A DNA stretch of 64,000 nt, taken from assembly GCA_902522525.1 (NCBI GenBank), contig CABYVU010000002.1, positions 45,560-109,559 on the forward strand. Reading direction: 5' to 3'. Every line of letters starts with the position of its first letter. Position 1 is the first letter of the stretch. The translations under genes were made by a program, and so were the position numbers. The notes under the pieces were generated by a model, which worked only from the letters and a program-made list of their open reading frames with translations, was not told where the DNA came from and ran no database searches. Source of the stretch: an uncultured Pelagibacteraceae bacterium. Its GTDB lineage: Bacteria > Pseudomonadota > Alphaproteobacteria > Pelagibacterales > Pelagibacteraceae. Shown one piece after another: positions 1 to 64,000 of this stretch.

Positions 1-806
1 TTTAAACCAATCATTACTTGGTGTGCTCTAACAGGTAAAAAAGTAGGCATCACAATTGGACCATTAGGAATTAATTTTGAAGACCAAATTTGAACAATGT
101 CGTCCATATTTAAAATCCCTTTATCAACCATTTTTCTTAAATTCCCTGACGAATATCCTTCTTCCCAGCTACCAACACCAGATACCCATGTTACACCAGC
201 ATCAACATCACCATTCATTACCGCTAATACATTGTTTTCATGTCCTCCAGAAAACTGTGTTTTTGAAAAATATGTATCTGGGTCCATACCCATAGCCTTT
301 AATTCAATTGAAGGAATTAAAAAACCTGATGTAGAGTTAGGGTCAGCCCAACCAAAAGATTTACCTTTAAGATCTGCCATTGATTTAATTCCAGATGCTT
401 TAGTTGCTACTGCAACAGAGTAGTAACCCATATCACCTGTTGGCTGCATTCTTGTTAGTACTGGTACTACTGCAGTTGGATCTTTAAGATACATACCCGC
501 ATATCCGGATGAACCAAACCATGTGTAATCTAGATTACCACCTAGCATCGACTCCATTGTTCCTGCGTAATCTTTAAATGTAAAGAATTTAGCAGGTACA
601 CCATAAGCGGCTTCGATATACGGCATGAAACATTCATTTCTAGCTATAATATCTTGAGCTGCTTCGTCACCTAAAAAACCAACTCTAAATTCTGGTTGGT
701 GTTTACTTAAGTCCATTTTTGGACCTGTGTAAGTTACTGCATTAGCTTGAGTTGAAAAAAACACCATAGCCAAAAGTGCAATAACTCTTGTTAGTTTATT
801 AAACAT
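1..806 (-). CDS. phnD: Phosphonate ABC transporter substrate-binding protein PhnD (C-terminus truncated by window start)
   Basis: Minus-strand reading from CAT at 804-806 gives MFNKLTRVIALLA.. signal peptide, then ..FRVGFLGDEAAQDIIARNE..YAGTMESMLGGNLDYTWFGSSGY.., typical of PhnD; SD-like aaggagataatt upstream; adjacent to phnC. Missing from the ORF track because it is open at the edge. Confidence 0.88.
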   Translation of the reverse strand, partial: MFNKLTRVIALLAMVFFSTQANAVTYTGPKMDLSKHQPEFRVGFLGDEAAQDIIARNECFMPYIEAAYGVPAKFFTFKDYAGTMESMLGGNLDYTWFGSSGYAGMYLKDPTAVVPVLTRMQPTGDMGYYSVAVATKASGIKSMADLKGKSFGWADPNSTSGFLIPSIELKAMGMDPDTYFSKTQFSGGHENNVLAVMNGDVDAGVTWVSGVGSWEEGYSSGNLRKMVDKGILNMDDIVQIWSSKLIPNGPIVMPTFLPVRAHQVMIGL

Positions 807-866
807 AATTATCTCCTTTTTATAATTTTAGTCTAACGACTTATTTGTAACGATGAGTTATTGATC

Positions 867-1691
867 TCATGCAGTTGCAAATTCTTTCTCAACATCTCCA
901 TTTATCTTTTTTTTTGTTTTAAGCTCAGTGGATGTTACTTGTGGTTCAAAAGCTTCATCAGCCTCAGCACCATAAATTTCTCTTGCAAGTTTATCAGATA
1001 ATTTTTCAGGCAAATCATCAAAGACTATTTCACCATCTTTCATTCCAATAATTCGATCACAATAAGTTTTCGCTGTATCAAGTGTATGAAGATTTGAAAT
1101 GACCGTTAAATTTTTTTCATCATGAATTTTTCTTAATGACTCCATTACCATTCTTGCATTCATTGGGTCTAAAGATGCTATAGGTTCGTCTGCTAAAATC
1201 ATTTTAGGATTTTGCATCAAAGCTCTGCATATAGCTACACGTTGCTGTTGACCTCCAGATAATGTTTCAGCTCTTTGGAGAGCAGTGTTAGCCATACCTA
1301 AGTTGTTAAGTAAAATCAAAGCATCAGCTCTTTCATCTCGAGAAAACATTTTTAAAGATGCTCTAAATGAGCCCTGATAATTTAATCTGCCTAATATTAC
1401 ATTTGTTAGAACATCTAATCGTGGGACTAAATTAAATTGTTGAAAAATCATTGCACAGTTTCTTTGCCATGATCTCATTTCCTTACTTTTTAAATCTAGA
1501 ATATTTTGACCTTCAATTTCAATCGACCCATCTGTTGCGTCGGTAAGTCGATTTATAATTCTTAGTAATGTTGATTTACCAGCCCCAGATCTACCTATGA
1601 TTCCTATCATTTGAGGTTTGTTAACCTCAAAAGAAACGTTTTTAACGGCATGATTATCACCGAAAAATTTGTTAACTTTTTTAATAATCAT
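867..1691 (-). CDS. phnC: Phosphonate ABC transporter ATP-binding protein PhnC
   Basis: Walker [10 protein letters not shown], signature LSGGQQQRV, Walker B ILADEP, PhnC-like H-loop [11 protein letters not shown]; next to phnD. Confidence 0.9.
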
Positions 1692-1798
1692 TTGAGGAAT
1701 TTATTAATCCTCTAATCTTTAATAAATGTTAAAATATTATTAATTAATCTTTTAAATTTTGTTTAAGTTATATGAAATTTAAACCTAAGGTAGAAAAT

Positions 1799-2509
1799 CT
1801 AATTTTTTATTAAAAATTGAATTTTAGATCCAATAAAATAACTTTCACTTAACTCTATAGGATTGTTTTTAAAATCGACATTAACAGATGTAGTTTTTAA
1901 TAATGCTTCACCCTCATTTATATTTAATAAATTTGATTTTATTTTGTCTGCAATTTCTGCATTGACTAGAGTTTTTGATCTTTTAATTGATTTGATATTC
2001 AATAAATTAAAAGCTTTGGTTACTGATTGTTTTTTAACAAAAAGATTAATAAATTTTGGAAATTTTGTATAAGGAATTGATCTGAAGGTTATAACAGAAG
2101 GTGACTTGTTGACAAAACCTATGCTATTTATGCGTGTAACTTTATCATTTTTTTTTAAATTGAGTTCTTTTTTTTCAAAAGGATTGCATTCAGCAATATC
2201 AAAACTCTTTATTTCAATTCTTACAGATTGGTTTTCTTGAAGTATATTCTCGGTAAATCGTACGTTTTTACTAATTGAGTAATTAATTTTTGATGATTTA
2301 ACAAATACTCCAAGACCTCTTTTTGAATATATTAAATTATCATCTTTAAGTTCTTTAAAAGCTCTTCTTATAGTGTGTCTATTGACATTAAATTGTTTTG
2401 CATAGTCATTCTCAGAATCTAACTTTTTATTAATTTTGTACTTATTTAAAACAATTTCTCTTTTGATTGAATTGTATATTTCCTTCCAAAGCAAATCTTT
2501 TGTTGTCAT
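1799..2509 (-). CDS. phnF: GntR/HutC-family transcriptional regulator, PhnF-like
   Basis: N-terminal wHTH (KINKKLDSENDYAKQFNVNRHTIRRAFKELKDDNLIYSKRGLGVFV) plus UTRA-like C-terminal domain; located between phn transport and C-P lyase genes. Confidence 0.8.
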   Translation of the reverse strand: MTTKDLLWKEIYNSIKREIVLNKYKINKKLDSENDYAKQFNVNRHTIRRAFKELKDDNLIYSKRGLGVFVKSSKINYSISKNVRFTENILQENQSVRIEIKSFDIAECNPFEKKELNLKKNDKVTRINSIGFVNKSPSVITFRSIPYTKFPKFINLFVKKQSVTKAFNLLNIKSIKRSKTLVNAEIADKIKSNLLNINEGEALLKTTSVNVDFKNNPIELSESYFIGSKIQFLIKN

Positions 2510-2550
2510 AAAATTTTAATAAATAATATATTGAAATTATTTTTAATTTT

Positions 2551-2570
2551 AGTACTTGTCTAGTTGTATA
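2551..2570. promoter_or_regulatory. Candidate PhnF operator (agtacttgtctagttgtata)
   Basis: ACTTGTCTAG half-site with TTGT-CTAG-TTGT repeat in the phnF/phnG divergent intergenic region; resembles the style of HutC/PhnF-family operators but is imperfect. Confidence 0.3.
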
Positions 2571-2575
2571 TTATT

Positions 2576-3019
2576 ATGAAAAATGAATCAAGAAAACAAT
2601 GGTTAAGTTATTTATCAACAGCAGATGAAAATTATCTAATATCGCTTTGGGACAATTTAAATATGAAAATAGAATATAATTGGTTAAGAGAACCTGAGAT
2701 TGGCAGTGTTATGGTTCAAGGAAAAGCAGGCGTCACAGGTGATAATTTTAATGTTGGAGAAGTAACTATAACGAGATGTTCATTAAGTTTAGATAAAAAA
2801 ATTCAAGGACATGGTTATGTTCAAGGTAGAAATAAATATAAATCCAAAATTGCAGCTTTGTGTGATGCATTGATGCAAACTGAAAAAAAAGAAATAATTA
2901 AAAGAAATATAATTGATAAATTAATTAAATATAAAAATAACAAAAGAAATGAAATATTATCTAAAACAGAAGCTACTAAAGTTGATTTTTTTACCTTGGT
3001 AAGAGGTGAGGATAAATAA
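2576..3019 (+). CDS. phnG: C-P lyase (alpha-D-ribose 1-methylphosphonate 5-triphosphate synthase) subunit PhnG
   Basis: REPEIGSVMVQGKAGVTGDNFNVGEVTITRCSL..GHGYVQGRNKYKSKIAALCDALMQ; first gene of phnGHIJKL. Upstream TTG at 2564 is a less likely start. Confidence 0.9.
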   Translation: MKNESRKQWLSYLSTADENYLISLWDNLNMKIEYNWLREPEIGSVMVQGKAGVTGDNFNVGEVTITRCSLSLDKKIQGHGYVQGRNKYKSKIAALCDALMQTEKKEIIKRNIIDKLIKYKNNKRNEILSKTEATKVDFFTLVRGEDK

Positions 3020-3022
3020 TCT

Positions 3023-3577
3023 ATGGAAGTTGTTTCTAAAAAAAATAATTCTCAAACAAGTGCTGATTATTTTAGAAGTATTTTGTTTGCAACTTCATAT
3101 CCTGGTTCGATCGAAATATTAGACAGTATAAATTCGCCTTCAAAAATGTTTTCAGCCAGTTGTTCAATTATAAAAACTTTTTGTGACAGTTATTCGAATA
3201 TTTTTTTAGGTCGTGATATTAACAATCCAGAAACTATTGATTGGATTAAATTTAATACAGGTGCAAATATTACAGATAAAAAAAATGCAAATTTTGCAAT
3301 TGGTATTTGGGATGATCTTTTACCATTAGATGAATTTAAAAAAGGGGACGACCAAAATCCTGATCAATCGTGCACTATTATTTGCCAGTCTAAATTTGAA
3401 AAACCAAATGCCATAATTACTGGTCCTGGTATTAAAAGTTCTAAAAGTATATTTTTACCTGATAGAGAGATTATAAAAAAAAATAACCAGCAATTTCCAT
3501 TAGGACTTGATTTTTATTTTGTTGATAATGATAAATTTTATTCAATACCAAGATCATTGAAAATAGGAGAGCTATAA
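3023..3577 (+). CDS. phnH: C-P lyase subunit PhnH
   Basis: Position between phnG and phnI; YFRSILFATSYPGSIEILD..; TGPGIKSSKSIFLPDREIIKKNNQQFPLGLDFYFV. Confidence 0.87.
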   Translation: MEVVSKKNNSQTSADYFRSILFATSYPGSIEILDSINSPSKMFSASCSIIKTFCDSYSNIFLGRDINNPETIDWIKFNTGANITDKKNANFAIGIWDDLLPLDEFKKGDDQNPDQSCTIICQSKFEKPNAIITGPGIKSSKSIFLPDREIIKKNNQQFPLGLDFYFVDNDKFYSIPRSLKIGEL

Positions 3578-3578
3578 A

Positions 3579-4658
3579 ATGTATGTATCAGTAAAAGGTG
3601 GGGAAAAGGCAATAAATAACGCACATTCCTGGTTATCCGAAATAAGAAGAGGGGATGTAAATATAGCAGAACTAAATATTAAACAAATTAGTGAACAACT
3701 AACTTTAAGTGTTGATAGAGTTATGTCAGAAGGATCTTTATATGACAAAGATTTGTCTGCTCTTGCAATCAAACAGTCTAGAGGTGACTTGATTGAAGCA
3801 ATTTTTCTAATGAGAGCCTATAGAACTACTCTACCTAGAATTGGTTCAAGCAAACCTATCGAAACTGGCAAAATGTTATGTCTAAGAAGAATATCTGCAA
3901 CATTTAAAGATATCCCAGGTAAACAAAAGTTAGGCCCAACATTTGACTACACACACCGTTTACTTGACTTCAAACTTCTTGCTGATGGTGAGTATGAAAA
4001 AGCTAAGATTGAAAAATATGATGATAAAGAAATCCCGCATGTTTTAAGCTTTTTAAATAAAGAAGGATTAATTCAGAAAGAAATACCTAGTGGCAAAACA
4101 TCTAAAGATATTACAAGAAACCCAATTAATTTTCCTTTAACAAGATCTGAACGATTGCAATCTCTTTCAAGAGGAGATGAGGGTTTTCTTCTTGGTTTAG
4201 CTTACTCAACACAGAGAGGTTATGCTAGAAACCATGCATTTGTTGGTGAATTAAGAACTGGTTACGTTGAGGTTCAATTTGAAATTCCAGAATTAGGTAT
4301 AGAAATAAATATTGCTGATGTCATGTTTACTGAGTGTGAGTCAGTAAACCAATTTAAAGGTAGTAAAAAAATACCTGCTCAATTTACCCGTGGATATGGT
4401 TTAGTTTTTGGTCAATTAGAGAGAAAAGCTATTTCTATGGCTTTGGTTGACAGATCAATGAGATGGAAAGAATTTGGTGAGGAGTACTTAGGTGTTGCTG
4501 CTCAAGATGAAGAATTTGTTATATCTCATTGTGATAATATTCAAGCCACAGGTTTTTTAGAACATATCAAATTACCTCATTATGTAGATTTTCAGGCGGA
4601 ATTGGATTTAGTAAGAAAAATTAGAGAAGAGTATAAAAAAAATGAACAACGTACTTAA
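3579..4658 (+). CDS. phnI: C-P lyase subunit PhnI
   Basis: MYVSVKGGEKAINNAHSWL..; ISEQLTLSVDRVMSEGSLYDKDLSALAIKQSRGD; operon context. Confidence 0.93.
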   Translation: MYVSVKGGEKAINNAHSWLSEIRRGDVNIAELNIKQISEQLTLSVDRVMSEGSLYDKDLSALAIKQSRGDLIEAIFLMRAYRTTLPRIGSSKPIETGKMLCLRRISATFKDIPGKQKLGPTFDYTHRLLDFKLLADGEYEKAKIEKYDDKEIPHVLSFLNKEGLIQKEIPSGKTSKDITRNPINFPLTRSERLQSLSRGDEGFLLGLAYSTQRGYARNHAFVGELRTGYVEVQFEIPELGIEINIADVMFTECESVNQFKGSKKIPAQFTRGYGLVFGQLERKAISMALVDRSMRWKEFGEEYLGVAAQDEEFVISHCDNIQATGFLEHIKLPHYVDFQAELDLVRKIREEYKKNEQRT

Positions 4659-5523
4659 ATTTAAAAATAAAAAAAATACTGTTGCAGCTCAAGATGAAAT
4701 TTATAATTTTGCTTATTTAGACGAAAATACAAAAAGAATGATAAGAAGAGCTTTGATTAAAGCTCTTTGTATACCAGGTTATCAAGTTCCATTTTCATCT
4801 AGAGAAATGCCTATGCCATACGGATGGGGAACAGGAGGGGTTCAAGTAACATCGTCATGTTTAACAACTGACGATGTGATAAAAGTTATTGACCAAGGAG
4901 CAGATGATACTACAAACGCAGTTTCAATTAGAAATTTCTTTAAAAAAACTGCTAATATTAAGACCACAGAAAAAACAAGCCAAGCTTCGATAATTCAGAC
5001 AAGACACAGAATTCCAGAAGAAAAGTTAAAAGAAAAACAAATACTTGTTTATCAGGTTCCAATACCAGAACCTCTTGCGTTTTTAGAACCAAGATATCAA
5101 GAAACTAAAAAAATGCATGCACTATCAGAATATGGAATTATGCATGTAAAGTTATATGAAGATATTACCAAAAATGGTCATATAGAAACAGCATATGCTT
5201 ATCCGGTAAAGACAAATGATAGATATATAATGGACCCATCACCTATTCCAAAATTTGATAACCCAAAAATGAACAATAACCCTGCTATTCAATTATTTGG
5301 AGCAGGAAGAGAACAAAGAATTTATGCAATACCACCATATACTGAAGTAACGAGTCTTGATTTTGAAGATTATCCATTTGATCCCTCAAAGGCACCTCAT
5401 AAATGTTCTATTTGTGGATCAAATGAGAGTTTTTTAGATGAAATAATTACTGATGATGACGGTAATAGATCATTTATATGTTCAGATACAAATTATTGTA
5501 ATCAAAGAATGGAAAATAATTAA
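4642..5523 (+). CDS. phnJ: C-P lyase radical SAM subunit PhnJ
   Basis: ALCIPGYQVPFSSREMPMPYGWGTGG (catalytic Gly region) and C-x2-C-x21-C-x5-C near the C-terminus (CSICG..FICSDTNYC). Confidence 0.95.
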   Translation: MNNVLKFKNKKNTVAAQDEIYNFAYLDENTKRMIRRALIKALCIPGYQVPFSSREMPMPYGWGTGGVQVTSSCLTTDDVIKVIDQGADDTTNAVSIRNFFKKTANIKTTEKTSQASIIQTRHRIPEEKLKEKQILVYQVPIPEPLAFLEPRYQETKKMHALSEYGIMHVKLYEDITKNGHIETAYAYPVKTNDRYIMDPSPIPKFDNPKMNNNPAIQLFGAGREQRIYAIPPYTEVTSLDFEDYPFDPSKAPHKCSICGSNESFLDEIITDDDGNRSFICSDTNYCNQRMENN

Positions 5524-6291
5524 ATGCAACCAATTTTGTCAGTTCATAATTTAAACAAATATTACGGTAATCAAGTGGGATGCAAAAATATGAATTTGAC
5601 ATTATATCCTGGGGAAGTCGTTGGTGTAGTAGGAGAATCTGGCTCAGGAAAAACAACTTTTATAAATTCCATATCAGGCAATCTTATTCCTGATAGTGGA
5701 AAAATCTTAATTGAAACAGGTAATGAAACGATTGATTTTCTAGAAATATCTGAGTCATTGAAAAGGTTATTGATAAGAACTGAATTAGCTTTTGTTCACC
5801 AAAATCCTAGAGACGGTTTAAGATTAGATGTAAGTGCTGGTGGAAATATTAGTGAAAGATTAATGTCGATTGGACAAAGAAATTATGGAAATATTAGGCA
5901 AACTATTTTTAAATGGTTAGATAAAGTAGAAATCGATAAAAGTAGAGTAGATGATTTTCCAAGAACATTTTCTGGTGGAATGTTGCAAAGATTACAAATA
6001 GCAAAAAATTTGGTTACGAGTCCTAAAATAATTTTCATGGACGAACCAACAGGAGGTCTTGATGTTTCTGTTCAAGCAAAAATTTTAGATTTGTTAAGAA
6101 AATTAGTTAGAGAATTAAATTTATCAGTTGTAATCGTTTCTCACGATTTAGCAGTGATTAGATTGTTAGCTGATAAAATTATTGTTATGAAAAATGGGGA
6201 GGCTGTTGAGTCTGGACTTTGTGATCAGGTATTAGATGATCCGCAACATTCTTATACTCAGTTATTAGTTAGTTCAGTATTACAGGTTTAA
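5524..6291 (+). CDS. phnK: Phosphonate C-P lyase system ATP-binding protein PhnK
   Basis: ABC ATPase motifs GESGSGKTT, SGGMLQRLQIA, IIFMDEPTGGLD; operon position. Confidence 0.92.
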   Translation: MQPILSVHNLNKYYGNQVGCKNMNLTLYPGEVVGVVGESGSGKTTFINSISGNLIPDSGKILIETGNETIDFLEISESLKRLLIRTELAFVHQNPRDGLRLDVSAGGNISERLMSIGQRNYGNIRQTIFKWLDKVEIDKSRVDDFPRTFSGGMLQRLQIAKNLVTSPKIIFMDEPTGGLDVSVQAKILDLLRKLVRELNLSVVIVSHDLAVIRLLADKIIVMKNGEAVESGLCDQVLDDPQHSYTQLLVSSVLQV

Positions 6292-6293
6292 AA

Positions 6294-6971
6294 ATGATTG
6301 AACTAAATAAAATTACAAAAAAATTTACACTTCATAATCAGGGCAAAACAAACATATTAGTTTTTAATAATTTGAATTTGAAAATTAATCCTGGAGAAAT
6401 TGTAGCGTTAACAGGACCATCAGGTGTTGGAAAGTCTAGTATTTTAAAAATGATTTATGGAAACTATGTTTTTCAATCAGGACAAATTAAAATTAATAAT
6501 CACAACATAGATCATACATATCCGAGAAATATTATTGAACTTAGAAAAAATATAATAGGATATGTTAGTCAATTTCTAAGAGTGATACCTCGTGTTCCTA
6601 CAATTGAAATTGTTATGGAGCCCTTATTAGAAATAAATTCAGATCAAGATGAAGTTCGTGAAAAAGCTGAAAAAATTTTACTAAAACTTAATATAGATAA
6701 AAACTTATGGAATTTATCGCCACTAACTTTTTCAGGTGGAGAACAACAAAGAGTTAATGTTGCTAGGGGACTGATTAGAAATTATCCATGTTTATTACTA
6801 GATGAACCAACTGCTAGTTTAGATAGTGTTAACAAAGATATTGTTTTGAATTTGATTAATGAAAAAAAGGATAGTGGATCTTCAATAATTGGTATTTTTC
6901 ATGATGAATATTCACGTAAATATTTAAATGCTAGGGAAATAGATATTACAAAAATATCAGATGCAAAATAA
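6294..6971 (+). CDS. phnL: Phosphonate C-P lyase system ATP-binding protein PhnL
   Basis: ABC ATPase motifs GPSGVGKSS, SGGEQQRVNVARG, LLLDEPTASLD; operon position. Confidence 0.92.
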   Translation: MIELNKITKKFTLHNQGKTNILVFNNLNLKINPGEIVALTGPSGVGKSSILKMIYGNYVFQSGQIKINNHNIDHTYPRNIIELRKNIIGYVSQFLRVIPRVPTIEIVMEPLLEINSDQDEVREKAEKILLKLNIDKNLWNLSPLTFSGGEQQRVNVARGLIRNYPCLLLDEPTASLDSVNKDIVLNLINEKKDSGSSIIGIFHDEYSRKYLNAREIDITKISDAK

Positions 6972-7497
6972 CGGTCAGCTTATCGTAGTCGTTGGACCAT
7001 CAGGATCAGGAAAAGATACTTTATTAAAAAAAGTAATTAAAAAAATTCCTAATTCCATTTTGGTAAAAAGGTACATTACTAGGAAAAAAGATATTAAAAA
7101 TGAAGATCATTACAGCATATCAATTAAAAATTTTGAAGATAAGATTTTAAAAAAACATTTCTTTGTTTACTGGAAAGCTCATGGTTTTTCATACGGTATT
7201 CCATTTAAGGAAATAAAAAAAATAGAGGAAGGTAAAACAGTAATTTTTAATGGATCAAGAAAAGTACTTTTTAAAGTAAAAAAAAAAGTTAATAACGTTA
7301 AAATAATTAATATTATTGCCCCATCAACAATTATTAAAAAGAGACTTGTAAATCGAGCTAGAGAAGACAAAAAATCAATTAATAAAAGGATAAAAAGAAA
7401 AATTAATTTACTACCGAAAAATATAATTACTATAAATAATAATAAATCAATAGCTATAGGTGCAAATAAATTGAAAAAAATAATTTTAGCTAAGTGA
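6961..7497 (+). CDS. phnN: Ribose 1,5-bisphosphokinase PhnN
   Basis: Guanylate-kinase-like VVVGPSGSGKDTLL, RYITRKK, KAHGFSYGIP; operon context; overlaps the phnL end. Confidence 0.9.
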   Translation: MQNNGQLIVVVGPSGSGKDTLLKKVIKKIPNSILVKRYITRKKDIKNEDHYSISIKNFEDKILKKHFFVYWKAHGFSYGIPFKEIKKIEEGKTVIFNGSRKVLFKVKKKVNNVKIINIIAPSTIIKKRLVNRAREDKKSINKRIKRKINLLPKNIITINNNKSIAIGANKLKKIILAK

Positions 7498-8199
7498 AAA
7501 ATTTTCTAAATTCTCAAACATTCCTTTTTGGTTTTCACCAAATATATATATTTTATCAAAATTATTTATTTCATTTAAAATGATTTCTTTGTTTCTTTCA
7601 ATTTTTTTTAACTCAAGGTACAATTTGTTTCCTGTGACCTCTGATGCAAGGGTCATATGGAAATTAAATTCTGACATTAAATAGGGGTATCCCCATTTAT
7701 ATAAAATATTTAATTGTAATTTACTTAGTTTAGAGGGATTTCTTCTATCAATTTCTTTTTTTGTAAGAGGTGACCTAAATTTAAATAATTCTCTAACTAG
7801 TCTATTTGATAAATTATTAATGTTATTATTTTTTTTATTTTGAACAAAAGCATAAAAATTATTCATTTTTTTTAATTTAAATTTATAAAATTTAAATTTT
7901 TTGAATTTTTTTGCTATTTCCTCAGTTTTTTTAAATAATGTATTGGTACTATAATTTTTGTTTAGTTTAAAAGGAGGAATAAGTGTGCCGTGAAACCCAT
8001 ATTTCTTTGCAATTAAAACATTTTTATCTATGTTTATTAAGTTTTTAATTCCAAATCTGTTTAGATAATTAATTCTATGTTTGTTATTTATTAACTTTGC
8101 ATTAAGTGGATCCCAACCGAACCAATATCTGCCAAATTCTTCTAGACTACTCTCTTTTGGAGGTGCATAATAAATAGCGTATCTAGAATATTTTTTCAT
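7486..8199 (-). CDS. DUF1045 phosphonate-metabolism-associated protein, 2H phosphoesterase-like
   Basis: RYAIYYAPPKESSLEEFGRYWFGWDP start and two H-x-T motifs (GFHGTLIPPF, NFHMTLAS); located between phnN and phnM. Confidence 0.8.
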   Translation of the reverse strand: MKKYSRYAIYYAPPKESSLEEFGRYWFGWDPLNAKLINNKHRINYLNRFGIKNLINIDKNVLIAKKYGFHGTLIPPFKLNKNYSTNTLFKKTEEIAKKFKKFKFYKFKLKKMNNFYAFVQNKKNNNINNLSNRLVRELFKFRSPLTKKEIDRRNPSKLSKLQLNILYKWGYPYLMSEFNFHMTLASEVTGNKLYLELKKIERNKEIILNEINNFDKIYIFGENQKGMFENLENFSLS

Positions 8200-8274
8200 A
8201 ATTCAACTTATAATACTTATATAAATTTTCTGTAATTTAAAATATTTGTAACAATTCATGTGTATTAAAAAGTG

Positions 8275-9411
8275 ATGCATGAATATATTTTAAACAATGC
8301 CATGATAATTAAAAAAGATGAAATCGTTCATGGTCATATCAGGATTAAAGATAACAAGATTGTCGATATAAGTAGTGGATTAAGTAATAACAAAAGTTCT
8401 ATAGACTGCGAAAAAGATTATATTTCGCCAGGATTGGTTGAATTACATACTGACAATCTTGAAAGACACATGACACCAAGACCTAAAGTTTCATTTCCAG
8501 TAGAAAATGCAATTTTATCTCATGATAGAGAATTAGCATCTGTTGGAATAACTACAGTTTTTGATGCATTAAGAGTTGGTTCTATTGAAAAAACAGGAAA
8601 ATATAAAAAATATGCAAAAAACTGTTCGGATATAATTTCAAGTTTTAAAAAAGATAATATTCTCAAGATTGATCACAAAATACATTTAAGAGCTGAAACT
8701 TGTTCGGAGAATTTGATTGATGAATTAGACGAATACAATGAAACTCACGATGTAAAACTGATTAGTATAATGGATCATACACCAGGTCAGAGGCAATTTA
8801 GAGTTATAGATAAGTACAAAGAATATCTTTCAATTAAACACGGTATGACAGAAAATGAAATGGAAATTCATTTTGATCACTTAAAAAATCTTCAAAAAAA
8901 AAATAGCAAGAAACACATAGATAAAATTTTAGAATTTAAATCATCATATGATTGTATTTTGGCTAGTCACGACGATACCACAGAAAATGATGTTCATAAT
9001 TCAAATAAATATGGAGTAAAATTGGCTGAATTTCCAACAACATTAGAAGCAGCCAAAACTTCTAAAGATTACAATATTAAAGTTATGATGGGATCTCCTA
9101 ATTTACTTAGAGGAGGTTCACACTCTGGCAATATATCTGCAAAAGAACTCTTAGAAAATGATTGTTTAGATATCTTAAGCTCAGATTATATTCCATCATC
9201 ATTAATTATATCTGTTGTCAAATGGGGTTTAGAAATTGATAATCTTCCAAAAGCATTTGCAGCAGCTAGTCACGCTCCGTCTATAGCTACAAATTTAAAT
9301 GACAGGGGTTCCATTGACAATAATAAGAGAGCAGATTTAATAAGGTTTAAAATTTATCAAAATTTACCAGTTGTAAAAAATGTTTGGTCAAACGGAATCC
9401 AAGTAAGTTAA
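8275..9411 (+). CDS. phnM: Alpha-D-ribose 1-methylphosphonate 5-triphosphate diphosphatase PhnM
   Basis: Amidohydrolase-type: YISPGLVELHTDNLERHMTPRPKVSFP, SIMDHTPGQRQFR, MGSPNLLRGGSHSGN. ORF-track start at 8272 is GTG; ATG at 8275. Confidence 0.94.
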   Translation: MHEYILNNAMIIKKDEIVHGHIRIKDNKIVDISSGLSNNKSSIDCEKDYISPGLVELHTDNLERHMTPRPKVSFPVENAILSHDRELASVGITTVFDALRVGSIEKTGKYKKYAKNCSDIISSFKKDNILKIDHKIHLRAETCSENLIDELDEYNETHDVKLISIMDHTPGQRQFRVIDKYKEYLSIKHGMTENEMEIHFDHLKNLQKKNSKKHIDKILEFKSSYDCILASHDDTTENDVHNSNKYGVKLAEFPTTLEAAKTSKDYNIKVMMGSPNLLRGGSHSGNISAKELLENDCLDILSSDYIPSSLIISVVKWGLEIDNLPKAFAAASHAPSIATNLNDRGSIDNNKRADLIRFKIYQNLPVVKNVWSNGIQVS

Positions 9412-9647
9412 AATAACCCAGTTGTATAAGAATACTTAATTATACCTGCAATCATTATCGGGATTTGTAGTGAAAAATTTGTTAATAAAGGTTTATCCTT
9501 TGTAATGGTACCAACAATGGTCCAACCGATTATACCTAAACTGTGAGGTATCATGCTATAAGGATAGTAATCTAAATAAAAAGTTAATATTCCTAAAAGC
9601 GTCAAAACTGTGCTTGTCCATTTTAATATTCTGATATTTGCAGTCAT
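9408..9647 (-). CDS. Small hydrophobic (predicted multi-TM) protein of unknown function
   Basis: 79-aa ORF with hydrophobic segments; SD-like aaggagaga upstream of the start; tail-to-tail with phnM. Confidence 0.6.
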   Translation of the reverse strand: MTANIRILKWTSTVLTLLGILTFYLDYYPYSMIPHSLGIIGWTIVGTITKDKPLLTNFSLQIPIMIAGIIKYSYTTGLF

Positions 9648-9771
9648 TTTCTCTCCTTTTTTTTTAAATTTATTATCATTTTAAATTATGATAATATTAT
9701 ATTAAAGATTTGTTAAAATTAGTTTCTATTAATGCTTAATTAAATTATTAATAAAATTTATTAATTTTAAA

Positions 9772-10365
9772 TTATTTATTTAATGCATCTTCAAGATAAT
9801 TTAATCTATCTTGACCCCAAAAAATCTCATTATTTAATACATACGAAGGAGCGCCAAATACATCATTATCAACCGCATCTTTTGAATTTTTTTGATATTC
9901 CAAGTTTACATCTTCAGATAAAGCTAATTTCTTCATTTCTTCAAAGTTTAAATTTAATTTTTCACAAATTTCCTGAAGTGTATTGTGATCAGAAAGATCT
10001 TTATCCATAGACCATAAATATTTTAAACATTCATTTCCAAAATGAAGTTTATTACCCAATTTATTTGAAGCTATTACAAATTTTGCTGGTAAGTGTGGGT
10101 CTTTAGGTGGAAAAAATTTTGGCTTTTTAATAATCGGCAAACCTAGTTTATTTGAAATTCTCTCCAGTTCTACAAGTCTATATTTTTGTCTAGCAGGATG
10201 TCTTTTAGGAACTGGCAATCCTCCAGTATTTGGAAATATTTCGCCAACTAAATCAAGCGGTTTTTCTATAACCTCTAAATTATATTTGCTTACTATCTTT
10301 GTAAATCTATCAGCTCCTAAATAACTAAACGGAGATAGGACACTAAAATAATATTCAATTTTCAT
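9772..10365 (-). CDS. 2-hydroxychromene-2-carboxylate isomerase / DsbA-like family protein
   Basis: MKIEYYFSVLSPFSYLG..; VFGAPSYVLNNEIFWGQDRLNYL typical of HCCA isomerase. Confidence 0.83.
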   Translation of the reverse strand: MKIEYYFSVLSPFSYLGADRFTKIVSKYNLEVIEKPLDLVGEIFPNTGGLPVPKRHPARQKYRLVELERISNKLGLPIIKKPKFFPPKDPHLPAKFVIASNKLGNKLHFGNECLKYLWSMDKDLSDHNTLQEICEKLNLNFEEMKKLALSEDVNLEYQKNSKDAVDNDVFGAPSYVLNNEIFWGQDRLNYLEDALNK

Positions 10366-10368
10366 TTT

Positions 10369-10761
10369 TTAAACGCATTTCTTGCACAGACCAAAAAATT
10401 CTAAATTGTATTTATTATATTTCATTCCTTTATTATCTTTAAAATCTCTTAGATGTTCTGATAATTTATGATCATGAATTTCAGTTACATCTTCACAACT
10501 TTCACAAATTGAAAAAATAGTAGCATTAGCAATTTGACATTTTGAATTTTTACAAGCTATGAAAGCGTTTCTACTTTCTATTTTATGAATTTTTCCAATT
10601 TTCACTAGTTTGTCTAAGGCTCTATAAACTTGCAAAGGAGCATTAATACCTTTTTTTTTAACATCAAATAAAATTGAGTATGCTTTTAATGGTTGATCAG
10701 ATTTTTCAATTAAATCTAAAATTATTTTTTGATTTTTAGTTAATGTTTCTTGTTTTTGCAT
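10369..10761 (-). CDS. zur: Fur-family transcriptional regulator, zinc-responsive (Zur)
   Basis: Fur-type wHTH (LTKNQKIILDLIEKSDQPLKAYSILFDVKK..APLQVYRALDKLVKIGKIHKIESRNAFIAC) and CESC..CKKC zinc motifs; co-directional downstream of znuCB. Confidence 0.86.
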   Translation of the reverse strand: MQKQETLTKNQKIILDLIEKSDQPLKAYSILFDVKKKGINAPLQVYRALDKLVKIGKIHKIESRNAFIACKNSKCQIANATIFSICESCEDVTEIHDHKLSEHLRDFKDNKGMKYNKYNLEFFGLCKKCV

Positions 10762-10785
10762 TTAATTATTTTTTATAATATTCCA

Positions 10786-11589
10786 TTAATTTTTCAATTG
10801 TATCGTTTGTTTAACTTTAAGTAATGAAAAAATAAACAACACAAGAGCTGCAGCAATTATGGATGGACCAGACGGTGTATTGAATTCTAACGAAGAGAAT
10901 AATCCTATAATCACTGATAACAATCCTCCAATTATTGAAAAAATAACCATTTTTTGTGGATTATCTGAAAGATTTCTAGCCATAGCAGTTGGTATAATTA
11001 ACATTCCAGTGATTAATAAAACTCCAACTAATTTTATTGAAATGGCAATTATTGCAGCCAATAAGACTGTAAACACCGCTTTTGCTCTATCAGGATTTAA
11101 ACCTTCTGCTTCAGCTAATTCATAATTAACTGTAGATGCAAATAATGGTTTCCAGATTATTTTTAAAGTTATTAATATTAAAGCGCCACCAAACCATATA
11201 ATAAACAAGTCTTTTTTGTTAACTGCTAAAATATCTCCAAACAGTAATCCCATTATATCAAATCTAATAAAGGTTAAAAATCCAATAACCACTAATCCAA
11301 CTGCCAATGATGAGTGAGCTAGAAGACCTAACAATGCATCACTTGGTAGATTAGTTTTTCTTTGTAGTTGTATTAAAATTAATGCAATTACCGATGAAAT
11401 TAAAAATATTGAAACAGCGATATTAAATTCTAATGAATATGCAATTGTTACACCGAGCAATGCAGAGTGGGCAAGTGTATCACCAAAATAAGATAATCTC
11501 CTCCATACAACAAAGCAACCAAGAGGGCCTGCAACAAAAGCAATACCTATCCCAGCAACTAGTGCTCTTATAAAAAAATCATCTAACAT
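10786..11589 (-). CDS. znuB: Zinc ABC transporter permease ZnuB
   Basis: GPLGCFVVWRRLSYFGDTLAHSALLGV; multi-TM; adjacent to znuC. Confidence 0.92.
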   Translation of the reverse strand: MLDDFFIRALVAGIGIAFVAGPLGCFVVWRRLSYFGDTLAHSALLGVTIAYSLEFNIAVSIFLISSVIALILIQLQRKTNLPSDALLGLLAHSSLAVGLVVIGFLTFIRFDIMGLLFGDILAVNKKDLFIIWFGGALILITLKIIWKPLFASTVNYELAEAEGLNPDRAKAVFTVLLAAIIAISIKLVGVLLITGMLIIPTAMARNLSDNPQKMVIFSIIGGLLSVIIGLFSSLEFNTPSGPSIIAAALVLFIFSLLKVKQTIQLKN

Positions 11590-11590
11590 A

Positions 11591-12337
11591 CTATTTTTTT
11601 TTTATTTCTCCGTCTGTAGTGTGAACATGATCATGTTTATGTTCGTAAATTGCTAAAGTTTGTGAAGCTTGTTCACCAAACAAAGCTTTGTATTCACTAT
11701 TTTTTGCAACTTCACTCGGACTCCCGCAGCAGCATACATGACCGTTTAAGCAAACAACATGGTCAGTTGCACTCATTACTGTATGAAGATCGTGAGATAT
11801 TAGTAAAATCCCACAATTTAGTTTTAATGATAGCTCTTTGATTAGTTCATATAATTCAATTTCTCCTGTGAAATCAACACCTTGTACTGGCTCATCAAGA
11901 ACTAATAAATCTGGTTTTTTTGATATTGCTCTGGCAAGTAACACTCTCTGAAATTCTCCACCAGACAAGTTAGCTAAACTTTTATCCTTAAGGTGCTTAA
12001 CACCCGTTAATGTTAATGATTCATTTATGACTTCGTCACTTAAATTTTCTGTTAAAAGCATCAGATCATTAACTCTTAGCGGCAATGTCCAATCTATTGA
12101 AATTTTTTGGGGAACGTATCCAATATTACTAGTGTATTTTTCTACGTTCCCCTCTATATTTTTGTAAAACCCTAGTGCAATTTTTGCAGTCGTGCTTTTG
12201 CCAGATCCATTAGGACCAATTAAAGTAACAATTTTACCTTTTTCAACCTGAAGAGAAACACCTTGAACAAGCCACTTTTGGTTTTGTTTTAAACCAACAT
12301 TATTTAACTTTACCAAAACATTATTTTCTATGCTCAT
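11591..12337 (-). CDS. znuC: Zinc ABC transporter ATP-binding protein ZnuC
   Basis: GPNGSGKST, LSGGEFQRVLLARA, LLVLDEPVQGVD, His-rich C-terminus EHKHDHVH. Confidence 0.92.
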   Translation of the reverse strand: MSIENNVLVKLNNVGLKQNQKWLVQGVSLQVEKGKIVTLIGPNGSGKSTTAKIALGFYKNIEGNVEKYTSNIGYVPQKISIDWTLPLRVNDLMLLTENLSDEVINESLTLTGVKHLKDKSLANLSGGEFQRVLLARAISKKPDLLVLDEPVQGVDFTGEIELYELIKELSLKLNCGILLISHDLHTVMSATDHVVCLNGHVCCCGSPSEVAKNSEYKALFGEQASQTLAIYEHKHDHVHTTDGEIKKK

Positions 12338-12357
12338 TTATTTCCTTGACTTATAAA

Positions 12358-12390
12358 TGTTATATTATTACACAGCGTTATATTATAACA
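12358..12390. promoter_or_regulatory. Two tandem candidate Zur boxes in the znuC/znuA divergent promoter
   Basis: TGTTATATTATTACA (12358-12372) and CGTTATATTATAACA (12376-12390), each one mismatch from TGTTATA-N-TATAACA, the core of the alphaproteobacterial Zur consensus. Confidence 0.8.
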
Positions 12391-12410
12391 TTTAACAAAA
12401 ACCAAATATT

Positions 12411-13463
12411 ATGAAAAACTTAAAAAAATCCTCAATAATCTTTACAATATTATCATTTTTAACTTTATTTACATCAGCAAATGCTGACATTAAAGTTGTA
12501 GCATCAATCAAACCAATACACTCTCTAGTTAGCTATTTAATGGATGGTGTGGCTAAACCTGATTTAATAGTTGATGGCTATGCTTCTCCACATGGATTTG
12601 CCATGAAACCTTCGCACGCAAAAATGCTACAAAACGCAGATATTGTATTTTGGGTAGGTGAGGATATAGAAAATTTTTTAGAAAAACCATTAAACTCAAT
12701 AGCTAAGAAGGCAGACAAGATTGAACTAATGGATGCAAAAGGTATTGTTAAATTAAAATTTAGAGAAAGAAATATTTTTGGTGACCATGATGATCATGAT
12801 GACCACGACGATCATGGACATAAGAAAAAAGATGATCATGACGACCACGGACATAAGAAAAAAGATGATCACGATGATCACGATCATGACGACCATGCTA
12901 AAAAAGAGGATGGTCATGACGACCACGATGATCATGATGGACATGAAGGACATCACCACGGTGAATTTGATCCACATATTTGGTTAGATCCAATTAATGC
13001 AAGCGCTATATTAAAAGAGATGACTGAACATTTAATAGAAAATGATTCAAAAAATGCATCTAAATACAAAAATAATTTAAATAAAGCTTTAAAAGATATA
13101 GATAAACTTACAGCTGACGTTAAGTCTGAATTAAACCAAAGCGTAGCCTCAATAGTTTTTCATGATGCATATCAATATTTTGAAGAACGATTTAATGTAA
13201 ATATATTAGGCGCTTTCACAGTCAATACTGATGTAATGCCTGGCGCAGAGCAATTAGCAGAAATTAGAGAAATCATTGAGCATGATAATGTTGCTTGCGT
13301 ATTTTCAGAGCCTCAGTTTAATCCTGACATCATTAAAGCAGTTGCAAAAGATATGAATATAAAAACTGGTGTTGTAGATCCTCTAGGAGCAACTTTAAAA
13401 CCAGGTAAAAATTTATATTTTGATCTAATAAGAAACATGTCAGCATCATTTAAAGGTTGTTAA
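12411..13463 (+). CDS. znuA: Zinc ABC transporter substrate-binding protein ZnuA
   Basis: Signal peptide; IKPIHSLVSYLMDGVAKPDLIVDG..SPHGFAMKPSHAKMLQNADIVFWVGE; His/Asp-rich loop; EFDPHIWLDPINA. Confidence 0.94.
   Translation: MKNLKKSSIIFTILSFLTLFTSANADIKVVASIKPIHSLVSYLMDGVAKPDLIVDGYASPHGFAMKPSHAKMLQNADIVFWVGEDIENFLEKPLNSIAKKADKIELMDAKGIVKLKFRERNIFGDHDDHDDHDDHGHKKKDDHDDHGHKKKDDHDDHDHDDHAKKEDGHDDHDDHDGHEGHHHGEFDPHIWLDPINASAILKEMTEHLIENDSKNASKYKNNLNKALKDIDKLTADVKSELNQSVASIVFHDAYQYFEERFNVNILGAFTVNTDVMPGAEQLAEIREIIEHDNVACVFSEPQFNPDIIKAVAKDMNIKTGVVDPLGATLKPGKNLYFDLIRNMSASFKGC
12807..12872 (+). repeat. Two tandem 33-bp units inside the znuA metal-binding loop
   Basis: gacgatcatggacataagaaaaaagatgatcat / gacgaccacggacataagaaaaaagatgatcac, each encoding DDHGHKKKDDH. 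Confidence 0.9.
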
Positions 13464-13470
13464 CTATTTA

Positions 13471-14442
13471 ATGGAAAGTAACAAACAAGTTCCAGTTACT
13501 GTTTTGACAGGTTTTCTTGGTGCAGGCAAAACCACTTTATTGAATAGAATCCTAACCGAACAGCACGGTAAAAAGTATGCCGTAATCGTTAATGAATTTG
13601 GCGAACAAGGTATAGATAATGATTTAGTTGTAGATGCTGATGAAGAAGTGTTTGAGATGAATAATGGGTGCATATGCTGCACTGTCAGAGGTGATCTAAT
13701 CAGAATTTTAAGTGGCCTTATGAAAAGAGCAGATAAATTAGATGCAATTATTGTAGAAACTACTGGATTAGCTGACCCAGCCCCAGTTGCACAAACTTTT
13801 TTTGTTGACCAAGATGTTGCTGATCGAACAAAGTTAGATGCGATTGTTACCGTTGCAGATGCTGTTCATTTAAGTTCTCAACTAACTGATCACCATGAAG
13901 CTGAGGAACAAATCGCTTTTGCTGATGTTGTGTTGTTAAATAAAATAGATCTTGTTAAAGAAAGTGGTTTAGAAACAGTCAAAGAAAGAATAAGAAAAAT
14001 TAATCCTTTTGCAAAAATCATTAATACTACTAAATGTGGAGTATCATTAAATGAAATTCTTAATCTTGATGCATTTAGTTTAAAACGAGTTTTAGAAGTT
14101 GAACCTGATTTTCTAGAGTCAGACCATGATCATGAGCATGATGATGATGTAACTAGCTTATCGTTTGTCTCTGATACCCCTTTAGATATGGAAAAGTTTC
14201 AAGATTGGTTCAGCAAGCTTTTACAGACAAAGGGTCAAGATATACTGAGAACTAAGGGAATTCTCGATTTTACAGGAGAAAGTGATCGATATGTATTTCA
14301 AGGAGTACACATGCTTATGGATGCCTCGCCTATGGGTAAATGGCCAGAAGGAAAAGTACGAAGCTCTAGACTAGTTTTTATTGGTCGAAATCTTGAGAAT
14401 ATGAATTTGAAAGAGGGATTTGAAAATTGTAAATCGGCATGA
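13471..14442 (+). CDS. COG0523/CobW-family GTPase, putative zinc metallochaperone (ZigA/YeiR-like)
   Basis: VTVLTGFLGAGKTTLLNRIL, CxCC motif NNGCICCTVRGDL, NKxD (LLNKIDL), acidic/His stretch ESDHDHEHDDD; znu context. Confidence 0.9.
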   Translation: MESNKQVPVTVLTGFLGAGKTTLLNRILTEQHGKKYAVIVNEFGEQGIDNDLVVDADEEVFEMNNGCICCTVRGDLIRILSGLMKRADKLDAIIVETTGLADPAPVAQTFFVDQDVADRTKLDAIVTVADAVHLSSQLTDHHEAEEQIAFADVVLLNKIDLVKESGLETVKERIRKINPFAKIINTTKCGVSLNEILNLDAFSLKRVLEVEPDFLESDHDHEHDDDVTSLSFVSDTPLDMEKFQDWFSKLLQTKGQDILRTKGILDFTGESDRYVFQGVHMLMDASPMGKWPEGKVRSSRLVFIGRNLENMNLKEGFENCKSA

Positions 14443-15482
14443 AAGCTGATCTGAACAAGTTCACAGAGTTAAATAAAACAAAATTTGAAAATAGAGGAAA
14501 AGAATTAAGACTCGGAATTCCAGTTATTAATTCAGTAGTGATAGGTAATTCTATTGCTGTTGGATTTGGGGATGGCACTATAAGAATATTTAAAGCAGGA
14601 CAAAGCTCAGAACCCATAAAAGCACATAATGGTATTGTTCTTTGTATTTCAAAAGATGGTGATGATATTATAACTGGTGGAGATGACGGAAGGTTTTTAA
14701 GAATTTCTCTGAATGGAGAAATAAGCGAAATTGCAAATTTTGGTTCTCGTTGGGTTGATCATGTTACAGCAAATAATGGAAGTTTGGTTTGCACGTCTGG
14801 AAATAACGTTTACCTGTGGATGGCAGGCAGAAAAGAACCAAAAATATTAGAACATGAGAGCACTATTGGAGGTGTAGCATTTGACTCAAAAGGAAGAAGA
14901 TTAGCAGTTTCTCGATACGGTGGTGTCACTCTTTGGAAAAAAGATTATAGCAACAAGTGGAAATCATCTAATTTATTATGGAAAGGCTCTCATAATAAGG
15001 TCATTTTTAGTCCAGATGACAGATATTTAGTAACTTCAATGCAAGAGAATCAACTTCATTTTTGGCGCTTAAAAGATAAAACTGATTCTACAATGTCTGG
15101 CTATGGTGCAAAAGTTAAGAGTTTTGCCTTTGTTCATGATACAAAATTTTTAGTAACATCTGGTTCTAACGATGCGGTTTGTTGGCCGTTTGATGGAATT
15201 GGTCCAGAGGGTCGTCAACCAATTTGTCTTCCTTTTGTTGGAAATAAATTAGTAACATTTGTTGAACCATTCCCAAATGAAAATGCAATTTTTACAGGAT
15301 TAAGTGATGGTTCAGTGTTCTTATCAGAAATTGAAAAATCAAGTAATACAATAATAATTCGTAGTTTCACAGAGTCAGAAGTTACTACAATTTCAGTTAC
15401 TGAAGATGGTTCAAGTATATTAATTGGAGATATGGCTGGAAATATTTTATGGACATCTATATGGGATGAGGAAAATAAATAA
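14439..15482 (+). CDS. WD40 repeat (beta-propeller) protein
   Basis: Repeats such as VLCISKDGDDIITGGDDGRFLRIS, VIFSPDDRYLVTSMQENQLHFWRL, SFAFVHDTKFLVTSGSNDAVCWPF; start overlaps the end of the COG0523 gene. Confidence 0.88.
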   Translation: MKADLNKFTELNKTKFENRGKELRLGIPVINSVVIGNSIAVGFGDGTIRIFKAGQSSEPIKAHNGIVLCISKDGDDIITGGDDGRFLRISLNGEISEIANFGSRWVDHVTANNGSLVCTSGNNVYLWMAGRKEPKILEHESTIGGVAFDSKGRRLAVSRYGGVTLWKKDYSNKWKSSNLLWKGSHNKVIFSPDDRYLVTSMQENQLHFWRLKDKTDSTMSGYGAKVKSFAFVHDTKFLVTSGSNDAVCWPFDGIGPEGRQPICLPFVGNKLVTFVEPFPNENAIFTGLSDGSVFLSEIEKSSNTIIIRSFTESEVTTISVTEDGSSILIGDMAGNILWTSIWDEENK

Positions 15483-15485
15483 ATT

Positions 15486-15749
15486 ATGTTTAATAAAAAA
15501 AAGCCGAATGTTGAAATGATAAGAAGTTTAAAAAAAATTTTTTCAGAAAAAAAACAAATACCAGATACATCATTATTAAGTATCGCAGAATTAAGTTGTC
15601 ATGAACCGAATTGCCCACCTATTGAGACAATTATTACAGAAAGAACAATAGATGGAAAATTAAATAATTGGCGTATTGGAAAACCAATTAATGATATTTT
15701 AGAGTCAGATATTATTAATTTATCTGATACGCATAATCATAGTCACTAA
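15486..15749 (+). CDS. Small uncharacterised protein with Cys/His motif (SCHEPNCPPIET) and HNHSH C-terminus
   Basis: 87-aa ORF immediately downstream of the WD40 gene in the zinc operon. Confidence 0.75.
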   Translation: MFNKKKPNVEMIRSLKKIFSEKKQIPDTSLLSIAELSCHEPNCPPIETIITERTIDGKLNNWRIGKPINDILESDIINLSDTHNHSH

Positions 15750-15795
15750 AATAATTTAAATTGAACTTTATCTGTAAATAAGATCTAATAATATT

Positions 15796-16794
15796 ATGAA
15801 AACCATTTCTTTAAGTCTTGAAGATATTTATAAACTGGCAAATAAAACTTTATTAACTAATGGATGTGATGAGGAAACATCAAGTATTTTATCTGATTTG
15901 ATAATGAAAGCAGAGAGAGATGGTTCTCTTTCTCATGGCTTGTTCAGATTACCTGCTTATATTGCTGGATTAAAAAGTGGAAAAATTAATGGAAAAAATA
16001 GACCTAAAGTTTCTAAAATTACACCAAGCGTTGTTAAAGTAGATGGTAACAATTGTTTGGCACCAATGGTTCTGAATAAAAGTTTGCCAGAGTTAATTAA
16101 AGCTGCAAAAGAAAATGGAGTAGCGGTTTTATCTATAACAAATTCGCATCACATGGCAGCGATGTGGCCTGAAACAGAGGCAATTGCTGAAGAAGGCCTA
16201 GTTGCTTTTGCATGCACATCTTATAAACCAGCTGTTGCACCTGCAGGATCTATCAAACCTTTATTTGGTACAAATCCTATTTCATTTGCTTGGCCTAGAA
16301 AAAGTAAACCTCCAGTAGTTTATGATATGGCAACAGCATCTATGGCAATGGGCGAAGTTCAAGTTGCAAAAAGGGAAGGTCACAAAGTTCCATTAGGCAC
16401 AGGATTAACAAAAGATGGAAAGGAAACAACTGATCCAGCTGAAATAGCAGATGGGGGAGTTTTATTGCCTTTTGGCGGCTATAAAGGCTCAGGGATTGCG
16501 ATGATGGTCGAATTGCTTGCTGGAGCCCTTGTTGGAGATAATTTTAGTTATGAGACGGCTGAGAAGGATAATAATGATGGCGGTCCACCAAGTGGTGGAG
16601 AGTTCATTTTAGCAATATCCCCAGAAAAATTATCAAATTCTGATTGGGACACACATTCCTCAAAGTTTTTTAAAAAAATGAAATCAATGGGAGATGTTAG
16701 ACTTCCTGGTGAAAGAAGACATAAAAATAGATTAGATAAAGGGCCAAGACATATAAATGAAGACTTGGTTAATAAAATTAAATCTTTAAGTTAA
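15796..16794 (+). CDS. Ldh family oxidoreductase (malate/L-lactate dehydrogenase type 2 family)
   Basis: SHGLFRLPAYIAGLKSGKING; NSHHMAAMWPETEAIAEEGL; GTNPISFAWPR. Confidence 0.9.
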   Translation: MKTISLSLEDIYKLANKTLLTNGCDEETSSILSDLIMKAERDGSLSHGLFRLPAYIAGLKSGKINGKNRPKVSKITPSVVKVDGNNCLAPMVLNKSLPELIKAAKENGVAVLSITNSHHMAAMWPETEAIAEEGLVAFACTSYKPAVAPAGSIKPLFGTNPISFAWPRKSKPPVVYDMATASMAMGEVQVAKREGHKVPLGTGLTKDGKETTDPAEIADGGVLLPFGGYKGSGIAMMVELLAGALVGDNFSYETAEKDNNDGGPPSGGEFILAISPEKLSNSDWDTHSSKFFKKMKSMGDVRLPGERRHKNRLDKGPRHINEDLVNKIKSLS

Positions 16795-17562
16795 TTCTAA
16801 TTCAATAGGGGTGTGATCTGAAGGTTTCTCTCTACCTCTTGGATATTTATTAATTTTAACATCCTTAATATTTTTTAATAATGAATTGGTTACCAAGAAG
16901 TGATCAATCCTCATGCCATTATTTTTTTGCCAAGCTCCACTTGTGTAATCCCAAAAAGTATACTCTTCTTTATCAGGATAGATATATCGAAATGCATCAT
17001 GAAATCCTAAATTATACATTTCTCTTAACTTCTTTCTAATTTCTATTCTATACAATGCATCGTTTTCATACCCTTTAGGATCATGAACATCTTCAGCAGA
17101 AGGAATAATATTAAAATCACCTGCAATGATTATATTTTCATTTGTTTTTAAAAGAGATTTCAATTTTTTTATTAAACTATCTAACCAATATAATTTATAA
17201 TCATATTTCTCAGTATCTACTGGATTTCCATTTGGAGTATAAATATTTATTAGTTTAATTACTTTTGATTTATATTTTATATCAGCTGTAATTATTCTTG
17301 ATTGTTTATTTTTATCTTTAAAGATATCTTTTTGAATATTATCTAATTTTTTTTTTGAAAGTATTGCAACACCGTTATAACTTTTTTGCCCAAATACGTA
17401 ACTTTCATATTTAATTTTTTTAACATCATCATAAGGATAAGTTTCATCTTGAGTTTTAATTTCCTGGACTAATACCACGTCAGGATTAAATTTATTTAAG
17501 TATTCTTGAACGTTTAATATTCTTGCCCTAATAGAATTTACATTCCAAGAGCTAATAATCAT
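16786..17562 (-). CDS. xthA: Exodeoxyribonuclease III
   Basis: MIISSWNVNSIRARILNVQEYL; GDFNIIPSAEDVHDP; MRIDHFLVT..SDHTPIELEL. Internal ATG preferred over ORF-track start 17592. Confidence 0.93.
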   Translation of the reverse strand: MIISSWNVNSIRARILNVQEYLNKFNPDVVLVQEIKTQDETYPYDDVKKIKYESYVFGQKSYNGVAILSKKKLDNIQKDIFKDKNKQSRIITADIKYKSKVIKLINIYTPNGNPVDTEKYDYKLYWLDSLIKKLKSLLKTNENIIIAGDFNIIPSAEDVHDPKGYENDALYRIEIRKKLREMYNLGFHDAFRYIYPDKEEYTFWDYTSGAWQKNNGMRIDHFLVTNSLLKNIKDVKINKYPRGREKPSDHTPIELELT

Positions 17563-17879
17563 TAAAGAGAGAATGAAACACCACAACCACAAGAGGACTT
17601 GCTTTGTGGGTTGCTAATTTTAAACTGGTCTCCAATTAATTCTTTTACAAAATCTATTTCTGATCCTTTCAATAGATCTGCTGAAGTTTTATCGATTAAA
17701 ATCTTTTCGTGTCTTAAGTCATCATCTTGAGGACTTTTATCAAATGAAAAATCATACTGAAATCCAGAGCAACCACCGCCTTTTATAGCGATTCTAAAAA
17801 AAGAACCTTCCTCTTTAGATGCGAGTAGGTTATTTATTTGTTTTAACGCATTATCTGTAAATTTAATTTCTTTAATCAT
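17562..17879 (-). CDS. erpA: Iron-sulfur cluster insertion protein ErpA / HesB-IscA family
   Basis: FRIAIKGGGCSGFQYDFSFD and C-terminal SSCGCGVSFSL. Confidence 0.9.
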   Translation of the reverse strand: MIKEIKFTDNALKQINNLLASKEEGSFFRIAIKGGGCSGFQYDFSFDKSPQDDDLRHEKILIDKTSADLLKGSEIDFVKELIGDQFKISNPQSKSSCGCGVSFSL

Positions 17880-17929
17880 TATTTATCACTGTTATTACTA
17901 ATATAATTAATATTTGCCAATTTTAAAGA

Positions 17930-19048
17930 ATGAATAATTACTCAAAATTAGGTTCTTTTAGATCTTGTGGACGCTTGATAAAAGAGCCAAATAATAGGTT
18001 TAGAACTCCATTTCAAAGAGATAGAGATAGAATTATTCACTCAGCTTCATTTAGAAGGTTAAAACACAAGACACAGGTATTTGTGAACACAGATGGAGAT
18101 CATTATAGAACAAGAATAACTCACTCAATGGAGGTTGCTCAGATTGCTAGATCAATATCAAGATATCTCAATTTAAATGATGATTTGGTAGAAACACTTA
18201 GTTTAGCCCATGATATGGGGCACACTCCTTTTGGACACGCTGGTGAGGACGCTTTAAACGAGTCAATGATTAATCATGGTGGCTTTGATCATAACCTTCA
18301 AACTTTAAGAATTGTAATGTTTATTGAAAATAAATACTTAAAATTCAAGGGTCTAAATTTAACTATAGAAACTCTAGATGGTCTTTTAAAACATAATGGA
18401 CCTATCAATAATACTGATCACTTAGATACAATAATTGGACTTAAAAATTTTAAAAATAAAATGGATTTTAAAAAGAATTCATCTTTAGAAGCTCAAATTG
18501 CAGCTATATCTGATGACATAGCCTATAATAATCATGATATTCAAGATGGAATTAAAGCAAAACTATTTTCATTAAATCAATTATGTGAAATTAATTTTTT
18601 TAAAGAAATTTATAAATCTTATAAGACAAAAGTTAAAAATTCTAACAGAGATATTATTGTTTACCAAATAATAAGAGACTCAATTAATTTGATGGTTCAA
18701 GATGTTATTAAAAATACTTTAAAAAATATAAAAAAATACAAAATTAATAATATTAATCATGTCTATTTAAATAAGAAAAAAATTGTCAATTTTTCAGCTA
18801 AATTTGCATCTATTGAAAAAGAAATTAAAAATTTTTTAAGAATTAATATGTATAATAATAAAAATGTGCAAATTAAAAATAATAATGGTAAAAAAATAGT
18901 TAAACATTTATTTAAATTGATAGAAAGAAATCCAAAAAAATTTATAAGAAATAAATATATAAATAATGATAAATATAGATCTATTTCAGACTATATTTCA
19001 GGAATGACTGATAGATATGCAATACAATTATACAAAATGTCAAAATGA
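17930..19048 (+). CDS. Deoxyguanosinetriphosphate triphosphohydrolase-like protein (HD domain)
   Basis: FRTPFQRDRDRIIHSASFRRLKHKTQVF; RTRITHSMEVAQIARSI; AHDMGHTPFGHAGEDAL. Confidence 0.93.
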   Translation: MNNYSKLGSFRSCGRLIKEPNNRFRTPFQRDRDRIIHSASFRRLKHKTQVFVNTDGDHYRTRITHSMEVAQIARSISRYLNLNDDLVETLSLAHDMGHTPFGHAGEDALNESMINHGGFDHNLQTLRIVMFIENKYLKFKGLNLTIETLDGLLKHNGPINNTDHLDTIIGLKNFKNKMDFKKNSSLEAQIAAISDDIAYNNHDIQDGIKAKLFSLNQLCEINFFKEIYKSYKTKVKNSNRDIIVYQIIRDSINLMVQDVIKNTLKNIKKYKINNINHVYLNKKKIVNFSAKFASIEKEIKNFLRINMYNNKNVQIKNNNGKKIVKHLFKLIERNPKKFIRNKYINNDKYRSISDYISGMTDRYAIQLYKMSK

Positions 19049-20775
19049 ATATTTTTGAAGATTATTTAATAAAAATTGAAAATACTATTAAGAGAGCAAA
19101 TCAAGATAATTTGTTGGAATTGCCAGAAGATTTATCTGGTATAAATGTGGATATTCCGCCTGCTAAATTTAATGGTGACGTATCTACTAATGTTGCGATG
19201 GTTTTATCAAAAATTAATAAAAAACCTCCAATTGAACTTGCAGAAATTATTTCAGGATTATTAAAAAAAAATGACAAAAATATTGATCATATTAGTATTG
19301 AAAAACCAGGTTTTATTAATTTAAAATTTAAGAAAGAATTTTGGAGTGCTTTTATATTAGATGTGCTTAATAAACCTTCTTATGGAAGTAATTTAAACGG
19401 TAAAAAAAATAGCTTTTTAGTTGAGTTTGTTTCAGCAAACCCAACAGGACCACTTCATGTTGGACATTCAAGAGGCGCAATACTTGGTGATGTTATTTCA
19501 AATCTATTATCATTTAATGGTCATAATGTTACCAAAGAATACTATGTAAATGACTATGGAAATCAAATTTCTCATTTTACCAAATCAGTTTATTTTAGAA
19601 TAAAGGAAATTACTAATAACGAAACATTTCCGATAGATAACAAAGATTTATATCCAGGTGCATATCTTATCGATATAGCAAAAAAAATAATTTCAAAGAA
19701 TAAAGATATAGATTTTAATGACTACGATAAAATTTATGAAAAATTAAAGAAACTTTCGATTGAAGAGTCTTTAAAATTAATAAAAACAAATTTAGAAAAT
19801 CTTGGAATAAAACATGATAATTTTGCTAGCGAAACAGAGGTTATAAAAAATAAAGAAGTTGACGAAGTAATAAAAAATTTAAAAGAAAAGAAATTTATTT
19901 ATGAGGGAAAAATTAAAGCACCTGAAGGTGAAAATAACGAAAATTGGGTAGAAAGAGAGCAATTACTATTTAAATCTACTGAATTTGGAGATGATAAAGA
20001 CAGGGCCTTGCAAAAAGAAGACAAGTCTTGGACATATTTTGCAAGTGATGTTGCATATCATAATACTAAACTGAAAAGAAATTTTGATGTTCTTGTTAAT
20101 ATATTAGGAGCAGATCACGCTGGTTATATTAAAAGAATTACTTCTGTCGTCGAAGCTCTTTCAGGAAAAAAAAATAAGTTAATTTGTAAAGTTAGCCAGT
20201 TAGTTAAATTAATAAAAGATAAGAAACCTTTTAAAATGTCTAAGAGAAAAGGTGATTATATAACAATTGAAGATTTAATTAATGAAGTTGGTAAAGATGC
20301 AACAAGATTTATAATGTTAAGCAGAAGCAGTGATGCTGAAATTGATTTTGATTTTGATAAAGTAAAAGAAAAATCTAAAGAAAATCCTATTTATTACGTT
20401 CAATATGCATATGCTAGAATTTCATCTGTATTCAGAAATACTCAACATGAAATTAAAAGCGATATTAAAATAACTAATTCTGAATATAAATTTGGCGACC
20501 AAGAAATCAAATTATTCAAGAAGATAAGTGAATGGCCAAAATGTGTTGAAGTATCTACAGAAAAATTAGAACCACATAGAATATCTGTTTACTTATATGA
20601 ATTAGCTTCAGAGTTTCATTCATATTGGAATATGGGCAAAGATGACATTTCAAAGAGATTTATTGAAGAGGATAACTCGATAAAAGAAGAAAAGTTAGTC
20701 TTCTTAAAGTCTATAGCCAACACTATTAAATCAGGAATGGATATTTTAGGCGTTGATACACCTGAAAAAATGTAA
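19045..20775 (+). CDS. argS: Arginyl-tRNA synthetase
   Basis: VEFVSANPTGPLHVGHSRGAILGD; KMSKRKGDYITIEDLI. Confidence 0.97.
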   Translation: MNIFEDYLIKIENTIKRANQDNLLELPEDLSGINVDIPPAKFNGDVSTNVAMVLSKINKKPPIELAEIISGLLKKNDKNIDHISIEKPGFINLKFKKEFWSAFILDVLNKPSYGSNLNGKKNSFLVEFVSANPTGPLHVGHSRGAILGDVISNLLSFNGHNVTKEYYVNDYGNQISHFTKSVYFRIKEITNNETFPIDNKDLYPGAYLIDIAKKIISKNKDIDFNDYDKIYEKLKKLSIEESLKLIKTNLENLGIKHDNFASETEVIKNKEVDEVIKNLKEKKFIYEGKIKAPEGENNENWVEREQLLFKSTEFGDDKDRALQKEDKSWTYFASDVAYHNTKLKRNFDVLVNILGADHAGYIKRITSVVEALSGKKNKLICKVSQLVKLIKDKKPFKMSKRKGDYITIEDLINEVGKDATRFIMLSRSSDAEIDFDFDKVKEKSKENPIYYVQYAYARISSVFRNTQHEIKSDIKITNSEYKFGDQEIKLFKKISEWPKCVEVSTEKLEPHRISVYLYELASEFHSYWNMGKDDISKRFIEEDNSIKEEKLVFLKSIANTIKSGMDILGVDTPEKM

Positions 20776-21038
20776 TGATAAAAGAATTTAAATATCTTTT
20801 TTATTTAATAATTATTTTCTTCTTCATTTTTTTTACAGCTAGATATTATTTTTCAGATGAAAATATTAAAAAATCGTACAGGTCTATCTCATTGATTGAT
20901 GACAAAATAAATCTTATTGAAAAAGATCTAATATTTTTAGAGAGTGATACCGAAAACATCATTGAATACGTTGAATTTAAAAAGGACAAAAAAACAAATA
21001 AATATTCATTTTGGAAGCTTCTTTATAATGACAATTAA
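20775..21038 (+). CDS. Short membrane-anchored protein of unknown function between argS and nagZ
   Basis: 87 aa with one N-terminal TM helix; overlaps both neighbours. Confidence 0.65.
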   Translation: MIKEFKYLFYLIIIFFFIFFTARYYFSDENIKKSYRSISLIDDKINLIEKDLIFLESDTENIIEYVEFKKDKKTNKYSFWKLLYNDN

Positions 21039-21981
21039 AAACCATAGATCATTTATATGTGGTGTAAAAGGTAAAGTTTTATCAAAAAAAGAAATTGAAT
21101 TTTTAAAAAAATATAAGCCCTGGGGAATAATTCTTTTTAAAAGAAATATTGGAAGTATTAAACAAACTATAAATTTAACTAATTCGATTAAAAAAATTTT
21201 TAATAATAAAAATTATCCAATAATGGTTGATGAAGAAGGTGGAAGAGTAAGTAGATTAAGAAAATTTATTGATAACTCAATTTTTACAGCGGAATATTTT
21301 GGTAACTTATATAAAAAAAATATTAATAAATTTAATGTTTATTACACTGTTTATGTTAAACAAATTGCTTACCTTTTAAGATTATTAGGTATTAATATCA
21401 ATACAGTACCTGTTTTAGATATAAAAAGAAAAAAATTTCATAAAATCGTTGATGATAGATCATTTTCTACAGATAAAAAAATTGTCTCAAAAATAGGTGG
21501 AAGATGTATTAAACTTTTTCATTCAAATAGAGTTGCTACAGTTATTAAACATATTCCTGGGCATGGTTTAGCTAAAGTAGATAGTCATAAAAATTTGCCA
21601 AGAATAACTAGAAACGAGCAATATTTGATCAAAAACGACTTTTATCCCTTTAAAAATAAAAGCTCTTTATTAGCAATGACAGGTCATTTGTTATTTGAAA
21701 AAATAGACCCAGAAAATAATGCAACACATTCTAAAAAAATAAATAAGCTAATAAGAAATAAAATAAAATTTAAAGGCTTGATAATGACTGATGATATTTC
21801 AATGAAAGCAATTAAGGATAAGCTAGCAATAAGTGTAAAAAAATCATTTTTAGCAGGTTGCAACTTGGTATTACATTGCAATGGAAATTTGAGTGAAATG
21901 AAAATTGTTGCTCAAAATTCACCCAAAATAAACCAATTTATTATTAAAAAAACATCACAATTATTAAAGATTATAGGTTAG
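21028..21981 (+). CDS. nagZ: Beta-N-acetylhexosaminidase
   Basis: PIMVDEEGGRVSRLRKF; VIKHIPGHGLAKVDSHKNLP; GLIMTDDISMKAI. Internal ATG 21028 preferred over 20944. Confidence 0.92.
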   Translation: MTIKNHRSFICGVKGKVLSKKEIEFLKKYKPWGIILFKRNIGSIKQTINLTNSIKKIFNNKNYPIMVDEEGGRVSRLRKFIDNSIFTAEYFGNLYKKNINKFNVYYTVYVKQIAYLLRLLGININTVPVLDIKRKKFHKIVDDRSFSTDKKIVSKIGGRCIKLFHSNRVATVIKHIPGHGLAKVDSHKNLPRITRNEQYLIKNDFYPFKNKSSLLAMTGHLLFEKIDPENNATHSKKINKLIRNKIKFKGLIMTDDISMKAIKDKLAISVKKSFLAGCNLVLHCNGNLSEMKIVAQNSPKINQFIIKKTSQLLKIIG

Positions 21982-21989
21982 AGTATTTT

Positions 21990-22727
21990 ATGCAATTAGA
22001 TGATTCTTTAGACTTTAATGTAAATTTAAATAATTTTAATGGATCATTAGAGATATTACTTGATCTTGCAAAATCTCAAAAAGTTGATTTAGAACAAATA
22101 TCAATTACAAAATTAGCTGATCAATTTCACCAATATATCACTGAAAAGGAAAACTTAAATCTCGAAATTGCATCCGAATATTTATTGATGGCTACTTGGC
22201 TCACTTATTTAAAGTCTAAATTATTACTTCCTGAAACTGATGAAGATGAATTTAAAGCACTTGAGGTAGCTGAAAAACTTAAATTGCAATTAAAAAAATT
22301 AGAGTTGATAAGGCTATTGTCTTCACAAATGTTAAACAGAAAAAGATTGGGAAGAGATATTTTTATGCGTGGCTCTAAAAGCGGCGTTAAGTCTATTTAT
22401 GACAAAAAAGTTTCTTTAACTTTGTTTGAGTTACTGAAGACATATTCAGGAATTGTGATGACAAAAGATTTTCATACTATGAATATTCCCAAACTACCTG
22501 TTTTTACAACTGAAGATGCCATTAAAAGAATTAAAGAGTTTTTTGGAAATCTTAATGAATGGAAAAATATTTCAGAGTTAGTTCCATCTGGTTTCAAAAA
22601 CTCTCCTAATTTAAAAAAAACAGGTAAAGCTGGTATATTTGCAGGATCATTAGAATTAGTTAAAGAAGGCAATGTATCATTGAAACAAAAAGAATTATTT
22701 GATGATATTTTTATCAAAGAAAATTAA
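21990..22727 (+). CDS. scpA: Segregation and condensation protein A
   Basis: FNGSLEILLDLAKSQKVDLEQISI; EYLLMATWLTYLKSKLLLP. Confidence 0.92.
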   Translation: MQLDDSLDFNVNLNNFNGSLEILLDLAKSQKVDLEQISITKLADQFHQYITEKENLNLEIASEYLLMATWLTYLKSKLLLPETDEDEFKALEVAEKLKLQLKKLELIRLLSSQMLNRKRLGRDIFMRGSKSGVKSIYDKKVSLTLFELLKTYSGIVMTKDFHTMNIPKLPVFTTEDAIKRIKEFFGNLNEWKNISELVPSGFKNSPNLKKTGKAGIFAGSLELVKEGNVSLKQKELFDDIFIKEN

Positions 22728-23416
22728 TGAATAAAATAAAAAAAAATAATATTGTAAAATTTCCAACTAAACTTACTGAAGTAGAAAGAGAAATTGAGGC
22801 TATTATATTTGCTGCCGCAGAACCTCTATCAGTAGAAACGATTGAGTCCAAATTATCAAAACCAACTGACATTCAACAATCATTAGAAAACCTAAAGGAT
22901 TTTTACTCCAAAAGAGGCATTAATCTAATTTGTATTTCAAATAAATGGTCTTTTAGGACAGCAGTAAATTTATCATCTTTAATGTCAGAACAAAAGACAG
23001 TTGAAAAAAAATTATCTAGAGCCGCAATAGAAACACTTGCAATCATTGTTTATCATCAACCTGTCACAAGATCTGAAATTGAAGAAATTAGAGGTGTTGC
23101 ATTTGGAACAAATACTTTAGAAATTTTAATGGAATTAAATTGGGTTAAACACGAGGGTAGAAAAAATGTGCCAGGTAAGCCAATACAATATGGGACAACA
23201 GACGAATTTCTGAGTCATTTTAATCTTCAAAAATTATCAGATCTACCAACTGTCAATGAATTAGGTTCAGCAGGTTTAATTGATACTTCAAGTGTTGATG
23301 CATCAATTTTTGGAACAGGCAAATTTTTCAAAGAAAAACAAGTAGATAAAAAGGAAAATATATATTCTGATATTGATGAAATGTTAAGCAGTACACTTAA
23401 AACAGACGAAACCTAA
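22727..23416 (+). CDS. scpB: Segregation and condensation protein B
   Basis: REIEAIIFAAAEPLSVETIE; ALAIIVYHQPVTRSEIEEIRG-like stretch. Confidence 0.92.
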   Translation: MNKIKKNNIVKFPTKLTEVEREIEAIIFAAAEPLSVETIESKLSKPTDIQQSLENLKDFYSKRGINLICISNKWSFRTAVNLSSLMSEQKTVEKKLSRAAIETLAIIVYHQPVTRSEIEEIRGVAFGTNTLEILMELNWVKHEGRKNVPGKPIQYGTTDEFLSHFNLQKLSDLPTVNELGSAGLIDTSSVDASIFGTGKFFKEKQVDKKENIYSDIDEMLSSTLKTDET

Positions 23417-23459
23417 AAATTCACTTTTAAATAATCAATAATAAGGTTATAAGCAATCC

Positions 23460-23657
23460 ATGAGTATAGGTTTTTGGCAAATTGCAATTGTAGTGATCTT
23501 AGTTGTTTTACTATTTGGTAGAGGCAAAATATCCAGCTTGATGGGTGATGTAGCTAAGGGTATCAAAAGTTTTAAAAAGGGAATGGCTACAGATGTTAAT
23601 GATGATAGCCAAAATAAAAATATTTCAGACAATCAAGACTCAAATAACAAAGAGTAA
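23460..23657 (+). CDS. tatA: Sec-independent translocase TatA
   Basis: [37 protein letters not shown]. Confidence 0.93.
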
Positions 23658-23660
23658 AAA

Positions 23661-23894
23661 ATGCCATCAATTGGCTGGTTAGAAATCTTAATAATTGTTT
23701 CGATTGCAATAATTGTTGTTGGGCCAAAAGATTTCCCTTTTATGCTAAAAAAAATTGGTTCATGGATAGGTTCAGCAAAAAGATATGTTAGAGATGTCCA
23801 AGGCCAAGTAAGTGATTTAACAAATGAAACCTTAAGTGCTGATATAGAAGATAAACCTAAATCTGAAAATCAAAAAAAGAATAAAGATGAGTAA
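23661..23894 (+). CDS. tatB: Sec-independent translocase TatB
   Basis: MPSIGWLEILIIVSIAIIVVGPKDFPFMLKKIG. Confidence 0.92.
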   Translation: MPSIGWLEILIIVSIAIIVVGPKDFPFMLKKIGSWIGSAKRYVRDVQGQVSDLTNETLSADIEDKPKSENQKKNKDE

Positions 23895-24657
23895 AGATAA
23901 AGAAGGAAGTTTTATAAGTCATTTAACAGAGTTAAGAAAAAGATTAATTAATTCTTTGATATTTTTAGCAGTGCTCTTTGTAATTTGTTATTATTTTTCT
24001 GAATACATCTACGGTTTTCTTGTAGAACCATATGCAAATGCAGTAAAAGATGACGATGCAAACAGAAGATTAATATTTACTGCTCTTCAAGAAACATTTT
24101 TAACATATTTAAAAGTTTCTTTTTTTACAGCATTTTTTGTTACAAGCCCATTTATACTGATTCAAATTTGGAAATTTATTGCTCCTGGTCTTTATAACCA
24201 TGAAAAGAAAGCCATAATGCCATATCTTGTAGTAACTCCTATTTTATTTTTACTTGGTGGCATGCTTGTTTATTATTTGATAATGCCACTTGCTATAAAG
24301 TTTTTTTTATCTTTTGAAAGTTTAGGTGCAGCTACAAATTTACCAATACAACTGGAGGCTAAAGTTAACGAATATTTATCATTAGTTATGAAGCTTATTT
24401 TTGCATTTGGATTAAGTTTTCAATTACCAGTAGTATTAAGTTTATTGGCCAGAATTGGTGTTGTTAACTCAACTTTTCTTAAAGAGAGAAGAAAATATGT
24501 GGTTGTTATTATATTTGCAGCAGCTGCAGTACTAACACCTCCTGATCCAATTACTCAAATAGGTTTGGGAATTCCATTATTAATTTTATATGAATTATCA
24601 ATAATATCAGTAGGAATAATTGAAAAAAAATTAGAAGAAAAAAATGCACAATATTAA
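23887..24657 (+). CDS. tatC: Sec-independent translocase TatC
   Basis: FISHLTELRKRLINSL; multi-TM; LTPPDPITQIGLGIPLLILYE. Confidence 0.95.
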   Translation: MSKDKEGSFISHLTELRKRLINSLIFLAVLFVICYYFSEYIYGFLVEPYANAVKDDDANRRLIFTALQETFLTYLKVSFFTAFFVTSPFILIQIWKFIAPGLYNHEKKAIMPYLVVTPILFLLGGMLVYYLIMPLAIKFFLSFESLGAATNLPIQLEAKVNEYLSLVMKLIFAFGLSFQLPVVLSLLARIGVVNSTFLKERRKYVVVIIFAAAAVLTPPDPITQIGLGIPLLILYELSIISVGIIEKKLEEKNAQY

Positions 24658-25903
24658 AGATATTAGAAAAGACTTTAATAATTTTAAGGAAAAACTTAAA
24701 AATCGTAACATCGATACAGATCTTGATAACATTATAAGTCTTGATGAACAGAATAGAAAGCTTATTCAAGAAAAAGAAACTCTTGAAATGGAAAAAAAAA
24801 CTATTTCAAAATCTAAAGACCAAAAATTATTTGAAAAATCAAAAGAACTCTCTGTAAAAATTGTAGAAATTAACAAAAATCAATCAAACTTGCAGAGCCA
24901 AATTGATAGCATATTGTCATCAATACCAAACTTACCTTTAAGCGATGTTCCAATTGGTCAGGATGAAAATGCTAATGTAGAGATTGAAAAAAAAGGTGAA
25001 ATTAAAGAGTTTGATTTTAAACCAAAAACTCACTTCGAATTAGGTGAAAATCTGAATATGCTTGATTTTGATTTAGCCACAAAAACCACAGGCTCTAGGT
25101 TTGTATTTGTAAAAAAACAATTAGCTCAACTCGAAAGAGCTCTATCAAATTTTATGATAGATACTCATACACAAAAAAATGGTTACACTGAAATATCACC
25201 TCCATTAATAGCTACCGATGAGACTATGTATGGAACTGGGCAATTACCAAAATTTGAAAATGATCAATTTGAAATTAAATTAGATGCAGATGAAGGAAGA
25301 AAGTTTTTGATTCCAACTGCAGAAGTTATTTTAACGAATATAGTAAAAAATCAAATTATAAATAAGGATGATCTACCAATTAGAGTTGTTGCTTCAACTC
25401 CATGTTTTAGAAAAGAAGCAGGCAGTTACGGCAAAGATACAAAAGGTATGATTAGACAACATCAGTTTTATAAAGTTGAATTAGTTAGCATAGTTGAAAA
25501 TGATAAATGTGCCGAGGAGTTAGAGCGTATGTCTAATGCAGCTACTATGATTTTAGATGAGTTAAAACTTCCATATAGGAAAATCATTTTATGTACTGGT
25601 GATATGGGTTTTAGCGCTGAAAAAACGTATGACATTGAGGTTTGGCTCCCTTCTGAAAATAGATATAGAGAAATTTCTAGTTGTTCCTCTTGTGGATCAT
25701 TCCAAGCAAGAAGGATGAAAGCAAGATACAAAGATAAAAACAATTCAAAAGAGTTTTTAGGAACATTAAATGGTAGCGGGTTGGCAGTTGGACGTACAAT
25801 GATCGCAATAATGGAAAATTATCAAACTCAAGATGGTTCAATTTTAATACCTGAAGTTCTAAAGCCATATATGCCTAATATAGACAAAATTTCCATCAAT
25901 TAA
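24644..25903 (+). CDS. serS: Seryl-tRNA synthetase
   Basis: N-terminal coiled coil; PCFRKEAGSYGKDTKGMIRQHQFYKVE; NGSGLAVGRTMIAIMENYQ. Confidence 0.97.
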   Translation: MHNIKDIRKDFNNFKEKLKNRNIDTDLDNIISLDEQNRKLIQEKETLEMEKKTISKSKDQKLFEKSKELSVKIVEINKNQSNLQSQIDSILSSIPNLPLSDVPIGQDENANVEIEKKGEIKEFDFKPKTHFELGENLNMLDFDLATKTTGSRFVFVKKQLAQLERALSNFMIDTHTQKNGYTEISPPLIATDETMYGTGQLPKFENDQFEIKLDADEGRKFLIPTAEVILTNIVKNQIINKDDLPIRVVASTPCFRKEAGSYGKDTKGMIRQHQFYKVELVSIVENDKCAEELERMSNAATMILDELKLPYRKIILCTGDMGFSAEKTYDIEVWLPSENRYREISSCSSCGSFQARRMKARYKDKNNSKEFLGTLNGSGLAVGRTMIAIMENYQTQDGSILIPEVLKPYMPNIDKISIN

Positions 25904-25957
25904 GAGTTGAGTTTGAATATAAGATAAGATAAATAGCCTTAACAAATTATATACGTT

Positions 25958-26242
25958 ATGGATGCTGGAATTGGACAATTTATACCCTTAATTTTAATTT
26001 TTGTAATTTTCTATTTTTTCTTAATTAGACCTCAACAAAAAAAAGTTAAAGACCACAAAGCTATGGTAGAAGCTCTTAAAAGAGGTGATAAGGTTATCAC
26101 ATCTGGTGGCATACTTGGTACAGTTGAGAGAATTATAGATAACGAAAAAGTTGAAGTAAAAATTTCTGATAATGTAAATGTTGAAGTTGTTAGAGCAACT
26201 GGCATACAAAGTTTAGTAAGTTCCATCGAACCAAAAAAATAA
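25958..26242 (+). CDS. yajC: Preprotein translocase subunit YajC
   Basis: LIFVIFYFFLIRPQQKKVKDHKAMVEALKRGDKVITSGGILGTV. Confidence 0.95.
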   Translation: MDAGIGQFIPLILIFVIFYFFLIRPQQKKVKDHKAMVEALKRGDKVITSGGILGTVERIIDNEKVEVKISDNVNVEVVRATGIQSLVSSIEPKK

Positions 26243-26254
26243 CATAACAAAAAA

Positions 26255-27808
26255 GTGTTATACTTTTCAAAATTACGGATAATATCAGTAATTATTTTTA
26301 CGATAATTTTTTCATATTTTGCTCTTTCAAATTTTACAAAATTAGATGATAGATTTTTTTCAAAAAACATAAATTTAGGTTTGGACCTTCAAGGAGGCTC
26401 ATACTTGTTGCTTGAAATTGACAATCGACCCGTGATTACTCAGAGACTACAGGCAAAAATTATTGAGCTGAAAAGATATTTTAAGGAAAAAGAAATAAGC
26501 TTGAAGAATTTTTCTTTAAATGGAGATACCATTACTTTTGAAACTCAAGAACAAGATCTTGAACAAGTATCGAAATTACTAAATGATAAGGAAAGTGATA
26601 TTAACCAATACTATCAGAGTTACAAATCTCACGAATTTGATGTTATTGAAAATAATAATTTATTTAATCTTAATTATTCAAGATATGGATTAGTTTTATT
26701 AAAAAATGCATCCCTTGATCAAGCAATTGAAATCGTAAGAAGAAGAGTTGATGAAGTTGGAACTAATGAACCAAATATACTTAAAAGAGGTAATGACCGA
26801 ATTCTTGTCGAGTTACCAGGATTAGATGATCCCAACAGAATCAAATCATTGTTAGGAAAGACAGCCAATCTTACATTTCAATTTATTTCACAAAATAGCG
26901 AAGAATCTTTTGGAACTGAAAAATTATCATTTGAAGATGATGATAGAGAGGCAATTGTAAGTAAAAGAATAATTCTAAGTGGTGATAACTTAGTAGATGC
27001 AAAACCTACTATGAATTCACAAACTAATGAAACAGTAGTTTCATTTAGTTTAGATAGAGTAGGTGCGAAAAAATTTGGAAAAGCTACCAGCACAGGTGTG
27101 GGCAAACAATTAGCAATTATTTTAGATGGCAAAATAATCAGCGCACCAACAGTAAGAGAGCCTATAGTTGGAGGATCTGGTCAAATTTCTGGAAACTTTA
27201 CATTTCAATCAGCTACTGATCTTGCTTTATTGCTTAGATCGGGTGCTTTGCCAGCACCTTTAAATATTATTGAAGAAAGAACTGTTGGTCCTGACTTAGG
27301 TCAAGACTCAATTGATGCAGGAATACTATCTTTGATTATTGGTTTCTTGCTAGTTATTATATTTATGATTTACAAATATAGAGCATTTGGATTAATTGCC
27401 AATTTAGCCTTAATTACAAACCTATTTTTATTAATTGGAATTCTTACATTATTCGAGGCAACTTTGACTTTGCCTGGTATCGCGGGAATAATTTTAACTG
27501 TAGGTATGGCTGTAGATGCAAATGTTTTAATTTTCGAGCGTATAAAAGAAGAAACTAAAAGTGAAAAAAATCCAATTATTGCATTTGATGCTGGTTATAC
27601 AAAGTCAAGAACAACAATCTTAGACGCCAACATCACAACGTTAATTGCTGCCTTTATATTATTTTTTATGGGCTCAGGTCCTGTAAAAGGATTCTCAGTA
27701 ACATTGGGAGTTGGAATATTGACAACTTTATTCTCTGTATATTTTATAGCTAGATTACTAACCTCTTTATACGTGGTTAAAAATAAAGAAAAGGAGCAGT
27801 TATTATAA
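26255..27808 (+). CDS. secD: Protein translocase subunit SecD (GTG start)
   Basis: LGLDLQGGSYLLLEID; TVGPDLGQDSIDAG; GMAVDANVLIFERIKEE. Confidence 0.96.
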   Translation: MLYFSKLRIISVIIFTIIFSYFALSNFTKLDDRFFSKNINLGLDLQGGSYLLLEIDNRPVITQRLQAKIIELKRYFKEKEISLKNFSLNGDTITFETQEQDLEQVSKLLNDKESDINQYYQSYKSHEFDVIENNNLFNLNYSRYGLVLLKNASLDQAIEIVRRRVDEVGTNEPNILKRGNDRILVELPGLDDPNRIKSLLGKTANLTFQFISQNSEESFGTEKLSFEDDDREAIVSKRIILSGDNLVDAKPTMNSQTNETVVSFSLDRVGAKKFGKATSTGVGKQLAIILDGKIISAPTVREPIVGGSGQISGNFTFQSATDLALLLRSGALPAPLNIIEERTVGPDLGQDSIDAGILSLIIGFLLVIIFMIYKYRAFGLIANLALITNLFLLIGILTLFEATLTLPGIAGIILTVGMAVDANVLIFERIKEETKSEKNPIIAFDAGYTKSRTTILDANITTLIAAFILFFMGSGPVKGFSVTLGVGILTTLFSVYFIARLLTSLYVVKNKEKEQLL

Positions 27809-28702
27809 ATGAATAATATTTCCTTTAACAAATTTTATAGAAAATTTAATATTTTATCTCTCATTTTAATAATAACTTCCTTAATATTTCTTATTATTAA
27901 AGGTTTGAATTATGGTGTTGATTTTAAAGGAGGAACTTTAATTGAATTAAGAACAAATGATAAAACTAATAATATAACTATGATCAGAGATAGTTTTAAT
28001 CAAATGAATTTGGGAGACGTATCAGTTAAAAAATTTGGTAATGAAACAGATTTTATCGTTAAATTTGAAAAACAAAATTCGAACGATCCAGAATTTATTA
28101 AAAATATTCAAAATAAATTATCCAGCTCTATAGGAGATGTTGATTTTAGAAGAGTAGAAAACGTTGGACCAAAAGTAAGTTCAGAGCTTCTGAAATCTGG
28201 AATTATTGCAATAAGCTTATCTTTAGCTGCAATGTTGTTGTATATTTGGATTAGATTTGAGTGGCAATTCAGCTTGGGAGCAATATTAGCAATATTTCAT
28301 GATGTTATTATAACATTAGGAATATTCTCTATTTTCTCTTTAGAAATTAATTTATCAATAGTGGCAGCTGTATTAACTATAGTTGGATATTCAATGAATG
28401 ACACTGTTGTTATATTTGATAGAGTTAGAGAAAATTTAAGAAAGTATTCAGATATTAAAATTTATGAATTAACAAATATTTCTATAAATGAGACTTTATC
28501 AAGAACAATAATAACCTCAGTAACTACTCTTCTAGCTTTATTATCTATATATTTATTTGGTGGTGAAATTCTTAAAGGTTTTTCTTTAGCAATGATTTTA
28601 GGTGTAATATTTGGAACATATTCATCAATATATATAGCTAATCCAATTTTGGTTGTACTAAACGTTAGCCAAAGAACAATTGTTAAAAAAGAAAAAGATT
28701 AA
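27809..28702 (+). CDS. secF: Protein translocase subunit SecF
   Basis: GLNYGVDFKGGTLIELR; VGPKVSSELLKSG; YSMNDTVVIFDRVREN. Confidence 0.96.
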   Translation: MNNISFNKFYRKFNILSLILIITSLIFLIIKGLNYGVDFKGGTLIELRTNDKTNNITMIRDSFNQMNLGDVSVKKFGNETDFIVKFEKQNSNDPEFIKNIQNKLSSSIGDVDFRRVENVGPKVSSELLKSGIIAISLSLAAMLLYIWIRFEWQFSLGAILAIFHDVIITLGIFSIFSLEINLSIVAAVLTIVGYSMNDTVVIFDRVRENLRKYSDIKIYELTNISINETLSRTIITSVTTLLALLSIYLFGGEILKGFSLAMILGVIFGTYSSIYIANPILVVLNVSQRTIVKKEKD

Positions 28703-29301
28703 TATAAGTTTTGAGCTACAACCATCGATAACAACATCGGCAATGATAGCAAAGTATTCGTTCTAGAAAATAACATTGCAGTTTTTGCTGATTTTGCCTT
28801 AACATCTGGCTCAACCGTTACAATACCCAAAGCTTTTTTTTGGTTAGGCCAAATTACAAACCAAACATTAAAAGCCATTATTATGCCAAGCCACATACCA
28901 ATTCCAATTGCTGTAGCTTTACCACCACCAGATCCAATTCCAAGGGCCATAGCTTGATGAACATATCCATTTATATAAGCCAATATAAGTCCAGATATTA
29001 CTGTGAATAAAGCTGCCCATCTAAACCAAAATAGTGCTGCTGGTGCAATCACTTTCCCTATAGCTGGTTTTTGCTCATCTGGAATTTTAGCCATGTTAGG
29101 TATTTGTACAAAATTAAAATACCAAAGTAATCCTATCCACATGATGGCTACAATTACATGTATGTATCTAAATAACCAACTCCAAAAAACTAAATCGAAA
29201 TCAAAACCACCGTTTCCAAAATATAAACCAAGGAATAGTAAAATTGATAGCGCCAAAGAAACGTGGATAGTTTTTGATAAAGATTGAAGAATCGAAGTCA
29301 T
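28699..29301 (-). CDS. PuuD-like (urate hydroxylase N-terminal type) membrane protein
   Basis: RYIHVIVAIMWIGLLWYFNFVQIP; ALFWFRWAALFTVISG; MAFNVWFVIWPNQKKALG. Confidence 0.75.
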   Translation of the reverse strand: MTSILQSLSKTIHVSLALSILLFLGLYFGNGGFDFDLVFWSWLFRYIHVIVAIMWIGLLWYFNFVQIPNMAKIPDEQKPAIGKVIAPAALFWFRWAALFTVISGLILAYINGYVHQAMALGIGSGGGKATAIGIGMWLGIIMAFNVWFVIWPNQKKALGIVTVEPDVKAKSAKTAMLFSRTNTLLSLPMLLSMVVAQNLY

Positions 29302-29334
29302 ATATTTTTATTTTATATCATTTTTAAATATTTT

Positions 29335-32211
29335 TTAAGCTGTTTTTTTAAATTTATTATCGAGCAAAGGTTTTAAAAATTTACCTGTATAACTATCTTT
29401 AACATTAATAATTTCCTCAGGTTTACCTTCTGCTATAATATTTCCACCTTTCACTCCACCATCAGGACCCATATCAACAATATAATCAGCTGTTTTTATT
29501 ACGTCTAAATTGTGTTCAATTACAACAACTGTATTTCCTGTTGCAACAAAAGTATGAAGTATTTCTAATAATTTTTTAATATCATGTTGATGTAATCCTG
29601 TAGTCGGTTCATCCAATATATAAATAGTTCTTCCTGTTGATCTTTTAGATAATTCTTTTGCTAACTTAATTCTTTGCGCCTCTCCACCAGATAGAGTAGT
29701 TGCCTGTTGACCAATTTTTATATAGCCCAATCCAACCTTTTTTAGTGTTAATAATTTAGTCTTTATATTTGATATATTCTCAAAGTATTCACAACCTTCA
29801 TCAACAGTCATATTTAAAACGTCTGCAATGCTTTTATCTTTAAATTTTATCTCTAATGTTTCTCTATTGTATCTTGTACCTTTGCATTCATCGCAAGTTA
29901 TGTATACATCAGGTAAAAAGTGCATCTCGTATGTTATTACCCCATCTCCCTCACAGGCTTCACATCGACCCCCTTTGACATTAAACGAAAATCTACCAGG
30001 TTTATAACCTCTACTTTTTGCTTCTGGCAAATTAGTAAACCAATCCCTAATCGGACCAAAAGCACCAGTGTAAGTGGCAGGATTTGATCTTGGAGTTCTT
30101 CCGATTGGCGATTGATCAATGTCAATAATTTTGTCTACTAATTCAATTCCTTTAAAACCTCTAAATGGTTTAGGAATTTTTCTTGATTTATTATTATTTA
30201 AAGTAAGGTTTAAAGCATTGTAAAGTGTTTGAAGTATTAAAGTAGATTTACCACTACCAGATACACCAGTAACACATGTGAAACTTCCTAATGGAATTTT
30301 AAGATTCACGTTGTTTAAATTATTACCACTTGCACCATTAATTTCTAAAAATCTACCATTTTTTGCTAATCTTCTATTTCGTGGGATAGGTATGTAGCTC
30401 TTATTTGATAAGTATCTACCTGTAATACTTTTATCATTATCAAGAATATCTTTGTATGAACCTTGTGCAATTACTTCTCCACCCTTATTTCCAGCTTCAG
30501 GTCCAAGGTCAATTATATGGTCAGCATTTTCCATCGTCTCTGTATCATGTTCAACCACAATTACTGTATTCCCCAGATCTCTTAATCTTTTTAAGGCATT
30601 AATTAACTTTACATTATCTTTTTGGTGTAAACCTATGGACGGTTCATCAAGAACATATAACACACCAGTTAATCCAGATCCTATTTGAGATGCTAATCTA
30701 ATTCTTTGAGCTTCACCTCCTGACAATGTTCCAGATTCTCTTGATAATGTTAGGTAATCAAGTCCAACATTTAACAAAAAGTTTAATCTTTCGTTAATTT
30801 CTTTAAGTATGTGTTGTGCTATTTTTAATTGTCTTTTATCTAATTTGGTTTCTAGTGATTTAAACCACTCTTTTGCATCATAAATTGATTTTTCAGTTAC
30901 TTCACTAATATTTAATTCATTTATTTTAACACATAAAGCTTCATCTTTTAGTCTGTGTCCATTACACCTTTCACATTTTGTATCAGATTGATATTGTGAA
31001 ATTTCTTCTCTTTTCCAATCACTATCAGTTTCTAAAAACCTTCTTTCAAGATTATTTACTACACCCTCAAATGTTTTTTTATGAGAATATTTTTCATATC
31101 CATCATCATAAGAAAATTTTATTTCCTCATCGTCTGAACCAAAAAGAATTATATCTTTAATTTTTTTTGGTAATTTTGACCATCTATCATTGAGTGAAAA
31201 ACCATAATGTTTTGCTATAGATGCTAATGTTTGTGCGTAGTATAAAGAAGACGACTTTGACCAAGGTTCTATTGCTCCATCTGCAATGGTTTTTTTTTCA
31301 TCAGGAACTACTAATTTAGGATCTACATTTAATTTAACACCTATACCCTCACATTCTTCACATGCACCATACGGACTGTTAAAAGAAAATAATCTAGGTT
31401 CTATTTCTTCAATAGTAAAACCACTTTCTGGACATGCAAATTTTGTAGAAAAAATTAAATTTTCAATTTTTCTAAATTTTTTTGGAAGAGTTTCGTCTTC
31501 ATATTCTACAAACATTAAACCATTAGCTAGATTTACTGCTGTTTCGACACTTTCTGCTAATCTATTGCCTAATGATGCATTTAGAACTATCCTATCGACT
31601 AAGACAGAGATATCATGTTTAAGTTTTTTATTTAATTCTGGAACCTCATCAATCTCATATAATTTATTATCTACTTTAATTTTTCTAAATCCTCTTTTTT
31701 TATAACCAAGTATATCTTTCCGGTATTCTCCTTTCCTTCCTCTAACAACAGGCGCATATAAGTAAATAGTAGATTTTTTAGGAAGAGTTTTGATTTTATC
31801 TACTATTTGACTAATTGTTTGTGAAGTGATTGGCAAACCTGTAAATGGAGAGTAGGGTATACCTGCTCTTGCATAAAGCACTCTCATATAGTCATAAATT
31901 TCTGTGACTGTTGCAACTGTAGATCTAGGATTTTTTGATGTATTTTTTTGTTCAATTGAGATTGCTGGACTTAATCCTTCAATTAAATCGACATTTGGTT
32001 TTTTCATTTTGTCAAGAAACTGTCTAGCATAAGCTGATAAGCTTTCTACATATCGTCTTTGTCCCTCAGCATACACAGTATCAAAAGCTAAAGATGATTT
32101 TCCAGATCCAGATAGCCCTGTGATTACTACAAATTTTTCTTTTGGAATCTCAAGCGTTATATTCTTTAAATTGTGCTCTTTTGCACCCTTAATAACTATC
32201 TTTTTAAGCAT
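29335..32211 (-). CDS. uvrA: Excinuclease ABC subunit A
   Basis: 958 aa, two ABC cassettes, [14 protein letters not shown], zinc-finger CxxC pairs, [10 protein letters not shown] twice. Confidence 0.98.
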
Positions 32212-32292
32212 GATTTTTGTTGCTTTAGATTAATAAAATTAATATTCATTTTAATAAGTGGTATAATAAACATTCTTAAATATTAAAATATT

Positions 32293-32742
32293 ATGGCTGG
32301 AAGTTTAAATAAAGTATTATTAATTGGTCGTTTGGGCGCAGACCCTGAAGTCAAGCAAATGGTGAACGGAAAAAGTGTTGCTAGACTAAGTCTTGCAACA
32401 AGCCAATCTTGGAAAGACAAAAATACTGGAGAAAAAAAAGAAAAAACTGAATGGCACAGAATAGTTGTTTTTAATGAAGGTTTGGTAAATGTTGTTCAAC
32501 AGTATTTAAAAAAAGGTGCACAAGTATACGTTGAAGGACAACTTTCAACAAGAAAATGGAAAGATGAACAAAGTGGACAGGATAAATATTCTACTGAAAT
32601 TTTAATCCAAGGTTATAATTCATCATTAACAATGCTTGGAGGTGGTAATCAAAATAATATAGCATCTCAAGATAATAAACAAAATTTTGATGATGCACCT
32701 TCACAAGATCAAAGTGGTTTAGACGACGATATTCCATTTTAA
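32293..32742 (+). CDS. ssb: Single-stranded DNA-binding protein
   Basis: [36 protein letters not shown]-terminal tail DDDIPF. Confidence 0.97.
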
Positions 32743-32747
32743 CTAAT

Positions 32748-35330
32748 ATGGAAAAAAACGAAATTCCAAAGATAAATAATAATATTAAACCAATCTCAAT
32801 GTATGAAGAGATGAGTTCATCATACTTGTCTTACGCTATGAGTGTTATAGTAAGTAGGGCATTACCTGATATAAGAGATGGATTAAAACCTGTTCACAGA
32901 AGAATTATTTATGCTATGCACAAAGGTGGGTTTGATTGGTCAAAACAATTTAGAAAATCTGCAAGAATTGTTGGAGATGTAATTGGTAAATATCATCCAC
33001 ACGGAGATCAAGCTGTTTATGATGCTCTAGTCAGAATGGTTCAAGAATTTTCAATGAGCTTACCTCTTGTCGACGGGCAAGGCAATTTTGGTTCTATAGA
33101 TGGAGATCCACCCGCAGCAATGAGATATACAGAAACTAAACTTGCAAAAGTTTCACAGTTTTTAATTGATGATATAGAAAAAAATACTGTATCTTTTAAA
33201 AGCAATTACGATGAAACAGAGAAAGAACCTACTGTTTTACCTGCTCAATATCCAAACCTTTTAGTGAATGGTGCTGGTGGAATTGCAGTTGGAATGGCGA
33301 CAAGTATACCTCCTCATAATTTAGGTGAGGTTATAGATGGAACTTTAGCTTTGATTAACAACAAAGATATTAAAATTAATGAATTAATGAAACATATACC
33401 AGGCCCAGATTTTCCAACAGGAGGATTAATAATTGGTAAAGATATAATTAAGCAAGGATACAAAACTGGTAGAGGGTCCTTTAAAATTCGTGGAGAAATT
33501 TCAGTTGAAAATCTAAAAAATGGAAAAGATAGACTTGTAGTTTCATCTATACCTTACCAAATTAACAAATCTAACTTAAATGAAAGAATTGCAGAACTGG
33601 TAAGAGATAAAAAAATTGAAGGCATAAGTGATATAAGAGACGAGTCAAACAGTGAAGGAATTAGAGTATCTATTGATCTTAGAAGAAATGTTGAACCTGA
33701 AACTGTTAAAAGACAATTGTACAAGTATACATCAATAGAGTCATCTTTCGGCTTTAATTCTTTAGCAATCGTTGACCAAAAACCAAAGACTTGTAATTTA
33801 AAAGATTTTTTAGAAAACTTTTTAAAATTTAGAGAAGATGTAGTTATTAAAAGAACTAAATTTGATCTTAAAAAAGCGGAGGAGAGAGTTCATATTTTAT
33901 TAGGACTATCTGTCAGTGTTGAAAATATAGATAAAGTGATTAAAATTATCAGATCTTCAAAAAATCCAGAAGAAGCAAAAAATTCACTTTTAAAAACTAC
34001 TTGGAAAATAAGCCATGCATCAAAACTTATTAAATTAGTTGATAGTAAAAATTTTAAAGGAAAGTATGTATTATCTAATGATCAAGTAAATTCCATATTA
34101 GAACTTAGACTTCAAAAATTAACAGCTATAGGTATTAATGAAATTGAGATAGAAATCAAAAAACTAGCTGAAGAGATTTCAAAATATAAAAAGATTATAA
34201 ATTCTAAAAATGAGTTGTTAAGAGTAATAAGCAACGATCTTCAGTCAATAAAAGATAAATTCTCAGTACCTAGAAGAACAAAAATTATAGATGCTGTATT
34301 AAATTATGACATAGAAGAGACAATACAAAAAGAGTCAGTAATAATTACAATAACACTTCAAGGATATATAAAAAGAGGTGCTCTAAGTGGAGTTAAGCAG
34401 CAAAAAAGAGGTGGAAAAGGAAAAACAGGAATTAAAACTAGAGAAGAAGACTCAGTTGTTCAAACATTATCTGTGGATACACATACATCGTTATTATTTT
34501 TTTCTACAGAGGGCTTAGCCTATAAAGTTAAAGCCTGGAAAATACCTGAGGGCTCAGCATCATCCAAAGGTAAATCTCTCTTCAATATTTTACCTCTAAA
34601 AAACCATCAATCTATTAGTTCGATTATGCCTTTTCCAGATGAAGATGTTGATAAAAAAAACATGCATATCATATTTGCAACTAGCAAGGGTAAAATTAGA
34701 AAGAATAATTTAGAAGATTTTATATCTATTAATGCTTCTGGAAAAATTGCAATGAAATTGGACTCTGATGACAAAATTATTGGGGTTAAAATATGTACAG
34801 ATGATCAAGATATAATGCTAAATACAAAATTTGGTAAATGCATAAGGTTTGAATCTAAAAAACTTAGAGTCTTTAAGGGCAGATCCTCTAAAGGTATTAG
34901 AGGTATTAATCTCTCAGAACAAGATACAATTGTCTCGTTATCTATAATTGATAAAGATGATATTAAAAAAAGTAAAAGTAAAACTAAAGATGAAAAATCT
35001 GAAGTTAAAGCTAAAGAAAAATTTATTTTATCAATTACAGAAAATGGTTATGGCAAAAGAACTTCTCATTATGATTTTAGAGTTACAAATCGAGGAGGAA
35101 AGGGAATAATTGGTATAGTTAATTCCCCAAGAAACGGTAATGTCTCATCATCTTTCCCTGTTTTTGAGGGTGATCAAATATTAATTTCTACAAATAAAGG
35201 TAGAGTGATTAGAACCGCTGTGAAGGAAATAAGAATTGCTGGGAGAAATACACAAGGAGTAAGAATTATTAAATTAACGGGTGACGAAAAGGTGGTTTCT
35301 TCAATTAAATTAGATGATAATTTAGTTTGA
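32748..35330 (+). CDS. gyrA: DNA gyrase subunit A
   Basis: [45 protein letters not shown]; GyrA-box [11 protein letters not shown]. Confidence 0.97.
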
Positions 35331-35824
35331 TGAAAAATATAGCTATATATCCTGGAACATTTGATCCAATAACAAACGGTCATATAGATGTTATAAAAAA
35401 AGCTCTAAAACTCGTAGATAAAATCATTGTTGGTATATCTGACGGTAACGAGAAAAATTTTTTATTTCAGATAGACGAGAGATTAAAAATCGTTTCAAAA
35501 GCTTTATTTGTAGACCTAAAACTTCCAAAAAATAAAATTAAGGTGATTAAATTTAATTCCCTAACAACAAAACTATGTAAAAAATATAAGTCAAACTTAA
35601 TTCTTAGAGGTTTGAGAGCTGTTTCGGATTTTGAATATGAGTTTCAACTAGCTGGAATGAATAGAAAATTAAATAGTAAAGTAGAAACAGTTTTTCTTAT
35701 GTCTGATGTTGAAAATCAGATTATTTCATCGAGATTTGTTAAAGAAATTGCTTTACATAAAGGTGATTTAAAAAAATTTACAACTAAAAGCACTATTAAG
35801 TCACTGAAAGAAGTTTATGCTTAA
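35330..35824 (+). CDS. coaD: Pantetheine-phosphate adenylyltransferase
   Basis: IAIYPGTFDPITNGHIDVI; LILRGLRAVSDFEYEFQLAGMNR. Confidence 0.96.
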   Translation: MKNIAIYPGTFDPITNGHIDVIKKALKLVDKIIVGISDGNEKNFLFQIDERLKIVSKALFVDLKLPKNKIKVIKFNSLTTKLCKKYKSNLILRGLRAVSDFEYEFQLAGMNRKLNSKVETVFLMSDVENQIISSRFVKEIALHKGDLKKFTTKSTIKSLKEVYA

Positions 35825-36371
35825 AAAAATTATTATTCTATTTATATCAATATTACTAACAACAGCTTTAAACGCAAAGGAGAATACAATGATACTTAAA
35901 TTAAAAGATGGAGATGTAAAAATTGAATTATTTCCAAATGTAGCACCAAACCATGTTAAAAGAATAACCGAACTTGCTAATAGTGGAAAATATGATGGAG
36001 TTGTTTTTCATAGAGTAATCGATGGTTTCATGGCTCAAACAGGAGATGTTCAATTCGGAAATTCATCCTCTGATAATTTCAACTTAAGTAGAGCTGGTAT
36101 GGGTGGTTCAGACATGCCTGACCTTAAGGAAGAATTTAACGATCTTCCACACGAGAGGGGAACATTGTCAATGGCAAGATCTTCAGATCCAAATAGTGCA
36201 AACAGTCAGTTCTTTATTTGTTTTGGTCCTACACCTCATCTCGATAGACAATATACAGTATTTGGAAAAGTAATTGAGGGTATGGAGTTTGTTGATATGA
36301 TAAAAAAGGGAGATGGACCGAATGGGTCTGTTTCTAATCCAGATAAAATAATTAGCCTCAAATCTGAGTAG
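35817..36371 (+). CDS. Cyclophilin-type peptidyl-prolyl isomerase, exported
   Basis: Signal peptide; GVVFHRVIDGFMAQTGD; MARSSDPNSANSQFFICFG. Confidence 0.95.
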   Translation: MLKKIIILFISILLTTALNAKENTMILKLKDGDVKIELFPNVAPNHVKRITELANSGKYDGVVFHRVIDGFMAQTGDVQFGNSSSDNFNLSRAGMGGSDMPDLKEEFNDLPHERGTLSMARSSDPNSANSQFFICFGPTPHLDRQYTVFGKVIEGMEFVDMIKKGDGPNGSVSNPDKIISLKSE

Positions 36372-36381
36372 AATTTAATGG

Positions 36382-37500
36382 ATGGTAGACATAAAAAAGA
36401 ATTTTTCTTTTAGCGTAAAACATCAAAGTAAAAATTATCGTGTTGGATTAATTGAAACTCATCGCGGGGATATTAATACTCCTGCATTTATGCCTGTAGG
36501 CACTCAAGCAACAGTTAAAGGCGTTTTTATTGATGACATTATTAAAACAGGAAGTGAGATAATTCTCTCTAATACTTATCATTTAATGATAAGACCTGGC
36601 ACAAAAAGGATTGAAGCAGTTGGTGGATTACATAAATTTATGAATTGCAAACTTCCTATATTAACTGACTCTGGCGGCTATCAGGTGATGTCTCTATCTA
36701 AATTTAATAAAATTGATAGAGATAAAGGTGCAATTTTTCAATCACACATCGATGGAAAAACTTTTATTTTAAGTCCAGAAGAAAGTATTAAAATTCAAAA
36801 AAAACTCAACTCAGATATCGTTATGGTGATGGATGAGTGTCCAAAAAATACTAATGATTATGATAAAATTGAAAAATCAATGAATTTATCTACAGAGTGG
36901 GCAATAAGATCTAAAGAAGAATTTGGTTCTAATCCACATAAAGCTTTGTTTGGTATAGTTCAAGGAGGTCTATTCAAAGATTTAAGAAACGAGTCTCTTG
37001 ATAGATTAATCGATATAGAATTTGATGGTTATGCCATAGGTGGTCTGGCTGTTGGAGAAACTCAAAAAGAAATGTTTGATGTATTAGACGGCATAAAAGA
37101 TAATTTACCCATTGATAAACCAAGATATTTGATGGGTGTAGGAACTCCATCTGATATATTAGGGGCGGTTAAAAGAGGTATAGATATGTTCGATTGTGTC
37201 CTACCTACAAGATCTGGAAGAACTGGGCTAGCTTTTACTTGGAATGGCAGAATTCAAATAAGAAATTCTGAAAATAAATTAGATAATACACCTCTAGATA
37301 GTAGTGTAACTAAATTTGACCTTAATAAATACTCTAAAAATTATTTGAATCACCTTCACAATACTAATGAGATGTTGGCCTCAATGATTTTAACGTTAAA
37401 TAACATAAACTTTTATCAAGAACTTATGTATGAAATTAGAAAAAATATTAAAATGGGAACTTTTGATGAATTTCATGACAAGTATATTAATATTTTGTAA
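36382..37500 (+). CDS. tgt: Queuine tRNA-ribosyltransferase
   Basis: TPAFMPVGTQATVKGV; LTDSGGYQVMSLSKF; RYLMGVGTPSDILGAV. Confidence 0.96.
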   Translation: MVDIKKNFSFSVKHQSKNYRVGLIETHRGDINTPAFMPVGTQATVKGVFIDDIIKTGSEIILSNTYHLMIRPGTKRIEAVGGLHKFMNCKLPILTDSGGYQVMSLSKFNKIDRDKGAIFQSHIDGKTFILSPEESIKIQKKLNSDIVMVMDECPKNTNDYDKIEKSMNLSTEWAIRSKEEFGSNPHKALFGIVQGGLFKDLRNESLDRLIDIEFDGYAIGGLAVGETQKEMFDVLDGIKDNLPIDKPRYLMGVGTPSDILGAVKRGIDMFDCVLPTRSGRTGLAFTWNGRIQIRNSENKLDNTPLDSSVTKFDLNKYSKNYLNHLHNTNEMLASMILTLNNINFYQELMYEIRKNIKMGTFDEFHDKYINIL

Positions 37501-37550
37501 ATTTTTACCATTGCCAAATATAAAAAAATCAATATAAGAATTTTCGTGTT

Positions 37551-37626
<76 letters not shown>

Positions 37627-37631
37627 ACTCT

Positions 37632-38453
37632 TTAGCCTAATGGTGGGTATTTCAGTATAATCTCGTTAATCCAATTACTTATCTGGTCAATTCTTCTGTC
37701 ATTTGATGGATGTGTACTCATAAATTCAGGGGGTTCCTTACCCTTATTTGCTTTCTTCATTCTTTCCCATATTTTGGTAGTTTCTCTAATATCGTAACCA
37801 GATAAAGAAGAAAAAATTAATCCTAAGTAATCAGCTTCACTTTCTTGTTTTCTTGTAAAAGGATTCATTATTCCAATTTGAGATAACAACCCAACTGTAT
37901 TCATACCAGTTGTTCTATTGACCTGGGATAATTTTCCACCAGTTGCAATATCTATTATTCCAGTAGTAGTGTTTAAAAGCACAGTTCTACTTGCTCTTTC
38001 AACTGAGTGTTTTGCAACTGCATGAGCAATTTCATGACCCATCACAGCAGCTAAGCCGTCATCATTTTTCGTAATATCTAACATACCAGTATAAACAGCA
38101 ATTTTTCCTCCAGGCATACACCATGCATTTTTCACTTTTTTATTATCTATTAAAATATATTCCCAGTTAAAGTTTATTGTGGGATCATCCATATTATTTT
38201 TATAAAAATATTCAGATATCGATGTTTCTATTTTTGAGCCAATTGCAATAATTTTATCTAAACTTTCTTTATCGTCACTTAATTTAGCTTTTTGTTTTAC
38301 TTTTTCATACAACTCAGCAGCTTGTGCATTTAACTTTGATTCTGGGATTAATTTTAATTGTCTTCTCTCTGTGATCGGAGTTGTAGTACAGGCATGTAAA
38401 CCAGCAGAAAGGCAGCCACAACCCATCAAATATATAAAATTTCTTCTATTCAC
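37632..38453 (-). CDS. M48-family metalloprotease lipoprotein
   Basis: Lipobox-like GCGCLSAGLHAC; HEIAHAVAKH zinc motif; ESEADYLGL. Confidence 0.92.
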   Translation of the reverse strand: MNRRNFIYLMGCGCLSAGLHACTTTPITERRQLKLIPESKLNAQAAELYEKVKQKAKLSDDKESLDKIIAIGSKIETSISEYFYKNNMDDPTINFNWEYILIDNKKVKNAWCMPGGKIAVYTGMLDITKNDDGLAAVMGHEIAHAVAKHSVERASRTVLLNTTTGIIDIATGGKLSQVNRTTGMNTVGLLSQIGIMNPFTRKQESEADYLGLIFSSLSGYDIRETTKIWERMKKANKGKEPPEFMSTHPSNDRRIDQISNWINEIILKYPPLG

Positions 38454-38499
38454 TTTTCTTAATATTTATATTACATGTAAATTATATTCAATTAAAGTT

Positions 38500-39123
38500 A
38501 TGTCGAAAATTAGAAAAAAAAAAATTTCATTTATAGCAAGGCTAAGAAACTACTTTATAACAGGTATTGTTGTTTTAGTCCCTATAGGTATAACATTATA
38601 TCTTACAACTTTTTTTATATCAATTTCATCGAAATTAATCCCACAAGGAATAAATCCAAATAACTACCTACCATTTGCGATACCGGGTTTAGAAATATTA
38701 CTTTCTGTAATCTTTATTACTCTTGTAGGTGGATTATCACTTTCATTTATTGGAAAAAAATTTTTACAGTTATTTAATGATTTATTAAAAAAAATTCCAA
38801 TTTTAAGAACCATATATTCTGCTATTGGACAAATGACAGAAACATTTGCACCAAAAAAAGGATCAAAAAAAAGTGTAGTTCTAATTCAGTACCCAAGAAA
38901 GGGCTCATGGGCAGTTGGTTTTGCAACAAAAGAGAATAAGGGTGAGATTTCAAAAAAAACTAATACAGAATTAGTCAATGTTTTTGTTCCTACTACACCA
39001 AATCCGACTAGTGGTTTCTTGCTAATGTTTCCTAAAAGTGAAGTTGTGTATCTTGATATGACATTTGAGGAAGCTTCAAAATTTATAGTTTCAGCTGGTA
39101 CCTCTGATACTAAATCTAAATAG
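38500..39123 (+). CDS. DUF502 family membrane protein
   Basis: RLRNYFITGIVVLVPIGITLYL; IPILRTIYSAIGQMTETF; VFVPTTPNPTSGFLL. Internal ATG preferred over 38371. Confidence 0.88.
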   Translation: MSKIRKKKISFIARLRNYFITGIVVLVPIGITLYLTTFFISISSKLIPQGINPNNYLPFAIPGLEILLSVIFITLVGGLSLSFIGKKFLQLFNDLLKKIPILRTIYSAIGQMTETFAPKKGSKKSVVLIQYPRKGSWAVGFATKENKGEISKKTNTELVNVFVPTTPNPTSGFLLMFPKSEVVYLDMTFEEASKFIVSAGTSDTKSK

Positions 39124-41158
39124 TCTCATTAATTACAGCCACTTTATCATAAAGCTTTAAAAGCTTGTTAAAACTGTTAGTCTCAAAGTTATTTTTTTCA
39201 ATTTTTTTCACTTCTTTTTCCGCAATGTTAAAAAGATCTTCATGTTGAATAGGGTCTGCAAGGTTAAACTTTTTTAAGCCACTTTGCTTAAATCCCAAAA
39301 TATCACCGTATCCTCTTATTTTTAAATCTTCCTCAGCAATTTTAAAACCATCATTAGTATTTTTGAGAATAGTTATTCTCTTACGTGCGTTCTCACTTAG
39401 CCCTGTTTTAAACATGAGTATACACGATGACTCTTTATTACCTCTACCAACGCGTCCCCTCAATTGATGAAGCTGAGATAATCCATATTTATTCGAATTT
39501 TCAATCACGATTACGTTTGCATTAGGAAAATCAATTCCAACTTCTATTACAGTCGTTGAAACTAATATATCTATCTTTCTATCATTAAACTTATTTAAAA
39601 CTTTATCTTTTTCTTCCTTGCTCATAGATCCATGAACAATATCTACTTTATCTTTAAAAATTTTACTTAAATATTTATATTTTTCTGTAGCTGACTGATG
39701 GTCCATTTTTTTTGATTCTTTTATAAGAGGACAAACCCAAAAAACTTGATTTTTTTTTGCAATTTCACGTTTAATGAAATTAATAACTTCATTAATTTTT
39801 GTCTCATTTTTACTATATGTTTTTATTGGTAATCTATTTTCGGGTTTTGATTTAATTAAAGAAATGTCCATATCTCCATAAACTGTCATCATCATTGTTC
39901 TTGGGATAGGGGTTGCTGACATAACAAGTACATCACAATTTTTGCCACCTTTATCTGATAGTTTTTTTCTTTGATTCACCCCAAATTTATGTTGCTCATC
40001 AATAATTATTAAACCCAAGTTAAAATAAGTAATTTTTTCTTGAAAAAGAGAATGAGTACCTATCAAAATATCAATTTTATTATCTAAGAGATCGTTTAAA
40101 ATTTTTTTTCTTTTTTTATATTCTGTTTTTCCGGTTAATATTTCGGGATTACAGTATTTATTAAAATTTTCTAATATAAATTTATAATGTTGGATAGCTA
40201 ATATTTCAGTAGGAGCCATTATTGCAACTTGATAACCTGATTTAATAACATTTAATGCTGCAATTACTGAAACTATAGTTTTTCCTGATCCAACGTCTCC
40301 TTGTAACAATCTGAACATTTTTTGTTTTGACCTCATATCTTTATTTATGCTTTTTAGTGAAGATATTTGGTCAATTGTAAGTTTAAATTTTAAACTATCA
40401 ATTATTTTACTTTGATACTGATAATTAATAATTTTATTTTTTTTTTTTATTTTTTTAATTTTCCTTCTTATATTTGAAGAGAGTAAAAAATTTGCAAAAA
40501 TTTCATCAAAAACTAGTCTTTTAAAATATTTTGTACTTCTAACTTTTGTTATTTCTTCTTTATGAATTTTAATAACACATTCCTTCCACGTTACATGATT
40601 AAATAAACTTGATATTGTTTGTGGCAACCACTCCTCTAATTCAGGCAAGTTTTGAAAAACATTATTTATTACTTGGTTATACTTATTTAATGTTAAACCA
40701 TCAGAAAGACTATATTTACTATCATCATTTATAATATTTAATTTACTTGAATTTTTTGTTGTTGGATTAACAAATTGAAATTTATCTCTAAAGCTATTTA
40801 CTTTTCCATGTATTATTACTTCTTCATTTAAGGGTAATAATTTTTTGATATATCCCTCATAACTATTAAAAAAAATACAATCTAATTTAACACTATTTTT
40901 TTCACAAATTACTTTATTAGGTAAATTTCTAATTCTCGGAAAATTATATTTAACCGGTGTAACTTTAATATTATAATTTTTTCCTACTTGTAAGTCTTTA
41001 ATCTCTGTGTCTTCGGCAGTTTCTATTTTTGATATAGGTAAATGCCACAGAAGGTCAAAAATTGTGAATATTTTTTTCTTGTTAAATGAATTTAATGTTT
41101 TTTTGCCCACGCCTTTAATATTGTCTATGGGTGACAATAAATATTCAAAATTACTCAT
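39116..41158 (-). CDS. recG: ATP-dependent DNA helicase RecG
   Basis: LLQGDVGSGKTIVSV, IIDEQHKFGV, MSATPIPRTM, QLRGRVGRG. Start MSNFEYLLSPI. Confidence 0.96.
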   Translation of the reverse strand: MSNFEYLLSPIDNIKGVGKKTLNSFNKKKIFTIFDLLWHLPISKIETAEDTEIKDLQVGKNYNIKVTPVKYNFPRIRNLPNKVICEKNSVKLDCIFFNSYEGYIKKLLPLNEEVIIHGKVNSFRDKFQFVNPTTKNSSKLNIINDDSKYSLSDGLTLNKYNQVINNVFQNLPELEEWLPQTISSLFNHVTWKECVIKIHKEEITKVRSTKYFKRLVFDEIFANFLLSSNIRRKIKKIKKKNKIINYQYQSKIIDSLKFKLTIDQISSLKSINKDMRSKQKMFRLLQGDVGSGKTIVSVIAALNVIKSGYQVAIMAPTEILAIQHYKFILENFNKYCNPEILTGKTEYKKRKKILNDLLDNKIDILIGTHSLFQEKITYFNLGLIIIDEQHKFGVNQRKKLSDKGGKNCDVLVMSATPIPRTMMMTVYGDMDISLIKSKPENRLPIKTYSKNETKINEVINFIKREIAKKNQVFWVCPLIKESKKMDHQSATEKYKYLSKIFKDKVDIVHGSMSKEEKDKVLNKFNDRKIDILVSTTVIEVGIDFPNANVIVIENSNKYGLSQLHQLRGRVGRGNKESSCILMFKTGLSENARKRITILKNTNDGFKIAEEDLKIRGYGDILGFKQSGLKKFNLADPIQHEDLFNIAEKEVKKIEKNNFETNSFNKLLKLYDKVAVINETI

Positions 41159-41184
41159 TAAATATATATATATGGCTATAAGTA

Positions 41185-41430
41185 ATGAATTCAAATAAAC
41201 AAAATTTAATTAATAAAATTATTTATAGATCTCAATATCGAGGTACAAAAGAAATGGACATATTTGTCAGTGGTTTTGTTAAATCCATTATTGATTCACT
41301 ATCAATAGATGATTTAAAAGATTTAGATAAATTGGTGAACATGAGTGATGAGGATATTTCCAAAATTTCAAAAAATGAAATGAGTTTTGAGAATAATAAA
41401 TTGTCAAGATTGTTAATTGATTTTAAATGA
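41185..41430 (+). CDS. sdhE: FAD assembly factor SdhE
   Basis: IIYRSQYRGTKEMDIFVSGF matches the RGxxE-type motif of SdhE. Confidence 0.9.
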   Translation: MNSNKQNLINKIIYRSQYRGTKEMDIFVSGFVKSIIDSLSIDDLKDLDKLVNMSDEDISKISKNEMSFENNKLSRLLIDFK

Positions 41431-41431
41431 A

Positions 41432-41521
41432 TGGCGGAGAGACTGGGATTCGAACCCAGGAAAGAGTTGCCCCTTTGTCGGTTTTCAAGACCGATGCTTT
41501 CAACCGCTCAGCCATCTCTCC
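41432..41521 (-). tRNA. tRNA-Ser (anticodon TGA), long variable arm, CCA encoded
   Basis: Reverse complement GGAGAGATGGCTGAGCGGTTGAAAGCATCGGTCTTGAAAACCGAC...GGGTTCGAATCCCAGTCTCTCCGCCA. Confidence 0.97.
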
Positions 41522-41605
41522 GTGAGCAAGGTTTTATTATTATTAATATATATTTCAAGAATAAAATGACATAAGTAGTTACTTAAATTATTCAAATAAT
41601 TAAAA

Positions 41606-42487
41606 ATGAACAAAAAAAAATTTAATAAAGGAGTTTTGTTAACATCCTTTGGTTCATTTTGGTGGGGTTTTTTTGGAGTTATATATTTTAAATATATTTC
41701 TTTTGCAGGTCATTTAGAAGTATTAATTCATAGAAGTGTCTGGACAGCTTTTTTATTGATCATAACAACTTTCATATTTTCTAAATGGAGTATTTTTAAA
41801 AATATCCTTAAAGATAAAAAAAAATTACTTATACTCTTTATTTCTGGCTTCTTAATATTTATAAATTGGGGAGTTTGGATTTATGCAGTTAGTGTAGATA
41901 AAATAATTGATGCTAGTTTTGGCTATTTTATAATGCCAATCATAAGCGTTTTCTTGGGTTATTTTTTTTTTAAAGAACCAATCACAAAAAAAGGCAAAAT
42001 TTCAATTTTTTTAGTAGTTATTTCAGTTACCTATTTACTATTATTGGATTTTAGTTCGATTCCATGGGTAGGATTAATCGTAGCTTTGAGTTGGAGTTTT
42101 TATAACCTATTCAGAAAAAAAATTAATGTTGAGACTGATATAGGTCTTCTGATTGAAAGTTTGTATATACTTCCTTTTGCATTAGTTGCATTTTATTTTA
42201 TAAGCATAAACAATTATAACGATTTCAGTTTATCAAATCCATCTTTAATGCCATTATTAATATTAGCAGGACCAATGACTGTGATTCCTCTTTTCTTATA
42301 TGTGAGGGGAGTAGAATTAGCAGGACTTGGACCGGCAGGAATGATTTTTTATATTACTCCTACTTTTCAATTTATACTTGGTTTTTTCATTTATAATGAG
42401 CAATTTAATATAAATCAGTTAGTTAGTTTTATTTTAATATGGATTGCTGTATTTATATATTTGAAAGATATTTATGAAAAAAATTAA
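41606..42487 (+). CDS. rarD: EamA/RarD family transporter
   Basis: WGFFGVIYFKYISFAGHLEVLIHRSVWTAFLL; NWGVWIYAVSVDKIIDASFGYFIMPI. Confidence 0.9.
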   Translation: MNKKKFNKGVLLTSFGSFWWGFFGVIYFKYISFAGHLEVLIHRSVWTAFLLIITTFIFSKWSIFKNILKDKKKLLILFISGFLIFINWGVWIYAVSVDKIIDASFGYFIMPIISVFLGYFFFKEPITKKGKISIFLVVISVTYLLLLDFSSIPWVGLIVALSWSFYNLFRKKINVETDIGLLIESLYILPFALVAFYFISINNYNDFSLSNPSLMPLLILAGPMTVIPLFLYVRGVELAGLGPAGMIFYITPTFQFILGFFIYNEQFNINQLVSFILIWIAVFIYLKDIYEKN

Positions 42488-43472
42488 AACCTATGTTTTT
42501 TTTCTTTTTGTCATCATAAATTTTAATGCTCACGCTAATGACCTTGAATTTGAGAAATGGAAAGAGAAGTTTAAATTAATTGCTTTAGAAAGAGGCGTAA
42601 GTTTGAATACAATTGAAAATACTGTCGGTAAATCTTCTTTTTTAAAAAATGTTATTAAATATGATAGATACCAACCAGAATTTTATGAGGATACTAAAAC
42701 ATATATTTCTAAAAGAGCTAATATTAAAAAAGTTAATTCTGGAATAAAAATCTATAACATAAACAAACAAGTAATTGATAAAATTACTAATGAATTTTCT
42801 GTAGATAGAGACTTACTTTTGTCCCTAATGGGAATTGAAACTAATTTTGGCAATTATCTAGGGAAAATGGATATAATTTCATCCTTGGCAACACTAAGTT
42901 ATGATAAAAGAAGAAGTGAATTTTTTACATCTGAACTCATAACTCTTCTAATCTTGTTCGATAATGGAATTATAAATTCAAATAATTATTTAGGATCATG
43001 GGCAGGAGCATTTGGTAATTTCCAATTTATGCCATCTACTATTAAAAATTATGCAATTGATTATAATGGAGATGAAACCATTAATTTAAAAAACATAGAG
43101 GACTCATTTGCATCTGCAGCGAATTATTTAAATAAAATAGGATGGGATAATAATACTCCGTGTTTTTATAAAGTTGAACTTATTAATGACACACCCCATA
43201 AATATTTAAATACATCAGCAAAACAAATTAAACATAAAAATAAAATATCTTATTTAAAAAAATATATTAAGAATAGTAAAATTCCTAATCATCTTGATGG
43301 TTTAGAAGCAGCTTTTGTAACCCCTGATTATGATATTATTCCAGATGCAAAAAAACTAACTCCGGCATATGTAGTTTTTGATAATTATGAATTAATTTTA
43401 AAATGGAATAGATCTTTAAGATTTGCATTAGCTGTTTGCACATTGAAAAGTAAGTTTAAAAATGCAATTTAA
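42474..43472 (+). CDS. Lytic murein transglycosylase (MltB-like)
   Basis: LLSLMGIETNFGNYLG; GSWAGAFGNFQFMPSTI. Confidence 0.92.
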   Translation: MKKIKTYVFFLFVIINFNAHANDLEFEKWKEKFKLIALERGVSLNTIENTVGKSSFLKNVIKYDRYQPEFYEDTKTYISKRANIKKVNSGIKIYNINKQVIDKITNEFSVDRDLLLSLMGIETNFGNYLGKMDIISSLATLSYDKRRSEFFTSELITLLILFDNGIINSNNYLGSWAGAFGNFQFMPSTIKNYAIDYNGDETINLKNIEDSFASAANYLNKIGWDNNTPCFYKVELINDTPHKYLNTSAKQIKHKNKISYLKKYIKNSKIPNHLDGLEAAFVTPDYDIIPDAKKLTPAYVVFDNYELILKWNRSLRFALAVCTLKSKFKNAI

Positions 43473-44286
43473 ATATATTTTATATCTTATATTTTTATTT
43501 CTATTTGCTTGTGAACATCATTCTTCAAATATTAATATTAAGAACAAACCAGAAGAGACAAAATCCATTGTTAAAAAAAAAGAAATTAAAGAAATAAAAA
43601 AAATTGAAAAAAAAGAATTAGTTAATATTGTTTATTCTAACAAAGGTTTTGCTTTAATATACAGTGAAGATACAAATAATTCATTAGAATACAAATTAGA
43701 TGATACATCTATTAATATATTAAGTCCTAATTTACCCAGTGGAACGCCAGTTAGAATAACAAATATAATTAATGGAAAATCCTTATTAACTGTTGTCAAA
43801 AACAAAACTGTTTTACCTATCTATTACAATTCAGTAATTACAAATAAAATTGTAAGTGAATTATCAATAAATCCAAGCGAACCTTATGTCTACATTGAAA
43901 CTATCAATTCTAATAAATTATATGTTGCAAATGACGTAAAAACATTTGATGAAGAAAAAGAAGTCGCTAATAAAGCCCCGGTTGAAGATATAATGGTTCA
44001 GAGTATAAGTCTTGAAACTAAAAAAAAAGAATCTAAGACTGAAAATCTTGTAACAAACTTTAATTACATTATTAAATTTGCTGATTTTTATTTTGAAGAC
44101 TCTGCTATTATGTTAAAAAATAGGTTATTTAATGAGTATAAAATTGAAAATATTTTAATCAAAAAATTGTCAAAAAATAATTTTAGAGTTTATAAAGGAC
44201 CTTATAAAGATTTTGAGAAATTAAAGAAAGGATTTCATAATGTCGAAAATCTTGGTTTTGATAGTATTGAAATAATTAAATTATGA
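43462..44286 (+). CDS. SPOR-domain lipoprotein, RlpA-like
   Basis: Lipobox FLFACE; degenerate double-psi beta-barrel-like middle; C-terminal SPOR-like YIIKFADFYFEDSAIMLKNRL..FRVYKGPYKDFEKL. Confidence 0.75.
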   Translation: MQFKYILYLIFLFLFACEHHSSNINIKNKPEETKSIVKKKEIKEIKKIEKKELVNIVYSNKGFALIYSEDTNNSLEYKLDDTSINILSPNLPSGTPVRITNIINGKSLLTVVKNKTVLPIYYNSVITNKIVSELSINPSEPYVYIETINSNKLYVANDVKTFDEEKEVANKAPVEDIMVQSISLETKKKESKTENLVTNFNYIIKFADFYFEDSAIMLKNRLFNEYKIENILIKKLSKNNFRVYKGPYKDFEKLKKGFHNVENLGFDSIEIIKL

Positions 44287-45437
44287 GAATTAAAAATTTA
44301 TCTTTAATTTTAATTATTTTTGCATTCCTGATAAAGCCTGTTTTTGCTAACTTTGATGTAAATGCAAGGACTGCTATTGTTCAAGATTATTTGTCAGGCA
44401 AGATATTGTTTGAAAAAGATGCTGATAGACAAATATTTCCAGCTTCAATGACAAAAATTATGACTTCAATTATAGCTTTTGATTTACTTAAAAGTGGTGA
44501 ATTGTCATTGGATGAAAAGTTTTTTGTCTCCGAAAATGCATGGAGATTGTCTCAAGCGGGATACTCCTCAATGTTTATAATGGTTGGAGATGAAATAAGC
44601 GTAGAAAATTTATTAAGAGGTATCATTGTTTCGTCAGGTAATGATGCTTGCATTGCACTTGCTGAAGGTATTGCTGGAACAGAAGAAGAGTTTGCAATTA
44701 TGATGACTGAAAAGGCAAAAGAAATTGGTATGGAAAATACCAACTTTTCTAATTCTTCAGGAATAAATTCTCCAGACAATTTATCAACTGTTAGAGACAT
44801 ATTAATCATGTCAAATTATTTGATTAAAAATTATCCTAAATATTATGAATATTACAAAGAAACTGAATTTACATGGAATAGAACTGGTGGAGATCCTATT
44901 AAACAAGGTAATCGTAATCCTCTTCTTTATAAAAATATTGGAGTTGACGGAATAAAGACAGGGTATCTTGCCTATGAAAAATATTCACTTGCTTCAACTA
45001 TAAAAAGAAATGAAAGAAGAATAATTGCAGTTGGAAGTGGTTTTGTCTCAAAAAATTCAAGATCAAAAGAGTCCCTTAAACTGCTAACATATGGATTAAC
45101 TAACTTCGACACAATTAAAATTGCTAAGAAAGACGAAATATTTGATGAGTTAAAAGTTTGGCAAGGAACTCAAAAAACAGTTAAATCTTATATAGGTGAA
45201 GACGTTTATAAAACAATTCCAAAAGCAAAAAAGAAATACCTAAAAGTTTCAATTGATTATCAAGGACCGTTAAAAGCTCCAATATTAAAAAATGACATAA
45301 TTGGTAAAGTTAAAATTACCTTTAAAGATGAACAAATAGGAGAATATAATTTGTTAGCTTTTGAAAATGTAAAAAGACAAAATATATTTTCTAGATTTAT
45401 TTCCTCAATAAATTTTCTAATCTGGGGCGATGTCTAA
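44283..45437 (+). CDS. D-alanyl-D-alanine carboxypeptidase (penicillin-binding protein 5/6 family)
   Basis: PASMTKIMTSIIAF (SxxK), SGNDACIALAEG, KTGYLAYEKYSLAST. Confidence 0.94.
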   Translation: MRIKNLSLILIIFAFLIKPVFANFDVNARTAIVQDYLSGKILFEKDADRQIFPASMTKIMTSIIAFDLLKSGELSLDEKFFVSENAWRLSQAGYSSMFIMVGDEISVENLLRGIIVSSGNDACIALAEGIAGTEEEFAIMMTEKAKEIGMENTNFSNSSGINSPDNLSTVRDILIMSNYLIKNYPKYYEYYKETEFTWNRTGGDPIKQGNRNPLLYKNIGVDGIKTGYLAYEKYSLASTIKRNERRIIAVGSGFVSKNSRSKESLKLLTYGLTNFDTIKIAKKDEIFDELKVWQGTQKTVKSYIGEDVYKTIPKAKKKYLKVSIDYQGPLKAPILKNDIIGKVKITFKDEQIGEYNLLAFENVKRQNIFSRFISSINFLIWGDV

Positions 45438-46050
45438 AAACCCTATAATAGTCTTCGAAGGCGTAGAGACTTCTGGAAAATCTACTAGTCTTAAAAATGC
45501 TATCACATATTTAAAAAAAAAAAAAATTAAATACATTAGTTTTAGAGAACCAGGTGGAACTAATCTTTCTGAAAAATTAAGACAATTAATGTTAAATAAA
45601 AAATCAAAATTAAATAATAAAACTGACTTATTTCTGCTTATGGCTTCTAGATCAGAAAATTTTGACAAAATTTTAAAAGAAAATTATAAAAAAAAAGTTA
45701 TATTGATTGATAGGTTTATAGACTCAACATTAGCATATCAACATTATGGTATGGGATTAGATAAAAATTTAATTTTAAGAATGAACAATTTTTTATTAGG
45801 TAATTTAAAACCAAATTTTACTTTCTTAAGTATTGTAAATAAAAAAAATATGCTTAAGAGGCTTAAATCCAGAAAAAATAAGAATAAATACGATAATTTT
45901 AATTATGACTTTTATAATAAAGTTCAAAAAGGATTTTTAAAAATTGCACTTAAAAATAGATCTAAATACTTAATATTAGATAGCAACAAGGATAGTTTAA
46001 AAATTGTCGAAAATAAATTAATTAAAAAAATAATTAAAATTTTAAAATAA
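45430..46050 (+). CDS. tmk: Thymidylate kinase
   Basis: IVFEGVETSGKSTSLKN; FREPGGTNLSEKLRQL; LIDRFIDSTLAYQHYG. Confidence 0.94.
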   Translation: MSKNPIIVFEGVETSGKSTSLKNAITYLKKKKIKYISFREPGGTNLSEKLRQLMLNKKSKLNNKTDLFLLMASRSENFDKILKENYKKKVILIDRFIDSTLAYQHYGMGLDKNLILRMNNFLLGNLKPNFTFLSIVNKKNMLKRLKSRKNKNKYDNFNYDFYNKVQKGFLKIALKNRSKYLILDSNKDSLKIVENKLIKKIIKILK

Positions 46051-46971
46051 ATGAATGAAACAAGCAAACTTTTTGGTCATAAAACTTTGTTTGGAAATTT
46101 AATTTATTTAGACCAAATAGAAAAATTGCCAAATAAGATTTTATTAAATGGCCCTAAAGGTATAGGTAAAAAAATTTTTGTAAATCATCTTTTAAATTAC
46201 CTTTACTCTAAAAATAATAAACAATTTTATGATTTAAAGAATAATGAATATAAAATTAATAACAACTTATCTTTACTTATTTCCAATAATTCACATCCTA
46301 ACATTTTCAAAATTCAGAAAAAAAAAGATAAAAAAATAATTGATATTGATCAAATTAGAGAGATGATCCAGTTTACCAATCAAACTTCTTTTAATAATGA
46401 AAGAAAATTTATAATAATTGAGGACATAAACTTATTAGGCATTAATTCTGCAAATGCTCTATTAAAATCTATCGAGGAACCTAATGAGAAAACACATTAT
46501 ATTTTAATCAATAATTCTGAATATAAAATTTTAGACACAATTAAATCAAGATGTTTAGAATTTAAATTAAATTTAATGAATTCAGTAGCAATTGAAATTG
46601 TGAATTATTATTTTAATAGTGATAAGTATATTGATATAAACTTAGACTTTATAAACAATTATAATTCACCATCATTTTTAATATCATTAGTAAATTTTCT
46701 AGAAAATAATGATTTATCTGTAAAAGAGTGCAATATTGAAGATTTATTAGCCTATATTATTAGAAATAAACTTTATTCATCAGATGAATTTATTAAAGAA
46801 TATTTGAATTTATTTATTGAACTTTTTTTCTACAAAAATATAAATAATTCAAAGAATATTTCATTCAAAATTAAAAAGTATTTTTATCTAAAACTTTCTT
46901 TTGTTAAAAAATATAATTTAGATTTTGAATCATTTTTTCTGGAATTTAATGATAAATTATTAAGTGAATAA
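46051..46971 (+). CDS. holB: DNA polymerase III delta prime subunit
   Basis: LLNGPKGIGKKIFVNHLL; IIIEDINLLGINSANALLKSIEEPNEKTHYILI. Confidence 0.88.
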   Translation: MNETSKLFGHKTLFGNLIYLDQIEKLPNKILLNGPKGIGKKIFVNHLLNYLYSKNNKQFYDLKNNEYKINNNLSLLISNNSHPNIFKIQKKKDKKIIDIDQIREMIQFTNQTSFNNERKFIIIEDINLLGINSANALLKSIEEPNEKTHYILINNSEYKILDTIKSRCLEFKLNLMNSVAIEIVNYYFNSDKYIDINLDFINNYNSPSFLISLVNFLENNDLSVKECNIEDLLAYIIRNKLYSSDEFIKEYLNLFIELFFYKNINNSKNISFKIKKYFYLKLSFVKKYNLDFESFFLEFNDKLLSE

Positions 46972-48502
46972 AAATTACTACATTACAACACCAATATATT
47001 ATCCATCTGCAAAGCCACATATGGGTCATGCATATTCAAGTATTATTGCTGACTTTTTTGCAAGATTAAAAAGAATACAAGGTTTTAATGTTTATTTTTT
47101 AACTGGTACAGATGAGCATGGACAGAAAATACAACGTGCAGCTGTAGAAAAAAATATGGATCCATTATTGTTTTGTGATGAAATTAGCAAAACTTTTAGG
47201 GATCTATCTATTACATTAAACTTGTCAAATAACGATTTTATAAGAACTACAGAGTCTAGACATTCTAAATCTGTTGAAAATCTTTGGAATATTCTTGAAA
47301 AAAAAGGAGAAATTTACTTATCAAAGTATTCAGGTTGGTATTCTGTCTCAGATGAAGCGTTTTACACAGAAAGTGAAATTGAAGATTTGGATGGTACAAA
47401 AAAAGCAATACCATCAGGATCTAAAGTAGAGTGGGTAGAGGAAGAGTCTTATTTTTTTAGATTATCCAAGTGGCAAGATAAATTAATTGAATTTTATGAT
47501 AGAAATCCAGATTTTATATTACCTGAAACAAGAAAAAATGAAGTTGTTAGTTTTGTTAAATCAGGATTAAAAGATTTATCTGTCAGTAGAAAATCCTTTA
47601 ATTGGGGTATAAAAGTTCCTTCTAATAAAGACCACGTTATTTATGTTTGGTTAGATGCTCTAACAAATTATTTAAGTGCTTTGAATTATCCAAATGAAAA
47701 TGATGATTTGTATAAATCTTTTTGGCCTGCAGATCTTCATTTAATAGGGAAAGATATATTAAGATTCCATGCAATTTACTGGCCAGCTTTTTTGTTAGCT
47801 GCTGATATAAAACCACCAAAAAGAGTTTTTGGTCATGGATGGATACTCTCAGGTGATGAAAAAATGTCAAAATCTAAAGGTAATATTTTAGACCCGCTTG
47901 AAATTATAGACACTTATGGTTTAGATCCTTTAAGATATTATTTAATTAAAGAAGTTTCTTTTGGCAATGATGGAAATATTTCACAGGAAAAATTAGAGTC
48001 ATGCATAAATAGTGATTTGGCTAACAATTATGGAAATCTGTGCCAAAGAGTTTTGGCTTTTTGTGAAAAAAATTCTAATTTTGAAGTTCCAGAAAATAAT
48101 ACCTTTAATGAAGATGATAAATTGATCTTAGATCAATACTCTAAACATTATGAAAATTTAATAAAATATTCTGATAATCAAGATGTAAATTTATACATAA
48201 ATTTTATTGTTGAACAGTTGTTTGCAGCAAATAAGTACTTTAATGACCAGGAACCTTGGAAAAAAAAGAATGATAAATTAAGGATGAATACTATTATTTA
48301 TGTTGCTTTGGAACTCATAAGAAAAGTCACTATATTGCTATATCCAATAATACCAAGTTCTACTCTCAAAGTTTTAGAAATATTTGGTATAAAGGAGGAT
48401 AAAATTAATTTTGAGACAATAAAAGATAATAATTATTTAAAGAAAGGACTTAAATTAAGTAAATTAGATATACTATTCAAAAAGATTGAAAAACATGATT
48501 GA
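46964..48502 (+). CDS. metG: Methionyl-tRNA synthetase (GTG start)
   Basis: YYITTPIYYPSAKPHMGHAYSSI; TDEHGQKIQRAA; KMSKSKGNILDP. Confidence 0.96.
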   Translation: MNKNYYITTPIYYPSAKPHMGHAYSSIIADFFARLKRIQGFNVYFLTGTDEHGQKIQRAAVEKNMDPLLFCDEISKTFRDLSITLNLSNNDFIRTTESRHSKSVENLWNILEKKGEIYLSKYSGWYSVSDEAFYTESEIEDLDGTKKAIPSGSKVEWVEEESYFFRLSKWQDKLIEFYDRNPDFILPETRKNEVVSFVKSGLKDLSVSRKSFNWGIKVPSNKDHVIYVWLDALTNYLSALNYPNENDDLYKSFWPADLHLIGKDILRFHAIYWPAFLLAADIKPPKRVFGHGWILSGDEKMSKSKGNILDPLEIIDTYGLDPLRYYLIKEVSFGNDGNISQEKLESCINSDLANNYGNLCQRVLAFCEKNSNFEVPENNTFNEDDKLILDQYSKHYENLIKYSDNQDVNLYINFIVEQLFAANKYFNDQEPWKKKNDKLRMNTIIYVALELIRKVTILLYPIIPSSTLKVLEIFGIKEDKINFETIKDNNYLKKGLKLSKLDILFKKIEKHD

Positions 48503-49256
48503 TTCACATTGTCACCTAGATCACGAACCTTTAGTTCAAAATATTGAGGATATTTTAGCAAAATGTAAAAAGGAGGGTGTTCAAAAGTTATTAACAATAT
48601 CAACAACATTAAATGGGTTTCCTAAAATTTTAGAGATTATAGAAAAAGATAAAATGATATATGGAACTTTTGGTATTCATCCCCATGAAACTAACAATGA
48701 TCAAATATCAAAAGATGAAATAATTAAAAAAATTAACACTAACAATAAAATAATTGGAGTAGGTGAAACAGGTTTAGATTTTTATTATAATAATAGTGAC
48801 AAAGATAAACAAATAGTAAGTTTTAAAAATCATATAGATGCAGCATTAGAATTAGATATACCCTTAATTGTTCATTCTAGAAATGCTGAAGCTGAAACAT
48901 ATGAAATATTAAAAAATTCTAACAAGAATTTAAAAATACTTATGCATTGTTTTACGGGATCCTTATCTTTTGCATTCAAATTAATGGAACTTAACACTTA
49001 CTTTTCGGCAAGTGGTATTATTACATTTAAGAATAGCACTGATCTTCAAAATACTTTTAAAGAATTACCATTAGAAAGATTGTTAATAGAAACGGACAGT
49101 CCTTTTTTAGCACCTGAACCAATGAGAGGTAAGAAAAATGAACCATCTTTTGTTCGTTACACATTAAAAAAATTATCAGAATTAAAAAATGTTGATATGG
49201 GAGAACTGGATAAAATTACTACTGAAAATTTTAACAGATTATTCTTTAATAAATGA
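48495..49256 (+). CDS. tatD: TatD-family deoxyribonuclease
   Basis: MIDSHCHLDHEPL; GETGLDFYYNNSDKDKQ; LIETDSPFLAPEPMRGKKNEPSFV. Confidence 0.93.
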   Translation: MIDSHCHLDHEPLVQNIEDILAKCKKEGVQKLLTISTTLNGFPKILEIIEKDKMIYGTFGIHPHETNNDQISKDEIIKKINTNNKIIGVGETGLDFYYNNSDKDKQIVSFKNHIDAALELDIPLIVHSRNAEAETYEILKNSNKNLKILMHCFTGSLSFAFKLMELNTYFSASGIITFKNSTDLQNTFKELPLERLLIETDSPFLAPEPMRGKKNEPSFVRYTLKKLSELKNVDMGELDKITTENFNRLFFNK

Positions 49257-50026
49257 GGATAAAATTTACCATTTTAGGTTGTGGAAGCTCTTTAGGTATA
49301 CCCCGAATCGATGGATACTATGGAAGTTGTGATCCAAAGAATAAAAAAAATATACGAACAAGATGTTCAGCTCTTATAAGCTCTAAAAACCTAAACATTC
49401 TAATTGATACATCTCCAGATTTAAAATCTCAATTATTAAAAAATAAAGTTAAAAATATTGATACAGTTTTTTATACTCATTCTCATGCTGATCAAACACA
49501 TGGAATAAATGAGTTGAGGGTTTTTTCTTTAAAAAATAAAAAAAAAATACCAATTTATGCAGATAAAATTACAAAGGAAAATCTTAAAAATACTTTTGGT
49601 TATTGTTTTAAAGATTATAAAAATTATCCATCTATACTTGACGCCAGAATATTAAAGAAAAAACATTTACTGAAAGACTCAAAAAAACAAATTATTATTA
49701 AATCATTAAAGGTTCATCATGGTTCAATAAAAAGTATTTGTTATATAATTAATGACAAATGCGCTTATGCACCTGATGTGAACAAAATTGATAACAAAGA
49801 TTTAAAATATCTTAAAAATTTAAAATACCTTATTGTAGATTGTTTAAGATATAATTTTCATCCAACCCATTTTAATTTAGAGGATGTTTTGAAATTAATT
49901 AATAGAATTAAGCCAAAGAAAACAATTCTAACAAATTTAAGTAACGAAATTGACTATAGTGAAATAAAAAAATTGCTACCTAAAAATGTAACTCCTGCAC
50001 ATGATGGCTTGACTATATTAATTTAA
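49253..50026 (+). CDS. MBL-fold metallohydrolase, PhnP-like
   Basis: FTILGCGSSLGIPRIDGYYGSCDPKNKKNIRTRCSALI; THSHADQTHGI; GLTILI end; overall layout like PhnP phosphodiesterases. Confidence 0.82.
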   Translation: MRIKFTILGCGSSLGIPRIDGYYGSCDPKNKKNIRTRCSALISSKNLNILIDTSPDLKSQLLKNKVKNIDTVFYTHSHADQTHGINELRVFSLKNKKKIPIYADKITKENLKNTFGYCFKDYKNYPSILDARILKKKHLLKDSKKQIIIKSLKVHHGSIKSICYIINDKCAYAPDVNKIDNKDLKYLKNLKYLIVDCLRYNFHPTHFNLEDVLKLINRIKPKKTILTNLSNEIDYSEIKKLLPKNVTPAHDGLTILI

Positions 50027-50566
50027 CAGGCTTTCTATTTTTTTTGTAATTTTATTTGATGTTGGCTTTGTTAAAGATGCATATGTATCTTCAATTTTAC
50101 CTTCTTTATTTACTAATATTTTATAGAAATTCCATTTTGGAACAGCAGATTTACCATAGTTAGCTTTAGCCCATTTGTAAATTTCATGGGCATTTTCACC
50201 TTTTACATTAGTTATTTCTGCAAGTGGAAAGTCAATATTAAAATTAATCTCACAAAACTCTTTAACATCATTATTATTTTTCTTCTCCTGATTAAATGAA
50301 TTTGATGGTATGCCTAGTACAATTAACCCTTTATCTCTATATTTATCCCATAATTTTTGCATGTCTTCATATTGTTTTGTAAAACCACAATAACTTGCTG
50401 TATTTACAATCAGAACAGGTTTCCCTTTAAAATCTTTAAAATCTATTACATCCCCTGTGATACTGTTGATTTTAAAATCAAAAAAGATTTTTTCATACTC
50501 AGCATACGATGAACTTTTAAAAAAAAACATAATTATTGTAAGCCCAATTATTAATAGGTTTTTCAT
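50018..50566 (-). CDS. Glutathione peroxidase family protein, exported
   Basis: NTASYCGFTKQYEDMQKLWDKYRDKGLIVLGIPSNSFNQEKKNN; WNFYKILVNKEG. Confidence 0.94.
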   Translation of the reverse strand: MKNLLIIGLTIIMFFFKSSSYAEYEKIFFDFKINSITGDVIDFKDFKGKPVLIVNTASYCGFTKQYEDMQKLWDKYRDKGLIVLGIPSNSFNQEKKNNNDVKEFCEINFNIDFPLAEITNVKGENAHEIYKWAKANYGKSAVPKWNFYKILVNKEGKIEDTYASLTKPTSNKITKKIESLLN

Positions 50567-50574
50567 TATTTAAA

Positions 50575-51747
50575 TTATCTATTTGGTGTAAGTAGTATTA
50601 AAAAGTATCCAAATAAAGTGGATAATAATGACCCAGTTAAAACTCCAATCTTTACCCCATCCATATATTGCAAATTATCTGCAAATGCCAAATTTCCAAC
50701 AAATAAACTCATAGTAAAACCAATTCCTGTTAAAACTCCAACTCCATAAAAGTTATACCAACTTGTATTAGTTGGCATTTGAGCAATTTTTAATTTAATC
50801 GATACATATGAAAATACAAATACACCTAATTGTTTTCCAACAAACAGCCCAAGAACTATTCCTAAAGGAACTTTATCTAGTAAAGATGAAAAGGACAAAC
50901 CCTCTAATGACACACCCGCATTTGCAAAAGCAAAAATAGGCATTATTCCAAATGCAACATAAGGACTTATTGCATGCTCAACTTTAATTAAAAGTGAAAA
51001 ATCTTTATCTTTTTTTCTATGAGGAATTGTCATCGCTAGTAAAACTCCAGCGATAGTTGCGTGTATTCCTGAATTATGAGTAAAATCCCATAAGAAAATT
51101 CCAACTATTAAATAGGGTAGAAATTTTTTTACATTAAATTTATTAATAACTAATAGAGCAATAAACGCTAAAAGCATCAAAGATAAGTATTTAATGCTTA
51201 AATCACCAGAGTAAAATAAAGCTATTATAACTATTGCTCCAAGATCATCGATAATTGCTAAAGCTGTTAAAAATACTTTCAAGGAAAGAGGTACTCTACT
51301 TCCTAATAATGATAATACACCTAAAGAGAAAGCAATATCTGTAGCTGAAGGTATTGCCCAACCTTTTAATGTTTCTCCATCTCCTAGATTTATAAAAACA
51401 TATATTAGTGCAGGAATTACCATTCCTCCTACCGCTGCAATTATTGGAAGTAGGGCTTGTTTAATATTTGACAATTCACCCTGTAAAAATTCTCTTTTAA
51501 TTTCAAGTGTTACAAAAAAGAAAAATATTGCCATTAATGCATCATTTATCCAATGCAAAACTGAAAGCTTAATACCGAAATTATTTATTCCTATAAATAA
51601 ATACTTTTCTAATGTTGAGAAATATAATGTTGACAACTCAGAATTACTAATAATCAAAGCAATTATAGCTGCAAAAAGAAGAACTATTCCACTTGCCGCT
51701 TCAAGTTTAAAAAATGATACAAAACCTTTTGTAATTTTTTGAATCAT
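50575..51747 (-). CDS. nhaA: Na+/H+ antiporter NhaA
   Basis: INDALMAIFFFFVTLEIKREFLQGEL; IPSATDIAFSLGVL; AIIDDLGAIVIIALFYS. Confidence 0.97.
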   Translation of the reverse strand: MIQKITKGFVSFFKLEAASGIVLLFAAIIALIISNSELSTLYFSTLEKYLFIGINNFGIKLSVLHWINDALMAIFFFFVTLEIKREFLQGELSNIKQALLPIIAAVGGMVIPALIYVFINLGDGETLKGWAIPSATDIAFSLGVLSLLGSRVPLSLKVFLTALAIIDDLGAIVIIALFYSGDLSIKYLSLMLLAFIALLVINKFNVKKFLPYLIVGIFLWDFTHNSGIHATIAGVLLAMTIPHRKKDKDFSLLIKVEHAISPYVAFGIMPIFAFANAGVSLEGLSFSSLLDKVPLGIVLGLFVGKQLGVFVFSYVSIKLKIAQMPTNTSWYNFYGVGVLTGIGFTMSLFVGNLAFADNLQYMDGVKIGVLTGSLLSTLFGYFLILLTPNR

Positions 51748-51749
51748 AT

Positions 51750-52259
51750 TTAGTCAGTGAGATCTTTAATAAAAAGTTTTAAATCCAACAAAGTTTCGTA
51801 AAGACTATCAAATAAAGGAACTATGCCAGGAAATATATTAGATAAATTATATTTAAACGTATCTAATAAAAAAATCAGACCAATTAAAGATATTATAAAA
51901 ATTACAATGTATAAAAATATCATCTTAAGTTTGTTTCCTTCATCATAATCAACCCTTTCATCATCTTTTTCAGTTTCTGAGTCACCATCCTTTATTTTTG
52001 ATATGACTTTTTTGTTTATATCTGAAATGTCCTCATCATTAACTTTTTCCTTAATTTCATTATCTTTTTTAGAAGTATTAATATCTATTTCAGAGTTTTT
52101 GTCTTCAGATATTATTTGTACATCAGAATTTTTTTCTAAAGTAATTTTATAGTGCCAGATATGGTCACAATTACCACACTTAAGTGTTCTACCATTTTCA
52201 GGTATTAATTTTCCATCAAGGTTGAATTTTTTATTACAATTGGGACATTCTATGATCAT
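51750..52259 (-). CDS. MJ0042-type zinc-ribbon membrane protein
   Basis: MIIECPNCNKKFNLDGKLIPENGRTLKCGNCDHIW plus one TM segment; longer ORF-track start (52382) runs through tRNA-Pro and is rejected. Confidence 0.85.
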   Translation of the reverse strand: MIIECPNCNKKFNLDGKLIPENGRTLKCGNCDHIWHYKITLEKNSDVQIISEDKNSEIDINTSKKDNEIKEKVNDEDISDINKKVISKIKDGDSETEKDDERVDYDEGNKLKMIFLYIVIFIISLIGLIFLLDTFKYNLSNIFPGIVPLFDSLYETLLDLKLFIKDLTD

Positions 52260-52354
52260 ATGATCTCTTATAGCATTAAATATCAAATTTATTATAAATT
52301 TGTAACTAATATAACCTTTGAATTTTGTTTTATCTGCTGTATTAGTACAGCAAT

Positions 52355-52431
<77 letters not shown>

Positions 52432-52437
52432 TTGTTT

Positions 52438-52719
52438 ATGAAAAAAGCAAAAATCTATAAACCATCTAAAACTGCTATGCAGTCAGGTATGAAAAAGTTT
52501 GATAAATGGATTATAGAATTTATTACTAAAGATCCTGGTAAAAACCCACTCATGGGTTGGGAAAGTTCTTCAGACACATATTCAGAATTAAATTTAGAAT
52601 TTAAATCTAAAGATTTGGCTATTGAGTATGCTAAAAAAAACAATATTGATTTTGAAGTCATTGAGCCACAAAAAAGAAAATTAACTAAAAAATCCTACGC
52701 AGATAATTTTATAAAATAA
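52438..52719 (+). CDS. NADH-ubiquinone oxidoreductase accessory subunit (NDUFS4/ETC complex I subunit family)
   Basis: [64 protein letters not shown]. Confidence 0.9.
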
Positions 52720-53720
52720 TGTTCAGGTTTTTTACAATAAAAAAATGGTATTTATGGTCATGGGTCGGATCATTTGTAATTTTGTCCTCTTTGTGGGTAC
52801 AAGTGAAAATTGATGTTAAAATAAACGAGTGGTTTGGTGAATTTTATGACATGATCCAAAAGGCACTAGGTGCGCCTAATGCTATTACAATTGAAGAATA
52901 TTGGGCTAGTTTATTTTCATTTATTGTACTTGCAGCAATGTATGTGGGAGTTGCTGTTATTGTAAGTTATTTTACTTCACATTATTTGTTTAGATGGAGA
53001 ACAGCCATGGTTGAATATTATCATAGCGTTTACGAAAAAGCTCGAAAAATTGAAGGTGCCTCACAGAGAGTTCAAGAGGACACTATAAAATTTTCAAGAA
53101 TAATGGAGTCTTTAGGAACAAGTTTAATAGAAGCAATAATGATATTAGTTGAATTCATGCCAATTTTATTTGGTTTAAGTATTGGTATACCAATATTCTT
53201 TTTTGGAGATTGGGAGTATGGTTTGATTGTAGGGGCTCTTCTATGGTCTATAGGTGGTACAATTTTTTTAATTATTTTAGGATTAATATTAAGATTAGTT
53301 GGTGTTGAATATGATCTTCAAAAAAAAGAGGCTGCTTATAGAAAAATTTTAGTTATAGCTGAGGATGATGGAACAGTAAGACCAAAAACAATAGAGGAAC
53401 TATTTGAAGGTGTTAGAAGTATTCATTTTTTAAGTTATATTAGATATTTATATTTTAATATTGGAAGAATAGCATACTTGCAAGCGAATGTATTATCTGC
53501 ATACGTATTTCTTGCTCCTGCTATAGTTGCTGGTGCTGTCACTCTTGGTGTAATGCAACAAATCATAAGAGCATTTGGTCGTGTAGAAGGATCTATGCAG
53601 TATATTTTAAAAGCATGGCCAACAATTATTGAACTAGCAAGTGTTTACAAAAGATTAAGAGAGTTTGAATATAAGCTAGAAGTTGAGGATAAAAGAAGCG
53701 AGAGTGGATATAAATCATAA
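52719..53720 (+). CDS. SbmA/BacA-like peptide transporter family protein
   Basis: FVILSSLWVQVKIDVKINEWFGEFYDMIQKAL; FRWRTAMVEYYHSVYEKARKIEGASQRVQEDTIKFSRIMESLG. Confidence 0.88.
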   Translation: MFRFFTIKKWYLWSWVGSFVILSSLWVQVKIDVKINEWFGEFYDMIQKALGAPNAITIEEYWASLFSFIVLAAMYVGVAVIVSYFTSHYLFRWRTAMVEYYHSVYEKARKIEGASQRVQEDTIKFSRIMESLGTSLIEAIMILVEFMPILFGLSIGIPIFFFGDWEYGLIVGALLWSIGGTIFLIILGLILRLVGVEYDLQKKEAAYRKILVIAEDDGTVRPKTIEELFEGVRSIHFLSYIRYLYFNIGRIAYLQANVLSAYVFLAPAIVAGAVTLGVMQQIIRAFGRVEGSMQYILKAWPTIIELASVYKRLREFEYKLEVEDKRSESGYKS

Positions 53721-53723
53721 TTA

Positions 53724-54668
53724 ATGAAGTTAACAAAGGAATTATTAAATAATCTTATAGAAATAACCTCAAACTCTGCAATTGCTTGTTTTCCGTATAT
53801 TGGAAAGAATGAAAAGATATTAGCAGATAAAGCTGCAACAGATGTAATGAGGGAACAGCTTAATAAATTAAATATTAAAGGCAAGGTTGTTATAGGCGAA
53901 GGTGAACTAGATGAAGCGCCAATGCTTTATATTGGTGAAAAACTAGGAAGAGGAAATGGACCAGAAATAGATATTGCAGTAGACCCAGTAGAAGGTACTA
54001 ATTTTGTTGCAAAAAATCTACCTGGTTCAATGTCGGTTCTAGCTGTAGCAGAAAAAGGGAAATTATTAAATGCACCTGAAACTTATATGGAAAAAATTGC
54101 TACTGGTAGTCATGTACCAAAAGGTAGTATGGATATTGATTTTACTGTTGAAAAAAACATTAATATTTATTCAGATATAACAAATAAAAAAAAATCAGAA
54201 ATCACAGTATGTATCCTTAATAGACCAAGACATAGTAAAATTATAAATGAATTAAAAAGGTTAAATGTTAATGTTAAACTCATTACTGATGGAGATGTAT
54301 CCGGCGCATTACTAGTGTCGGATAAAAAATATAATGTTGATATTTTCATGGGTATTGGTGGAGGTCCAGAAGGCGTAATAGTAGCTGCAGCATTAGATTC
54401 ATTAAATTGTAATTTTCAAGGTAGATTTTTATTTAAAACTGAGTCTGACATAAAAAGAGCAAAAGATATGGGAATAAAAGATTTAAATAAAAAATATGAG
54501 ATTAATGAAATAGTGAGAGGAGAAAGTTTTTTTTGTGCAACAGGTATTACTTCTGGAGAATTAATGAATGGTGTAATTAAGGAAGACAATAATTATATAA
54601 CTGAGACAATTTTTACTTATAATAAATCCGATTTAAAAGTTGTAAAAAAAAGGATTTCACTTACTTGA
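53724..54668 (+). CDS. glpX: Class II fructose-1,6-bisphosphatase
   Basis: DKAATDVMREQLNKLNIKGKVVIGEGELDEAPMLYIGE; DPVEGTNFVAKNLPGSMSVLA; MGIGGGPEGVIVAAAL. Confidence 0.95.
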   Translation: MKLTKELLNNLIEITSNSAIACFPYIGKNEKILADKAATDVMREQLNKLNIKGKVVIGEGELDEAPMLYIGEKLGRGNGPEIDIAVDPVEGTNFVAKNLPGSMSVLAVAEKGKLLNAPETYMEKIATGSHVPKGSMDIDFTVEKNINIYSDITNKKKSEITVCILNRPRHSKIINELKRLNVNVKLITDGDVSGALLVSDKKYNVDIFMGIGGGPEGVIVAAALDSLNCNFQGRFLFKTESDIKRAKDMGIKDLNKKYEINEIVRGESFFCATGITSGELMNGVIKEDNNYITETIFTYNKSDLKVVKKRISLT

Positions 54669-54703
54669 TTAATTGAAAAAATTACAATAAAAGATCCATC
54701 AAT

Positions 54704-54778
54704 GGTCCCTTCGTCTATCGGTTAGGACACATGGTTTTCATCCATGAAAGAGGGGTTCGATTCCCCTAGGGACCGCCA
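54704..54778 (+). tRNA. tRNA-Glu (anticodon TTC), CCA encoded
   Basis: GGTCCCTTCGTCTATCGGTTAGGACACATGGTTTTCATCCATG...GGGGTTCGATTCCCCTAGGGACCGCCA. Confidence 0.98.
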
Positions 54779-55230
54779 TTATTTTTTCTTCTAGTTGGAG
54801 CATTAATTTTGTTTCTCAATGTTGACAATAGATTATAAACAAAATTGTCCTGTGTAAATTCTTTCTTGGTTTTTTTCTCTGCTATTTTAATATCATTCAT
54901 GTCGTTAAGATCTAATAATGTCTTATCTTTAACTAAACCCATATTATTAAATTCAATAATTAATATATTATTTCTCGAAATATTTTTTTTACCCAATTTT
55001 AATAATGATTGATTAGTTTTTTTTCTTTCAAAATAAAGCCATGAATCATTAAAAGTACTTTTAGAAGATGGTGGACCTATTATTTTTCTAACATCATTTT
55101 TATTACTTTTATTAAGTTCTATTTTATCAATTTTAGTGTCTACAAATCTAAATCCGTGAAGATTTGAAACTTTATTTATTGAGCAATTAAGTGTAAAAAA
55201 AAATATAAAAAGAAGATATAAATTTCTCAT
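54766..55230 (-). CDS. bamE: Outer membrane assembly lipoprotein BamE/SmpA family
   Basis: Lipobox-like FTLNCS; IDKIELNKSNKNDVRKIIGPPSSKSTFNDSWLYFERK. Confidence 0.88.
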   Translation of the reverse strand: MRNLYLLFIFFFTLNCSINKVSNLHGFRFVDTKIDKIELNKSNKNDVRKIIGPPSSKSTFNDSWLYFERKKTNQSLLKLGKKNISRNNILIIEFNNMGLVKDKTLLDLNDMNDIKIAEKKTKKEFTQDNFVYNLLSTLRNKINAPTRRKNNGGP

Positions 55231-55704
55231 ATGCGTAAAAATTATATAAATATTTACAATAATTTAGTGAGATTAACTAGAAATAAAAGTCTTTATAAAA
55301 CTTTAAAAAATAACGACACATTTTCTGATAGACTTATTATACTTTTGTTTCATTTTGCTTTTTTTCTAAAATTTTACAAAGAAGAAGTTTCAAAAAAAGA
55401 AGCACAAGAAATTTTTGATTTTGTAATCAGACAAATAGAGCTATCCATAAGAGAAATTGGTTACGGAGATGTTTCAGTAAATAAAAAAATGAAAGATTAC
55501 GTAAATCTTCTTTTCTCAATTATAAAAATTGTAGATATTTGGGAGACATTTCATAATTCTAAAAAAAATTCTTTAATTGCTAATTATATAAATATAGATA
55601 CACATAATGATTTATTTGTTAAATATTTCGATAAATTTGGAGAATTTCTTGCAAAAAACTCTTTAAAAATCTTTACAAAAGATATATTAGAATTTAAATT
55701 TTAA
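55231..55704 (+). CDS. Ubiquinol-cytochrome c chaperone family protein (CBP3-like)
   Basis: [59 protein letters not shown]. Confidence 0.88.
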
Positions 55705-55706
55705 TT

Positions 55707-55886
55707 ATGGCTGTACCAAAACGAAAAACATCGAGATCTAGAGCGGGCAAAAGACGTTCACATATGAAATTTTCTTCAAAAAATATAATTGAGGATAAAA
55801 AATCTGGTGAATACAGATTATCTCATCATTTAGATTTGAAAACAGGTTTATACAAAGGTAGACAAGTTTTAGACAAAAAAGATTAG
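55707..55886 (+). CDS. rpmF: 50S ribosomal protein L32
   Basis: Translated by hand: [59 protein letters not shown]; below the ORF-track length cutoff. Confidence 0.97.
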
Positions 55887-55891
55887 ATATT

Positions 55892-56899
55892 ATGAACAAC
55901 CCATTAATTATTGCAGTTGACGCAATGGGTGGTGATGATTCTCCTAATAAAGTAATAGATGGTATAAGTATTCATTCAAGGAAATCTCAAAACATAGTTT
56001 ACAAAATTTTTGGTAACAAAAGTCTAATAGATCCAATTATTAAAAAAAATAATATTTCATCAGAAAGATATGTTGTTATTCATACAGATAAATTTGTTGA
56101 AGGAGAGGACACACCTCTTAGTGCTGCAAAAAAAGGTAAAGACACAAGCCTATGGCTTGCTATTGATTGCTTAAAAAAAAACGAGGCTCATGCAATAGTA
56201 TCTGCAGGTAATACTGGTGCACTTTTTCTGATATCAAAACTAAATTTAAAAATGATTGAAAATATCGACAAACCAGCTTTATCTGCTTTATGGCCAAGCA
56301 AAAAAGGAATGAGTGTAGTTTTAGATTTAGGAGCAAATATAGAATGTAGTTCAAAAAATTTAATTGATTTTTCAATAATGGGAGGAGCATTACATAAAGT
56401 TTTATTTCATACAGAAAAACCAAGAATTGCCTTATTAAACATAGGTTCAGAGGAGTTAAAAGGAAATGCAATAATAAAAGATACATATCAATTGCTTACT
56501 GAAAATAAAAACACTTTATTTGATTTTGTTGGCTACATCGAAGGTAACAATATTATGGATGGTGAAGTAAATGTTATTGTTGCAGACGGTTTTACAGGCA
56601 ATATAGCTCTAAAAACTGCAGAGGGCACTTCTAATTTTATAATAAGTGAATTAAAAAATGCTTTAACATCTAATATAATTGGTAAAATTTCATCTACAAT
56701 CAATTATAAAAATTTAAAAGAATTCAAAACAAAACTTGATCCAAGACTTTACAACGGAGCTATCTTGTTAGGCTTGAATAAACCTGTTATTAAGAGTCAT
56801 GGCTCAACTGATGCTATAGGATTTGCTAATTCTTTAAAGGTCTGTGAGCAAACAATAAGAGGAAATCTAATAGAGCAAATCAAACTTAATATTAATTAA
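55892..56899 (+). CDS. plsX: Phosphate acyltransferase PlsX
   Basis: IIAVDAMGGDDSPNKVIDG; AIVSAGNTGALFLIS; DGFTGNIALKTAEGTSNFI. Confidence 0.96.
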   Translation: MNNPLIIAVDAMGGDDSPNKVIDGISIHSRKSQNIVYKIFGNKSLIDPIIKKNNISSERYVVIHTDKFVEGEDTPLSAAKKGKDTSLWLAIDCLKKNEAHAIVSAGNTGALFLISKLNLKMIENIDKPALSALWPSKKGMSVVLDLGANIECSSKNLIDFSIMGGALHKVLFHTEKPRIALLNIGSEELKGNAIIKDTYQLLTENKNTLFDFVGYIEGNNIMDGEVNVIVADGFTGNIALKTAEGTSNFIISELKNALTSNIIGKISSTINYKNLKEFKTKLDPRLYNGAILLGLNKPVIKSHGSTDAIGFANSLKVCEQTIRGNLIEQIKLNIN

Positions 56900-57196
56900 A
56901 TGAAAAGAACAAATTTAACAAAAAAAGACATAATTAATTCTATCTATATGCAAATTGGATTTTCTAAAGTTATAAGTGAAACTTTATTTTCTGATATTTT
57001 TGAGATTATTTTACAGAACGTCATAAAACATAAAAAAGTAAAGATTTCAAAATTTGGAACTTTTGAGTTAAGAACTAAGAAACAAAGAATTGGAAGAAAT
57101 CCAAAAACAAAACAAGAAAAAATTATTTCAGAAAGAAACGTAATTTTATTTAAAGCATCAAAAGAATTTAAGAAATTAATTAATAAAAATGAGTAA
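56900..57196 (+). CDS. ihfA: Integration host factor subunit alpha
   Basis: LTKKDIINSIYMQIGFSKVISETL; KISKFGTFELRTKKQRIGRNPKT. Confidence 0.93.
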   Translation: MKRTNLTKKDIINSIYMQIGFSKVISETLFSDIFEIILQNVIKHKKVKISKFGTFELRTKKQRIGRNPKTKQEKIISERNVILFKASKEFKKLINKNE

Positions 57197-57569
57197 CTTT
57201 AAAGCTAATAGTAAATACAAAACAATTGGTGAAGTTGCTAAAATACTAAATTTAATTAATAAAAGAAATGGATCTCTATCAACTCATACGATTAGATTTT
57301 GGGAGAAAGAATTTAAGCAGGTAAAACCAATGATCTTTTATGGTAAAAGGAGATATTATGATGATGAAACAATAAATATTCTAAAAAAAATAAAATTCTT
57401 ACTAAAAGATAAAGGTATGACATTAAATGGAGTCAAAAAGGCTTTAAATTCTGATGATTCAGATATTGACGAATTTTATAATACCTCTATAAAACAAAAA
57501 AAGTTTATTAAATCAAAAATACTTAATATTAAAAATATTTTAACTACGATAAAAAAAAATAATGGCTAA
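57189..57569 (+). CDS. MerR-family transcriptional regulator
   Basis: TIGEVAKILNLINKRNGSLSTHTIRFWEKEFKQVKPMIFYGKRRYYDDETINILKKIKFLL. Confidence 0.9.
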   Translation: MSNFKANSKYKTIGEVAKILNLINKRNGSLSTHTIRFWEKEFKQVKPMIFYGKRRYYDDETINILKKIKFLLKDKGMTLNGVKKALNSDDSDIDEFYNTSIKQKKFIKSKILNIKNILTTIKKNNG

Positions 57570-57753
57570 AAAAACACATGTAAAAGTTAGACTTGTTCCT
57601 GAAGCTAAACCTGATAGTCCTTTTTTTTATTATGTTAAAAAACCTGCAGGTGGTGAAAAGGCTAAAGTTAAGCTAAAGGCTAAAAAGTATAATCCAGCTA
57701 CAAGAAAACACGAAGTTTTTATAGAAAAAAAACTTCCTCCTCACAGTAAATAA
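57562..57753 (+). CDS. rpmG: 50S ribosomal protein L33
   Basis: KVRLVPEAKPDSPFFYYVKKPAGGEKAKVKLKAKKYNPATRKHEVFIEKKL. Confidence 0.9.
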   Translation: MAKKTHVKVRLVPEAKPDSPFFYYVKKPAGGEKAKVKLKAKKYNPATRKHEVFIEKKLPPHSK

Positions 57754-57754
57754 T

Positions 57755-58048
57755 TTATTTCTTTTTTTTAAAGTTCCTCCGTTCGAAATCTATATAAGCA
57801 TAAATCATATTTTTCCAAATTTTGTTGGTGATTTTTGGATCAATATTATTTTTAAGTGATTTCTTTTTTATGTTTTTCAAAATAAAATTAATTCTTTTTT
57901 GATCAACTATTTGATTTTTTCTTTCTTTAAGTGCTAGAACTTTTTTCACAAGGTTAGTTCTTTTCTTAATTATTTTTATTAAATAATCATCTAATTTATC
58001 CAATTCTTTTCTTATTTTGCTGAGTTTTTCTTTTTTTAATGGCGACAT
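57755..58048 (-). CDS. Chorismate mutase
   Basis: LSKIRKELDKLDDYLIKIIKKRTNLVKKVLALKERKNQIVDQKRINFILKNI; AroQ-type helix pattern. Confidence 0.85.
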   Translation of the reverse strand: MSPLKKEKLSKIRKELDKLDDYLIKIIKKRTNLVKKVLALKERKNQIVDQKRINFILKNIKKKSLKNNIDPKITNKIWKNMIYAYIDFERRNFKKKK

Positions 58049-58091
58049 TTATATATTTGGATAATTAAAAAATTATTATATTTATCCTTCT

Positions 58092-59123
58092 ATGTATAGT
58101 GAAAATCTTAAGGTTAATAATCAAATATCAATATGGCTTATAAGTATGTTTTGGATCATTTCTGGAATGATTGTTGTTGGAGGTTTAACGAGATTAACCG
58201 ATTCTGGATTATCAATTACTCAATGGCAATTATTCTCTGGTTTTTTACCACCACTTAATGACTCTGAATGGATTATGTATTTTGATTTATACAAAGAGAT
58301 ACCTGAATTTAAACTACAAAACTATGATATGACTATGCAAGAATTTAAAGTAATTTTTTGGTGGGAATGGGCCCATAGATTCATGGGAAGGTTAATTGGT
58401 ATAGCTTTTCTAATACCATTATTATATTTCACTATTAAAATTAAATTTAAAAAATTGATAAATCTTTATTTAATCTTTGCCCTAATATGCTTTCAAGGAT
58501 TTATAGGATGGTATATGGTAAGCAGTGGACTTATTGATAGGGTAGATGTAAGTCATTTTAGATTATCAGTTCATTTATTAGTAGCTTTTATTATCTTATC
58601 ATTAATTTTTTGGAATTATTTAAAAATTAAAATTAAAAACAACATTCAAAACACTATCAATATAATATATCCTATAAGTTTTCTTTTTTTGGTTTTTGTA
58701 CAGATTTCAATTGGAGCGTTTGTTTCAGGGATGGATGCTGGTAAAATTTATAATTCATGGCCGTTAATGGGTAATTCAATTTTTCCAAATGACAATACTG
58801 TTTCTAATTTATTTAAATTATCTGCTTTTAGTGATCCTTCTTTAGTACAATTTATTCACAGAAAATTAGCCTATTTTATAGGATTTTTTTATCTGTATTT
58901 ATTATTTAATATTTATAAAAATAAAAAAACTGACTTATATAAATCAATAAATGTTTTAGGTTTTTTTATAATTTTACAGATTATTTTGGGAATATTTACT
59001 TTATTATATGGTGCACAGATATTAATTGCATCTATGCACCAAATTAGTTCTATTTTTTTAGTTGCATCTTGTATCTATTTTTTATTTATAAATACAAAAT
59101 CTAACTTACAGCTTTCAAGTTAG
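58092..59123 (+). CDS. ctaA: Heme A synthase
   Basis: GGLTRLTDSGLSITQWQLFSGFLPPLN; FWWEWAHRFMGRLIG; IHRKLAYFIGF. Confidence 0.95.
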   Translation: MYSENLKVNNQISIWLISMFWIISGMIVVGGLTRLTDSGLSITQWQLFSGFLPPLNDSEWIMYFDLYKEIPEFKLQNYDMTMQEFKVIFWWEWAHRFMGRLIGIAFLIPLLYFTIKIKFKKLINLYLIFALICFQGFIGWYMVSSGLIDRVDVSHFRLSVHLLVAFIILSLIFWNYLKIKIKNNIQNTINIIYPISFLFLVFVQISIGAFVSGMDAGKIYNSWPLMGNSIFPNDNTVSNLFKLSAFSDPSLVQFIHRKLAYFIGFFYLYLLFNIYKNKKTDLYKSINVLGFFIILQIILGIFTLLYGAQILIASMHQISSIFLVASCIYFLFINTKSNLQLSS

Positions 59124-60426
59124 GCTTTCCAGAAGCACCTAAAGCTTGATCTAGATCAGCAATGATGTCATCTGGATGTTCTATACCTATAGAAAGTCTG
59201 ACATATCCTGGTGTTACACCAGCGGCTAGCAGCTCTTCTTCAGTTAATTGACTGTGCGTAGTCGTTGCTGGATGAATTGCTAAACTTCTTGCATCTCCAA
59301 TATTTGCTACATGGTAAAACATTTTTAGTGACTCAATAAATTTTTTACCTGCTTCAACTCCGCCTTTAACCTCGATACCCACAAGTGCTCCATTACCACC
59401 CTTCATATATTTTTTTGATCTTTCACCAATTTCACCTTTGTGAAGAGTAGGGTAGATAACTCTTTCTACATTCTTATGTTTTTGTAAAAATGCAACAGCT
59501 TTCTCTGCATTAGAACAATGTTGTTTCATTCTTAATGGCACAGTTTCTAGACCTTGAATTATTCCCCATGCATTATCTGGTGCTAAAGGAGCTCCTAAAT
59601 CTCGAAGCAGACACACTCTAGCTCTTACAGCAAATGAAACATTTGCACCTGTTAACTGTGGTACCACCTCACCCCATTTTGCTCCACCATAACTAGCATC
59701 AGGTTCATTAAACAATGGTTGTCTTTTCGGATCTTTTGTCCAGTCAAAATTACCTCCATCTACAAGTGCTCCACCAATAACTGTTCCGTGCCCTCCAATA
59801 AATTTAGTTAGTGAGTGAACTACAACTGCAGCCCCATGTTCTAACGGCTTACAAATTACAGGTGCAGCAGTATTATCCATTATTAATGGAATATTATGTT
59901 TTCTACCTATGTCAGAAACTTCTTTAATTGGAAATACCCTTAAGTATGGATTAGGCAAAGTTTCTGCATAAAAACATCTAGTTTTTTCATCAATTAATTT
60001 TTCAAAATTACTAGGGTCTGAAGGATCTGCATATCTACATTCAATACCTAATTTTTTAAGGGTATGTGTAAATAAATTAACAGTACCTCCATATAAATCA
60101 GTTGAGCTAATAAAGTTATCACCTGATTGACAAACGTTCATGATTGCAAATGTTGATGCTGCTTGACCTGAGCCAACGGTTACTGCTGCAAGACCACCTT
60201 CAAGCGCTGCAACTCTTTTTTCAAGCACATCGTTAGTTGGATTCATAATCCTTGTGTATATGTTTCCAAATTCTTTTAGTGCAAATAAATTTGCTGCGTG
60301 ATCAGTGTCATTAAATTGATATGATGTTGTTCTATATAGCGGTACCGCTACTGCTGTAGTAGCTGGATCACTTCTGTAATCTCCACCATGTAAAGCTATT
60401 GTTTCTGGATTTTTATTTTTACTCAT
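59101..60426 (-). CDS. metY: O-acetylhomoserine sulfhydrylase (PLP-dependent)
   Basis: PETIALHGGDYRSDPATTAVAVPLYRTTSYQFNDTDHAANLFAL; VVHSLTKFIGGHGTVIGG PLP-Lys region. Confidence 0.92.
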   Translation of the reverse strand: MSKNKNPETIALHGGDYRSDPATTAVAVPLYRTTSYQFNDTDHAANLFALKEFGNIYTRIMNPTNDVLEKRVAALEGGLAAVTVGSGQAASTFAIMNVCQSGDNFISSTDLYGGTVNLFTHTLKKLGIECRYADPSDPSNFEKLIDEKTRCFYAETLPNPYLRVFPIKEVSDIGRKHNIPLIMDNTAAPVICKPLEHGAAVVVHSLTKFIGGHGTVIGGALVDGGNFDWTKDPKRQPLFNEPDASYGGAKWGEVVPQLTGANVSFAVRARVCLLRDLGAPLAPDNAWGIIQGLETVPLRMKQHCSNAEKAVAFLQKHKNVERVIYPTLHKGEIGERSKKYMKGGNGALVGIEVKGGVEAGKKFIESLKMFYHVANIGDARSLAIHPATTTHSQLTEEELLAAGVTPGYVRLSIGIEHPDDIIADLDQALGASGKPNLKAVS

Positions 60427-60487
60427 ATTCCCCCTTCTGTTTAAAATTGTATTTAACTAAAATGAAAAAATACAATCAAGCTTTAAT
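60427..60487 (-). promoter_or_regulatory. Candidate structured leader (9-bp hairpin, 13-nt loop) upstream of the 60426 metY-type gene
   Basis: Stem ATTGTATTT (60446-60454)/AAATACAAT (60468-60476); loop read on minus TTTCATTTTAGTT can pair GUU and UUC with AAC and GAA in the downstream tail AAACAGAAGGGGG. Confidence 0.4.
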
Positions 60488-61306
60488 TTAACTTGATAAT
60501 GGAGGATAATTAGTTGTTATAAATTTTTTGAGAACTGTTAAAACTCTATCAGCTTCCTCTAACAACATCATATGTCCACAATTATCAATAATATCGACTT
60601 GACTACCATCAATTAGAGACGCAAGTTTTTTTCCCTCCTTAACAGGACACATCTTGTCATCGGTTGCTAAAATAGAGAGAGTAGGACATTTTATTTTTTT
60701 AGCTGCATCAAATCCATTTTTATAATTATCACATGCTCTAAAATCTACACCCAAAGTATTCTGTATTGTTCTTGATTTTGCTAACATGGTCCCTGTATTG
60801 ATGTGGTATAATCCAGGAACAGGGTGGCCACCAAAGTGGCCAGCAGGTCCATGTGCCCAATCCATCATTAAGTCTACAGCCTTTGGATCATTATTTTCAG
60901 CTAAGGAAAGTAGTTCTGGATTCATTGGAATAGCACCAGCTCCACCCATTAGACTTAAAGTCTTAATTTTTTCTGGGTAACGTGATGTACATTCTACTGT
61001 AACTAAACAACCTTGAGAATGTCCTACCAACGAAGCCTCTTTATGACCGACAGCATCTATAACATCATTTACCCAATCTGCCATTTCTTCAATCGATTTA
61101 AGACTTTCGCCACTTGATAAACCATGTCCTGGTAGATCAACAGCTAAAGCGTTGTAACCATGAAAAGCAAAGTACCTTGTTTGAAGTACCCATGTCATAT
61201 GTGTTAGCCCACTACCATGAACAAATATAATTAATGGCTTTTTTTTATCAAAAGGTCTTCCACCAGTTGAGGCAAATACCTCATTGTTATTTACTTTGAA
61301 TTTCAT
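60488..61306 (-). CDS. Alpha/beta hydrolase
   Basis: IIFVHGSGLTHMTWVLQ; NALAVDLPGHGLSSG; SLVGHSQGCLVTVE nucleophile elbow; DNCGHMMLLEE. Confidence 0.9.
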   Translation of the reverse strand: MKFKVNNNEVFASTGGRPFDKKKPLIIFVHGSGLTHMTWVLQTRYFAFHGYNALAVDLPGHGLSSGESLKSIEEMADWVNDVIDAVGHKEASLVGHSQGCLVTVECTSRYPEKIKTLSLMGGAGAIPMNPELLSLAENNDPKAVDLMMDWAHGPAGHFGGHPVPGLYHINTGTMLAKSRTIQNTLGVDFRACDNYKNGFDAAKKIKCPTLSILATDDKMCPVKEGKKLASLIDGSQVDIIDNCGHMMLLEEADRVLTVLKKFITTNYPPLSS

Positions 61307-62634
61307 TGATTTGAGACAAGTCTTGGTTTTCTTGCAGCTCTAAAACCAATCTCGAAATCATTTTTTATATCATCGATGTCTTCAATACCAACTGATAACC
61401 TAATCATGTCATGTGATAATCCAGCAAACTTTAAAGTAGCCTCATCCATTTGTGAATGTGTACCAGATGCAGGATGAATAACCAAAGTCCTCGTATCACC
61501 TACATTTGCCAAATGTGATGCTAATTTAACATTATTTATAAATGCAACACCAGCATCTTTTCCACCTTTAATACCAAATGCTATCATTGAACCTCTTCCA
61601 TTAGGTAAAAGTTTTTTTGCTAATTCATGATCTGGGTGATCTGGGACACTTGGATGAGATACCCATGCAACACTCTCGTGGTTAGATAAATATTTAACCA
61701 TTTCCTCAGCATTTGAACAATGTTTTTTCATTCTTACAGATAAAGTTTCTATACCTTGCAAAACATTCCATGCATTTTGAGGGCTTAAACAAGGACCAAA
61801 GTCTCTCATACCCTCAGCTCTAGCTTTCATGGTAAAAGCTGTTGGACCAAATTCCTCTGCAAAAGATAAACCATGATATCCTTCATATGGTTTAGTCATT
61901 GTTGGAAATTTATCATTTTGCATCCAATCAAATTTTCCACCTTCAACTAATATGCCTGCCATTGAAGATCCATGACCTGCCATCCATTTCGTTAAAGAGT
62001 GTATTACTATGTCAGCACCATGCTCGAAGGGTTTACATAAATATGGAGTTTGATAAGTAGCATCGACCATTAATGGAATTCCAGCATCATGTGCAATTTT
62101 AGCAATCTCAGGCATGTTCATTATTTCATTGCCTGGATTTCCAACTAATTCTCCAAAAATTCCTTTTGTGTTCTTTTGTATTGCTTTTTTAAAACCTTCT
62201 GTGTCTCTTGGTTTAACAAAAGTGCATTGAATTCCAAATTTTGGCAATGTAAGTCTAAACAGATTTACCGTCCCCCCGTAAAGTTGAGATGATACTACTA
62301 AATGATCACCAGCTTCACATAAAGTCATTATGGTTAAAAAAATAGCACTCATTCCAGAGGAGGTAGCAAGGGCTGCTGTTCCACCTTCTAAAGATGCAAC
62401 TCTTTCCTCTAATACTCCTACTGTAGGATTTGAAATTCTACTATAAATGTGACCACCTCTTTCCAAATTAAAAAGAGCTGCTGCATGATCTACATCATCA
62501 AATAAGTAAGAAGTTGTTTGATAAATTGGAACTTGTCTTGAACCTGCATTTTTGTGTGGTTGATAACCTGCGTGCAAACTCAGAGTATCAAATTTATATG
62601 TATTCGGTTTTAATTCTTTTTTTTTGTCACTCAT
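61303..62634 (-). CDS. metY: O-acetylhomoserine sulfhydrylase (PLP-dependent), second paralogue
   Basis: YKFDTLSLHAGYQPHKNAGSRQVPIYQTTSYLFDDVDHAAALFNLERGGHIYSRISNPTVGVLEERVASLEGG; VIHSLTKWMAGHGSSMAG. Confidence 0.93.
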   Translation of the reverse strand: MSDKKKELKPNTYKFDTLSLHAGYQPHKNAGSRQVPIYQTTSYLFDDVDHAAALFNLERGGHIYSRISNPTVGVLEERVASLEGGTAALATSSGMSAIFLTIMTLCEAGDHLVVSSQLYGGTVNLFRLTLPKFGIQCTFVKPRDTEGFKKAIQKNTKGIFGELVGNPGNEIMNMPEIAKIAHDAGIPLMVDATYQTPYLCKPFEHGADIVIHSLTKWMAGHGSSMAGILVEGGKFDWMQNDKFPTMTKPYEGYHGLSFAEEFGPTAFTMKARAEGMRDFGPCLSPQNAWNVLQGIETLSVRMKKHCSNAEEMVKYLSNHESVAWVSHPSVPDHPDHELAKKLLPNGRGSMIAFGIKGGKDAGVAFINNVKLASHLANVGDTRTLVIHPASGTHSQMDEATLKFAGLSHDMIRLSVGIEDIDDIKNDFEIGFRAARKPRLVSNQ

Positions 62635-62720
62635 TAGTCTCCTTTAATTTATAATTTTATGAATTCTTTATATGAAGTCTATTATTACTAATAAATGGTC
62701 ATAATTCAATGAACCATTAA
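62635..62720 (-). promoter_or_regulatory. Candidate structured 5' leader (6-bp hairpin, 13-nt loop) upstream of the 62634 metY gene
   Basis: AATGGT (62694-62699)/ACCATT (62713-62718) stem; long AT-rich leader relative to the rest of the window, ending in SD AAAGGAG. Confidence 0.4.
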
Positions 62721-62741
62721 GTCTTATATAAATATAATAAA

Positions 62742-62770
62742 TTGACAATATAAGTAATTATAAGTATTAA
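62742..62770 (+). promoter_or_regulatory. Candidate sigma70-type promoter for rplM-rpsI
   Basis: TTGACA (62742-62747), 17-nt spacer, TATTAA (62765-62770), ATG at 62781. Confidence 0.45.
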
Positions 62771-62780
62771 TCCCGCATTC

Positions 62781-63239
62781 ATGACAAAATTTGTTAAAAA
62801 AGACGAGATAAATAGCGAATGGTTTGAAATTGATGCAACTGGAGCAGTTGTAGGTAGAATTGCAACTGTTATATCAAAAATCATAAGAGGTAAGAATAAA
62901 ACTACTTTTACACCACATATGGATCATGGTGATTTTGTCGTAGTTAAAAACGTAGATCAAATAAAATTTACCGGCAGTAAATTTCAAAATAAAAAGTATT
63001 ATAGACACACAGGTTATCCTGGCGGAATTAAGGAGTCAACTCCTGAAAAATTAATTGAGAAAAAACCAGAAGAAGTATTAAAACTTGCAGTAAAGAGAAT
63101 GTTGCCATCTGGTGCTTTGGCTAAAAAACAATTATCAAAACTTAAAATATATTCTGGTCAAGATCATCCTCACAGTGCTCAAAATCCAAAGATCATAGAT
63201 GTTAGCAAACTTAACGAAAAAAACTTAGTAAGAAATTAA
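62781..63239 (+). CDS. rplM: 50S ribosomal protein L13
   Basis: WFEIDATGAVVGRIATVISKIIRGKNKTTFTPHMDHGDFVVVKN; YYRHTGYPGGIKE. Confidence 0.97.
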   Translation: MTKFVKKDEINSEWFEIDATGAVVGRIATVISKIIRGKNKTTFTPHMDHGDFVVVKNVDQIKFTGSKFQNKKYYRHTGYPGGIKESTPEKLIEKKPEEVLKLAVKRMLPSGALAKKQLSKLKIYSGQDHPHSAQNPKIIDVSKLNEKNLVRN

Positions 63240-63240
63240 T

Positions 63241-63672
63241 ATGGAAAATAATCAAACCATTTCTACTAAAGTAAAATTAGATTTTAAAGACAGCAAGTAT
63301 GCGACAGGTAGAAGAAAAAAATCTGTTGCTAAAGTTTGGTTAAAAAAAGGAACTGGTAAATTTTATGTTAATGGTAAATCTTTAGATGATTATTTTCCTA
63401 GAGCAAATCATAAAATGCAGATCTTAAGACCTTTCGAAATTATTAATCAATCCACAGATTATGACGTTAGATCAAGCGTAGTTGGTGGAGGACAAACTGG
63501 TCAAGCAGGTGCATTAGTACACGGAATTTCAAGAGCTTTACTAAAATTTGATGAAACACTAAAATCAATTCTACGCAAGGAAAAACTTACAACCAGAGAC
63601 TCTAGATCCGTTGAGAGAAAAAAACCAGGTAGAGCAAAAGCAAGAAGAAGCTTTCAATTCTCTAAAAGATAA
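63241..63672 (+). CDS. rpsI: 30S ribosomal protein S9
   Basis: YATGRRKKSVAKVWLKKGTGKFYVNGKSLDDYFPR; C-terminal KKPGRAKARRSFQFSKR. Confidence 0.97.
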   Translation: MENNQTISTKVKLDFKDSKYATGRRKKSVAKVWLKKGTGKFYVNGKSLDDYFPRANHKMQILRPFEIINQSTDYDVRSSVVGGGQTGQAGALVHGISRALLKFDETLKSILRKEKLTTRDSRSVERKKPGRAKARRSFQFSKR

Positions 63673-63705
63673 TTTCTTTTTAATTTTCAACTGTTATATT
63701 AATTT

Positions 63706-64000
63706 ATGCTTAAGAAAAATGTTCTTATTTGTGGAGCAACCGGATATATAGGATTGCAGTTAACAAAGCTCCTTAGTAAACATAAACATATAAAAATAAA
63801 ATATTTATGTGGCAGTTCATCAGTTGGAAGAAAAATTGATTTCTATGATAAAGATTTAAAGAAGTTTAAACTACCAAAGATTTCTAAGTTTAACAAAAAA
63901 TACTTATCAGATGTAGATATTATATTTACAGCACTTCCAAATGGTGAAGCTCAATCTATATCAAAATATCTAAATAAAAATAATCTCCTCATAGATCTTG
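63706..64000 (+). CDS. argC: N-acetyl-gamma-glutamyl-phosphate reductase (C-terminus truncated by window end)
   Basis: MLKKNVLICGATGYIGLQLTKLLSKHKHIKIKYLCGSSSVGRKI..; open at the edge. Confidence 0.85.
   Translation, partial: MLKKNVLICGATGYIGLQLTKLLSKHKHIKIKYLCGSSSVGRKIDFYDKDLKKFKLPKISKFNKKYLSDVDIIFTALPNGEAQSISKYLNKNNLLIDL

Follow-up and report, generated by a model that had tools for sequence, protein, structure and literature searches.

The C-P lyase locus of this uncultured Pelagibacteraceae bacterium encodes a DUF1045 protein that is very probably a metal-independent 2H phosphodiesterase, taking the place of PhnP in the pathway. The gene lies near the start of the window (the whole stretch of 64,000 nucleotides analysed here), at 7486-8199 on the minus strand. 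It encodes 237 amino acids, is assigned to the DUF1045/TIGR03223 2H phosphoesterases by PF06299, TIGR03223, an AF2 model and Foldseek, and is the candidate phosphodiesterase for 5-phosphoribosyl 1,2-cyclic phosphate (PRcP). There is direct support for the gene itself, its fold, the conservation of its motifs, its linkage to phn genes, its co-occurrence with PhnN and its strict exclusion of PhnP.

The window opens within the phn locus, whose core order is phnFGHIJKLNM. On the minus strand, the transporter ATPase gene phnC (867-1691; TIGR02315, 320.7 bits, above cut-off) is followed by phnD, phnE1 and phnE2, which continue past the window start according to the upstream ORFs, and the regulator gene phnF (1799-2509) falls just below its cut-off (TIGR02325, 145.9 vs 156.8 bits). 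The plus strand carries phnG (2564-3019; TIGR03293, above cut-off), phnH (3023-3577; TIGR03292, above cut-off), phnI (3579-4658; recognized by position and homology to other phn loci, with no match to an NCBIfam model), phnJ (4642-5523; PF06007, E 1e-143), encoding the C-P bond cleaving subunit and source of the cyclic phosphate, phnK (5524-6291; TIGR02323, above cut-off) and phnL (6294-6971; TIGR02324, above cut-off). These are followed on the same strand by phnN (6961-7497; TIGR02322, 157.7 bits, above cut-off), whose ribose 1,5-bisphosphokinase would use the proposed product, and phnM (8272-9411; TIGR02318, 411 bits, above cut-off), encoding the RPnTP diphosphohydrolase. The DUF1045 gene meets phnN tail to tail, sharing 12 bp with it (7486-7497), and is divergent from phnM. 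The starts of these two genes are separated by a 72-bp intergenic region (8200-8271), which presumably holds both promoters. The sequence-only reading had placed a DUF1045 2H-like gene between phnN and phnM in a locus with PhnN but no phnP. PF06299 and the neighbour profiles agree with that layout, TIGR02322 identifies phnN, and neither the locus nor the 7.6 kb preceding the window contains phnP. Within this lineage the phn genes form an accessory island: both phnJ and DUF1045 are absent from four near-complete relatives, two of the same genus (G207 and G297) and two of the same family (G098 and G375).

The ORF matches PF06299 with an E value of 1.2e-34 and 120 bits, against a gathering score of 24.3. 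Its match to TIGR03223, 'putative phosphonate metabolism protein', spans positions 1-226 of 228 (E 2.8e-51), although the score of 174.3 bits is below the cut-off of 248.95, which marks it as a divergent member of the family. It shares a full-length match, common motifs and a phnM/phnN-adjacent context with the TIGR03223/PF06299 proteins, called 'rcsF' in the phn operon literature, but is divergent (23-32% identity), AT-rich and below the TIGR03223 cut-off. The overlap with phnN, the position inside a full phn locus and the class-wide conservation of the family establish it as a genuine gene rather than a reading frame that arose by chance. A search of viral contigs found no relatives of the protein.

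Two H-x-T motifs had been noted in the protein from its sequence, and both stand out in an alignment of 56 homologues as H70-G-T72 (7984-7992, minus strand) and H181-M-T183 (7651-7659, minus strand). R6, Y67, H70, T72, P76, R142, G170, Y171 and H181 are invariant in this alignment, and T183 is conserved in at least 90% of the sequences. The protein thus carries the paired conserved H-x-T/S motifs by which the 2H phosphoesterase superfamily is recognized. Its AF2 model is of high confidence (pLDDT 94.3, pTM 0.91) and has the 2H fold, with TM scores of about 0.4-0.5 when normalised to query length. The top Foldseek matches in the PDB are all 2H phosphoesterases, among them YjcG (E 1.4e-6), the Arabidopsis Appr>p cyclic phosphodiesterase (7e-5) and E. 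coli LigT (3e-4). PDB sequence searches with the single protein and with the family profile returned no significant relative, and the link to 2H enzymes comes from fold comparison only.

The predicted role as PRcP phosphodiesterase agrees with the protein's fold and active site and with phnN as its partner gene. In the proposed scheme, PhnJ would release PRcP, the two H-x-T motifs would grip the cyclic phosphate and activate water, and the ring would be opened at the 2-oxygen side to yield ribose 1,5-bisphosphate, which PhnN would then phosphorylate to PRPP. We infer the substrate, the regiochemistry of the product and the metal independence alike. A chemical parallel is offered by the CPDases of Arabidopsis and yeast, members of the 2H superfamily that share the fold (Foldseek matches 1jh6 and 1fsi) and the paired H-x-T motifs and convert ribose 1'',2''-cyclic phosphate to the 1''-phosphate. 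By analogy, the same ring opening applied to PRcP would give ribose 1,5-bisphosphate, on which PhnN acts. The CPDases are, however, only about 7-10% identical to the DUF1045 protein and act on an ADP-ribose cyclic phosphate rather than PRcP. PhnP, the phosphoribosyl cyclic phosphodiesterase of E. coli, would share with DUF1045 both the reaction and the position in the pathway ahead of PhnN, but it has an unrelated metallo-beta-lactamase (MBL) fold, depends on metal and is never found together with DUF1045 in our sample. PhnPP is an alternative post-PhnJ enzyme that provides another route for PRcP (PMC8774927); it differs in that its product is ribose 5-phosphate, so that PhnN is bypassed.

The distribution of the two families supports replacement. 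Our class sample of 385 alphaproteobacterial genomes contains 65 with PhnJ, and a phylum-wide draw supplied a further 49 alphaproteobacteria and 25 other proteobacteria with PhnJ, for 139 PhnJ-positive genomes overall. DUF1045 is found in 117 of them and true PhnP in 19, while none has both and three have neither. It had been suggested that DUF1045 could supply a missing cyclic phosphodiesterase step, a proposal to be abandoned if DUF1045 genomes always carried a phn-linked phnP as well; true PhnP occurs in 0 of the 117, and this exclusion, together with the fold, the active site and the partnership with phnN, supports the proposal. When weak matches are counted, DUF1045 is present in 64/65 PhnJ-positive genomes of the class sample but in only 17/320 of those lacking PhnJ; PhnP scores above its cut-off in 0/65. 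The 49 alphaproteobacteria of the phylum draw give 49/49 for DUF1045 and 0/49 for PhnP. A Fisher test over all genomes gives p of about 1e-19, a value that ignores shared descent and is not to be taken literally: PhnJ-positive alphaproteobacteria share descent, and the 112 alphaproteobacterial genomes with DUF1045 and without PhnP are therefore non-independent. Among the 25 non-alphaproteobacterial genomes, 19 have PhnP only, four DUF1045 only, two neither and none both (Fisher p 0.0012). Since a single family (f193) includes genomes of both types, the exchange of DUF1045 and PhnP is more than one old split.

In 50/65 PhnJ-positive alphaproteobacteria the genes for DUF1045 and PhnJ are no more than 12 kb apart, and of 55 genomes with both DUF1045 and phnN, 39 have the two within 2 kb of each other; PhnN itself is present in 55/63 alphaproteobacteria with PhnJ and a standard DUF1045, and missing in the other 8/63. 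Matches of about 50 bits in three genomes of the HIMB59 genus (G030, G259 and G337) form a distant, separate clade unlinked to phn and were not counted as phn-type, and the match in G115 is sub-threshold. Two PhnJ-positive genomes with neither enzyme, G720 and G724, were considered as cases of a third enzyme and rejected, as they look like recent losses of phnP. The operon of G720 ends in a shortened phnN; G724 has no phnP, while a sister genome of the same genus has one between phnN and phnC.

DUF1045 is not exclusive to C-P lyase, as 14 of the 385 alphaproteobacteria have a standard DUF1045 without PhnJ, and without PhnN. A PhnM match is found in 10 of these 14 (seven over the cut-off) and PhnN in none. 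In three genomes (G040, G164 and G262; loci L034, L038 and L042), phnM and DUF1045 are adjacent without the C-P lyase core or phnN. The DUF1045 proteins of PhnJ-less genomes are dispersed over the DUF1045 tree rather than confined to a single clade, and they keep both H-x-T motifs. One could therefore suppose that the role of DUF1045 is broader or different, the clearing of PRcP or a related cyclic phosphate that arises outside C-P lyase, with its use in phn loci as one application. As an account of the present gene we consider this unlikely: the concentration of the family in PhnJ-positive genomes speaks against it, and the strict exclusion of PhnP is hard to account for unless DUF1045 does PhnP's job in phn loci. 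A role outside C-P lyase may well be additional rather than alternative; that DUF1045 there clears PRcP formed by PRPP decay or by a PhnM-linked reaction is our guess.

A TIGR03307 search of the whole assembly (1.14 Mb in 34 contigs, 80% complete) gave no match over the PhnP cut-off, and the DUF1045 protein itself is not matched by this profile. The only, weak, match in the genome is an MBL-fold protein encoded at 49253-50026 on the plus strand (66.6 bits vs a cut-off of 272), in the gene order metG-tatD-MBL and unlinked to phn, which the sequence-only reading did not mention. It is very improbable that this protein performs the PhnP step and leaves DUF1045 to do something else, even though a sub-threshold TIGR03307 match is present in 65/65 PhnJ-positive alphaproteobacteria. 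The protein is far under the PhnP cut-off and closer to other MBL families (NF038231, 229 bits), homologues occur in 48/65 sampled alphaproteobacteria without PhnJ, and in none of the PhnJ-positive alphaproteobacteria does a match of this type lie within 30 kb of phnJ. It lacks the Cys-rich zinc site of PhnP (the CxCxxC segment), and two His residues of the PhnP metal site are replaced by Gln and Asn (HxHxDH to HSHADQ, LTH to LTN), replacements that it has in common with two congeners without phn. Its nearest structures are MBL proteins of Brucella rather than PhnP. The weak alphaproteobacterial matches were accordingly rejected as hidden PhnP, being sub-threshold, never near phnJ and common without phnJ, with the copy in the window lacking metal ligands. 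We judge the tatD-linked protein to be a housekeeping protein and not the missing PhnP. With two metal His residues altered, it is possibly a metal-altered or non-catalytic form.

That PRcP is instead handled by a second, different 2H phosphodiesterase encoded some 6 kb ahead of the window (L096:782-1501, about -6778 to -6059; DUF1868, PF08975 '2H-phosphodiest', E 2e-23) is scarcely credible, for although it lies within the same phosphorus-related region, its gene is outside the phn block and next to a glycerophosphodiesterase-like ORF, and DUF1045 alone tracks PhnJ. Just beyond the phn transporter genes there is also an HD-domain protein near the TIGR03276/PhnZ-type phosphonate oxygenases (L096:2830-3384, about -4730 to -4176).

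The idea that DUF1045 stands in for PhnP has already been published, and our analysis restates a known hypothesis; its additions are a survey of more genomes, the evidence from fold comparison and the dismissal of the MBL protein as a rival. As related in PMC10574752, the 2009 PhnP paper (Podzelinska 2009) found 54 operons via PhnM, with phnP in 27 of them and a 2H gene, 'rcsF', in 16 operons without phnP. Martinez 2013 (PMC3840354) proposed the 2H protein as a replacement for PhnP and reported growth of E. coli BW16787 (delta-phnHIJKLMNOP) on methylphosphonate when it carried a fosmid of Rhodobacteraceae origin that contains the 2H gene but lacks phnP. Since the fosmid carries many genes, this rescue is indirect support that is not specific to the gene. 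PMC8235418 names DUF1045 as the proposed PRcP phosphodiesterase and credits a review by Hove-Jensen, and a DUF1045 protein is induced alongside PhnI, PhnJ, PhnL and PhnM under phosphorus stress (PMC10132767). The literature searched, with most subscription journals outside its reach, yielded no enzyme assay for a member of the DUF1045 family. PhnP is missing from the majority of C-P lyase loci in alphaproteobacteria, marine methane producers among them, and as a result annotation pipelines either report a gap in the pathway or wrongly give the name PhnP to a housekeeping MBL protein. If DUF1045 is the PRcP phosphodiesterase, the pathway is closed in these organisms and the family gains a function.

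Only two PhnJ-positive genomes of the class sample, G161 and G259, are without a phn-type DUF1045. They have phnGHIJKLM, no phnN and a nearby gene for a PF01261 TIM-barrel protein, and strong matches to this protein among the 385 alphaproteobacteria are found in exactly these two. In a genome scan, HIMB59-type marine genomes yielded 14 copies of the gene, of which 13 have phn genes within 10 kb (the PF01261 loci are L072-L085, from HIMB59-order genomes, L051:12666-13568 and L057:16970-17857). The phn transporter blocks of the window and of the HIMB59 islands are homologous, with PhnC and PhnD 72-73% identical and two conserved neighbours, and related islands thus have either phnN and DUF1045 or the TIM-barrel gene. 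A text search of PMC10734472, a paper on the HIMB59 islands, found no mention of the gene.

The nearest NCBIfam model to the TIM-barrel protein is the phosphodiesterase CbiR (33 bits, below cut-off). AF2 models the protein only weakly (pLDDT 68.5), and ketose 3-epimerases predominate among its fold matches. It has conserved residues resembling those with which endonuclease IV binds metal. Together these features no more than hint at phosphodiesterase activity. We offer as a tentative possibility that the step after PhnJ has at least three unrelated solutions, namely PhnP, DUF1045 and, in HIMB59, a xylose-isomerase-like TIM barrel that would process PRcP and bypass PhnN, with DUF1045 also serving outside C-P lyase together with PhnM. 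If the TIM-barrel lead is true, this third solution belongs to abundant open-ocean bacteria. The TIM-barrel gene, in HIMB59 islands without phnN, phnP or DUF1045, is a previously unreported candidate and possibly of greater interest than the claim for DUF1045. In phnN-less operons, a calcineurin-like metallophosphoesterase gene is found directly 5' of phnG (L051:6161-7015; also in L072, L073, L076 and L078).
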